A stretch of DNA of 38,958 bases from a virus: positions 1 to 38,958 of IMG/VR virus record IMGVR_UViG_3300033146_001483. One strand, 5' to 3'. Positions 1 to 38,958 of this stretch are shown one piece after another. The position numbers and the translations under genes were made by a program. Under the pieces are notes generated by a model. It was not told where the DNA came from and made no database searches. It saw nothing but the letters and a program-made list of their open reading frames with translations. Each line of letters starts with the position of its first letter. Position 1 is the first letter of the stretch.

Positions 1-413
1 TAAAAGAAGTAGCAAGTTTAATTGGATGGGACGGGCAAAAAACACCATTAGGTAGGAAGTTATTACAAGACATTGGTGATGCTGGTAGAGATTACAACTC
101 GTATACTTGGGCATTGAAAGTGAGAGATGAAATACTTTCTATCCCATTTCCAGTTAATGTAGCAGTGATAAGTGATTGGCGTTATCTAAATGAGGCTGAA
201 ATGTTTGTAAGTGACCCTATTTTTAACGTTGTAACACTGCGTATCTCTGGAAGAAATGAGGCAATGTTATCATCGCTAGCAGAGCATTCATCTGAAACAT
301 CACTTACTGATGAGATGGAATATGATTTTGTAGTTGATAACTCAGGAAGTTTGGATGAGTTTGAAAAAGCCATTGCCAATATTGTTTTGGGCAGAATAGA
401 TGCGAAAGTATAA
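1..413 (+). CDS. Deoxynucleoside monophosphate kinase-like protein (5' truncated)
   Basis: The reading frame is open from base 3, so the true start lies left of the window; the TTG at 114 is only an internal codon. The visible part reads GRKLLQDIGDAGRD near its start, then NVAVISDWRYLNEAEMF, a conserved pattern of phage dNMP kinases (T4 gp1-like P-loop kinases) where an aspartate and arginine follow a beta strand. It ends with a 'DFVVDNSGSLDEFEKAI' type C-terminus, also typical of the family. The P-loop itself is outside the window. The likely role is phosphorylating dNMPs for phage DNA synthesis. It overlaps the next gene by 14 bases. The alternative is another adenylate-kinase-like NMP kinase. 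Confidence 0.72.
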   Translation, partial: KEVASLIGWDGQKTPLGRKLLQDIGDAGRDYNSYTWALKVRDEILSIPFPVNVAVISDWRYLNEAEMFVSDPIFNVVTLRISGRNEAMLSSLAEHSSETSLTDEMEYDFVVDNSGSLDEFEKAIANIVLGRIDAKV

Positions 414-687
414 TTATAAAATGTGTGTTATTCCGAAAAGTAAAATAAAAGGAAAGCATAGAGGAATAATTTCGCAAGAGAAGCTAACTAAAGCAGTAGA
501 ACAAGAAGTAAAAGTTATATTGGCTAAATATGGGGATATTTTTGAGCATGTTGAGATTGCGGAGGGGCACTATCCTCCGCTTTCTCCAAATATAAAATTA
601 GATTTGAAATTAGTAGAATCTAAAAATATTCCAAAATTTCATTTATTTTTCTTATATAAAGAAGAAAAACAGGAGAATATGGTATAA
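400..687 (+). CDS. Hypothetical protein, 95 aa
   Basis: I do not recognise this protein. It is basic and lysine-rich at the N-terminus (MRKYNYKMCVIPKSKIKGKH), followed by a probable amphipathic helix (EKLTKAVEQEVKVILAKYG) and a beta-rich second half; no membrane segment or signal peptide is seen. The ATG at 400 lies inside the end of the kinase gene and has no strong ribosome binding site. A second ATG at 421 is possible, with a weak GAAAG upstream. It sits between a nucleotide kinase and the sugar cassette, which does not settle its role. Confidence 0.5.
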   Translation: MRKYNYKMCVIPKSKIKGKHRGIISQEKLTKAVEQEVKVILAKYGDIFEHVEIAEGHYPPLSPNIKLDLKLVESKNIPKFHLFFLYKEEKQENMV

Positions 688-692
688 TTACT

Positions 693-1577
693 ATGATAAA
701 TAAACTAAAAAAAATTCAAGTTGGTATGGTTACTTATGGTAATTTAAAATACACTAAATTAACTTATAAATATTTAGTAAAGAATACTAGTATTCCAGTT
801 GAGTTGTTCGTTGTTGTCGGAAAGCCAAATGATTTTCAAACGATTGATTTTTTAAGACATCACAAAATACCATATACATATCATATAGTCAATAATGGGT
901 TTCCTTACTCTATTAATGACATTTATGATTATTTTTGGAGGGGAATACGTCCATCAGCTGATCCAATTATAATTATAGGGAATGATGTTATGCCTTTTCC
1001 AGGAGCTATTGATAAGTTAGTTGCTCATTATGATGTAAGTGGGTTTGATTGGATTAGTGGGGATCAACGATATACTGCTAGATCTTTTTGTGACAAATAC
1101 CCAGAAAAAAGTAATATGTTTACTAAAACATTTGGTGCAAAACATGATATTGATTATTCAGAAGTATTTGATTTTCATGGTAATGGTGGAGAACTGGTTG
1201 ACTTGAATACCTATAAAATTATAGGTGATTCACATAATCTGTGTTTATTTAGTAGACAGTTATTCAATAGGATTGGGTATGTAGACACTAATTACTTTCC
1301 AGCGTACTTTGAAGATAATGATTATGCTAGAAGGGCACAATTAGCTAAACTTAATATGGTACGTGTAGAGGATGCAAAGTATTTTCATTTCTGGAGTAGA
1401 ACTATCTATGAAGAGAATATGAAAAAAACAAATGATAAATATTTTCCATTAAATAAAAGGTATTACATTAGTAAGTGGGGTGGAGAGCCTGGAAATGAGA
1501 ATGTGCATTATAAGCATATTTGTATACCGAATAGAAAGAATGATAATAAAATTGTAACGCATTGGAGGAGTTTATGA
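693..1577 (+). CDS. Glycosyltransferase family 2-like protein
   Basis: GT-A fold glycosyltransferase of 294 aa. The N-terminus IQVGMVTYGNLKYTKLTYKYL resembles the nucleotide-sugar binding start of GT2 enzymes. GNDVMPFPGA near residue 97 takes the place of the metal-binding DXD strand. PAYFEDNDYARRAQLA near 206-221 is the ED-type acceptor and catalytic motif of GT2 family members, followed by a conserved HFWSRT segment. It is expected to transfer a sugar from a nucleotide donor. It is first in a tight run with another GT2, a nucleotidyltransferase, a methyltransferase and a DUF115-like protein. Its stop overlaps the next start as ATGA. Donor and acceptor cannot be read from sequence. Confidence 0.82.
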   Translation: MINKLKKIQVGMVTYGNLKYTKLTYKYLVKNTSIPVELFVVVGKPNDFQTIDFLRHHKIPYTYHIVNNGFPYSINDIYDYFWRGIRPSADPIIIIGNDVMPFPGAIDKLVAHYDVSGFDWISGDQRYTARSFCDKYPEKSNMFTKTFGAKHDIDYSEVFDFHGNGGELVDLNTYKIIGDSHNLCLFSRQLFNRIGYVDTNYFPAYFEDNDYARRAQLAKLNMVRVEDAKYFHFWSRTIYEENMKKTNDKYFPLNKRYYISKWGGEPGNENVHYKHICIPNRKNDNKIVTHWRSL

Positions 1578-2197
1578 GTTTAAGTATAATTATAGTTGGT
1601 ATTGATAATTGGGATAAGTTTACATTACCAGCAGTTTTATCTTTTAGGAAGTTCAATCCAAATACTAAAATAGTTGTGGTAGATGCGGCATCAAAAGTGC
1701 CATACCCTGATTGTGATTATTGTGATATACTAAGATTAAATAATAGTCCAAGTTATTCTTTTGCAATTAATGAAGGTGTGAAGTTTGCTGGAAATAGTGA
1801 TTGGTATTTAGTTTTAAATAATGATGTTGTTTCTTATGGAAAAATAGTTACAGGTAATTTAGATAGTGATGTTATTTATGGCAAACAAATAATTGAAGAG
1901 GCTGGACATAGATGGTTAGGTTTATGGATAGCTATGATTTCTAAGGAAACATTTAGTTCAGTTGGTAGATTTGATGAGAAGTTTCTTTTATGCGGATTTG
2001 AAGATGCTGACTTTTGCATTAGGGCTAAGGAACATGAGATAAATGTAGATTATTTTGATTTTCCAGTTAAACATTTTTGGGGCAAAACTAGATGGGGTAT
2101 TCCAAATTATAAACAAGTTAGGATGGATAATATAGATTATCTGGAAAAAAAGATAGGTGTTAGATTAGGAAAAAATTTGGTAGTGGTTCATGACTAA
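1574..2197 (+). CDS. Glycosyltransferase family 2-like protein
   Basis: Second GT2-type glycosyltransferase, 207 aa from the ATG at 1574. That start is chosen because GGAGGAG sits at 1564-1570 and forms an ATGA overlap with the previous stop; an in-frame TTG at 1562 would place the ribosome site inside the gene. Visible motifs are the N-terminal strand SLSIIIVGIDN, a VVDAAS strand, LVLNNDVV (the DXD-like metal site) and GFEDADFCIRAKEH (catalytic ED pair), then HFWGKTRW. The same HFW element occurs in the preceding gene, so the two may be paralogues acting in series on one glycan. The alternative is a rhamnosyltransferase-like GT2; the substrate is unknown. Confidence 0.82.
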   Translation: MSLSIIIVGIDNWDKFTLPAVLSFRKFNPNTKIVVVDAASKVPYPDCDYCDILRLNNSPSYSFAINEGVKFAGNSDWYLVLNNDVVSYGKIVTGNLDSDVIYGKQIIEEAGHRWLGLWIAMISKETFSSVGRFDEKFLLCGFEDADFCIRAKEHEINVDYFDFPVKHFWGKTRWGIPNYKQVRMDNIDYLEKKIGVRLGKNLVVVHD

Positions 2198-2867
2198 AAT
2201 GTTAGGTATAGTTCCAGCAGGAGGAAATTCCACAAGGTTTGGTGGAGTAATGAAAGAGATACTGCCGATAAAAAATAATTCTTCTGCTCTGTCTAGGTGT
2301 ATTAATTCTATGATAGTGGGTGGTGCTGATAGGGTAATTGTGTCATCTACTGAGTATAAAAAAGAACAGCATTTTAATGCACTTAGGCATAATATAGTTG
2401 ATGATGTATATAAAATTATACCTGGAAAATATTTTGGATTGTGGGATTGTATAGCTGATATAGCAACTAATAATAAAGCAGATAGTTATTTGTTTGCAAT
2501 GCCAGACACTGTGTTCCCAATTGATTTATTTCATAAGATGAGCATATGTGATTATCCAGTAGTTATGGGTGAATTCACTACTAATAAGCCAGAAAGATTT
2601 GGTGTGATGTTTAAGGGTAGTATTGTAGATAAAGAAACGTTACCTGTTGGAAATTATAGTGCTTGGGGAACTTGGATGTTTAACGCAGAAGCAATGGAAT
2701 TTTTCGTGAGTGAACTTTATAACCATATGAATTTTACACATGCTATAAATAGTGTTATATCTAAGTTTAATTTTACAAATGTTCATATAGAGTATTATTT
2801 TGATTTTGCTAATTTTAAAAGTTATAAGGAGTTTTTATGCAACCGTACATTAAAAAACATGGAGTAA
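2190..2867 (+). CDS. Nucleotidyltransferase (sugar-nucleotide or IspD-like fold)
   Basis: NTP transferase of 225 aa. The N-terminal signature VPAGGNSTRFGG, followed by KEILPI, is the glycine-rich NTP-binding loop and downstream lysine of the sugar-1-phosphate nucleotidyltransferase/IspD superfamily. AMPDTVFP near residue 100 matches the aspartate strand that binds Mg-NTP, and the EFTTNKPERFGVMFKG region suits the sugar-binding half. It probably activates a sugar (or alditol) phosphate for the adjacent glycosyltransferases. The start is ATG 2190, overlapping the previous gene by 8 bases; ATG 2199 is also possible. The C-terminus overlaps the methyltransferase by 31 bases, suggesting coupled translation. 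Confidence 0.75.
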   Translation: MTKMLGIVPAGGNSTRFGGVMKEILPIKNNSSALSRCINSMIVGGADRVIVSSTEYKKEQHFNALRHNIVDDVYKIIPGKYFGLWDCIADIATNNKADSYLFAMPDTVFPIDLFHKMSICDYPVVMGEFTTNKPERFGVMFKGSIVDKETLPVGNYSAWGTWMFNAEAMEFFVSELYNHMNFTHAINSVISKFNFTNVHIEYYFDFANFKSYKEFLCNRTLKNME

Positions 2868-3445
2868 GTAGGTTACAATTTAAATATTTTAATGATCAAG
2901 CAGTTCAGTGGTATGATCCACTAAAGTCATATACAAAGTTAGAATATGATTGGGTAGTTGATAATATAAATTTAAATGCTAAGGTAGTTTTTGATGTTGG
3001 GGCACATCATGGAAATTATGCAGTTGTTTTCAAAGGAGCTAAAAGTATAGTTTGCTTTGATATGGAGGCAGAATTTGAAAATTATATTTCTAGTAATTTA
3101 AAATTAAATAAAATTGCTAATTATGAAATTCATATAGCAACTCTTTCTGATAAATTAGTTGCATCTTCTTTAACTGATTTGAAACCAGATATTTATAAAA
3201 TTGATATTGAAGGAAGTGAATTTCAAGTACTTCCATTAGAGTTAGAATTAAATCCACAAGTAACTTATTGGATTATAGAGATACATCCGAGAGATGGTAT
3301 TGATAACTTAATAAAACTATTTATAAACAAAGAATATAAAATATTAAAAGTAGACAGAGAAAATTTAGTAGTGAGAGATTATATCATTGGGGAACCTTGG
3401 AAAAGTCATGCAACGGTGATAGCTATTGCTAAAGGAAGTTATTAA
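2837..3445 (+). CDS. FkbM-family SAM-dependent methyltransferase
   Basis: Methyltransferase of 202 aa. VVFDVGAHHGNYAVVF at residues 50-65 is SAM-binding motif I of FkbM-type enzymes. CFDMEAEFENYISSNLKLN carries the acidic motif II. KIDIEGSEFQVLP near 122-134 is the hallmark FkbM segment, followed by WIIEIHPRDG. FkbM enzymes commonly O-methylate sugars, and the position inside a glycosyltransferase run supports methylation of a glycan. AAGGAG precedes the ATG at 2837 inside the upstream gene. The stop overlaps the next start by one base (TAATG). Confidence 0.85.
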   Translation: MQPYIKKHGVSRLQFKYFNDQAVQWYDPLKSYTKLEYDWVVDNINLNAKVVFDVGAHHGNYAVVFKGAKSIVCFDMEAEFENYISSNLKLNKIANYEIHIATLSDKLVASSLTDLKPDIYKIDIEGSEFQVLPLELELNPQVTYWIIEIHPRDGIDNLIKLFINKEYKILKVDRENLVVRDYIIGEPWKSHATVIAIAKGSY

Positions 3446-4092
3446 TGAGAAATTATTTAAATAAACATCGGGGAGAAAAATGTTACATTGCTGCCAATGG
3501 ACCTAGCCTAAATGATATAAAGGGAGAATGGCTGTCCGATGGCATTGTTTTTGGTTTAAATCGGGGGTATTTAAAGGAAGACTTAGATATTAATTATCTT
3601 GTCGTAGTGAATGATCTAGTAGAGAAACAGTTCGGAACAGAAATAATGCGTGTAAACTGTTATGATGTTTTTTCTAATTCGCTTCCGAATTCAGTACAAC
3701 TTAAATGGACTTCGGACGTACCGTCATTTAACCCCACACCGACAACATCACCTTCTTGGCAAGGGCACACAGTAACATTTGTTGCTTTACAATTAGCATA
3801 TGAAATGGGATTTAAAGAAGTTTATATTGTTGGGCTAGATCATTTTTTTTCTTATAAAGAGTCGGAACGTGGTGGTAGGGGAGTAGTTACTAAGACAGTT
3901 GATGTTAATCACTTTGATCCTAATTATTTCGGAGCAGGCGTGCGATGGGATCCCGCAAACTTGAGAATGTCAGAAATAGCCTATAAGTTAGCGGACAATG
4001 CTTTTAGAAATGATGGGCGCAAAATTTATAATGCTAGTACTAGAACTGCGTTGCCAGATGGAATATTTGAACCTGTAAAACTTTGGGAGTAG
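3445..4092 (+). CDS. DUF115 / GT42 (sialyltransferase)-like protein
   Basis: This 215-aa protein begins with KCYIAANGPSLNDI, the nucleotide-binding loop shared by DUF115 (MptE-like) proteins and GT42 sialyltransferases. It continues with VFGLNRGYL and a central segment with T, S and H residues (PTTSPSWQGHTVTFVALQLA), then a conserved GFKEVYIVGLDHFF strand. Similar phage and bacterial proteins act in surface-glycan or CMP-sugar dependent steps. It closes the five-gene sugar cassette and ends three bases before the packaging genes. Which reaction it runs is an inference. Its base composition looks less AT-rich than its upstream neighbours, hinting at a separate origin. Confidence 0.68.
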   Translation: MRNYLNKHRGEKCYIAANGPSLNDIKGEWLSDGIVFGLNRGYLKEDLDINYLVVVNDLVEKQFGTEIMRVNCYDVFSNSLPNSVQLKWTSDVPSFNPTPTTSPSWQGHTVTFVALQLAYEMGFKEVYIVGLDHFFSYKESERGGRGVVTKTVDVNHFDPNYFGAGVRWDPANLRMSEIAYKLADNAFRNDGRKIYNASTRTALPDGIFEPVKLWE

Positions 4093-4094
4093 CT

Positions 4095-4790
4095 ATGGAA
4101 ATGTCGGAGTTAAGTGGTAAGCAGAAAAGGGCTAGGACTTTAGTTCAGTATAGAGATATGACCGATGAGCAATTTCTAGTGGCAATGGAGAAACAGAAGA
4201 GTAAGCCTAAAATAAAGAAGAAAGTATTTGATAAGTTTGAGAGGGAGATTGAAGCCAAATTAGATGAATTTTCTAAGGATTACGATTTATCTGACATGAA
4301 AATAAATGATAAGATGAGTTTGAGGGCTTTAATTCAAGCCGTTTTAACATTAGAAGATTATGAACAAAGGATGTACAAATATAGGGCGGAAAGTGAGAGT
4401 TTTGATAATATTCAAAATGTAAGAACATTAACAGAAGTCATGAAAACATTACGTAAGGATATTAGCTCAATACAAAATGATCTTAACATAACTAGAAAAA
4501 CAAGAAAGTCAGACAAAGACGTTTCAGTAATCGCTTTTATTGATGATCTAAAGGACAAAGCAAAGAGAACATATGCTGCCAAGATGAAGTATATTTATTG
4601 CCCAAATTGTGATATGTTACTTGGAACTATATGGACTCAATATGATAAGAAAGGTAAATTTCAGTTTGTATGTCAGAGACATTTACCAAATGGTAAGATT
4701 TGTGGCACTAAAGTTAATGTAACTCTTGAGCAATTAGAATCACTTGGTGGAACAAACAAACCTGATATAGTACCAGAGGCAATTAAATAA
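4095..4790 (+). CDS. Putative terminase small subunit with zinc-finger C-terminus
   Basis: 231 aa from the ATG at 4095, which has GGGAG at a good distance; an upstream in-frame TTG at 4083 is less likely. The first two thirds are highly charged and helical, suggesting coiled coil. The last third holds YCPNCDML...VCQRHLPNGKICG, a four-cysteine zinc-binding pattern. The only strong argument for TerS is position: it ends in a one-base overlap with terL, where small terminase subunits lie. TerS proteins recognise packaging sites, and a zinc finger would suit DNA binding. I do not see the usual helix-turn-helix. It could instead be another packaging or DNA-binding protein. Confidence 0.5.
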   Translation: MEMSELSGKQKRARTLVQYRDMTDEQFLVAMEKQKSKPKIKKKVFDKFEREIEAKLDEFSKDYDLSDMKINDKMSLRALIQAVLTLEDYEQRMYKYRAESESFDNIQNVRTLTEVMKTLRKDISSIQNDLNITRKTRKSDKDVSVIAFIDDLKDKAKRTYAAKMKYIYCPNCDMLLGTIWTQYDKKGKFQFVCQRHLPNGKICGTKVNVTLEQLESLGGTNKPDIVPEAIK

Positions 4791-6346
4791 TGGCAATTCG
4801 TTCTAAAGTAACTCAAGAAGATTTAATATTGTACGAGATATTGAGGAATCCAGTTCTAGGTCCAGAATTTATTTATAACTTCGACATTGACTCTGATTTT
4901 GATGATGAGTTTGAGTTTACTTGGTATCAAAAAGAGATGTTGTGCGACTTCAATTCATTTGTGTCAATAGCAACTGCGAGGGCAACGGGAAAAACCGTGA
5001 GCCTTATCTCAATGATATTGTGGATACTTGTGTTCGATGTATTTCCAGATGACTATATTTTATATACAGTGCCTAGTAAAGTTCACTTAGAGCCAGTGTT
5101 TACTGGACTGGTAAGAGCATTCAAAAGAAATTCTTTCCTTAAGAAGTTTATTACAGGATCAGGTGGCATTAATAGCTCTTCATTTAAGATTAGTCTTTTA
5201 AACGGAACGACTCTTTTGTGTCGCATTGCTGGACAATCTGGTACTGGTGCTAATCTCATTGGTCTGCATACACCGTTTATTTTATTAGATGAGGGAGGAT
5301 ATTTTCCTCACATGGCTTGGCAAGAAATGCAACCATCTTTGAATAAGTTCACATCTGGGTTTAGAGAATTAGTTGCTGGTGTTCCTACAGGACTTAGAGA
5401 AAAGAACGTTCTTTATCAAGCTGATATGGATAGTGATATTTATACTAAACATCGGGTATCGGCATATGATAATCCTAGATTCACTGACCAAGATATTACT
5501 GAAGCAATTGATCAGTACGGTGGTAAAGATACAGATGATTTTATTCACTATGTTTTGGGAGAACATGGTAAGCCAGTATTTGCAATCTTTGATCGTGGAA
5601 CAATGGCTATTGATAATTACCCAGTTATGAAATTAGCTATAAATGGAATGGAGACCAGAAATAAGTCAGACATTTTATCACAGATAAGGGCGTTTCCAGA
5701 AATAAAGAATCTTGGGCGGTATGAGTCTGTCCTAATAGGTATTGACTTGGGGTACACAGAGCCAACTGCTATATTAATAATAAGAGTGTCACCAGAGGGG
5801 ACAATGAAATTTCATGGTAGGATACAGTTAAATAAAGTTTCTTATCCAATACAGGAAGAAATTATAGACATCTTAGATGATAAATTTAACCCATCACTGA
5901 TGGGTATTGATAAAGGAAGCTCTGGTATGTCTCTTCTGCAGCATTTAATGGAAGATGAGAAATATAAGCATAAGATGTATAATAAAAGAATAATTCCTAT
6001 TGATTTTTCATCATCAGTATCAGTAGGTGTTGATGCAGATGGGAAGGAAATTAAAACTAAAACAAAGTCATTCACAACTTCGGTTCTCCAAGACTACACT
6101 AATAATCATAAAGTTGTGTATTCATCAACAGATATTGAGTTGGTAGCTGAGTTGGAAAGAATGACGTATACAAAATCTACTACAGGTCAAATTGTTTATA
6201 AAACAATGACACCTAATGGTGGTAAACGTGGTGAGGATCACTTCACAGCAGCTCTCTTGTGTGGTGTCGGCGCTTATTATTTAGAGAATGAAACACTTAC
6301 TTTAAGACAAGCAAAGCCTAAATTGATGAGAGCATCTTGGGTATAA
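4790..6346 (+). CDS. terL: Terminase large subunit
   Basis: DNA-packaging motor ATPase and nuclease, 518 aa. IATARATGKTV at residues 60-70 is the Walker A loop in its terminase form (arginine upstream of GKT). TPFILLDEGGYF at 161-172 is Walker B with the catalytic acidic pair. LVAGVPTG near 194-201 fits the coupling motif. The C-terminal RNase H-like nuclease is seen as LIGIDLGYTEPTA (first aspartate near 319), LMGIDKGSSG near 370 and GEDHFTAALL near 495. It works with the portal encoded next to it to fill the prohead. Length is normal for the family. The start overlaps the previous stop (TAATG), indicating coupling. Confidence 0.95.
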   Translation: MAIRSKVTQEDLILYEILRNPVLGPEFIYNFDIDSDFDDEFEFTWYQKEMLCDFNSFVSIATARATGKTVSLISMILWILVFDVFPDDYILYTVPSKVHLEPVFTGLVRAFKRNSFLKKFITGSGGINSSSFKISLLNGTTLLCRIAGQSGTGANLIGLHTPFILLDEGGYFPHMAWQEMQPSLNKFTSGFRELVAGVPTGLREKNVLYQADMDSDIYTKHRVSAYDNPRFTDQDITEAIDQYGGKDTDDFIHYVLGEHGKPVFAIFDRGTMAIDNYPVMKLAINGMETRNKSDILSQIRAFPEIKNLGRYESVLIGIDLGYTEPTAILIIRVSPEGTMKFHGRIQLNKVSYPIQEEIIDILDDKFNPSLMGIDKGSSGMSLLQHLMEDEKYKHKMYNKRIIPIDFSSSVSVGVDADGKEIKTKTKSFTTSVLQDYTNNHKVVYSSTDIELVAELERMTYTKSTTGQIVYKTMTPNGGKRGEDHFTAALLCGVGAYYLENETLTLRQAKPKLMRASWV

Positions 6347-6351
6347 AATAA

Positions 6352-7812
6352 ATGAGCAAAATGAAACATTTTTCAGCAGTAGCTTCTTTAACTGGGGAGA
6401 AAGGCAATCCTTGGTCGAAAGTCGATAAGGATTTGTCTGCTGATATTAGTAGTGATGACTACCAAGAGACTGTAAAGTTAATTAGATTTTTCTATAGAAC
6501 TGAGCCAATTGTATCTACTGTTATTGACAAATTAGTTGAAATCGGCACTGATGGTCTTATTATCTCTAAGAATAGGTTGTCGGACAATGAGCATAGGGCG
6601 TTTTTGTTTATTGAAGATCGACTTCTTATGTTTGCTGAAAAAATGGCACAGGAGTTCTTACTATCTGGTTTAGTAGTTCCTGAGGTTGGTTATATGACAA
6701 TTGATGGAGCTATAACTAAGTCATTTGGCCTAAAAAAGTATAATTCTCTGGTAGTTCCTGATTCAATGTTTGTTAGAGATCCTAGTTCTATTATTATAAA
6801 GCAATCTATTATCTCTGATAAACCATCATATTACGTTAAGATTCCAGATGATATGGTACAATTTATAGTAAATAAGGGTGTGTACGATGGAGATAAGGAA
6901 GATAAAGATCTCTATGCGGATATAAAGAGTATGTATCCAGAATTTGTTGCAGAAGTTCAAAAAGGAAACGATGAATTACTGCTTCAAAATAAACATATTT
7001 TAAGGAGAAAGTTTCTTCCAGATAATCCTTATCCAGTTCCATATATGGCGTCTACATTGGAAGCCCTACAACATAAGAGAAAAATGCGTGATATGGATTA
7101 TTCTCTTATGGATAAAATCATTACTGCTATTCTTCATGTAAAAGCGGGAAGTGACGAGTTTCCTATAACTGAATCTGAGGAAGATCAGGCGTTCTTAGAC
7201 GATTTGCGAAATCAACTCATGTTCAGAAATAGATCGAATGGAGATACTGAGAAGTTATTTCAACTTCTTACTTCTCATATTGTGGATATTAGCTGGATTT
7301 TTCCAGATAGTGAAATACTTTTAAATACTAATAAATATGAAGATATTAATCAAGAGATTTTATTTGGTTTGGGATTTCCACAATCATTAATTACTGGTGA
7401 GAATAAACGTAGTGGCGCTGGGGATATTGAAATGTCTCTCGTAAGCCCAATCAAGACGATGGAAAATTTTAGAAGAAGTATTCAACCAGTTCTTCAACAA
7501 ATTTGTTTTGATATGGCAGAGAAAAACAACATATCAAATGCACCAACTGTGAGATTCGCACCCATCAATTTACACAAATTCGGTGATTTTGTCGGTGCGT
7601 TATTTGAACTTTATGGTATTGCCGCTGTCAGTAGAACAACAGTTGCAAAATACTTAGGTCAAGATTTTGAAAGTGAAGTTGATAAGCTAGAGCTTGAAAA
7701 TGCCTTACTTGAGAGTAAAGGATTGCCTACATTTGGTGAAACTCCAAATAGTCGTAATCCAGAAATACCTAATGAGACAGATGTCACTGAACCTAAAAAA
7801 GAAGAGGAGTAG
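6352..7812 (+). CDS. Portal protein
   Basis: 486 aa. It lies directly after terL and before the head protease, the usual portal place. The N-terminal half has the pattern YQETVKLIRFFYRTEPIVSTVIDKLVEIG, followed by a long region with FAEKMAQEFLLSGLVVPEVGY. These match the 'wing' and early helices of phage portal proteins, where residues before the stem describe 'two transmembrane-like' hydrophobic strands. GFPQSLITGENKRSGAGDIEMSL (about residues 340-362, read in parts) resembles the crown-proximal helix and loop. The tail is acidic (TEPKKEEE). As a dodecamer it forms the DNA channel at one capsid vertex. Confidence 0.85.
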   Translation: MSKMKHFSAVASLTGEKGNPWSKVDKDLSADISSDDYQETVKLIRFFYRTEPIVSTVIDKLVEIGTDGLIISKNRLSDNEHRAFLFIEDRLLMFAEKMAQEFLLSGLVVPEVGYMTIDGAITKSFGLKKYNSLVVPDSMFVRDPSSIIIKQSIISDKPSYYVKIPDDMVQFIVNKGVYDGDKEDKDLYADIKSMYPEFVAEVQKGNDELLLQNKHILRRKFLPDNPYPVPYMASTLEALQHKRKMRDMDYSLMDKIITAILHVKAGSDEFPITESEEDQAFLDDLRNQLMFRNRSNGDTEKLFQLLTSHIVDISWIFPDSEILLNTNKYEDINQEILFGLGFPQSLITGENKRSGAGDIEMSLVSPIKTMENFRRSIQPVLQQICFDMAEKNNISNAPTVRFAPINLHKFGDFVGALFELYGIAAVSRTTVAKYLGQDFESEVDKLELENALLESKGLPTFGETPNSRNPEIPNETDVTEPKKEEE

Positions 7813-7819
7813 TAAATAA

Positions 7820-9106
7820 ATGAAATTTAGAACATTTATGGACAGTAAGGTACTTACAATTGATGAGTACATCTCTCCATCGTCTTCTGATATTGAAATG
7901 GCTAGTGCATCTTACACTGGTAACAAAACAATTACATGGGCTAAGTTTATTTTAACTGATTCAAAGCCTAATGGAAATTATCAGAGGATTCCAGAAAGTG
8001 AATTTTCTTCACTTATTACATCTGGAGTAAACATGCCATTTAAAATGGCTGCTGGTAGAGTAAATGAAGGTCATGAAGATGCACTTCCTTTGGGGGTTAT
8101 TACCAATTTGGTACAGGAAGATGACACAGTGGTTGCATTAGCTGCCATGTGGGGGGAAGAAAGACCTGCTGATATTTCTTTACTTAAGGAAATGATGGCT
8201 GATGACGGTGCTATGGTGTCTTGGGAGTTATTTTACTCTGCGTCCAGTTTTAATGATGAAACTGGTGTAGAGACCCTTTATGGGACAACTCTTAAAGCAG
8301 CAACTATTGTAGGCAGACCTGCTTATGAAGGTAGAACACCTGTAATTGCATTATCAGCCAAACGAAAGAGCGGTAAGTGGAGTAAAAAGTATATTGATTC
8401 ATTACCTGACACTTCATTCCTTATTACAGGAATTAGAGATGGCTCTGGTGATGTGGTAAGGTTATACCCATTTGCAGACGTTGATGGTATTGTAAATGTG
8501 TCTAGGTTGAAAAAATCAATGAACGAATTGTCTGATTCAAATTTGCCTATGGGAGTTATCCGTGGTGCAATTAGTAAGGCGAGACGTTTACAAGAAACCA
8601 TAAACGATGCTAGTGCATCAATTGGTAATAATTTGGAGGATCGTACCTTGAAAACAGTAGAAGAACTTATGAAAGATGTAGAAATCCTTGAAGCTAAGGT
8701 GTCTGATTTAGAAAAAGAATTAGAAACTAAAGCATCAAGTGCTTCAAATGCAGAGGCAGAACTTGCTAACGCCACTGATGAGTTAGAATCGCTTCGTGCA
8801 TTCAAACAAGAAATTGAAGATATGGAAGCCAAACAGGAAAGATTAGCGTCTATTACAGCTCTATTTAGCGAAGCTGGAATTGAAAAAGATGATGAATACT
8901 TTGCAGAAAATTCTGAACTTTTGCTAGGTCTCGAACAACCAGCCCTTGAGTTTATGATACAAGAGTTGGCATCTTTCGCTTCCCAAGCCCCAGTAACTAA
9001 TGATGATGAGAATGTGGCAGCGTCTAAAATCCCAAACGTTTTGGCTAGAAATGATGGCAAGATTGATATTGATTCGTTGGCTGACGCCTTACGGAACAAC
9101 AAATAG
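7820..9106 (+). CDS. Prohead maturation protease with fused scaffold-like coiled coil
   Basis: 428 aa in three parts. Residues 1-175 look like a phage head protease: GRVNEGHEDALPLG carries the candidate catalytic His85, AMVSWELFY the candidate Ser134, then ATIVGRPAYEG. Residues about 190-265 (LPDTSFLI...RLYPFADVDG...RGAISKARRL) resemble the DUF6582-type module found in phage head proteins. Residues 275-350 are a strong coiled coil rich in E, K and A, as in scaffolds, followed by an acidic tail. No separate scaffold gene is seen, so the fusion probably supplies both functions and the coil is removed on maturation. AGGAG lies upstream of the ATG. Confidence 0.8.
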   Translation: MKFRTFMDSKVLTIDEYISPSSSDIEMASASYTGNKTITWAKFILTDSKPNGNYQRIPESEFSSLITSGVNMPFKMAAGRVNEGHEDALPLGVITNLVQEDDTVVALAAMWGEERPADISLLKEMMADDGAMVSWELFYSASSFNDETGVETLYGTTLKAATIVGRPAYEGRTPVIALSAKRKSGKWSKKYIDSLPDTSFLITGIRDGSGDVVRLYPFADVDGIVNVSRLKKSMNELSDSNLPMGVIRGAISKARRLQETINDASASIGNNLEDRTLKTVEELMKDVEILEAKVSDLEKELETKASSASNAEAELANATDELESLRAFKQEIEDMEAKQERLASITALFSEAGIEKDDEYFAENSELLLGLEQPALEFMIQELASFASQAPVTNDDENVAASKIPNVLARNDGKIDIDSLADALRNNK

Positions 9107-9125
9107 ATAGGAGATATAAAATATA

Positions 9126-9686
9126 ATGGAAATTAATGCTTTTGAAAATGTAATCGGTGTTGTTACTGTGGCTGATGTTGTTGAAGGACGTTTTGTCGTT
9201 CTTACTCCTCACAGTGAAAGCAGCGATTTTGGCAGTCAAGAAGACTTGCCTGGTGCTAAAATTCCTTCGACAGCCGATGAAGCAACTAAAGCACGTTACA
9301 TCATTACGTTTGCTGTTGATAATAGACCTCTTCCTTTGGTTGAGACTTATCCCAGTAATGATTTTGCTCTTCGTGGTGGATGGGATCAAGCTGCAAACAC
9401 GCCTTTTAGCGCAACTATGCATCTTAGTTATCCTGGTATGCACGATGGAGCGACTATTGCATCTGGTGTAAATGCTATTGCGTTTTCACAGGGTACTTTC
9501 ACTCTTCCTAGCGGCTGCTATGTGTACAGCTCTGACATTGTTAATGTTGGCGCTTCTCTCATTGTTGAGCACTCTGGTGCAGATGCTGGTAAAGTTAAAT
9601 ACTCTGCAACTAATGCAATTGGTACTAACTTTGAAACCGTTGGCTATGACGCTGACAAGAATACTTTGACAGTTAAATCTTTCTAG
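9126..9686 (+). CDS. Putative capsid decoration / head-stabilising protein
   Basis: 186-aa soluble, beta-rich protein placed between the head protease and the major capsid gene, where decoration proteins of HK97-like heads usually lie. It has many G, T, S, V and A residues and no membrane segment. It uses codons such as CTT, GCT and GGC more than its neighbours do, as the capsid gene also does, which suggests high expression. A good AGGAG precedes the ATG at 9126. No family motif is recognised beyond this context; a head-fibre or minor capsid protein is the alternative. Confidence 0.6.
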   Translation: MEINAFENVIGVVTVADVVEGRFVVLTPHSESSDFGSQEDLPGAKIPSTADEATKARYIITFAVDNRPLPLVETYPSNDFALRGGWDQAANTPFSATMHLSYPGMHDGATIASGVNAIAFSQGTFTLPSGCYVYSSDIVNVGASLIVEHSGADAGKVKYSATNAIGTNFETVGYDADKNTLTVKSF

Positions 9687-9710
9687 TATTTAGTGGAGGA
9701 TTATAAGAAA

Positions 9711-10610
9711 ATGGAAAATAAACAAAAGGAAGCCATTGCTTCTTTGATGAAGTCTGGTGATAAACAAGCTCTTGCAGAACTTATTGTAGAGTTTGCTGAC
9801 CCTACTCACATTGCAACCGATTTTGTGGGGTTGCTATTAAACACTCGCTCATTAAAACCTGGTGATGCGTTAGTAAAAAAGGTACGTAAGGGTGTAAAAG
9901 TTCGTACTCTAGTTCCAGGTGCAATGCACTTAGCTAGTGAGATTACAGTGTCTGATCGCATTAACTACATTCTTGACGGTGCTGACGTAAAAGTTACTGC
10001 TAACCAATGGGAATTGGAATCTGGAGAACTTGGTGAAGTGTCTAAAATTAAAACTGAAATGCTTCTCAGTTTGAAAGACTATTACTTGAATAAAGTATTT
10101 ACGGCACTTTCGACTGTTTGGACTGCTGTAAACACTCCTGATAACTTTACTGCTATTGGTGGTGCTGTTACTGCAACAGCTCTTGAAGATGCTATTAATC
10201 AGATCAATCAAACAACTGGTGGTGTAAAAGCAGTCATTGGTACTCGGGCAGCATTAACTCCGATTACTAAATTTGGTGGGTTCTGGACTGATGGTACTAA
10301 CGTAGCAAGTGTTCCTGAGAACATTAGTGAGATTATGCAAAATGGCTGGCTTGGTAAATATTATGGAGCTCCTATTTTGGCTATTGATCAGCAATATGAT
10401 AACCCTGAGGATTATAATGCCCTTATTCCTAGTAACAAGATTATTGTTATTGGTGAAAATGTTGGTGATTTTATCACCTATGGTGACGTTAAAACAAAAG
10501 AATGGTCTGACATGCGTCCGACTCCTCCTCAATGGTATCTTGAAATATATCAACAATTTGGTCTTATTATTGATAGAGCTATGGGAATTTATGTAATTGA
10601 AGTTGCATAG
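9711..10610 (+). CDS. Major capsid protein (HK97-like)
   Basis: 299 aa from the ATG at 9711; the GTG at 9693 would put the GGAGGA at 9695-9700 inside the gene, so I prefer 9711. The short helical N-terminus (KQKEAIASLMKSGDKQALAELI) is followed by a phage capsid-like core: LVPGAMHLASEI, ADVKVTANQWELESGELGEVSK, then two halves of alpha/beta sequence ending PQWYLEIYQQFGLIID. It sits after the protease and decoration genes and right before a strong terminator, as expected for the most abundant virion protein. Cleavage by the upstream protease is likely but the site is not evident. Confidence 0.85.
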   Translation: MENKQKEAIASLMKSGDKQALAELIVEFADPTHIATDFVGLLLNTRSLKPGDALVKKVRKGVKVRTLVPGAMHLASEITVSDRINYILDGADVKVTANQWELESGELGEVSKIKTEMLLSLKDYYLNKVFTALSTVWTAVNTPDNFTAIGGAVTATALEDAINQINQTTGGVKAVIGTRAALTPITKFGGFWTDGTNVASVPENISEIMQNGWLGKYYGAPILAIDQQYDNPEDYNALIPSNKIIVIGENVGDFITYGDVKTKEWSDMRPTPPQWYLEIYQQFGLIIDRAMGIYVIEVA

Positions 10611-10627
10611 TAGGTAAATAACTAACC

Positions 10628-10667
10628 AGGAGTGGGAGGAAATAAACGCCCTTCCACTCCTTTTTTT
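10628..10667 (+). terminator. Rho-independent terminator after the capsid gene
   Basis: AGGAGTGG at 10628-10635 pairs perfectly with CCACTCCT at 10654-10661, with further G-rich/C-rich pairing above, and is followed by seven T residues. It lies 17 bases past the capsid stop and would cap the head transcript. The following genes need read-through or their own promoter. Confidence 0.93.
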
Positions 10668-10701
10668 ATAAACAAATTATATAGCAATTAAGGAGATTTA
10701 A

Positions 10702-11202
10702 ATGAGCAATGCAGGAATGACTAACGCTACTAATGCAGTAATGCAAGGTGGAGAACCAATCAGAACTTATAAAAAAGCAATCTTAGGTAAGGTATTTATT
10801 AATGTTTGGAACTCTTTTGAAGAAAAACCTGAAGGAATGTTATTAGCTGGCAAAGAAAGTTCTGAAGATTCTATGTATGACATTTGGAATGAGAAGGAAT
10901 TGAGATTTTTTGAGTTGATGAACAAACGAACCTTAGAAACAGGTCATGTCATTGCGGTAGATCGTACCAAAATTGAGCCTGATGTAGTAAAGAAAGCTGA
11001 CTATACCGATGAAGAGTTAGAAAAAATATTGCGTGACAAGTATTTCACTCTACGTAGCTTTTTAAAGGACGTTGACTCTGTTCCAGTTGTATTTAGGCTT
11101 TTAACAATCGCCGAAAAGATTGATAAACCAGCAAAAACTATTGATTCTATTAAAGATAGGCTTGCAGAACTGCAGTCATTTGAGCCTAAAGTAGCGGAGT
11201 AA
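10702..11202 (+). CDS. Hypothetical virion-region protein, 166 aa
   Basis: First gene after the capsid terminator, with AAGGAG well placed before the ATG. The sequence is mixed alpha/beta and then strongly helical and charged from about residue 95 onward (YTDEELEKILRDKYFTLRSF). I do not recognise a family. The position between capsid and connector genes suggests a head completion or assembly role. Two basic/acidic helices near the end resemble protein-protein interaction helices, but nothing specific can be claimed. Confidence 0.6.
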   Translation: MSNAGMTNATNAVMQGGEPIRTYKKAILGKVFINVWNSFEEKPEGMLLAGKESSEDSMYDIWNEKELRFFELMNKRTLETGHVIAVDRTKIEPDVVKKADYTDEELEKILRDKYFTLRSFLKDVDSVPVVFRLLTIAEKIDKPAKTIDSIKDRLAELQSFEPKVAE

Positions 11203-11208
11203 TTACAA

Positions 11209-11682
11209 ATGGCAACGACCACACTTGATTATCTTATACCAGTTATTCGTATGAAGCTAGGTGATGATGACATAGCCACACAGAGATATGCAGATGAGTG
11301 GTTAGTTGCATCTATGTTAGTTTCAGTAAAAAGGCTAGAGAGATGGTGGGGCAGCAAGTACATTGCTGATTCAGCTTTTTTAACTGTAGAAAGAAATGAT
11401 GACTACACTAACTTTACGTTTGATGAACCACCTGTAATACAAAGATATGATGAATATATAATTGTGTTAATGGCATCAATAATTGTAAAAACAGGTAATT
11501 TTGAAAACATGTCTTGGGATCTTTCCAGATGGAAAGATGCTGAAATTTCAGTATCAAATATTGCCAGCGGTGATGCAAAAAAGTTTGGTATAGTTGAAGA
11601 TTTAAAAGAGCTGCATGAAATTCTTAAGCCACCGTTAAAAAGAACATTTCATGCAATAAGAAGTTCATTTCCAGAAGAATAG
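11209..11682 (+). CDS. Putative head-tail connector (adaptor) protein
   Basis: 157 aa. MATTTLDYLIPVIRMKLGDDD, followed by a helical bundle with RYADEWLVASMLVSVKRLERWW, resembles gp6/gp15-type adaptor proteins that bind the portal and extend the DNA channel. DEYIIVLMASIIVKTGNFENMSWD fits a second helical pair. Its place just after head genes and before neck genes supports this. The match is by pattern and position only; family assignment would need profile comparison. Confidence 0.62.
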   Translation: MATTTLDYLIPVIRMKLGDDDIATQRYADEWLVASMLVSVKRLERWWGSKYIADSAFLTVERNDDYTNFTFDEPPVIQRYDEYIIVLMASIIVKTGNFENMSWDLSRWKDAEISVSNIASGDAKKFGIVEDLKELHEILKPPLKRTFHAIRSSFPEE

Positions 11683-11696
11683 TAAAGGAGAAAATT

Positions 11697-12893
11697 ATGA
11701 GTAAAGAGAGAATTTTATGGGTGTCAGATTTAGGAGTAACAACTGGTTTTGCTAGAGTTTCACATAGTATAATTAAAAACATAAAAGATAAATATAATAT
11801 TGACGGGTTTGGAATTAATTATAAGGGTATGCCACATAAAATTGGGATTGATATTTATCCAGCTAGTGCTAATAGTATGAGGGATCCTATGGGTTTCTCA
11901 AGAATAGGTGAGATGGCTTTATCTGGAAGATATGATATGATATTTATTTTGCAAGATGTGTGGGTAATTTCAAAGTATCTAGAGGAAATAAAAGCCAGAG
12001 CAGCAAAATTAAATGTTGAAATACCTAAAATTGTTTTATACTTTCCTGTTGATGCCGAAGAGCATTTACCAGAATGGTATAAAGATTTTGATATTGTATC
12101 ACAGGCAGTAGTATATAATAAATTTGGGAGGGTAGTTGCATCTAAAGCATCTCCAGATGTTAATTTTAAAATCATACCTCATGGAGTGGACACTACTATA
12201 TTTAGAAAGACATTTGCTAATAGAAAAGAAGCTAAAAAAATAATTTATGGTGATAGTGGATTCAATAAAGATTTTCTAGTTCTAAATGTAAATAGAAATC
12301 AACCTAGAAAACGATTAGACATCACTCTTAGGGGATTTAAGTTATTTTCAGATGGTAAGGATGATGTGGGTTTGTATATGCACTGTGGAGTTGTAGATGC
12401 GTCCATTGATGTAGCAAAATTGGCGATGAGAATTGGTCTATTGCATGATGATGGCAAAGATAATAAGATGATTCTTACTAATTTGAATGCAGGTCCGCAA
12501 AATGTTCCAGATGAGGCACTGAATTTATATTATAATGCCGCAGATGTCGGAATTAATACAAGTCTTGGCGAGGGATGGGGACTTGGTGCTGTTGAGCACG
12601 CTGCTACTGGGGCATATCAAATTGTTCCTAATAGTAGTGCATGTAAAGAATTATTTGATGGTATAGGAACTCTTATTCCCATAGTAGCTGATTATACCTT
12701 TGATGGGATTATGACAGTAGGGAAATTGGTATCACCAGAGGGAGTTGCCGCAGCCCTTGAGGATTCTTATCAGAAATTTAAGGCAGGAAAACTTAATGGT
12801 GATCTTGGCATGAAAAAATTTACGTCTGATAAGTATAGTTGGAAGACTATTTCTGAAACATGGAGTGAATTGTTTAACGAGGTAATGAAGTAA
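11697..12893 (+). CDS. Glycosyltransferase family 4-like protein inside the structural operon
   Basis: 398-aa GT-B enzyme. RILWVSDLGVTTGFARVSHS starts the N-terminal Rossmann half. The C-terminal half has IIPHGVDTTIFR near 159-170, LVLNVNRNQPRKRLD near 194-208 (donor phosphate binding) and NTSLGEGWGLGAVEHA near 287-302, which supplies the GT4 E-x7-E pair (E292, E300) that binds the nucleotide sugar. TAAAGGAG precedes the ATG. It lies between connector and neck genes, so it is made late together with virion proteins, and modification of a capsid or tail protein is a reasonable inference. The acceptor is unknown. It is not close to the GT2 pair near the left end. Confidence 0.88.
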   Translation: MSKERILWVSDLGVTTGFARVSHSIIKNIKDKYNIDGFGINYKGMPHKIGIDIYPASANSMRDPMGFSRIGEMALSGRYDMIFILQDVWVISKYLEEIKARAAKLNVEIPKIVLYFPVDAEEHLPEWYKDFDIVSQAVVYNKFGRVVASKASPDVNFKIIPHGVDTTIFRKTFANRKEAKKIIYGDSGFNKDFLVLNVNRNQPRKRLDITLRGFKLFSDGKDDVGLYMHCGVVDASIDVAKLAMRIGLLHDDGKDNKMILTNLNAGPQNVPDEALNLYYNAADVGINTSLGEGWGLGAVEHAATGAYQIVPNSSACKELFDGIGTLIPIVADYTFDGIMTVGKLVSPEGVAAALEDSYQKFKAGKLNGDLGMKKFTSDKYSWKTISETWSELFNEVMK

Positions 12894-13343
12894 ATGAGTA
12901 TTAATTTCCCATCAGGAACTCCAGCAATCATAGACGAAATTATAAACGCAGACGGAAGAGATGTTGAATTCTTTGTTACTACATCTCTATCTGGGTGCAG
13001 TGATTGTGGTATTAATCCTATAACGCAGGAACCATTAAATCCGTTTTGCACCACATGTTCTGGTTTATATTGGATACCTACATATAGTGGGTATGTTAAA
13101 ACATGCCATGTTACTTGGAAGGACGCAGATGATATGCAATGGAGTACTGGTGGGAAACTTTATGTTGGGGATGCAAAGGTAAAGATGATATATAGCCAAG
13201 AAAATTATATTATAGCAACCACTGCCGATTATCTTTTGATAGATGATCATAAAATGACTATAAATAAAATAACACTTCTTGGAGTTCCTTCAGTGAATCG
13301 AATTTTAATGCATGTGGAGGAAGAGGAGAATACTGATGAGTAA
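12894..13343 (+). CDS. Putative neck / head-closure protein with four-cysteine motif
   Basis: 149 aa, starting at the ATG one base after the GT4 stop. A GCSDCGI...PFCTTCSGLYW segment near residues 34-60 gives a CxxC...CxxC zinc-binding pattern. The rest is beta-rich (TGGKLYVGDAKVKMIYS, MTINKITLLGV). Beta-rich stopper proteins lie at this place in siphovirus operons, and a zinc-stabilised version is plausible. I do not recognise a named family. It overlaps the next gene by 8 bases at ATGAGTAA. Confidence 0.55.
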   Translation: MSINFPSGTPAIIDEIINADGRDVEFFVTTSLSGCSDCGINPITQEPLNPFCTTCSGLYWIPTYSGYVKTCHVTWKDADDMQWSTGGKLYVGDAKVKMIYSQENYIIATTADYLLIDDHKMTINKITLLGVPSVNRILMHVEEEENTDE

Positions 13344-13563
13344 TATGATAGTTCAAGAAGTAAATGTTCTTGACATTGTGAAAGATGTCGGAAAAAAGAA
13401 TAAAAGACTACAAGCAGCATTGCTTAGTGAGATTGAAAAATATATGGAATCAGGCACTTCGGATTTTCAGCAGTTACGAAAATTTGTACTTGATGAAACA
13501 AATGGCTATACTAGGGATATTATAAATGATGTATTTGGTAATGTTGAATACCTATTGAGGTGA
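13336..13563 (+). CDS. Hypothetical small protein, 75 aa
   Basis: The start is ATG 13336 because GGAGG and GAGGAG precede it and the overlap with the previous stop is ATGAGTAA; the earlier in-frame ATG at 13312 would place these ribosome sites inside the gene. The product is a short, mostly helical, charged protein (DVGKKNKRLQAALLSEIEKYM) without cysteine or membrane segment. It sits in the neck gene run and is probably a minor assembly protein. No family is recognised. Confidence 0.6.
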   Translation: MSNMIVQEVNVLDIVKDVGKKNKRLQAALLSEIEKYMESGTSDFQQLRKFVLDETNGYTRDIINDVFGNVEYLLR

Positions 13564-13566
13564 TAT

Positions 13567-14580
13567 ATGTTTGAGGATTTAGTTCAAGATCTTATTTTGA
13601 ATTCTGAGTCCCTATCTAGCTACTTACAGAGAATGTATGATTCAGACATAGCTATAACTGAGATACGTAATGACATATTAGATGCAAAATATGACATACT
13701 CACAGAAAAAAATAAAACTAAATCTAGTTACCTTAGGAAAATAAGAAAATCAGTACTTAGTAGTATTGATATGCAGGGTATTTTAGCTGAAAAAATAAAA
13801 GAAGCTGCTACTACAAGCATTGAGTACGGTAATTATGAGTTATTTATAAATAAACTGCTAATGGCAGCTAGAAGTGATAATAATTTTATTATCACACCTA
13901 ATGGTACTGGGTTTAATACTAAATTAAATGTTATAACTGATATGGATTCTACGGCAGGAACTCTTGGTGAGTATGCAGTAGGGGTGGAATCATATAGAAA
14001 TGAATTAGGTACTACCAGTAATCCAAGACGAGGTTCTGCTGTCTGGAAATATCGAGTTTATGGCAATGCTAATCAAACTAGGTATGAAAAAACAATAGAA
14101 GAGCGTGTATCACGATCAGGTAGCATTGCACCATTTTGGAGACTATTTGACGAAGGGTCAATGCTATTTATGACATCAGCTTACGGAGGCACACCATTCC
14201 CAAATGAAAAAGGAGCTGATTTTACTGGAAATACGTCAAAGGCAATACAAGAAGAATTTAAAAATAGTATGAAAAACGAGCAAGAATTTGTAGACTCAAT
14301 AAAAACAAAAGTAGTCAGCCTTGAAAAAAAAATACAGTTACTTAAGGTCGAGATAGACAAAAGAGTGTTAGATATAACATCAAAAATAAATACTGGGGAA
14401 GTGCAAAACGTAGTAAACTCTTACGGAAATGATTTAGATAGAGATAAACTTATTAAATTATTAGACAGTATAATTACTGGAAGAGAAATAAGAACACAGT
14501 CACAGGGAAGAGTTCAGCTAGGTAAAAAAGGTAAAGATGTTCGTAAGAAATTAGAATCATTTATAGGAGCAGTACAGTAA
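13567..14580 (+). CDS. Hypothetical neck/tail-region protein with coiled coil, 337 aa
   Basis: Residues 1-85 are helical and charged. Residues about 90-210 form a mixed globular part with YKNSN-like polar loops, WKYRVYGNANQTRYEKTIEER and IAPFWRLFDEGSMLFM. Residues 225-275 form a heptad-rich coil (FVDSIKTKVVSLEKKIQLLKV). The WR.FDEG segment resembles what is seen in some tail-completion proteins of the HK97 gp10 kind, where a conserved aromatic arginine motif occurs, but the protein is much longer. TGAGG precedes the start, and the stop overlaps the next ATG by one base. Function is unassigned; neck or tail completion is inferred from order. Confidence 0.55.
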   Translation: MFEDLVQDLILNSESLSSYLQRMYDSDIAITEIRNDILDAKYDILTEKNKTKSSYLRKIRKSVLSSIDMQGILAEKIKEAATTSIEYGNYELFINKLLMAARSDNNFIITPNGTGFNTKLNVITDMDSTAGTLGEYAVGVESYRNELGTTSNPRRGSAVWKYRVYGNANQTRYEKTIEERVSRSGSIAPFWRLFDEGSMLFMTSAYGGTPFPNEKGADFTGNTSKAIQEEFKNSMKNEQEFVDSIKTKVVSLEKKIQLLKVEIDKRVLDITSKINTGEVQNVVNSYGNDLDRDKLIKLLDSIITGREIRTQSQGRVQLGKKGKDVRKKLESFIGAVQ

Positions 14581-15038
14581 TGACAGATATGACGATTTAT
14601 GCTTTAGAAGACACTAGTGTATTGGCTTTTGTAGTAGAGTTGTTCAGTGATACTCCTTTTGTTAGTGTGGTAGAGGAATATCCTGACAGTGATTTAAATA
14701 TACCTACAATATCAGTGGAACAAGGCATTTCTGATTTTAATCAGTATGAGTTGGGTAATAGAGGTCAAATAAGGAATAGACAGTACATTATAAATGTATT
14801 TGCATCTAGTGTAGCTATGAGGAATGAATTTGCTTATAGAATTGCAGATGCGTTAAAAAACAAGATTCCAGTGTATAATTATAATGAAGGGTTCCCACCA
14901 GACGTTACTCCGTCTCTTGTAGAACGCTTGGATGTAAAAACACAGAGAATTCAACCGATCCCTTTAGATACGGATCTACTAGAAAAATTATATTACCGTA
15001 CTATGATAAAATTTATAGCTACGAATGATAGAGATTAG
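14580..15038 (+). CDS. Putative tail terminator / completion protein
   Basis: 152 aa with alternating strands and one long helix. ALEDTSVLAFVVELFSD, then NIPTISVEQGISDFNQYELGNRG, QYIINVFASSVAMRNEFAYRIAD and a final strand IKFIATNDRD fit the small alpha/beta fold of tail terminator proteins (lambda gpU-like). It is encoded immediately before the tail tube gene, the usual terminator place. The call is on length, fold pattern and position, without a motif of proven function. Confidence 0.62.
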   Translation: MTDMTIYALEDTSVLAFVVELFSDTPFVSVVEEYPDSDLNIPTISVEQGISDFNQYELGNRGQIRNRQYIINVFASSVAMRNEFAYRIADALKNKIPVYNYNEGFPPDVTPSLVERLDVKTQRIQPIPLDTDLLEKLYYRTMIKFIATNDRD

Positions 15039-15049
15039 GAGAAAAATAA

Positions 15050-16246
15050 ATGGCGAGAATTGCAATACCTTCAAAAGAACTTCAATTACATTTAATTGGA
15101 CCTAGAGGCAGTTATAAAGCTGCGAGAGTTCAAAAATTCACAATTGGAACCGATATTCCTACTGAGACAAAGGACGAAATCGGTAATTCACAGCATATCG
15201 GAGATTCTAAGGATGCTCCTAATGTTACACTATCATTTTCAGTGTTTGATGTGGGCATTAAAGTATTTGCCACACTTACTGGCACTGATATGAATTCTTA
15301 CCCAGCAGCAGGAGTAGATATTCAAAATTTAGGTGAAGTGGATGTGGCTGCATTAGTAAAAGACCCTGATGTGGCTGATTATATTAAATCAATTCATGCT
15401 GGAAAACTTCAAATCCGTGATTTTACTTATAGTTATTCTGTAGATGGTGATTCTACAGAGGATTACACAGGTATTGGTACATCACGGCGTTATCTTAAAT
15501 ACGAAGCAGTAACTGAATTGTTCACTACAGGTACTACATCATTTACACTTTCTAATACTCCAGTAGTCCCTAGTGGTGGGTCTACTGCAGATTCGGTTTA
15601 TTCGGTCATTTTGGACGGTGTTTATCTTACGAAAGTAGCATCTGCCCCAGCAACTGGTGAGTATTCAGTTTCAGGTAGTACAGTTACTACTGGAGACACT
15701 AGAGTTGCTAGATGTGTTATAGTTTATCACGCAAACGTTGCATCATTAGATTGGGTAGATGTAAGTGATTCTAGTATGCCTATCACAGTTCGTGGTAAGG
15801 ATGTAAATGTTACAATTGGTTCTAATAGTATTTCTAGAATACAATCTGTCACTATTAATGGTAATTTGAACGTATCTCCTGTGAAAGAGCTTGGAAATAG
15901 GGAAATTGTTGGCTACCAACGTCAAGTCCCCACAGTTGACGGTACTATTACAGTACTCGATACTGACACAAATTTGATTTCGTTGTTTGCTACTGGTGTT
16001 ATGGGTAGTGGTGTTGAATGGAAACCTGGAGAAGGGTGTGCAAGTTCTACTTTAGATCTTAAAATAGAGCTTAGAGACCCATGTGATATTTCGTCACCTT
16101 ACGAGGTAAAGAAGACTGTTTATTTGTCTGAAATTTCCTTAACGGGCGACAGTTACACATCTAACGTGAATGATAATGCGTCTGTTACCTATAATTTTAA
16201 GAGTTCTAATGCTGAATGCATAATTTATAGTGGAGCAATGTCTTAG
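15050..16246 (+). CDS. Major tail tube protein
   Basis: 398 aa, AGGAG before the ATG, placed between the terminator-like gene and the tail chaperone pair. It is beta-rich with many T, S, V and G residues and contains repeated strand patterns (VTLSFSVFDVGIKVFATLTG; DVNVTIGSNSISRIQSVTIN). The middle (about 150-225) looks like an inserted Ig-like beta domain, which would make the protein longer than simple tube proteins. No contractile sheath gene follows, so a non-contractile tail is likely. A terminator directly downstream is consistent with high-level expression. Confidence 0.75.
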   Translation: MARIAIPSKELQLHLIGPRGSYKAARVQKFTIGTDIPTETKDEIGNSQHIGDSKDAPNVTLSFSVFDVGIKVFATLTGTDMNSYPAAGVDIQNLGEVDVAALVKDPDVADYIKSIHAGKLQIRDFTYSYSVDGDSTEDYTGIGTSRRYLKYEAVTELFTTGTTSFTLSNTPVVPSGGSTADSVYSVILDGVYLTKVASAPATGEYSVSGSTVTTGDTRVARCVIVYHANVASLDWVDVSDSSMPITVRGKDVNVTIGSNSISRIQSVTINGNLNVSPVKELGNREIVGYQRQVPTVDGTITVLDTDTNLISLFATGVMGSGVEWKPGEGCASSTLDLKIELRDPCDISSPYEVKKTVYLSEISLTGDSYTSNVNDNASVTYNFKSSNAECIIYSGAMS

Positions 16247-16287
16247 TCGTATAGTTAGTCAGTAAAACTACAATCTAAGGAGAAATA

Positions 16288-16335
16288 AAAGGACCGTAGT
16301 ATATATTTTTTGATGTATATTATGGTCCTTTTTTT
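16288..16335 (+). terminator. Rho-independent terminator after the tail tube gene
   Basis: AAAGGACC at 16288-16295 pairs with GGTCCTTT at 16324-16331, and the stem continues with G-U and A-U pairs up to about 18 base pairs. A run of T residues follows (16329-16335). It separates the tail tube gene from the chaperone and tape measure genes. Confidence 0.88.
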
Positions 16336-16350
16336 ATATATAGGAGAAAG

Positions 16351-17082
16351 ATGATGCAAGTAGAAAAAAATGATGTAAATATCTCAAAACTATTTAATTG
16401 GGGCACTATTTTTGAGTTTGGATTGCCAAACGATGATTTTAAATCACTGGTTTACATGAGACTTATTGGTGACGAGGATATGAATAAAGCTAGAGTGTAC
16501 TCATTACGCAAGAGCAGAGAAAAAAGATTATCACTTAACGATGAGAGTACAGACGAAAGTATAGCACTCATTCCTGCAAAAAACACATTCAGTAAAGAAC
16601 AACTATTGGACATGATTGTAATGTTTTCTGCTAGAGAGTTATCTAAAAGGGCGGTTAGAGAGATTAAACTTAAGTTACCAAAATCCCCTGATGAAGATTC
16701 TTCGTTACTGGAACAGGAGGAGTATCAACATGCTATTGATACTTATAATGGAAAGTTAGAAATTGAAAGATTAGAATATGTGAAAAAGGGGATGAACAAA
16801 CTTAAAGCGTCACTAAAGGAAATTCCTGAAAGTAAGTTATATACAGAGTATAAAAGAAGACTTATTGATGAGTTTTGTGAACAAGAATCTCTTAGTGCGT
16901 TGAGAGTTGCAACTACTTTTTATGGAACATTTAGAGATGAAGATTACAAAATTAGATACTTTGATAGTATTGACGAACTCAACAATCTACCAACTTTTGC
17001 TAAAAATCAGTTTATCTCTGCGTATCAGTCACTCGATATTGGTGGAGAAGAGCTAAAAAAATTGCGGGGAGCAACGCAGTAG
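16351..17082 (+). CDS. Tail assembly chaperone, short form (gpG-like)
   Basis: 243 aa, TAGGAG before the tandem ATGs at 16351/16354. It is rich in E, K and L, largely helical, and encoded between the tail tube and tape measure, the constant place of gpG-type chaperones that coat the tape measure during tail assembly. Near the end the gene contains GAG CTA AAA AAA TTG, a heptamer A AAA AAA in frame, where a -1 slip gives a longer form. The unshifted product ends at TAG 17080-17082 after RGATQ. No enzymatic motif is visible. Confidence 0.8.
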   Translation: MMQVEKNDVNISKLFNWGTIFEFGLPNDDFKSLVYMRLIGDEDMNKARVYSLRKSREKRLSLNDESTDESIALIPAKNTFSKEQLLDMIVMFSARELSKRAVREIKLKLPKSPDEDSSLLEQEEYQHAIDTYNGKLEIERLEYVKKGMNKLKASLKEIPESKLYTEYKRRLIDEFCEQESLSALRVATTFYGTFRDEDYKIRYFDSIDELNNLPTFAKNQFISAYQSLDIGGEELKKLRGATQ

Positions 17083-17110
17083 CGTCCCTTTGGACGATAG
17101 CCAGTGCGTT
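17055..17110 (+). promoter_or_regulatory. Programmed -1 frameshift site (A AAA AAA slippery heptamer and hairpin)
   Basis: Seven A residues at 17055-17061 are split as A AAA AAA in the chaperone frame. A -1 slip continues at 17061 in a frame that stays open to 17348. Downstream, AACGCA at 17073-17078 pairs with TGCGTT at 17105-17110, and inside it CGTCC (17083-17087) pairs with GGACG (17092-17096). This is a stimulatory structure about 11 bases past the slip site that overlaps the zero-frame TAG. Confidence 0.88.
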
Positions 17111-17348
17111 GAAAATACCCCTTGATGATAAAATAACTAAATTGACTGACATACCCTACACAATTAGTTATGTAATTAGAAAACGGATGCAGATAACTAG
17201 CCTTAATGAACTTCCTAAAGACAAAAGACCACCAGAGAGTATTATATGGGATGGCACCTCCAAAGAAATGGATGAATGGCTAGATAAGGTATATAATAGA
17301 AAAAATGATGATGGGTTATCAATCTCATTATCTGATATAGAAGGATAA
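17061..17348 (+). CDS. Tail assembly chaperone, frameshift extension (gpT-like domain)
   Basis: Frame -1 relative to the short chaperone. It is open through the overlap, and the fused product would be about 237 + 95 = 332 aa (gpGT-like). The extension has ITKLTDIPYTISYVIRKRM and WDGTSKEMDEWLDKVY, mixed charged helices. An independent start would have to be TTG 17109, without a good ribosome site, so the frameshift explanation is preferred. In lambda-like phages the GT form brings the tape measure and tail tube together, and the adjacent tape measure gene fits this. Confidence 0.8.
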   Translation: MAGSNAVASLWTIASALKIPLDDKITKLTDIPYTISYVIRKRMQITSLNELPKDKRPPESIIWDGTSKEMDEWLDKVYNRKNDDGLSISLSDIEG

Positions 17349-17352
17349 ATTT

Positions 17353-20300
17353 ATGGCTAAGAATGATATAAAAGAATCAATTGATCTTGTAGCTCAACTA
17401 ACAGAAAAGCTAAGAGGGATTATTCCTGCATCTGAGCAAGGTGAACGTGGTCTTGCGAAGATGGTAGAAAAAGCAGAGGTTATGGCGCAAGCTGGTGGTG
17501 GTGGTATTGAGCAAATGATAAATAGCCTTGAGCTTTTGGGTATGGCAGCTAAAGATGTAACTGAAACTCTTAGTATCATGAACAAGATACACCAAGAGTT
17601 TTCATCTAACAGCAAAATAATAACATCTATAGGGGAAGAAAAAACTGCATTACAGTCTCTTATTGACAAACAAGCAAAACTTGTTGAATTAACCAGCGAT
17701 GCCAATGAAAAAAGACAGAATCAAAAAACTGGAAGTAATTTAGTTGGAGAACTGGAAGCACAGGTTTCCTGGGAAAAAAAATATCAAGAGACAGTTACAG
17801 CTACCGAAACCAAATTAAAGAGCAAAACCGATGCAGCTATCGAAACCAAATTAAAGAGCAAAACCGATGCAGCAATTGCATGGGAAAAAAAATATCAAGA
17901 AACTGTGGCTGAGACAACTAGATTACTAAAAGAAAGAGCATCACAAGATATAAAACCATCAGTTATTGATAAGTTAAGTGATGATGGTGTGCTAAATGAA
18001 ATACCTAAGCCAGATAAAAAAATAGAGCAGTCCAAGACTGATGCAGAGAAAATAAGAAAAAATTATACTAGTGCGTACGAAAAAATAAATGTTGCCACTA
18101 GTACAATAGATGATAAGCTGTCAGCAATGAAAATTAGTGGGTCGTTGCTTAGAGATATTGGAGAAATGGGATTAGGACTTAAAGAGATTGTAGATGTTAC
18201 TAACGAGGAAGAAGGAGCACTCAGACGATTAGAACTTGTAAAAACTGATATTTCTGATGGTATTACGGGCAAGCGAACTGGATCTGTTGGTGGCTATTTT
18301 GATAAGTCTGGCACGAAAGTGCGTAATTTGGATAATAGTCTAACCATGGGCGGATTTAAAAAAGACGTGGAATCGCAATTATCTGACGTGTTCAGTGGTA
18401 AATCTCTTGATAACGCTTTAGCAAGTTTAAATTCTGCAATTACAGATGGTATGCGGTTACCAGCAGAAGCAATAACACAGGTATCTAAGCCAGTTGTTTC
18501 ATTAGAAGGTGAGATGGTTAAACTATCTAGTACTTTCGAAACAGCAAACGGTATGTCTGAAAGAATGTCAATAAGTTTAAACAAGATGGGCAAATCAGCT
18601 AAGAGTGCTATGATAGAGGAAGCTGAACTAGCAGATGTAAATAAAAAATTATTTCAATCAGCTGAGTCACAAGGATTTAGTAAAGGTGATCTTACTGACT
18701 TTAGGCAAGTGGGAGAAAGTGGAGTTCGTAGAGCTAAATTTAAGAGAGAAAGCCGAATTGATGATAATGGTATTTTACAAGAAGCAGGTACTTTAGAACT
18801 ATTTATCGACAAAAACGGAAACAAAATTCCAAATGTAACTAGACAGTTTCAAACATTTACAAGTGGTATTATGCGGAATACCAGAGAGCTTTTAAAATGG
18901 ACATTGGCTATGGGGCTTATTTATGGACCTTTATCTAAAGCCCAAGAGCTTATTTCTGATATGATAGCTAATGAAGCTGCTTTAGCTAAAGCCACTAGAG
19001 CTATGTCAGGCGAGAATACTACCAGCGCACAAGTATTTGATGACGTATACAAATCTGCCAAACTTGCTGGTGAGAGCCTCACTGGCACTTTAGATGCATT
19101 TACTCAGGCATATAGAGCCAAGGGCAATATAACTGACCAAAATAAACGGTATACAGAATCAATTAAGTTATTGAATGAATCAATGACTCTTTCAAAGCTG
19201 TCCACTCTCAGTGAATCAGAAGCCATTGATACTTATTCAGCAGCACTTTTACAGTCTGACGAGGTATTGAGAGAAGGCGTGTCCTTACTTGATGTGTGGG
19301 TAAATGTAGCTAATAATGCTAATACAGATGTTTCAACATTGGCAACTGGGTTTGCTATGATGGCATCTACAGCAGAAAACGCTGGAATGGGAGTTAGTGA
19401 ACTATCTGGAGCGTTAGCTGCTATATCATCTACGTCTGGTGTTATGGATGCTTCTGGCGCTGGTAATGTTCTTAAATCAATGTTAGGTAACTACACCTCA
19501 GATGCATCTCAGCAAATATTTACACAGCTTGGTATATCTGTTAGAGATAGCAATGGGGAACTTAAGGACTTTTTAGATATATCTAATGAAGTACATAACT
19601 TATGGGCTGCTGGTGTTATAAATAATGAGAGTTTAGGAGCATTATCTAAAGCTGTTGGTGGTATGGGAGTTCGTAGGAAGAAAGATGCAGAGGTTTGGTT
19701 TACAAGTGGTATTGATGTTGCTACAAAATCAGCAGCAGTTGCGGGGATGACGGAGGGTGGTGAAGCCGCCGATGCTCTTGGCAAACAATTGGAGACAGTG
19801 GAAACAGCAACAACTAGGCTTAACAATTCATTTCAGCAAATAGCACAGACATTAGGTACTGATGGTGGTATGTTGTCCATAATGAGCTCTACTGTTGATA
19901 TTACGACTAAAGTAGTAGAAGGAATAAATTTCATAACAAAGGCAGCAGGAAAAGCCAGCCCAGCTATTTATTCATTAGGGCTGGCTATGGCTATGTACAG
20001 AGGTAAGAGTGGTGGAGTATCTAACTTCTTATTTGGTGGTTTTAGTGGGTCACCTGTTGGAGCAGGAATTGGAGCTATTGGTGGTGCTGCTGGTAGTATG
20101 CTATCACAATTTGGTATAAAAGACAAAGTGTCATCTTTATCAAATAGACTTTTATTTGAACAACAGCAACAAACTCAATATGACCAACAATTACAGCAAT
20201 GGGTACCAACTAATGGACCCAAAGAGCTAAATGGATTTGCAAAAGGTGCTAGTAGTGCAGTAATTGGTGGAGCAGGTGCAGTAATTGGCAATGTTATGGA

Positions 20301-22506
20301 GGGAGACGCAGCAGGAGCATGGGGAGCAGCCATAGGTGCTGCATTCGGTGCTTTGCTTACAGAGACTCCAATGGGAGCAGCAGTAGGTGCGTCAATTGGC
20401 GATGGGTTTGTTTCGTTCCTAAAAGGAGGAGGACTTGACAAGATTGATTGGGAGGCAGTAAGAAATCCAGATAAAAGCGGAGGTAACGCTGGAAGTAAAG
20501 GAACAGCGGAAGAAAATAAGGATTGGCAGGACAGAATTGACAGTGCAGTCTATGCTAGATTTATTTCAGAGAGGCAACTTGGCACATTTGATGAATGGTC
20601 TAGCCGCAAACCCAATGCAGGAAAAACAGAAGATGATTACGAAGCTGAAATAGAAAAACTAATGGGTGATTATGGAAGTGCTACAAGAGTAATGGTAAAA
20701 GCATCGGGTGTTTTAGAAGCGAAAATGGAAAAGGGAAAAAATGAGAAAGATAGCGAATATGCTCTTTCTCATCTATCTGATGCTGGGTATGAATATGTAT
20801 CTGGTGTGAAAAGACAGGCGTACGCAGCTACACAAAATAGAGAATTTGTTGAAGATTTAGCTGCACCATTGCCAACAGGAGCAGAGATTGAACTTAAGAA
20901 TACTGGAGATATTGGTCAAGGAGTACTTGATAAATATATAGAAGAACTTAGATCTCAAGAATCATCAGGAGAGATCACAGAAAAGCAATTAGGCGACTCA
21001 TTACAAGCAGTTAGTGGTGGAGTAGGAACAGCCGCTGCTTATAAATCAGAATTCGGCAGTAGTATTATAGATTCAAATGAATACGTAAATAATACGTCAG
21101 ATGTGTATGATTTTCTATATAGAGTAATGACCGAAAGTTCTACGGATGAAGGTTCAAAGCTCACTCAGATTCTTAATGACACAAGTACAGTTCAATCTGA
21201 ATACGATAAATATCTAGCTGGTGAGCAGGAAGATGATTTTAAATTACATTATAGAGGGCAAGCTTACGAACCAACGCAGGAGAATGTGGATATAATTAAA
21301 TCACAAGGGCAGCAGGACTTTACTTCATTCTCTGGTGATATTTATGGAAGAAATATTTTATCAACGGCCAACGAAACACCAGTAGCAAATATTGGAGATC
21401 CTTTGGCAAGTAATGACATGTTCAATCAAATATATCAAAGATCATTAGAATTAGCCCAACAAGGGTCAGATCTTAACCCTCAACAATGGGAAGAAAAAGT
21501 GAAAGCACAGGAAGCTGCTAGATTCGAAATTGGTGATGAGAATGGTATTGGGTTTCAGACTGCAGAATCTTATTTTCCTGACTATTGGAAACAAGCCAGT
21601 GAGCAGATAATCAGCGAAAATCCAGACATGGCTGAAAATAGTGATAATCTTAGGATAATAAGTCTAGACATAGCAAAGTCGCAAGAAGGCGCTCTTATGG
21701 CCGAATACGAGAGAATAACAAAGGATGTTGATCCTAGATTCATAGATGAGGAAGCACTGGGTGTTATTTTTAATGATAATGGTACTGACGTATTACATGC
21801 AGATAACACATGGTTACTAAGAGCTATGGAAAGGTTAGTTGATATTAACCAAGATCAATTGGATGGTATGTATAATATTCCAGATGGTGCTACTTTCTGG
21901 GTGCCACTAACTGCTGCATATTATGGCAAAGGTGGAGATGGTGATACTGGTGAATTTGATAATTATGATGGTGGAAATACAGTAGCAATAGAAAATGACA
22001 ATTCAATACCTGCGGACGATGGAATGCTAGGTTGGATAAACAGGCAAGATAGAATAAACAAAGAGATGTTAGATTCTTGGAACGAAACTAATATAAACAA
22101 AACCACAGAAGATCAATATATAGCTGAAAACAAACCAACTGATAGTTATCTCAGTAGAGAGTATTTAGATAAACCTGCAGACGGTAGTCTTAGTAAAGAG
22201 ACTTCATCTGATACTGGAGTTTTTGACGGCATAAGTGCATTGTTCAAATCATTATTGGGATTTGGGGCAACTGGAGGAGGAATAGGGCTCACTGCTGGAG
22301 GGCTAATGAAGCAGCCAGTAAAAGAACCTGTAAAGGGAAGTGTAGATACAAAACCAGCTACTAAGTTAGATTTAAATATCTCATCTAATATGAATGTTAT
22401 GATTGATGGTAGAGTTGTAGCGTCCATAGTAAAACAATATTTAGCCAGTGACTTACTTAAAGCAAGTAATTCAATGGGTGGCATTACGAAGAACGTAGTT
22501 ATTTAG
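17353..22506 (+). CDS. Tail tape measure protein
   Basis: 1717 aa, the longest gene here. The N-terminal 500 residues are charged and coiled. From about 510 the core shows RNTRELLKWTLAMGLIYGPL and ATAENAGMG/LSGALAAISST elements typical of the phage tape measure core domain. Residues about 900-1040 are glycine- and alanine-rich (glycine-zipper runs such as GAGIGAIGGAAGSM), likely membrane-active at DNA ejection. The last 50 residues (DGRVVASIVKQYL) match the C-terminal strand-helix seen at tape measure ends. At about 0.15 nm per residue this predicts a tail of roughly 250 nm. A duplicated segment lies at residues about 140-190. Confidence 0.93.
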   Translation: MAKNDIKESIDLVAQLTEKLRGIIPASEQGERGLAKMVEKAEVMAQAGGGGIEQMINSLELLGMAAKDVTETLSIMNKIHQEFSSNSKIITSIGEEKTALQSLIDKQAKLVELTSDANEKRQNQKTGSNLVGELEAQVSWEKKYQETVTATETKLKSKTDAAIETKLKSKTDAAIAWEKKYQETVAETTRLLKERASQDIKPSVIDKLSDDGVLNEIPKPDKKIEQSKTDAEKIRKNYTSAYEKINVATSTIDDKLSAMKISGSLLRDIGEMGLGLKEIVDVTNEEEGALRRLELVKTDISDGITGKRTGSVGGYFDKSGTKVRNLDNSLTMGGFKKDVESQLSDVFSGKSLDNALASLNSAITDGMRLPAEAITQVSKPVVSLEGEMVKLSSTFETANGMSERMSISLNKMGKSAKSAMIEEAELADVNKKLFQSAESQGFSKGDLTDFRQVGESGVRRAKFKRESRIDDNGILQEAGTLELFIDKNGNKIPNVTRQFQTFTSGIMRNTRELLKWTLAMGLIYGPLSKAQELISDMIANEAALAKATRAMSGENTTSAQVFDDVYKSAKLAGESLTGTLDAFTQAYRAKGNITDQNKRYTESIKLLNESMTLSKLSTLSESEAIDTYSAALLQSDEVLREGVSLLDVWVNVANNANTDVSTLATGFAMMASTAENAGMGVSELSGALAAISSTSGVMDASGAGNVLKSMLGNYTSDASQQIFTQLGISVRDSNGELKDFLDISNEVHNLWAAGVINNESLGALSKAVGGMGVRRKKDAEVWFTSGIDVATKSAAVAGMTEGGEAADALGKQLETVETATTRLNNSFQQIAQTLGTDGGMLSIMSSTVDITTKVVEGINFITKAAGKASPAIYSLGLAMAMYRGKSGGVSNFLFGGFSGSPVGAGIGAIGGAAGSMLSQFGIKDKVSSLSNRLLFEQQQQTQYDQQLQQWVPTNGPKELNGFAKGASSAVIGGAGAVIGNVMEGDAAGAWGAAIGAAFGALLTETPMGAAVGASIGDGFVSFLKGGGLDKIDWEAVRNPDKSGGNAGSKGTAEENKDWQDRIDSAVYARFISERQLGTFDEWSSRKPNAGKTEDDYEAEIEKLMGDYGSATRVMVKASGVLEAKMEKGKNEKDSEYALSHLSDAGYEYVSGVKRQAYAATQNREFVEDLAAPLPTGAEIELKNTGDIGQGVLDKYIEELRSQESSGEITEKQLGDSLQAVSGGVGTAAAYKSEFGSSIIDSNEYVNNTSDVYDFLYRVMTESSTDEGSKLTQILNDTSTVQSEYDKYLAGEQEDDFKLHYRGQAYEPTQENVDIIKSQGQQDFTSFSGDIYGRNILSTANETPVANIGDPLASNDMFNQIYQRSLELAQQGSDLNPQQWEEKVKAQEAARFEIGDENGIGFQTAESYFPDYWKQASEQIISENPDMAENSDNLRIISLDIAKSQEGALMAEYERITKDVDPRFIDEEALGVIFNDNGTDVLHADNTWLLRAMERLVDINQDQLDGMYNIPDGATFWVPLTAAYYGKGGDGDTGEFDNYDGGNTVAIENDNSIPADDGMLGWINRQDRINKEMLDSWNETNINKTTEDQYIAENKPTDSYLSREYLDKPADGSLSKETSSDTGVFDGISALFKSLLGFGATGGGIGLTAGGLMKQPVKEPVKGSVDTKPATKLDLNISSNMNVMIDGRVVASIVKQYLASDLLKASNSMGGITKNVVI
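17805..17876 (+). repeat. 36-bp in-frame tandem duplication in the tape measure gene
   Basis: The unit at 17805-17840 recurs at 17841-17876 with one or two differences near the end, giving ETKLKSKTDAAI twice. The flanking segment TGGGAAAAAAAATATCAAGA also recurs (17769 and 17881), so an older, longer repeat with period about 112 bases encloses it. Length change here would lengthen the tail slightly without breaking the frame. Confidence 0.95.
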
Positions 22507-22514
22507 GAGACAAT

Positions 22515-22877
22515 ATGTGGACATTTGGAGGAGTGAGAATATTTGCTCAGGACGAGAAAGATAGCTCATCTAGGATCATACCTAGATTACAACCGTTGAA
22601 CTCTGGAACTATACTACAGAGCTTCGGGTGGGAGGACACTACTAAGACACTTACAGCCCTTGTAGTTGGAAATACTGACAAAGAGGCTATACAAGCATTT
22701 ATACCTAGTGGTGTTTCCCAAGAACTAGTGAATTATGATGGAACAATCGGTGATTTTTTTCTGAAAGATGTATCTTTCGCTATAGAGGCGGCAACATCTA
22801 TGCAGACGCTAAGAACTGATCTAGATTGCTATTCACCAGTGTACACAACAACTTTGGAGTTGTACGAGGATATTTAA
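22515..22877 (+). CDS. Putative distal tail / baseplate protein, 120 aa
   Basis: A small beta-rich protein (MWTFGGVRIFAQDEKDSS, KTLTALVVGNTDKEAIQAF, DVSFAIEAATSMQTLRTDLDCYS) following the tape measure, with AGGAG before the ATG. Tail-tip genes lie at this place in siphovirus operons, and small hub-associated proteins of similar size are common. It ends in a one-base overlap (TAATG) with the first hub-like gene. Function is inferred from position only. Confidence 0.55.
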   Translation: MWTFGGVRIFAQDEKDSSSRIIPRLQPLNSGTILQSFGWEDTTKTLTALVVGNTDKEAIQAFIPSGVSQELVNYDGTIGDFFLKDVSFAIEAATSMQTLRTDLDCYSPVYTTTLELYEDI

Positions 22878-23836
22878 TGGATAATTTATATGCAAGTATT
22901 ACTAAAACATCTAATATTATTGCGGTGCAGTACACAGATAGTCATACAGCACAATTATCTAATGTCTCAATATCTGCGAAAGACACCACTTTGCAGATAG
23001 GTGATACCGTGTCAGTAGATTTGGGGTATGATGATAATCATAATAATATATTTACAGGGTATGTAAAATCAATTACACTTAGTGAGCCTGAAATGGTGTA
23101 CACTATTAATGCTAGTAATGTACTTGTAAGAGCCATGGACTTTTTCATCGCTTCAGCTGATCCAGATAGCCCTGAATCATGGAGAAACATTACTGCTGAA
23201 AACTTAGTAAAAAATGTATTGGCATTGGCTGGGGTAACAAGTTACTCATCTGATGTGTCACATTTCACATTCGCTATACATAATCCAGTAGAAGTTAATT
23301 TAACTTCTGCGTACGATTACTGTCATTTCATCTCAAGTTTAATAGCTTTTAATTTGTATGGGGATAAAAATGGAGTTGCTAGATTTGAAAATCGAAGACC
23401 TTACGTAGTACCTGGGGATACTCCAATTTCGTTTAGTTTAAATAATGAAAATGTTATAACTTCTGAATATATGAGGTCGGAGAAGGATATTAGAAATAGA
23501 GTAGTTGTTTATGGGGCTAGTGGAATTCACGCTGAGGCGCAGGCGTCATCACCATACTTACCTGCAGGATTTTATAAAACAGTGGTAGCTGCAGCACCTA
23601 CGGTGATTGATTCACAGACAATGGCACAGCAAGCTGCTGACTATAACTTAGATTTGTTAAATAGATTAACTAGGAGAATAGCAGTACAATGTATTGGTGA
23701 ACCTTCGTTAGAAACTAGACATACAATAACTACCGTTTTGCCTGATTTGGGAATTAATGAGGATTTATATATTTATGGTTTAACTCATACGTGGGGACGT
23801 GATGGGTTTACCTCTATGATGGAGCTAAGGGATTAA
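22877..23836 (+). CDS. Baseplate hub-like (gpD/late control family) protein
   Basis: 319 aa from ATG 22877; the earlier in-frame ATG at 22826 lies inside the preceding gene and has no ribosome site, whereas CGAGG precedes 22877. Strands such as LQIGDTVSVDLGYDDNHNNIFTGYV, then NVLVRAMDFF, ITAENLVKNVLALAGVTSY and IRNRVVVYGASG, are the order seen in gpD/gp27-like hub proteins that cap the tail tube. It is followed two bases later by a second, longer protein with the same N-terminal architecture. Confidence 0.75.
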   Translation: MDNLYASITKTSNIIAVQYTDSHTAQLSNVSISAKDTTLQIGDTVSVDLGYDDNHNNIFTGYVKSITLSEPEMVYTINASNVLVRAMDFFIASADPDSPESWRNITAENLVKNVLALAGVTSYSSDVSHFTFAIHNPVEVNLTSAYDYCHFISSLIAFNLYGDKNGVARFENRRPYVVPGDTPISFSLNNENVITSEYMRSEKDIRNRVVVYGASGIHAEAQASSPYLPAGFYKTVVAAAPTVIDSQTMAQQAADYNLDLLNRLTRRIAVQCIGEPSLETRHTITTVLPDLGINEDLYIYGLTHTWGRDGFTSMMELRD

Positions 23837-23837
23837 T

Positions 23838-26800
23838 ATGGATGTTAGAATTATACATAATGGTAGTAATATTACTAAACAGGTAGTTTCTTACGAGACT
23901 AATCATAAATTATGCAATAGTACTGGACAACTTACACTAACGGTTGAGCCAACAACTGCAAGTGCTATGAATACGTGGGATACAGTAAATGTTTATGAAA
24001 GTTATCACAGAGGAGAGTATTTTATTTCATCTATTCAAGATAATATTCCTGATGGAAAGGCTATAATAACTTGTCAAGACGCATCTAAGAAACTTGTTGA
24101 TACTTTTATTGAAGAATCGTACACGTTTGAAGATACCCTAGAGTATACTGGTACATGGATTAATAAATTTTTGCACGATGCTGGTGTAACTGGAAACGCT
24201 GGTACTGGACAGCTAATGTCTAATTACTCTGAGCTAGGTTTAAAATCAGTAATGGCGCAGGTAACTGAACTTTTGCAAATGAGTGGGTGGTACATGTACT
24301 TTAGTGATTCTAACACAGCAGTGATAGGAAAAATTTCTAAGGATTTTTCTAATTATGATTTTTTATTTGATGAGACAGAGTTGTTAAATGTGGTCATTAG
24401 CAAAAATGATAAAATGCTGCGAAATAGGGCTGTTGTTATGGGGGGGTATGATCCTTTTTTAGGTACTACTGTTATCGCAGACGGTAGAACACATACTCCT
24501 TGGAACTATGATCATGGTGATCTCAGAACTGCAGTAGTCTCAAATAGCAATATACCAAATATGAAATCAGCAAAAAAAATAGCTACTGATATGATAAATG
24601 AGTTCGCACATTTAACTGTTGAAAAACATTTGGTAGTTGCTGGATTACACAATGTACGGATAGGTGATGTTGTTGCAGTGAACTCAAAAGCATACAGAGG
24701 TGCTGGAATAGTTACAACTGTAGGAACAAGTGTTAGCAGAGAAGGAGCAGTAACTAATATAATTTTAGATGAGAGATGTCCAAGATTATTCGCATTTTTT
24801 GACTTTGGAGATTATGTTTACATTGGTACAGATGGAGATGGTGTGTGGAGAAAACATATATTTTATACACATACTTGGGAGGACTTTTCGTCTGGGCTTA
24901 TTGATAAGCACATAACTGACTTACACATAGCTAACGGGGTTATGACATGTGTTACATCCAACGGTGATGTTTATAAAAGATTTCCAGATAGTTCATCATG
25001 GTCTAAGATAGTACTACCTTCAATGGAAACGTGGTTAGAAAGTGAATCTGGAGGATGGGGATCTGGTTATATTCCAGGGTCAGAAATAAAAGCCCGAGCA
25101 TCAGTTGTAGACAGGCAGACTGGTAAAATATATATTGCGTGTGATACTAATTATAATGACAATGAGCCGTTTTATGAGGACAACTTTAAGCCTTGGCCCT
25201 CTGGAGAGTCACCATCTGATGGAATATACGAGTTTAACGGTATATCTCCTGAAGATGGAGATCGTGCTTGGGTGTATACTGAAGGTGGGGATAGTACTCC
25301 AATGGTGTATAGAGATAGCTATGATCTTAGGGCATGGGATATGGAAACATCAAGCAATGGAATTAAGTTTGCTTCTCTTACAACACTAATGAAGAACGAT
25401 TATGATTTTGGATTTTATAATTCCAGAGGTGGATTTTATGATTCACAACATACGGAGTCATTCGATTCTATGCCCACAACTGTATCTGGGTCACCCTCTC
25501 ATATAAATATGAACACATATGGATTCCTAAGTGCATATGATGAAATTGACAAAGATGGTAATCTTGGAAGTGGTACATGTGCTTTATATAGCAATGTTAA
25601 TTATATTTCAGCACATAAGGTGTATAGTTATAGTGGAAGTGAGTATAATAGTATAGTTGGTGTAGTTACTACATTAAATTTAACTTTTTCAAATTCATAT
25701 GAAGTTATAGCAACCAGTCAAAAAGTTACTGGTTACGATGATCATTACAATATTTACACAGTGGAGTTACCTATACATGATGGATCAAGTAATAAAGATA
25801 CTATAAAGATAAGAAGGTATACCATAGATATTGGTGCAGGAACCGCATCTACTGGATCAATTGTAATGTCACATGTATCTAATAAAGTAGGTGGTTTTGC
25901 TTTTGTTGGACGTATAGCAGTTGTAGAAGGGGAAATAGCGGTGTTATACTATGATGTGGATGAATCTGGAGGTGATGATATAGTTGTCTATAGTTTGGAT
26001 GGAGATCATTGTACGACTGATTGCTCGGAAATAAGAACTAAAACTGACTGGTTAGGAAATGTAACTGAGTATTATTGTTGGAATATGAATGGTGACACCG
26101 CAAGACTTGGTATTATGACATACGACACGAGAACTGGATACCAGTACATTACAGAAAAAGCTCTTAGTTTTGGAGACAATTTTATAGATAGTACATTTGG
26201 TCAAAATGGGAGCAAGATTGAAGGAATTTTTGCATATACATCTATGGACGAATATAGTATAGACTTAGATGATTCATTTGATCAAAATGATGTGTATAAT
26301 GTAACTATTGGTGGTATAAGTATAAATTTACTTATAATGGACAGACATGGTGGAGAGAAAGTAAAAGAATATTCATCATTTACAAAAAATTATCCCTATA
26401 ATTGGATGTCTCCTTATTATGCTTTAACTGTAGTTCAGCCAAGCAAAGATACTTTTTCTGTGTCAATTGTTAATGAAGATGCTGACGAGGAGGCTATATA
26501 TGTGTATGGAACTGGTAGCAGTGTGTTCCATGATGAGATAAAATCTACAGTGATCTCTGCATACAACTTACAAAATTTTGAGTGTATTACGCAAGTCAAT
26601 GATCATGGGGTAAAAACACAAAATATGTATTATCCTAACACGTTAGTAACAAGTGGTAAGATAGTATTTAATGGTGAATATGATTTTGTAGATTTCTTAA
26701 ATGCTAATGATATAAATGAGGACGGGTTTTTCACAAATTCTACTTATGTAATAGCCAAAGATACTAATGGAACTTATGGTGTTGGAAAATTAAGTGGAAT

Positions 26801-27503
26801 ATCATATTCTATATCTGATTTTGTACCTTTTCCAGATACATTTGACCCACCCCACTGGCATTGGGTTGGCGGAAAATTAGTAGGTAATTTTGTAATTGTG
26901 AGTGTGATCAATCCAGAGGATTTTACTTGGATTACCCATTCTTTTTACTTTTACAATGGCAAAATGGGTAGACCTTCTGTAGTAATGGGTGTAGATGGAG
27001 ATAGAAATTTACTGGAGGTGCACCAAAGCAATGTGCCATCGAGACTAGATGTATCACTTTACTCACCACTGTACGTGGTAGATAGGGATGCAATGTCGCA
27101 ATCTGCTTATTATATTTATAATGGTGGTGATGTAGTAGGATACCATAATTGGAGCTATTCTGGAATTGCCCCATATGCTGATCTAATAGATGATTTTAGA
27201 TACATGCCATATGCAGCCACAAGTGGAGAATTATCTGAATTAGTGGCAATGTACTCAGTAGAAGGTAACGCCTACTATGCAGACATGCTTACTTTTAGTG
27301 AAGTAAGTGGTATAATTCTCTATAGTGGTATTCAAATGTTGGAGACAACTAATTATATGCCGCCAGATCAAACAATATTTGCATCAGTAAGTGGCGGTGC
27401 TGGTTTTTATCAAAAAGATGTAAACTCTAGTGTATTTGAATCAAGAACCGATGCCTTGCCTAGTTCACCAATAACTATCATCCGAGTGGATGATAGGCTT
27501 TAA
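23838..27503 (+). CDS. Hub-like tail protein with beta-propeller-like extension
   Basis: 1221 aa. Residues 1-310 repeat the hub pattern of the preceding gene (HRGEYFISSIQDN, KKLVDTFIEESYTFEDTLEYTGTWINKFLHDAGV, MLRNRAVVMGGYDP, HNVRIGDVVAV), so the two are probably paralogues. From about 325 the sequence changes to short strands with DYVYIGTDGDGVWRKH, GVMTCVTSNGDVYKRF and GKIYIACDTNY. These match repeated blades of a propeller, followed by further tyrosine- and glycine-rich strands to the end. It is likely a tail-tip adhesin or receptor-contacting protein. A stretch of high aspartate/glycine around 830-900 may bind calcium. Confidence 0.7.
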   Translation: MDVRIIHNGSNITKQVVSYETNHKLCNSTGQLTLTVEPTTASAMNTWDTVNVYESYHRGEYFISSIQDNIPDGKAIITCQDASKKLVDTFIEESYTFEDTLEYTGTWINKFLHDAGVTGNAGTGQLMSNYSELGLKSVMAQVTELLQMSGWYMYFSDSNTAVIGKISKDFSNYDFLFDETELLNVVISKNDKMLRNRAVVMGGYDPFLGTTVIADGRTHTPWNYDHGDLRTAVVSNSNIPNMKSAKKIATDMINEFAHLTVEKHLVVAGLHNVRIGDVVAVNSKAYRGAGIVTTVGTSVSREGAVTNIILDERCPRLFAFFDFGDYVYIGTDGDGVWRKHIFYTHTWEDFSSGLIDKHITDLHIANGVMTCVTSNGDVYKRFPDSSSWSKIVLPSMETWLESESGGWGSGYIPGSEIKARASVVDRQTGKIYIACDTNYNDNEPFYEDNFKPWPSGESPSDGIYEFNGISPEDGDRAWVYTEGGDSTPMVYRDSYDLRAWDMETSSNGIKFASLTTLMKNDYDFGFYNSRGGFYDSQHTESFDSMPTTVSGSPSHINMNTYGFLSAYDEIDKDGNLGSGTCALYSNVNYISAHKVYSYSGSEYNSIVGVVTTLNLTFSNSYEVIATSQKVTGYDDHYNIYTVELPIHDGSSNKDTIKIRRYTIDIGAGTASTGSIVMSHVSNKVGGFAFVGRIAVVEGEIAVLYYDVDESGGDDIVVYSLDGDHCTTDCSEIRTKTDWLGNVTEYYCWNMNGDTARLGIMTYDTRTGYQYITEKALSFGDNFIDSTFGQNGSKIEGIFAYTSMDEYSIDLDDSFDQNDVYNVTIGGISINLLIMDRHGGEKVKEYSSFTKNYPYNWMSPYYALTVVQPSKDTFSVSIVNEDADEEAIYVYGTGSSVFHDEIKSTVISAYNLQNFECITQVNDHGVKTQNMYYPNTLVTSGKIVFNGEYDFVDFLNANDINEDGFFTNSTYVIAKDTNGTYGVGKLSGISYSISDFVPFPDTFDPPHWHWVGGKLVGNFVIVSVINPEDFTWITHSFYFYNGKMGRPSVVMGVDGDRNLLEVHQSNVPSRLDVSLYSPLYVVDRDAMSQSAYYIYNGGDVVGYHNWSYSGIAPYADLIDDFRYMPYAATSGELSELVAMYSVEGNAYYADMLTFSEVSGIILYSGIQMLETTNYMPPDQTIFASVSGGAGFYQKDVNSSVFESRTDALPSSPITIIRVDDRL

Positions 27504-27513
27504 GGAGTAATAA

Positions 27514-30384
27514 ATGCAGTACACGGGAAATAATTTTGAAGCTTTAATATTAACATCCTATGAAAGAGCTGATCTTGCATTTAAAGCTAGACCTCTTCAG
27601 TTGGGTGGGTACGCTGGTAATAACGGAGGTGTAGGTGGACCTCCAGGGGGGTTTATTGGTTATTTACCACAAGGGCGAGTAGCATATGATCAGACAGAAG
27701 CAGAGATTTGGGCCACATCTGGAATATCATTGGTAGATAATTTAAATAGAATAAGATATAGAATTTCACAAATAGAGGGTAGTGGTGTTGGTAATATTTC
27801 TTTAGATGATCTTACCGATGTTGTAATTACATCCCCAGCTAGTGGGCAAGCTCTTGTATATAACGGTGCTGAGTGGTTACCTACAAATATGTCAGGGGGA
27901 ACAGGAACTCCTGGAGGTAGTAATACCCAAATTCAATATAATAACAATGGATTATTTGCTGGAGACTCTGGTTTAACTTATGTAGCAGCGAGTGGTATAC
28001 TTACTGTTGGTCAACCACTTCCATTCTCAATGGGCAAGAACAAAGCAGTTCTTACTGGTAATTCCACTGGTACAGGTGCGTATATAGTTATGAACGCATC
28101 AGATACTACTGATTATGGTCCTTATTTTTTGTTTCATAGGACTAGAGGTGATTGGTCGTCACAAACTGGAGTATTAGATGGGGACACTTTGGGTAGACTT
28201 AGGTATTACGGAAGAGATGATACATCGGACACTCCAAGAAGAGGTGCAACGTTAAGGGTAAAAACAGTAGGTGATTACACATCATCAAATAGAGGAGCTA
28301 AGTATGAATTTTGGGCTGTTCCTTCTGGAAATACATCAGAAGAGCTTATAGCTACTATTTGGAGCGGTGGAATAGATGTAACAACTAGCAAAGAGTTTAC
28401 AATAGATGGTGTACCACATAGGACAAGTGATGGGTCAGATCATAGTTTTATAAATCAAGATGTTTCAGTAGGAACTAGTCCAGAGTTTGATGGTGAAAAT
28501 TTTACTGGTATACCTGCATCAGGTGTTGAAATCAGTAACCTCAATATTCCAACTCCCAAAACAGTGCATGACTACCTAAGTACAGTTCAATCCAGTGGTC
28601 ACTACATTGGTGGGGATTTTACTGATAACGCTGATGGTAGCATAACAGTTGCCGCAGGTGTTGGAGCCATTAGGGCTATTAATTCTTTGGGGAGTGATAT
28701 TTTTAGTTTTCAATGGACAGAAGATACAAATGTATCTCTCGTAGATAATTCAACTAACTATATTTATGTAGAGTATAATTTAGGAAATCCTATTGTTGTG
28801 TCAAGTACTACCAGACCAACAGATATACGAACTAATGTTCTTCTTGGTAAGGTTTATCGGGAAGGAACGGAATTACATTTATTTAAAGCAGGCATGTACA
28901 TTCCAGAGATAGCAGGGAATGTGCTAACGAGGTTTGTTTCTCAGTTTGGGGAAGCCACCAGGACAAGTGGAGGTATTATTTCTGAAACTGGTACTAGAAA
29001 TCTAGCAGCAACTGGTGCTTTGCTTTGGGGTGGTTTAACAAAGAAAACAACAATTGGATACGATACAAGTGTGAGTGGTACTTTCGAGTATTATTATTAT
29101 GACGGTACAGATTGGGTTAAGAATGATGAAACTCAAATAGACAACTTACAGTATAACGATATAACGTCTGGATTAGAAACATTGTCGTGGAATAGATACG
29201 GTGTTCATTGGGTGTATTTAGACATAGATGGGCACATGCTTGTTGTATATGGACAAGATAGCTATAGATTATCAGAAGCGGAAGAAGTGCAACCTCCTGA
29301 TGATTTACCTTCACACATTACAGAGTTCGCATTCTTAGCTGCTAAAGTAATTATTAAAAAAGATGATGCTGCGTTTACTGAAATACAAAGTGCGTATGAT
29401 ATAGCCTTTACAAGTTCGGTGTCTAGTGAACATAATGAATTGGCAGGATTACAGGGTGGCACTGCAGATGAATATTATCATTTGACAAGTGACGAAGTTA
29501 CTGATTTAGCTAATAATACAGCCAAAGAGACTAATGCAACACATACTGGGGAGGTTACAGGAAGTGAAGAACTAACAATAACTGATAATGTAGTTGATGA
29601 GGCAAATTTAAAAATGGATACGTCTCCCACAGATGGCTATGTTTTAACTGCTAACTCTGGGGAGAGCGGTGGTATGAAGTGGGTACTGCCCGTAACAGGA
29701 ATAGAAAATGATGAGGCTACTCTCCAAGATCGTATGTTTGCTGGCAGAAGTTTTGACGATGGTTTTGATTATGATACTTTACCAAGTACATATCATTGGG
29801 CAGGTTCGCCATTTATCTCATTATCAGCAGGAACTGGAGCAAATACATATAGTTTGACTACTTATAATTCATCATTTTGGTATGATATAAGAAGTGGCAA
29901 TCGCTCATTTCTTTACAGAAGTGGATCACCATCTGCAGGTGGATCTAGTAATGGTGGCTTAGTTTGGGCTGGTGGGTTAGGATCTACAAGTGTTGATGGA
30001 TTTACAGGAATACGGCTTGATGATGGAACTGATAATAATTATGTGGAAAGTGGGTTAACTCAATTATCTGGGGGTAACTGGGCTTGGCAAATTCGCCACA
30101 GATCGGGAGGAGGCACTGTGACGAAAGTAACATCTACTGATAATGTGAATGTGCCTTTCGTTTTTAATCACTTATTTTGGATAGTGGGAACAAAATGGAG
30201 TAGCTGGACCGTATATAACTATATTGCAGTACCTTGGTCAAGTCCTGCAATTTTACAAATGAAAAAAGTTAGTGCTGGTGCTAATTTTACGTTTACTCCA
30301 TCAAGATATGGAATTGTAATAGACACTGGTGGTGGAAGTAATCTTAATATTGGTACTATAGATCATTGGGGAGAGGATGCATAA
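27514..30384 (+). CDS. Tail fibre / receptor-binding protein
   Basis: 956 aa, AAGGAG before the ATG. The N-terminus MQYTGNNFEALILTSYERAD may attach to the tail tip, followed by a glycine-proline stretch (GGVGGPPGGF). SLDDLTDVVITSPASGQALV near 96-115 and GGSNTQIQYNNNGLFAGDSG near 133-152 are segments common in phage fibre shafts, where short DL.DV/N.ALVYN repeats recur. The C-terminal 220 residues (from about 735) are rich in S, G, W and N and look like a globular receptor-binding head. The next gene is a fibre-assembly-like chaperone. Confidence 0.82.
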   Translation: MQYTGNNFEALILTSYERADLAFKARPLQLGGYAGNNGGVGGPPGGFIGYLPQGRVAYDQTEAEIWATSGISLVDNLNRIRYRISQIEGSGVGNISLDDLTDVVITSPASGQALVYNGAEWLPTNMSGGTGTPGGSNTQIQYNNNGLFAGDSGLTYVAASGILTVGQPLPFSMGKNKAVLTGNSTGTGAYIVMNASDTTDYGPYFLFHRTRGDWSSQTGVLDGDTLGRLRYYGRDDTSDTPRRGATLRVKTVGDYTSSNRGAKYEFWAVPSGNTSEELIATIWSGGIDVTTSKEFTIDGVPHRTSDGSDHSFINQDVSVGTSPEFDGENFTGIPASGVEISNLNIPTPKTVHDYLSTVQSSGHYIGGDFTDNADGSITVAAGVGAIRAINSLGSDIFSFQWTEDTNVSLVDNSTNYIYVEYNLGNPIVVSSTTRPTDIRTNVLLGKVYREGTELHLFKAGMYIPEIAGNVLTRFVSQFGEATRTSGGIISETGTRNLAATGALLWGGLTKKTTIGYDTSVSGTFEYYYYDGTDWVKNDETQIDNLQYNDITSGLETLSWNRYGVHWVYLDIDGHMLVVYGQDSYRLSEAEEVQPPDDLPSHITEFAFLAAKVIIKKDDAAFTEIQSAYDIAFTSSVSSEHNELAGLQGGTADEYYHLTSDEVTDLANNTAKETNATHTGEVTGSEELTITDNVVDEANLKMDTSPTDGYVLTANSGESGGMKWVLPVTGIENDEATLQDRMFAGRSFDDGFDYDTLPSTYHWAGSPFISLSAGTGANTYSLTTYNSSFWYDIRSGNRSFLYRSGSPSAGGSSNGGLVWAGGLGSTSVDGFTGIRLDDGTDNNYVESGLTQLSGGNWAWQIRHRSGGGTVTKVTSTDNVNVPFVFNHLFWIVGTKWSSWTVYNYIAVPWSSPAILQMKKVSAGANFTFTPSRYGIVIDTGGGSNLNIGTIDHWGEDA

Positions 30385-30671
30385 TGGTAACAGTCAATAC
30401 AAACAATTTAGATATAATTTTTAATAATATGTGTGTAACAGACATGCAAGGAAATGTAATTAGCTGTCCAACTGACGTAGATAAATGGAAATATATACGA
30501 GATGTTAGAGATAAGTTACTTAGCGACACTGATTGGGTAGTAGTAAAGGCACAGGAGGAGGGAACAAGCATACCTAAGAAGTATAAAAAGTATCGTAAAT
30601 ATCTGAGGGAGATTCCTCAAAAATTCCAATCTCCAGTGGATGTAATTTTTCCAAGCATAGATGAAATATAA
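30384..30671 (+). CDS. Tail (fibre) assembly chaperone-like protein
   Basis: 95 aa from ATG 30384, with GGGGAGAGG upstream and a TAATG overlap with the fibre gene. Residues 41-82 (VRDKLLSDTDWVVVKAQEEG...YRKYLREIPQKF) match the short 'RD.LL..TDW...YR..LR.IP' motif of phage tail assembly chaperone domains that often follow a fibre gene. It probably helps fold or attach the upstream fibre. A TTG at 30366 is an unlikely alternative start. Confidence 0.75.
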   Translation: MVTVNTNNLDIIFNNMCVTDMQGNVISCPTDVDKWKYIRDVRDKLLSDTDWVVVKAQEEGTSIPKKYKKYRKYLREIPQKFQSPVDVIFPSIDEI

Positions 30672-30683
30672 AGGTGAATAAGT

Positions 30684-31493
30684 ATGATAGATCGATTTAT
30701 AACAGTAAAACAATCTCCAATGTTAGACGAAGCATTGAACAAATTATTTGACATACCTAAGGGGGTGGTATTATCTTTTTTAGACTCTATGGTAATCGGC
30801 AATGACGAGTTTATAAGAACAGAGTATAATAATACAACGGGTTGGGTATTAGCTATTAATACTGATCCATATGTGAATACTAACAAAAACAATATTGTGT
30901 ATTTAGATGATATTAGAACAAAAGATGTTAGTGATCCAGAGCAATTTGTGATTTGGCAAAATACTGCTGGAAATGATATACGTTGTGTGAATCAATGTGG
31001 AGAAATATGTTGTTCAGAAATTCTGGGTCAGTCATTATCTACGACTTTGGTTAGATGGAGAGATAATGGGTCATTATATGCTTATGCTTTTAATGGCGGT
31101 AAGGATAAAGGTACAGGTACATCTCAATTACAAGAGATATTAGAAATACATGGGGTTGAATCTAAATTATTAGATGAGTATTTCAATAAAGTGCATACTT
31201 TGTACAGATATTCAGAAGCACTGAAAAATAACGATATAATCTTTGGAGTGAGCATTAACCATTTTTCTGGAAAGTTGACAGTGAAGAAAGATGTATCTCA
31301 TTGGGTAATACTGAGAAATATAGTAGTAAATGGTAGTAATGGGTTGGTAACATTTTATAATCCGTTTAATAACGAAGATCAACAGGCGAGTTGGAATTTT
31401 CTCACGCTGTCAGCTCAAGCGTTTAGTAATGGAACATTTACTGGCATTGTAGTTAAGAAATTGATTGATGTTGTAAATGAAAATGGAAGGTAG
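30684..31493 (+). CDS. C39-type papain-like cysteine peptidase
   Basis: 269 aa. Residues about 20-80 are beta-rich. Residues 95-230 carry a papain-like triad: NQCGEICCSE (Gln104, Cys105), SHWVILRNIVV (His206) and FYNPFNN (Asn226), spaced as in C39-like peptidases. C39-like domains cleave Gly-Gly or other peptides in export proteins, and some phages use similar NlpC/CHAP-like cysteine peptidases to open the cell wall. It follows the tail genes and precedes small membrane proteins, so a lysin-like or tail-associated cell-wall peptidase is likely. There is no signal peptide. It is distinct from CHAP by the QCG motif order and by length. Confidence 0.68.
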   Translation: MIDRFITVKQSPMLDEALNKLFDIPKGVVLSFLDSMVIGNDEFIRTEYNNTTGWVLAINTDPYVNTNKNNIVYLDDIRTKDVSDPEQFVIWQNTAGNDIRCVNQCGEICCSEILGQSLSTTLVRWRDNGSLYAYAFNGGKDKGTGTSQLQEILEIHGVESKLLDEYFNKVHTLYRYSEALKNNDIIFGVSINHFSGKLTVKKDVSHWVILRNIVVNGSNGLVTFYNPFNNEDQQASWNFLTLSAQAFSNGTFTGIVVKKLIDVVNENGR

Positions 31494-31494
31494 G

Positions 31495-31548
31495 ATGATT
31501 GTGTTATCACATAAAGACATATTAATTAACTGGGAAATTATATCATGA
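31495..31548 (+). CDS. 17-codon leader peptide coupled to the membrane protein gene
   Basis: MIVLSHKDILINWEIIS, with GGAAGGTAGG directly before the ATG and a TGA that overlaps the next ATG as ATGA (31545-31548). The gene below has no good ribosome binding site of its own, so translation through this short frame probably supplies the ribosome. It could control the timing of the holin-like protein. It may be only a device, with no function for the peptide itself. Confidence 0.5.
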   Translation: MIVLSHKDILINWEIIS

Positions 31549-31940
31549 GTGCTAAAGAATTTTTAAATCACAAGTATGCAATCAACAAATTTGTGACAGT
31601 TGCCGATGCTATCTTTATTATGATATTTGTTGTTTTATTTATTTTTGGAAGATTTGATAAAAAAACATTAGAGGTAGGTGCAATATTTTTAGCAGTTATG
31701 GCAATGGTAATACAAACGTATACTTTTTATATAGTACCGAAAGAAAAGTTAGCTGACCGCATTATATATGTTGGCTGGCAGTTATTATTCTTATCGCATT
31801 TTATTTTATTCAACATGGTGGCTATTAGTAACTATGTTGCAGACATGTCAAATTGGTCTGCAATGTTACGACTTCATTTTGCAATTACGTTTGCTTTAAA
31901 GGAGAGGTCAGCATTAGCACGACATATATACGAATGGTAG
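31545..31940 (+). CDS. Small membrane protein, holin-like
   Basis: 131 aa with three or four hydrophobic stretches: VTVADAIFIMIFVVLFIFG, VGAIFLAVMAMVIQTYTFYIV, IIYVGWQLLFLSHFILFNMV and a weaker one near the end. Charged residues flank them (KKTLE, KEKLADR, ERSALARH). Position after a cell-wall-type peptidase and before two other small membrane proteins fits a holin or lysis regulator, but length is above that of most class II holins and no family motif is seen. It starts inside the ATGA overlap with the 17-codon leader. Confidence 0.6.
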   Translation: MSAKEFLNHKYAINKFVTVADAIFIMIFVVLFIFGRFDKKTLEVGAIFLAVMAMVIQTYTFYIVPKEKLADRIIYVGWQLLFLSHFILFNMVAISNYVADMSNWSAMLRLHFAITFALKERSALARHIYEW

Positions 31941-32234
31941 GTGAGGATGCTTGACATAGTATCAGAACGAGCTTTTGGCATATTGGGTATAATAGGCATT
32001 GTACTATCTCTTTACGTAGAGTATGGTAAAATAAAAAAAATGTCAGTTGACTCAGAACAGGCGGCAAAAAAATTAATCTCAGAAAGTGCATCGGCAATAA
32101 CTGAGTCCGCCCTAAGTCTTGTAACTCCATTAATGGAGAGAAATAAACATCTTGAAGACCGAGTGCATAGTTTGGAAGAACGTGTACATAGCCTTGAAGC
32201 TGAATTAAAGAAATGTATAGGAGAATTAAAATAA
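31941..32234 (+). CDS. Membrane-anchored coiled-coil protein
   Basis: 97 aa, GTG start directly after the previous stop, or ATG 31947. One transmembrane helix (GILGIIGIVLSLYVEYG) is followed by a strong coiled coil; VHSLEERVHSLEAELKKC carries a two-copy heptad that is also visible as a repeat in the DNA near 32160-32200. Phage lysis modules often hold membrane-anchored coiled coils that act as antiholin or spanin-like partners, and this one lies between two membrane proteins. No lipobox is seen. The exact role is unknown. Confidence 0.6.
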   Translation: MRMLDIVSERAFGILGIIGIVLSLYVEYGKIKKMSVDSEQAAKKLISESASAITESALSLVTPLMERNKHLEDRVHSLEERVHSLEAELKKCIGELK

Positions 32235-32527
32235 TGAATTATTTGTTATCAGTACTAACTTGGCAGACTGTTGGTCTAGCAACCATAGTTTTGGTTGTAG
32301 CTGAATTTTTGTCTAAAACCAGGTTTGTGAAAAATGGTGATTACAAACGTGCAGTAGTACTAGCATTATCTTTATTGCTATCTGGAATGAACCCTGAATC
32401 ACCAGAAACAATTGCACTATCGACAGCCGTGCTATCATTAGCCACTGCGGCTCATGAATTGATTGAGTTTTTATATGAAAAATATACAGATTATATAGAG
32501 AAGATGGAAGCATTACCCACAGAATAG
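32234..32527 (+). CDS. Small membrane protein, holin-like
   Basis: 97 aa from ATG 32234, with AGGAG upstream; the earlier ATG at 32213 would put that site inside the gene. It has two hydrophobic helices (WQTVGLATIVLVVAEFL and AVVLALSLLLSG) and a third, mildly hydrophobic stretch (IALSTAVLSLATAAHEL), with a short charged C-terminus. This is the size and layout of class II/III holins. It lies last in the lysis block, 20 bases before a terminator. Confidence 0.65.
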   Translation: MNYLLSVLTWQTVGLATIVLVVAEFLSKTRFVKNGDYKRAVVLALSLLLSGMNPESPETIALSTAVLSLATAAHELIEFLYEKYTDYIEKMEALPTE

Positions 32528-32545
32528 CGAAACTAAGGCAATTAT

Positions 32546-32576
32546 AGGGTATTTGCATAGTGTGGATACCCTTTTT
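32546..32576 (+). terminator. Rho-independent terminator closing the late region
   Basis: AGGGTAT at 32546-32552 pairs with ATACCCT at 32666-equivalent positions 32566-32572 (seven pairs), followed by five T residues. It sits between the lysis genes and the promoters of the RNA island. Confidence 0.8.
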
Positions 32577-32591
32577 GCTTCCAAGCTGCTA

Positions 32592-32620
32592 TTGACAATT
32601 TACCGCATCTGTGATAAACT
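32592..32620 (+). promoter_or_regulatory. Sigma-70-type promoter 1 of the tRNA island
   Basis: TTGACA (32592-32597), 17-base spacer, TAAACT (32615-32620). The -35 is a full consensus match; the -10 matches at four of six. It points toward the RNA genes. Confidence 0.8.
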
Positions 32621-32649
32621 TTACCCACATTAGAATTTAGTTTGAAATT

Positions 32650-32665
32650 GGCAAAAAAAATTGCC
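32650..32665. promoter_or_regulatory. Inverted repeat between the two tRNA promoters (possible operator)
   Basis: GGCAA at 32650-32654 and TTGCC at 32661-32665 flank a run of A residues, two bases upstream of the second -35 box. There is no T run after it, so it is not a good terminator. It may bind a regulator or be a short structured leader of the first transcript. Confidence 0.4.
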
Positions 32666-32667
32666 TC

Positions 32668-32696
32668 TTGACAAATTTGAAAATATGTGGTAAAAT
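32668..32696 (+). promoter_or_regulatory. Sigma-70-type promoter 2 of the tRNA island
   Basis: TTGACA (32668-32673), 17-base spacer, TAAAAT (32691-32696; five of six). Transcription would begin near 32703, just before the first tRNA at 32720. Together with promoter 1 this gives a strong tandem promoter. Confidence 0.88.
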
Positions 32697-32719
32697 ACCT
32701 TCATAGTTGAGAAAGATAT

Positions 32720-32792
32720 AGCGGAGTGACGCAGTGGTTAGCGTGTCAGCCTCATAAGCTGAAAGTCGGGAGTTCAAATCTCTCCTCCGCTA
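32720..32792 (+). tRNA. tRNA-Met(CAT)
   Basis: Full cloverleaf: acceptor AGCGGAG/CTCCGCT, D stem ACGC/GCGT, anticodon stem TCAGC/GCTGA with loop CTCATAA (anticodon 32753-32755), T arm GGGAG TTCAAAT CTCTC, discriminator A, no encoded CCA. The first pair is A-U and the three G-C pairs of initiators are absent, so it is an elongator type, or a lysidine-modified tRNA-Ile2. A separate tRNA-Ile(TAT) in the array favours Met. Confidence 0.93.
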
Positions 32793-32819
32793 CTTAGAAG
32801 GAATAGAAAGTAAGTATGC

Positions 32820-32896
32820 AGGCATGTAGCTCAGTTGGTCAGAGCATTCCTCTGATACGGGAAAGGTCAATGGTTCGAGTCCATTTATGCCTACCA
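32820..32896 (+). tRNA. tRNA-Ile(GAT)
   Basis: Acceptor AGGCATG/TATGCCT, D stem GCTC/GAGC, anticodon stem TTCCT/GGGAA with loop CTGATAC (anticodon 32854-32856), T arm AATGG TTCGAGT CCATT, discriminator A, then an encoded CCA (32894-32896). It is the only tRNA in the array that encodes CCA, which hints that it was acquired separately. Confidence 0.93.
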
Positions 32897-32912
32897 TCAG
32901 CACAGTGAAGTT

Positions 32913-32985
32913 AGTCCTTTAGTGAAACTGGTTATCACGCAGGTCTTTGAAATCTGAATTCGTAGTTCAAATCTACGAGGGACTG
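32913..32985 (+). tRNA. tRNA-Gln(TTG)
   Basis: Acceptor AGTCCTT/AGGGACT with one G-U pair, D stem GTGA/TCAC, anticodon stem CAGGT/ATCTG with loop CTTTGAA (anticodon 32947-32949), T arm CGTAG TTCAAAT CTACG. The discriminator G is normal for Gln. Confidence 0.94.
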
Positions 32986-32988
32986 CAA

Positions 32989-33063
32989 CAGGGTGTGGGA
33001 AAGTCTGGTTAATCCGCTTGCCTTGGACGCAAGAGAACGGTGGTTCAAATCCACTCACCCTGA
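32989..33063 (+). tRNA. tRNA-Pro(TGG)
   Basis: Acceptor CAGGGTG/CACCCTG, D stem of three pairs GGA/TCC, anticodon stem CTTGC/GCAAG with loop CTTGGAC (anticodon 33024-33026), T arm GGTGG TTCAAAT CCACT, discriminator A. It starts only three bases after the tRNA-Gln. Confidence 0.92.
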
Positions 33064-33067
33064 CTAT

Positions 33068-33153
33068 GGAGGTGTAGATGTTTATGGAGGACGCCCTGAC
33101 TGTAAATCAGGTTACCAAAAGGTACAGCGTAAGTTCGATTCCTGTCACTTTCA
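33068..33153 (+). tRNA. tRNA-Tyr(GTA)
   Basis: Acceptor GGAGGTG/CACTTTC (G-U pairs), anticodon stem CCTGA/TCAGG with loop CTGTAAA (anticodon 33102-33104), and a long variable arm (TTACC...GGTA) as required for Tyr. The T stem is imperfect, with one A-C mismatch (GTAAG TTCGATT CCTGT). Discriminator A, 86 nt. Confidence 0.88.
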
Positions 33154-33157
33154 CTAA

Positions 33158-33231
33158 GCACTCATAACTCAACTGGTTAGAGTAGCGGTCTTATATACCG
33201 TTAGTTGAAGGTTCGAGTCCTTCTGAGTGTA
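33158..33231 (+). tRNA. tRNA-Ile(TAT)
   Basis: Acceptor GCACTCA/TGAGTGT, D stem ACTC/GAGT, anticodon stem GCGGT/ACCGT with loop CTTATAT (anticodon 33192-33194), T arm GAAGG TTCGAGT CCTTC, discriminator A. The UAU anticodon reads AUA directly; most bacteria instead use a lysidine-modified CAU tRNA for AUA. Confidence 0.9.
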
Positions 33232-33243
33232 TCTCATTACTAA

Positions 33244-33316
33244 GCACCAATAGCTCAATGGTTAGAGCAACTGTCTCTTAAACAGTAGGTTGGAGGTTCA
33301 AGTCCTCTTTGGTGCA
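33244..33316 (+). tRNA. tRNA-Lys(CTT)
   Basis: Acceptor GCACCAA/TTGGTGC, D stem GCTC/GAGC, anticodon stem ACTGT/ACAGT with loop CTCTTAA (anticodon 33317-region start; bases 33277-33279), T arm GGAGG TTCAAGT CCTCT, discriminator A. It reads AAG and is one of two Lys tRNAs in the island. Confidence 0.93.
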
Positions 33317-33317
33317 C

Positions 33318-33458
33318 TATAATTAATATGTCACAGTGCAGTCGTATTGAAGACGTTCAATTATGTTGGGATTCAGAGTTACAAAATAATGAGGGCACAT
33401 CCTAAGCTAGGTTACAGCGAAAAGAAGTAACACAACCTCTGTGTTGTATTAATTATAA
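33318..33458 (+). ncRNA. Unassigned structured RNA element between tRNA-Lys and tmRNA
   Basis: The segment is closed by an 11-bp perfect inverted repeat (33318-33328 with 33448-33458), which could extend with one mismatch and G-U pairs to about 19 pairs. Inside are hairpins ATTGAA-GACG-TTCAAT (33346-33361), CCTA/TAGG (33401-33411), GTTAC/GTAAC (33411-33432) and AACACA/TGTGTT (near 33430-33446). There is no cloverleaf, no convincing reading frame and no T run. It lies on the same predicted transcript as the tRNAs and may be an independent RNA or a processing spacer. Confidence 0.5.
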
Positions 33459-33464
33459 AACAAG

Positions 33465-33740
33465 GGCTCGATCGGCTTCGACGGGCAATGGCAGCTAAAC
33501 ATTCTGGCACTTTAAAATAACTGCAAAAAATATAATTGTAAGTTTCGTAAGTAAAGTAAAAAGTTTTGTTGATACTCTAATTAACATTCCCGTTGGTGGA
33601 TACCAATCTCCTAGTTTTGCCGCTATATAAGCTTTAAATAGTGGACGTATGTCAGAACCAACTGACTGTAATAAAATGGAACGCCAGTAATATGTGACCC
33701 TAAGTTGTTCGGACGTGGGTTCAATTCCCACCGAGTCCAC
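33465..33740 (+). ncRNA. ssrA: Phage-encoded transfer-messenger RNA (tmRNA)
   Basis: The 5' end GGGCTCGATCGGCTTCGACGGG has the conserved tmRNA start. The 3' end GGACGTGGG TTCAATT CCCAC CGAGTCC A gives a T arm and an acceptor that pairs with GGGCTCG. The pair G3-U70 is the alanyl-tRNA synthetase identity element. TTTAAAATAACTGCA resembles the Bacillus resume region, placing the resume codon GCA at 33524. The frame from there runs 35 codons, beginning AKNIIVSFV and ending PSFAAI, to TAA at 33629-33631. A GTCAG/CTGAC hairpin follows the stop. At 276 nt it is shorter than most bacterial tmRNAs; CCA is not encoded. It should rescue stalled ribosomes. Confidence 0.92.
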
Positions 33741-33753
33741 TCAGCCTCCTCTG

Positions 33754-33821
33754 TGTAATTGGTGTTGTAAGGGCGCCAATGTAACACAAAGACAGGTACA
33801 TGACTACACTCATCATGTAGA
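33754..33821 (+). ncRNA. Hairpin segment between tmRNA and tRNA-Asn
   Basis: A stable bulged hairpin lies at 33754-33788 (GTGT-A-ATTGGTGT with GCGCCAAT-GTA-ACAC). A second hairpin CTACA-CTCATCA-TGTAG follows at 33805-33821. Neither is a tRNA and no reading frame is convincing. It may be a processing element, or a decayed RNA gene. Confidence 0.4.
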
Positions 33822-33857
33822 AGAAAAGTACTTGGATGGAGATGATAACTTCAGCAA

Positions 33858-33930
33858 TGTTATGTAGCTCAATTGGCAGAGCGCTTGACTGTTAATCAAG
33901 TGGTTGGTGGTTCGAGTCCACCCATAACAG
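33858..33930 (+). tRNA. tRNA-Asn(GTT)
   Basis: Acceptor TGTTATG/CATAACA, D stem GCTC/GAGC, anticodon stem CTTGA/TCAAG with loop CTGTTAA (anticodon 33891-33893), T arm GGTGG TTCGAGT CCACC, discriminator G as usual for Asn. Six T residues follow at 33932-33937, which may end part of the transcript. Confidence 0.94.
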
Positions 33931-33977
33931 CTTTTTTAGCATATATAACACATAAATCTAGCTAGTAAGAGGAGAGT

Positions 33978-34094
33978 ATGGAGAAAATAATAGAGATAGC
34001 TAGAAATGATATAGGAAGATATGGGCATGAATACTCTTTCGTCTCATTATTAAAAAATTTGAGGATGGGCTTTGTAGTTGAAAGTAGAAAGTAA
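33978..34094 (+). CDS. Small protein (38 aa) inside the tRNA array
   Basis: MEKIIEIARNDIGRYGHEYS at the start, ending GFVVESRK, preceded by AAGAGGAGAGT at a good distance. It fits exactly between tRNA-Asn and tRNA-Lys(TTT). The reading is charged and helical with no membrane part. I do not recognise it. The good ribosome site is the main reason to believe it. Confidence 0.55.
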   Translation: MEKIIEIARNDIGRYGHEYSFVSLLKNLRMGFVVESRK

Positions 34095-34100
34095 AGATAA

Positions 34101-34174
34101 GCACTTGTAACTCAATTGGATAGAGTAACTGGCTTTTAACCAGTAAGTTGTGGGTTCGAGTCCCATCAAGTGCA
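34101..34174 (+). tRNA. tRNA-Lys(TTT)
   Basis: Acceptor GCACTTG/CAAGTGC, D stem ACTC/GAGT, anticodon stem ACTGG/CCAGT with loop CTTTTAA (anticodon 34135-34137), T arm GTGGG TTCGAGT CCCAT, discriminator A. It reads AAA, a very frequent codon here. Confidence 0.95.
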
Positions 34175-34175
34175 C

Positions 34176-34352
34176 TTATACCAATAGCGGTGTGAAAGCT
34201 GAAGCTCTGAAATGGGGCTAGACCCCTTAGTAGGAGTAGAGACACACTTAAAAACAGTAATGGAGTCAGGTCTTCCTCCACATTAAATTTAAAGAGTATC
34301 AGCGCAGTTGTGCGGTAGCAGAGTGGAAGTAGCGTCCCACCTATTGGTATAA
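34176..34352 (+). ncRNA. Unassigned structured RNA, 177 nt, closed by a 12-bp inverted repeat
   Basis: TTATACCAATAG (34176-34187) pairs perfectly with CTATTGGTATAA (34341-34352). Inside, GTGTG (34190-34194) pairs with CACAC (34243-34247), enclosing CTCT/AGAG (34205-34208 with 34238-34241) and GGGG-CTAGA-CCCC (34214-34226). TGGAG/CTCCA (34261-34265 with 34276-34280) and CGCA-GTTG-TGCG (34303-34314) make further hairpins. There is no cloverleaf and no open frame of note. An alternative long rod using CTCTG/CAGAG is possible. The size is like 6S RNA, but I have no motif to assign it. It begins two bases after tRNA-Lys and runs up to the switch-like repeats before tRNA-Thr. Confidence 0.55.
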
Positions 34353-34354
34353 AT

Positions 34355-34405
34355 AGTCAATTGAAGATATAGTTAGTGATTAGATCTATTGACTGCGATC
34401 ACTAA
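34355..34405 (+). repeat. Interleaved inverted repeats (switch or pseudoknot) before tRNA-Thr
   Basis: AGTCAAT (34355-34361) is complementary to ATTGACT (34388-34394), and TTAGTGAT (34373-34380) to ATCACTAA (34398-34405). Their order A-B-A'-B' means the two helices cannot both form as simple nested hairpins. They are either alternative structures or, if loops allow, a pseudoknot. The element ends two bases before tRNA-Thr. Confidence 0.6.
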
Positions 34406-34407
34406 AT

Positions 34408-34481
34408 GCTCCCATAGCTCAGTTAGTAGAGCGTTCGTTTTGTAAGCGAAAGGTCGTCAGTGCAAATCTTGACTGGGAGCT
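34408..34481 (+). tRNA. tRNA-Thr(TGT)
   Basis: Acceptor GCTCCCA/TGGGAGC, D stem GCTC/GAGC, anticodon stem TTCGT/GCGAA with loop TTTGTAA (anticodon 34441-34443). The T arm is odd: GTCAG with TGCAAAT and CTTGAC needs one bulged base in the 3' strand, and the loop starts TG in place of TT. Discriminator T. It may be functional but weakened. Confidence 0.85.
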
Positions 34482-34492
34482 CTGAGAACTAT

Positions 34493-34530
34493 TAGTTAAG
34501 AAGAAGTGTAACTATTTTTGTTTGTTTTTA
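34493..34530 (+). terminator. Possible terminator after tRNA-Thr
   Basis: TAGTTA (34493-34498) pairs with TAACTA (34509-34514), followed by TTTTTGTTTGTTTTT. The stem is short and AT-rich, so strength is doubtful. It would end the main RNA-island transcript. Confidence 0.45.
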
Positions 34531-34561
34531 TAAGTGAATAAAATTAATAAAGGAGGTTGGT

Positions 34562-34702
34562 GTGATTAATATACTGGGAAGGTATGTGGGAGTTGGCGAT
34601 GCTGTGTTTTTTTTGTCTCTTTTAATTGGAGTTAGTATAATAGCTATTATCTGGCTATTGCGAATTGGAGTTCCGTGGAAAAACAAGGGTAAGAATGAAT
34701 AA
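34562..34702 (+). CDS. Small membrane protein (46 aa), GTG start
   Basis: GTG at 34562 preceded by AAAGGAGG, a near-perfect ribosome site. One transmembrane helix (AVFFLSLLIGVSIIAIIWLL) and a basic C-terminus (WKNKGKNE), so the C-terminus is probably cytoplasmic. It is not recognised. It lies between tRNA-Thr and tRNA-His and overlaps the next short frame by 8 bases. Confidence 0.6.
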   Translation: MINILGRYVGVGDAVFFLSLLIGVSIIAIIWLLRIGVPWKNKGKNE

Positions 34703-34763
34703 ATTACTTGGTAGAGAATTCCTATCTCTGCTAGTAATGATTTTAATATATGACTATGTTTAA
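34695..34763 (+). CDS. Very short hydrophobic ORF (22 aa)
   Basis: MNKLLGREFLSLLVMILIYDYV. It overlaps the previous stop and the next start, has only a weak ribosome site, and looks like one hydrophobic helix. It may exist mainly to couple translation between its neighbours, or be chance. Confidence 0.3.
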   Translation: MNKLLGREFLSLLVMILIYDYV

Positions 34764-34923
34764 TTTATTTTTAGTTTTATTTTTCTTATTTACTCCGTAT
34801 GGAAATACACAAATTAGTGTTAGCGAAGCTGGAATTGAAATAAGTAGCCATAAGATAAATATGGTGTCTGATGTTTATTCCAAGCACTTGATTGAAACAA
34901 ATATACAAGATAGTTTAAAATAG
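34756..34923 (+). CDS. Small protein with N-terminal hydrophobic segment (55 aa)
   Basis: MFNLFLVLFFLFTPYGNTQISV is a signal-peptide or membrane-anchor-like start, followed by a short polar domain (EAGIEISSHKINMVSDVYS, IETNIQDSLK). The ATG lies inside the end of the 22-codon frame and has no strong ribosome site of its own. It may be exported or held in the membrane. No family is recognised. Confidence 0.45.
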   Translation: MFNLFLVLFFLFTPYGNTQISVSEAGIEISSHKINMVSDVYSKHLIETNIQDSLK

Positions 34924-34930
34924 AGAACTT

Positions 34931-35002
34931 TAGGAGGTAGCTTAAGTGGCAAAGCTCCGCACTGTGACTGCGGCGTTGTGGTTTCAATTACCACCCTCCT
35001 GA
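34931..35002 (+). tRNA. tRNA-His(GTG)
   Basis: Acceptor TAGGAGG/CCTCCTG (first pair U-G), D stem GCTT/AAGC, anticodon stem CCGCA/TGCGG with loop CTGTGAC (anticodon 34964-34966), T arm GTGGT TTCAATT ACCAC, discriminator A at 35002. The extra G at position -1 opposite C73, used by histidyl-tRNA synthetase in most bacteria, is replaced by U opposite A. Charging by the host enzyme may be poor. Confidence 0.85.
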
Positions 35003-35023
35003 CTTTCTATTTAAGGAGTAGTT

Positions 35024-35821
35024 ATGAATGGTATTTTTTGTCCTGATTGTGAACAATTCATCTTTAGTAGGTTCAGACATGATTTTACATCATGTAAATG
35101 TGGTAACACGTCAGTGGACGGTGGATTAGATTATCTTAGAGTTGGCTATAGTGGAAAAGGCAACATAAATGATGTCAAAAGTGTCGAAATTAACTCTAAG
35201 TCGTTAGCAAGTCTTACTAAAATGACAGAAACTGAATTAGAGTTAATTTGGAACGTAGTAAAGAGAAAAGAATCTGCCACCATATACGATCCATTTGCTG
35301 GCACAGGTGACATAGCTAAACTGAGAAATTTAGGATTTGATGGTGATATAACTTGTTGCGAGGCAGAGGTAGATTTCATCGATACTACTAATCAAGTAGA
35401 TACATGGTACATACGAGATGCTAACATAGAGATAGATGAAAAATTTGATTTTATTTATATTAATCCTACAAACGGTGACAGAAAAGCAGATCACGCTGAT
35501 TTTGCTTATAAGAGAGGGCGCAAAACATATAGAGATGTATTAGGAAAAGATCTTAAACCTTACAACACAGGTAGAATGAACTGGGGACCTACATACAGAG
35601 CAAAAATATCATCCATATATGCGGTATTAGATAGTATGTTAGTTGACGGTGGAGAAATTATTTTATCATTATCACATAAGAAACAAGACCGTGCAATCAT
35701 TGAATTTCATACATCATTGCTAACTAAACTTGGGTATGAAAAGACTGGTGAGGAGGTAATAAATGATGATGTAGTATATAATAAAGATTATATAAAAACA
35801 ATTGTAGTATATAGGAGGTAG
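35024..35821 (+). CDS. Zinc-ribbon domain (DUF7695-like) fused to a DNA methyltransferase-like domain
   Basis: 265 aa, AAGGAG before the ATG. Residues 1-42 (FCPDCEQFIFSRFRHDFTSC with CKCGNTSVDGGLDYLR) match the small CxxC/CxC domain often found alone in phages. From 85 on, IYDPFAGTGDIAKL is SAM motif I, CCEAEVDF the acidic motif II, and FIYINPTNGDR is in the place of the catalytic (D/N)PP(Y/F/W), with threonine and asparagine in place of proline and aromatic. So it is an amino-methyltransferase fold with an altered active site: it may act on another substrate or be inactive. It precedes MazG by one base. A role in DNA modification is inferred. Confidence 0.7.
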   Translation: MNGIFCPDCEQFIFSRFRHDFTSCKCGNTSVDGGLDYLRVGYSGKGNINDVKSVEINSKSLASLTKMTETELELIWNVVKRKESATIYDPFAGTGDIAKLRNLGFDGDITCCEAEVDFIDTTNQVDTWYIRDANIEIDEKFDFIYINPTNGDRKADHADFAYKRGRKTYRDVLGKDLKPYNTGRMNWGPTYRAKISSIYAVLDSMLVDGGEIILSLSHKKQDRAIIEFHTSLLTKLGYEKTGEEVINDDVVYNKDYIKTIVVYRR

Positions 35822-35822
35822 G

Positions 35823-36200
35823 ATGAATAACGATTTTATAGAGAAGGCTGTGAAAACAGAGAATAAGGATTTCTCTGGAATGATGAATAGAATAACACCA
35901 CAAAGTGTAAGACTATTACATGGAGCTATAGGAGCATCAACAGAGGCGAATGAACTACTAGATGCCATGAAGAAACATATTTTTTACGGGAAGTCGCTTG
36001 ATGTTGTGAATGTAAAGGAAGAGATAGGAGACATTTTATATTATTGTGCTATACTGCTTGATGAGCTTAATACAGACTTTGATACAGTCTCTACTAAAGT
36101 AATTGAAAAGTTGGCAGTGCGCTATCCAGATGAATTTACATTAAACAACGCAGTAAATAGAAATTTAGTCGAAGAAAGAAAGGCTCTTGAAAATGAGTAA
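35823..36200 (+). CDS. MazG-like nucleotide pyrophosphohydrolase
   Basis: 125 aa, TAGGAGG before the ATG. GASTEANELLDAMKKHIFYG and VKEEIGDILYYCAILLDEL carry the EExxE/ExxD metal-binding helices of the MazG/dUTPase-like all-alpha fold, followed by KLAVRYPDEFT. Such phage enzymes hydrolyse dNTPs or (p)ppGpp-like alarmones, or clean noncanonical nucleotides. Its position before the ribonucleotide reductase fits nucleotide-pool control. Its last 8 bases overlap the reductase start region. Confidence 0.88.
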   Translation: MNNDFIEKAVKTENKDFSGMMNRITPQSVRLLHGAIGASTEANELLDAMKKHIFYGKSLDVVNVKEEIGDILYYCAILLDELNTDFDTVSTKVIEKLAVRYPDEFTLNNAVNRNLVEERKALENE

Positions 36201-37878
36201 TTTTACACCACAGGCTAGACTCACTGATGTAGGCAAAAATATTTTAAAGACCAGATATTACATTGAAGGTGAAACAAAATGGGGGCAAAACTCAAACAGA
36301 ATTATAAATACTATTTGCGCTGATTGGGATAAACCACAACGATTGGAAATGTCTAATCTTCTATTTCATAGATATTTTGTTCCTAACTCACCACTCATTG
36401 CTAATGCAGGCAAAGAAAAACATGCTGGATATTCTGCTTGTTTTGTGGTTCCTTTTGAGGACACAATCGAAAGTATTTACAAAACAAAATTAGACTTTGC
36501 TTTAGTTGCTAGAAAAGGAGGTGGGTGTGGTACTACTCTCTCTAATATCCGACCAGAGGGTGACCCAGTAGGAGGGTCTACTCATGGATATGCTGGTGGT
36601 GGGATTGGTTTTGCTGATACAATATCACGTGATATGAAAGTAATAACACAGGGCGGACTAAGGGCTATGGCTTTAATGTTTACTATGCGTGTAGACCACC
36701 CAGACATAAAAAAGTTTATAGTGGCAAAATCAGAAGATGATAAGATAAACAATGCCAATATAAGTGTATTTGTAACTGATGAATTTATGAGGGCAGTTGA
36801 ATCTGGTGATAAGTATTGGACAACTTTTAATGGTAAGAGGTATGAAGAACTAGATGCACGTGATGTATTCAATTCTATAGTAGAAGGTGCATGGAGGAAT
36901 GGAGACCCTGGTTTATTATTTGCAGACACAATAAACAACAATTCATCATATAAATATGATGGGGTGACAATTGATGCTACTAACCCCTGTGGGGAACAGC
37001 CTCTCCCTCCATTTGGCTCTTGTAATTTAGGTGCATTAGATATATCTAAATTCTTGCGTAATGGTGAATTTGATTTTAATCTATTTGAACGTGCTGTTAG
37101 GCTTTCAATTAGGTTCCTAGATGCAGTAATTGACAAAAACGAATTTCCAACGAATGAATTCAAAGACAATGCATTAAAATATAGACCATTAGGTGCAGGA
37201 TTAATGGGACTAGCTGATTATTATTTAAAACGTAAAATTGCGTATGGTTCAAAGGAGGCACTCAATGAGTTAGATAAAATAGGAGCATTTTACAAGAAAG
37301 TAGCTTACAATGAGTCTGAGATAATGGGCGACGAGTTAGGTGTGCCAGAAGGATGTAAAAATTTACCAGTGCCTAGAAGGAACATTACAGTTATGACGAT
37401 AGCTCCTACAGGAACTACAAGTCTTATTGCAGGATGCAATTCAGGTATTGAACCATTTTTCTCTGAGATAACTCAGCGCAAAGATACCACTGGTGAGTAT
37501 ACTATTGAGACAGATGATAGTAAAGAAGATTATTTTAGATGTGCAGTGCCAAGTGATGGTGATAAGTCTAAAGAGGTTACTTGGGAAGAGCATATTTTAA
37601 CACAAGCAACCATTCAAAAACATATTGATAGCGCCGTTTCTAAGACAATTAATTTTCCTCAGTTAACTAGAAAAGAGACAATTGCTAAGGCATTTATGAT
37701 GGCTTGGAAAGAAGGGTGCAAAGGAGTCACTATCTACAGAAATGGATCTAGATCAGAGCAAGTTCTTACTCCAAAAAATATAAAGAAAAATTTATGTCCT
37801 GTTTGTGGAGAACCTACTATTAAATATGATGGATGCACTAGATGCTCAAAATGTGAGTGGTCATTATGTACAGTATAA
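36193..37878 (+). CDS. nrdJ: Adenosylcobalamin-dependent (class II) ribonucleotide reductase
   Basis: 561 aa from the ATG at 36193 (AAAGG upstream); a TTG at 36187 is less likely. It reduces ribonucleotides to deoxyribonucleotides with B12. SACFVVPFED places Cys83 as one redox cysteine, TNPCGEQPLPPFGSCNLGAL near 263-282 contains the catalytic Asn264, thiyl Cys266 and Glu268, and Cys277 as the other redox partner. API/TAPTGTTSLIAGCNSGIEP near 400 is the phosphate loop. The last 25 residues form a CPVC...CSKC zinc ribbon typical of NrdJ tails. It is compact compared with bacterial NrdJ. No nrdB/nrdG partner is expected for this class. Confidence 0.95.
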   Translation: MSNFTPQARLTDVGKNILKTRYYIEGETKWGQNSNRIINTICADWDKPQRLEMSNLLFHRYFVPNSPLIANAGKEKHAGYSACFVVPFEDTIESIYKTKLDFALVARKGGGCGTTLSNIRPEGDPVGGSTHGYAGGGIGFADTISRDMKVITQGGLRAMALMFTMRVDHPDIKKFIVAKSEDDKINNANISVFVTDEFMRAVESGDKYWTTFNGKRYEELDARDVFNSIVEGAWRNGDPGLLFADTINNNSSYKYDGVTIDATNPCGEQPLPPFGSCNLGALDISKFLRNGEFDFNLFERAVRLSIRFLDAVIDKNEFPTNEFKDNALKYRPLGAGLMGLADYYLKRKIAYGSKEALNELDKIGAFYKKVAYNESEIMGDELGVPEGCKNLPVPRRNITVMTIAPTGTTSLIAGCNSGIEPFFSEITQRKDTTGEYTIETDDSKEDYFRCAVPSDGDKSKEVTWEEHILTQATIQKHIDSAVSKTINFPQLTRKETIAKAFMMAWKEGCKGVTIYRNGSRSEQVLTPKNIKKNLCPVCGEPTIKYDGCTRCSKCEWSLCTV

Positions 37879-38231
37879 CTAATACATTATCAGTTCAAAA
37901 ATGTAGAGATAATCCAAATACAGTATTTGTATTTGGTGATAATTTAATTGGTAGAGGAAAACGAGGGCAAGCAGTAATAAGAGATGAACCTAACGCCTTT
38001 GGTATTCCAACAAAAAGACTACCATCTATGAGAGAAGGTTCTTTTTTTTCAGAACAACAGGACGAATATATAGCAGTAGATGCCGCTATAGATAAACTAA
38101 TTGATATGAGAAAAAATGGGTATCAAATTGTTTTCCCATCTAGTGGTGTAGGTACTGGTCTCGCTGAAATGTCGAAAAGATCCCCTAAATTGTGGTCTCA
38201 CATGATGATTAGAATAAATAAGGAGATATAA
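37866..38231 (+). CDS. DUF7831-like phage protein
   Basis: 121 aa from ATG 37866 (GAGTGG upstream), overlapping the nrdJ stop; GTG 37857 is an alternative. NTVFVFGDNLIGRGKRGQAVIR followed by IPTKRLPS and YQIVFPSSGVGTGLAEMSKRSP (read in parts) is a conserved pattern of a small phage/bacterial family of unknown function whose glycine-rich loops suggest a nucleotide- or ADP-ribose-binding (macro-like) fold. It may act on a nucleotide made or used by its neighbours; that is inference. Confidence 0.75.
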   Translation: MYSITNTLSVQKCRDNPNTVFVFGDNLIGRGKRGQAVIRDEPNAFGIPTKRLPSMREGSFFSEQQDEYIAVDAAIDKLIDMRKNGYQIVFPSSGVGTGLAEMSKRSPKLWSHMMIRINKEI

Positions 38232-38233
38232 TT

Positions 38234-38374
38234 ATGTATACGAGTGATGCAGTAGAGTATTTAGAAAAACTTAGGGATGATATGATTAAACGTGGAGACT
38301 CAGAGGAAGAGATTAAGAAAATAGAGGAGGAGATTGCATATGTCATCACAGAACAAGAAGAAAAAAACAAATAA
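38234..38374 (+). CDS. Small acidic helical protein (46 aa)
   Basis: AAGGAG before the ATG. Charged, helical sequence (VEYLEKLRDDMIKRGDSEEE, KIEEEIAYVITEQEEKNK) with the look of an antiparallel helical pair. No family is recognised. It overlaps the next start by 35 bases. Confidence 0.6.
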   Translation: MYTSDAVEYLEKLRDDMIKRGDSEEEIKKIEEEIAYVITEQEEKNK

Positions 38375-38483
38375 AGAAGTTAGAAAATCGTTTCTTCTTA
38401 TATTGCTAAGTCTGCTAATGAGAAACAATTCAGATAGAAAGAGAGAACAAGAGGTTAGTGATGAACTAAGGAATATGAGATGA
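38340..38483 (+). CDS. Small basic protein with hydrophobic segment (47 aa)
   Basis: MSSQNKKKKTNKEVRKSFLL start, a hydrophobic stretch FLLILLSLLM, then a charged tail (RNNSDRKREQEVSDELRNMR). GAGGAGGAG lies a short distance before the ATG inside the preceding gene. It may be a membrane-associated peptide. No family is recognised. Confidence 0.5.
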   Translation: MSSQNKKKKTNKEVRKSFLLILLSLLMRNNSDRKREQEVSDELRNMR

Positions 38484-38493
38484 AAGTCTTACT

Positions 38494-38706
38494 TTGGAAA
38501 CTACTATGGTAGTAATATTATTAATTTTAGAATTACTATTGTTAGTATTGATTTGGGTAGTAAGTGTTCCACCAGTAAAGTATACTAAATTAGGGTGGGA
38601 TTGGGGAGAGTTTGTAAATACTAATACTGGTGGGGCATTACTTATAATTTATTTGTTTATAATCGTGGTTACCATAGTAGCAGTAGGAGTACAGATGTTA
38701 TGTTAA
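38494..38706 (+). CDS. Small two-helix membrane protein
   Basis: 70 aa from TTG 38494, or 66 from ATG 38506. Two strongly hydrophobic helices (MVVILLILELLLLVLIWVV and GALLIIYLFIIVVTIVAVGV) flank a polar loop with KYTKLGWDWGEFVNTNTGG. It overlaps the next gene, which has the same layout. No family is recognised. Confidence 0.5.
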   Translation: METTMVVILLILELLLLVLIWVVSVPPVKYTKLGWDWGEFVNTNTGGALLIIYLFIIVVTIVAVGVQMLC

Positions 38707-38891
38707 ATATAATTCTAGTTTTGGAGATAATTGTATGGCTAGGTGTTGTGATATTAAGTTTACCAAATGTGATGTGTAGTCCAATAGGTGTAGTTTTTAA
38801 TAAGCTAATGAATACAGCATTTGGAGATATATTGTTTATGATTAACTTGATAATTACTATCGTAGCAATAGTGGCATTAGTTAACAAATGA
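38700..38891 (+). CDS. Small two-helix membrane protein, similar layout to its neighbour
   Basis: 63 aa. Two hydrophobic helices (IILVLEIIVWLGVVILSL and ILFMINLIITIVAIVALV) around a short loop (CSPIGVVFNKLMNTAFGD). The loop pattern P-x(n)-FxNxxNTxxGxxL resembles that of the gene before it (EFVNTNTGGAL), suggesting duplication. It starts inside the preceding stop and ends in an ATGA overlap with the next frame. Confidence 0.55.
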   Translation: MLNIILVLEIIVWLGVVILSLPNVMCSPIGVVFNKLMNTAFGDILFMINLIITIVAIVALVNK

Positions 38892-38958
38892 TAAATAAAA
38901 TAATAGAAGATGTATTTACAGTAATACTATATGTACTAGGCTCTTTATTGATTGCATC
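38888..38958 (+). CDS. Small hydrophobic protein, 3' truncated by the window
   Basis: ATG overlaps the previous TGA (ATGA). MINKIIEDVFTVILYVLGSL begins a hydrophobic helix and the frame is still open at the window end. It continues the run of overlapping small membrane proteins. Confidence 0.45.
   Translation, partial: MINKIIEDVFTVILYVLGSLLIA

Follow-up and report, generated by a model that had tools for sequence, protein, structure and literature searches.

A complete tmRNA gene within a phage tRNA array

The locus raises the question of whether a phage that carries its own tRNA genes also encodes a working tmRNA and, if so, what its long tag would do to the proteins that receive it. The window (the whole stretch of DNA analyzed, a 38,958-bp IMG/VR virus record) codes, in order, for terminase, portal, head-protein-like, and tail and tape measure proteins, followed by a tRNA array and then MazG and ribonucleotide reductase. 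It contains one tmRNA, which matches the Rfam model RF00023 from end to end (33464-33742, + strand; 70.8 bits vs. a gathering score of 47, E 1e-25) and is independently called by ARAGORN as a one-piece tmRNA (33464-33740, +). Both methods thus agree with the original prediction, made from the bare sequence, of a phage-borne tmRNA, even if a score of 70.8 bits is modest for a full tmRNA and counts against its being a working one. The permuted (two-piece) model RF04321 yields only 15.6 bits vs. a required 47, and the gene retains the standard order of 5′ tRNA-like domain (TLD), tag, and 3′ TLD.

The mature part of this ssrA gene, without the CCA, spans 33464..33739 (+; RF00023, ARAGORN). Its 276 nt are those originally predicted for 33465-33740 in length, with the start shifted to 33464 and the end to the discriminator A73 at 33739. 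The CCA is absent from the gene (33740-33742 read CTC), as it is from most tRNA genes of the array. The opposite strand does hold the protein-like reading against which the prediction had cautioned (an 81-aa ORF at 33495-33740, minus strand). The array (32720..35003, +; ARAGORN, Rfam) comprises genes for tRNAs Met, Ile, Gln, Pro, Ile, and Lys, then the tmRNA, and then Asn, Lys, Thr, and His; a putative sigma-70-like promoter, recognized by consensus match only (TTGACA-17-TAAAAT, 11/12, with an extended TG), lies upstream of it at 32668..32696 (+). A further tRNA-like stretch (33068-33153) with an apparent anticodon GTA is Tyr-like with a long variable arm; it scores 27.1 bits with the Rfam tRNA model, slightly below the cut-off of 29, and is not called by ARAGORN.

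The TLD is intact. The 5′ strand of the acceptor stem, GGGCUCG (33464..33470, +), forms 7/7 pairs with CGAGUCC (33732-33738), which together with A73 makes up the 3′ strand (33732..33739, +), and the T arm, GUGGG-UUCAAUU-CCCAC (33715..33731, +; RF00023 alignment and pairing check), has all the pairs of its stem formed, such that the predicted acceptor pair and T arm both hold. The G3-U70 pair, the identity element for alanyl-tRNA synthetase (AlaRS), is kept; the D-loop-like segment UUCGACGGG is present, and there is no anticodon arm. Helix 2 joins the two halves of the RNA through 8 + 4 + 5 bp, i.e., CGGGCAAU/GUUGUUCG (helix 2a, 8 bp, 33482..33489, +, with 33704-33711), ACAU/AUGU, and an inner segment CUGGC/GCCAG (33504..33508, +, with 33683-33687).

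Resume codon and tag

The tag frame runs from GCA to TAA (33523..33630, +; ARAGORN, RF00023, translation) and encodes, in 35 codons, AKNIIVSFVSKVKSFVDTLINIPVGGYQSPSFAAI, exactly the 35 residues ending in PSFAAI that had been proposed, with -FAAI as the predicted non-LAA end. GCA had been correctly named as the resume codon, one base off at 33524; it occupies 33523-33525. Rfam aligns the consensus GCA of RF00023 to this codon, and an AUAA tetramer ends two bases before it (AAUAACU-GCA). ARAGORN chooses GUA 33538 (+; 30 codons), five codons downstream and likewise preceded by AUAA-UU. Since GCA and GUA share one frame, the tag has either 35 or 30 residues with an identical end; we prefer GCA, since tags normally open with Ala and the model alignment falls there. 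AUAG or AUAA is strongly preferred 5′ of the resume codon (PMC4236655), and in E. coli (..AAUAGUC-GCA) A86, four bases 5′ of it, fixes the frame (PMC2481249); the phage tmRNA has an A at this −4 position.

A compact RNA without pseudoknot 1

The inner segment of helix 2 stops at 33508 and GCA begins at 33523, leaving only 14 nt between them; pseudoknot 1 (PK1) is therefore absent. Its place is taken by an A/U-rich linker, ACUUUAAAAUAACU (33509..33522, +; sequence and RF00023 alignment), and its positions are deleted in the RF00023 alignment, which bears out the expectation of reduced pseudoknots. The frame accordingly starts at position 60 of the RNA, vs. 88-94 in most viral-contig tmRNAs compared. 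PK1 is typical of bacterial tmRNAs, yet not strictly needed for activity, with tagging still efficient in an E. coli tmRNA engineered to carry single-stranded RNA in its stead (PMC4236655). A 2005 survey found it missing in mitochondrial tmRNAs only, and pseudoknots 2-4 to vary among known tmRNAs (PMC1168896).

Downstream, a helix-5-like hairpin, CCGCUAU-AUAAGCUUUAA-AUAGUGG (33620..33644, +; 7 bp), holds the tag stop TAA (33628-33630) in its loop; the stability of this hairpin, taken alone, is no greater than that of shuffled sequences. A small hairpin, GUCAG-AACCAA-CUGAC (33651..33666, +), is likewise not above chance; it is possibly the remnant of a downstream pseudoknot, with CCA of its loop facing UGG at 33677-33679. 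The search for downstream H-type pseudoknots returned candidates at 33613-33644 and 33651-33679, neither exceeding shuffles, and the fold of the whole RNA reaches a z of only −1.5.

Relatives of the phage and their tRNA arrays

Terminase scans place the phage in a large family of uncultivated phages (50-64% identity), and the order tRNA array, MazG, ribonucleotide reductase of the window is conserved in the related phage G014. RF00023 gave no match above cut-off on 62 related viral contigs, mostly fragments, and three relatives of 93-94 kb each (G014, G021, and G037) have 14 to 23 tRNAs and no tmRNA. Weak RF00023 matches in G014, G021, and G025 were rejected, being of tRNA length or confined to the T arm, with ARAGORN calling only tRNAs there. 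Given that it is missing from the related contigs searched, the tmRNA gene would represent a sporadic gain or a frequent loss. The INPHARED DNA search returned only short matches at chance level, some to tRNAs, and no close phage match; protein scans with two neighboring proteins as queries found zero relatives. The upstream pattern TTCGACGG N15-45 AATAAYTGCAAA matched two viral contigs, neither with an Rfam or ARAGORN tmRNA. A genome-contig scan returned two metagenome bins with conflicting labels, and we accordingly do not name a host.

The relatives show several features of their own. A repeated 50-70-nt element occurs in the tRNA arrays of three related phages, with copies in L113 (1931-1991, 2849-2902, 6074-6127, and 7883-7934), L121 (three, − strand), and L136 (four, − strand). 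It has an 8-bp terminal stem with compensatory changes and a covariation score above that of all 500 shuffles, and its 5′ arm carries TACAGCAA without variation. A model derived from nine copies retrieves 11, none of them in the window. Two copies match the Dictyostelium Class I RNA (RF01414) with 33.6 and 32.8 bits, below the cut-off of 41.5. This element is possibly a new phage small RNA, whose similarity to Class I RNA may have arisen convergently. One tRNA array codes for a DUF2828/DUF7788 protein (L113:6172-7590) adjoining the element, and the TROVE (Ro60) model has zero matches in the records with this protein; the array of G014 further harbors a NUMOD4/HNH homing endonuclease-like gene (L113:3161-3679). 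The counterpart of the head-protein-like gene of the window (9693-10610) is split in G021 (L115:18181-19782) and G037 (L126:6068-7812) into pieces ~0.7-0.9 kb apart, which suggests an intron or insertion.

Proposed function of the phage tmRNA

We propose, with a probability of about 0.72, that the gene, complete and placed within the tRNA array by ARAGORN, specifies a functional phage tmRNA that works with the SmpB of the host in ribosome rescue and targets proteins for degradation. The tmRNA would be co-transcribed with the tRNA array, charged with alanine by host AlaRS, and delivered by host SmpB and EF-Tu to stalled ribosomes during infection; a search of the window and seven relatives turned up no SmpB, and the phage would hence rely on that of the host. 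Stalled ribosomes, e.g., on mRNAs cleaved by phage or host nucleases, would thereby be freed, and the appended tag of 30-35 residues would direct the protein to a host protease via its -SFAAI end. This reading is favored by the agreement of Rfam and ARAGORN, the fully paired TLD stems with G3-U70, the AUAA tetramer with A at −4, the stop in the helix-5-like loop, the degron-like tail that is rare in shuffles, and the efficient tagging by E. coli tmRNA with PK1 replaced. Weighing against it are the modest model score, pseudoknot candidates and a whole-RNA fold that hardly stand out, the failure to find a homologue or an SmpB gene, and the absence of the tmRNA from the relatives searched.

The alternative that fares best, although unlikely, is that the tmRNA works and that its long tag alters the fate of proteins, by handing them to another protease (Lon in the case of Mesoplasma), by slowing their decay, or by sparing them. 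The length of the tag and its non-LAA end speak for this, as do Mesoplasma florum, in which a different tag is paired with a different protease (PMC8138137), and the AAV-type ends that are weaker degrons in E. coli, though still working (PMC9097571). If true, such a re-purposed tag would let the phage rescue ribosomes while its own unfinished proteins are not lost. However, no homologue was found in which the extra 20-25 residues are conserved, and the tag end keeps Ala-Ala and hydrophobic residues. The redirecting or sparing tag of the original prediction is thus possible and unsupported by these data, with -FAAI still degron-like (hydrophobic, Ala-Ala near the end).

Slightly less probable again is a decaying tmRNA copy, in which the pseudoknots and the original stop were lost and the length of the frame is accidental. 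The absence of PK1, the weak downstream folds, and the lack of the gene in relatives would all fit, as would the 3.9% of 20,000 dinucleotide-preserving shuffles in which the frame stays open for at least 35 codons. Against it, the TLD, helix 2, and upstream tetramer are intact, and a degron-like tail at the stop is rare in the same shuffles: Ala-Ala falls within the last three residues in 0.09%, and such an end with four hydrophobic last residues occurs in only 0.015%, a figure that is indicative only, since the tail criteria were picked after the sequence was seen.

An improbable third reading is that of a decoy titrating SmpB or blocking the host tmRNA. The model for it is the TLD-only RNA of mycobacteriophage DS6A, with such a DS6A-like RNA inhibiting tmRNA in E. 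coli (PMC4131195, PMC11915505), and the pseudoknots of the phage tmRNA are indeed reduced, but a decoy would have no need of a full reading frame equipped with signals to resume and to stop. Capture of a host ssrA end at a prophage attachment site, suggested by the frequent integration of prophages at ssrA (PMC11915505) and by the roughly half of viral-contig T-arm matches that lack a complete ARAGORN tmRNA, is highly improbable, as the gene is complete and has phage tRNA genes on both flanks within the contig.

Comparison with known tmRNAs

The functional tmRNA that we favor shares with the standard one-piece tmRNAs of RF00023 the TLD with G3-U70, helix 2, the AUAA-NN-GCA signal, the stop in a helix-5-like loop, and a hydrophobic tag end containing Ala; it differs from them in its size (277 bp), the absence of PK1, and the lack of detectable downstream pseudoknots. 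Its tag of 30-35 residues contrasts with the most frequent length of 10 in the tmRNA database of 2025, which has 79 unique phage sequences and a new short extreme of 2 (PMC11915505). The original view that the tag is unusually long is upheld by a viral-contig sample skewed to host-like canonical tmRNAs, in which the ARAGORN tags of complete tmRNAs span 9 to 21 residues, and by the contig L105 (IMGVR_UViG_3300050508_000516), whose tag has 26. Longer tags are found in Mollicutes and diatom plastids, and the start of the phage tag may resemble that of cyanobacterial and plastid tags (ANNI..F).

L105, found by a pattern scan, has a 256-nt tmRNA whose 26-aa tag, AKNNVLSFSRPAARRAINDRPLAAAA, has a similar start; it differs in keeping PK1-like pairs in the Rfam alignment, in being GC-rich, and in its tag end, AAAA. 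Another contig, L106 (IMGVR_UViG_3300014911_000147; tmRNA 2547-2831), also misses PK1 in the Rfam alignment and has its resume codon ~60 nt in, but bears an ordinary 10-residue tag, ANNTTQRMAA, indicating that loss of PK1 need not go with a long tag.

Among phages, where tmRNA genes occur in ~2% of public genomes (PMC9004378), the closest parallels are the phage-carried genes of tag-bearing tmRNAs in the mycobacteriophage Bxz1 group, Wildcat, Bacillus phage G, and the Streptomyces BE phages; those of the Bxz1 type (cluster C1) and the BE phages lie beside many tRNA genes, as here. No INPHARED phage is a close DNA match to the phage described here. The tmRNA of methylophage Melnitz and pelagiphages is similarly sporadic, present in only part of the phage group (17/47 contigs of the Melnitz group), but is a permuted two-piece RNA, in contrast to the one-piece RNA described here (PMC9004378). 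Phage tmRNAs, long tags, and non-LAA tags are each known separately; their combination is new, as a variant rather than a new kind. As a compact natural tmRNA, apparently working without PK1 and with a tag ~3× the usual length, it is well suited to testing which tmRNA parts are necessary, and whether phage tags give proteins the same fate as host tags.
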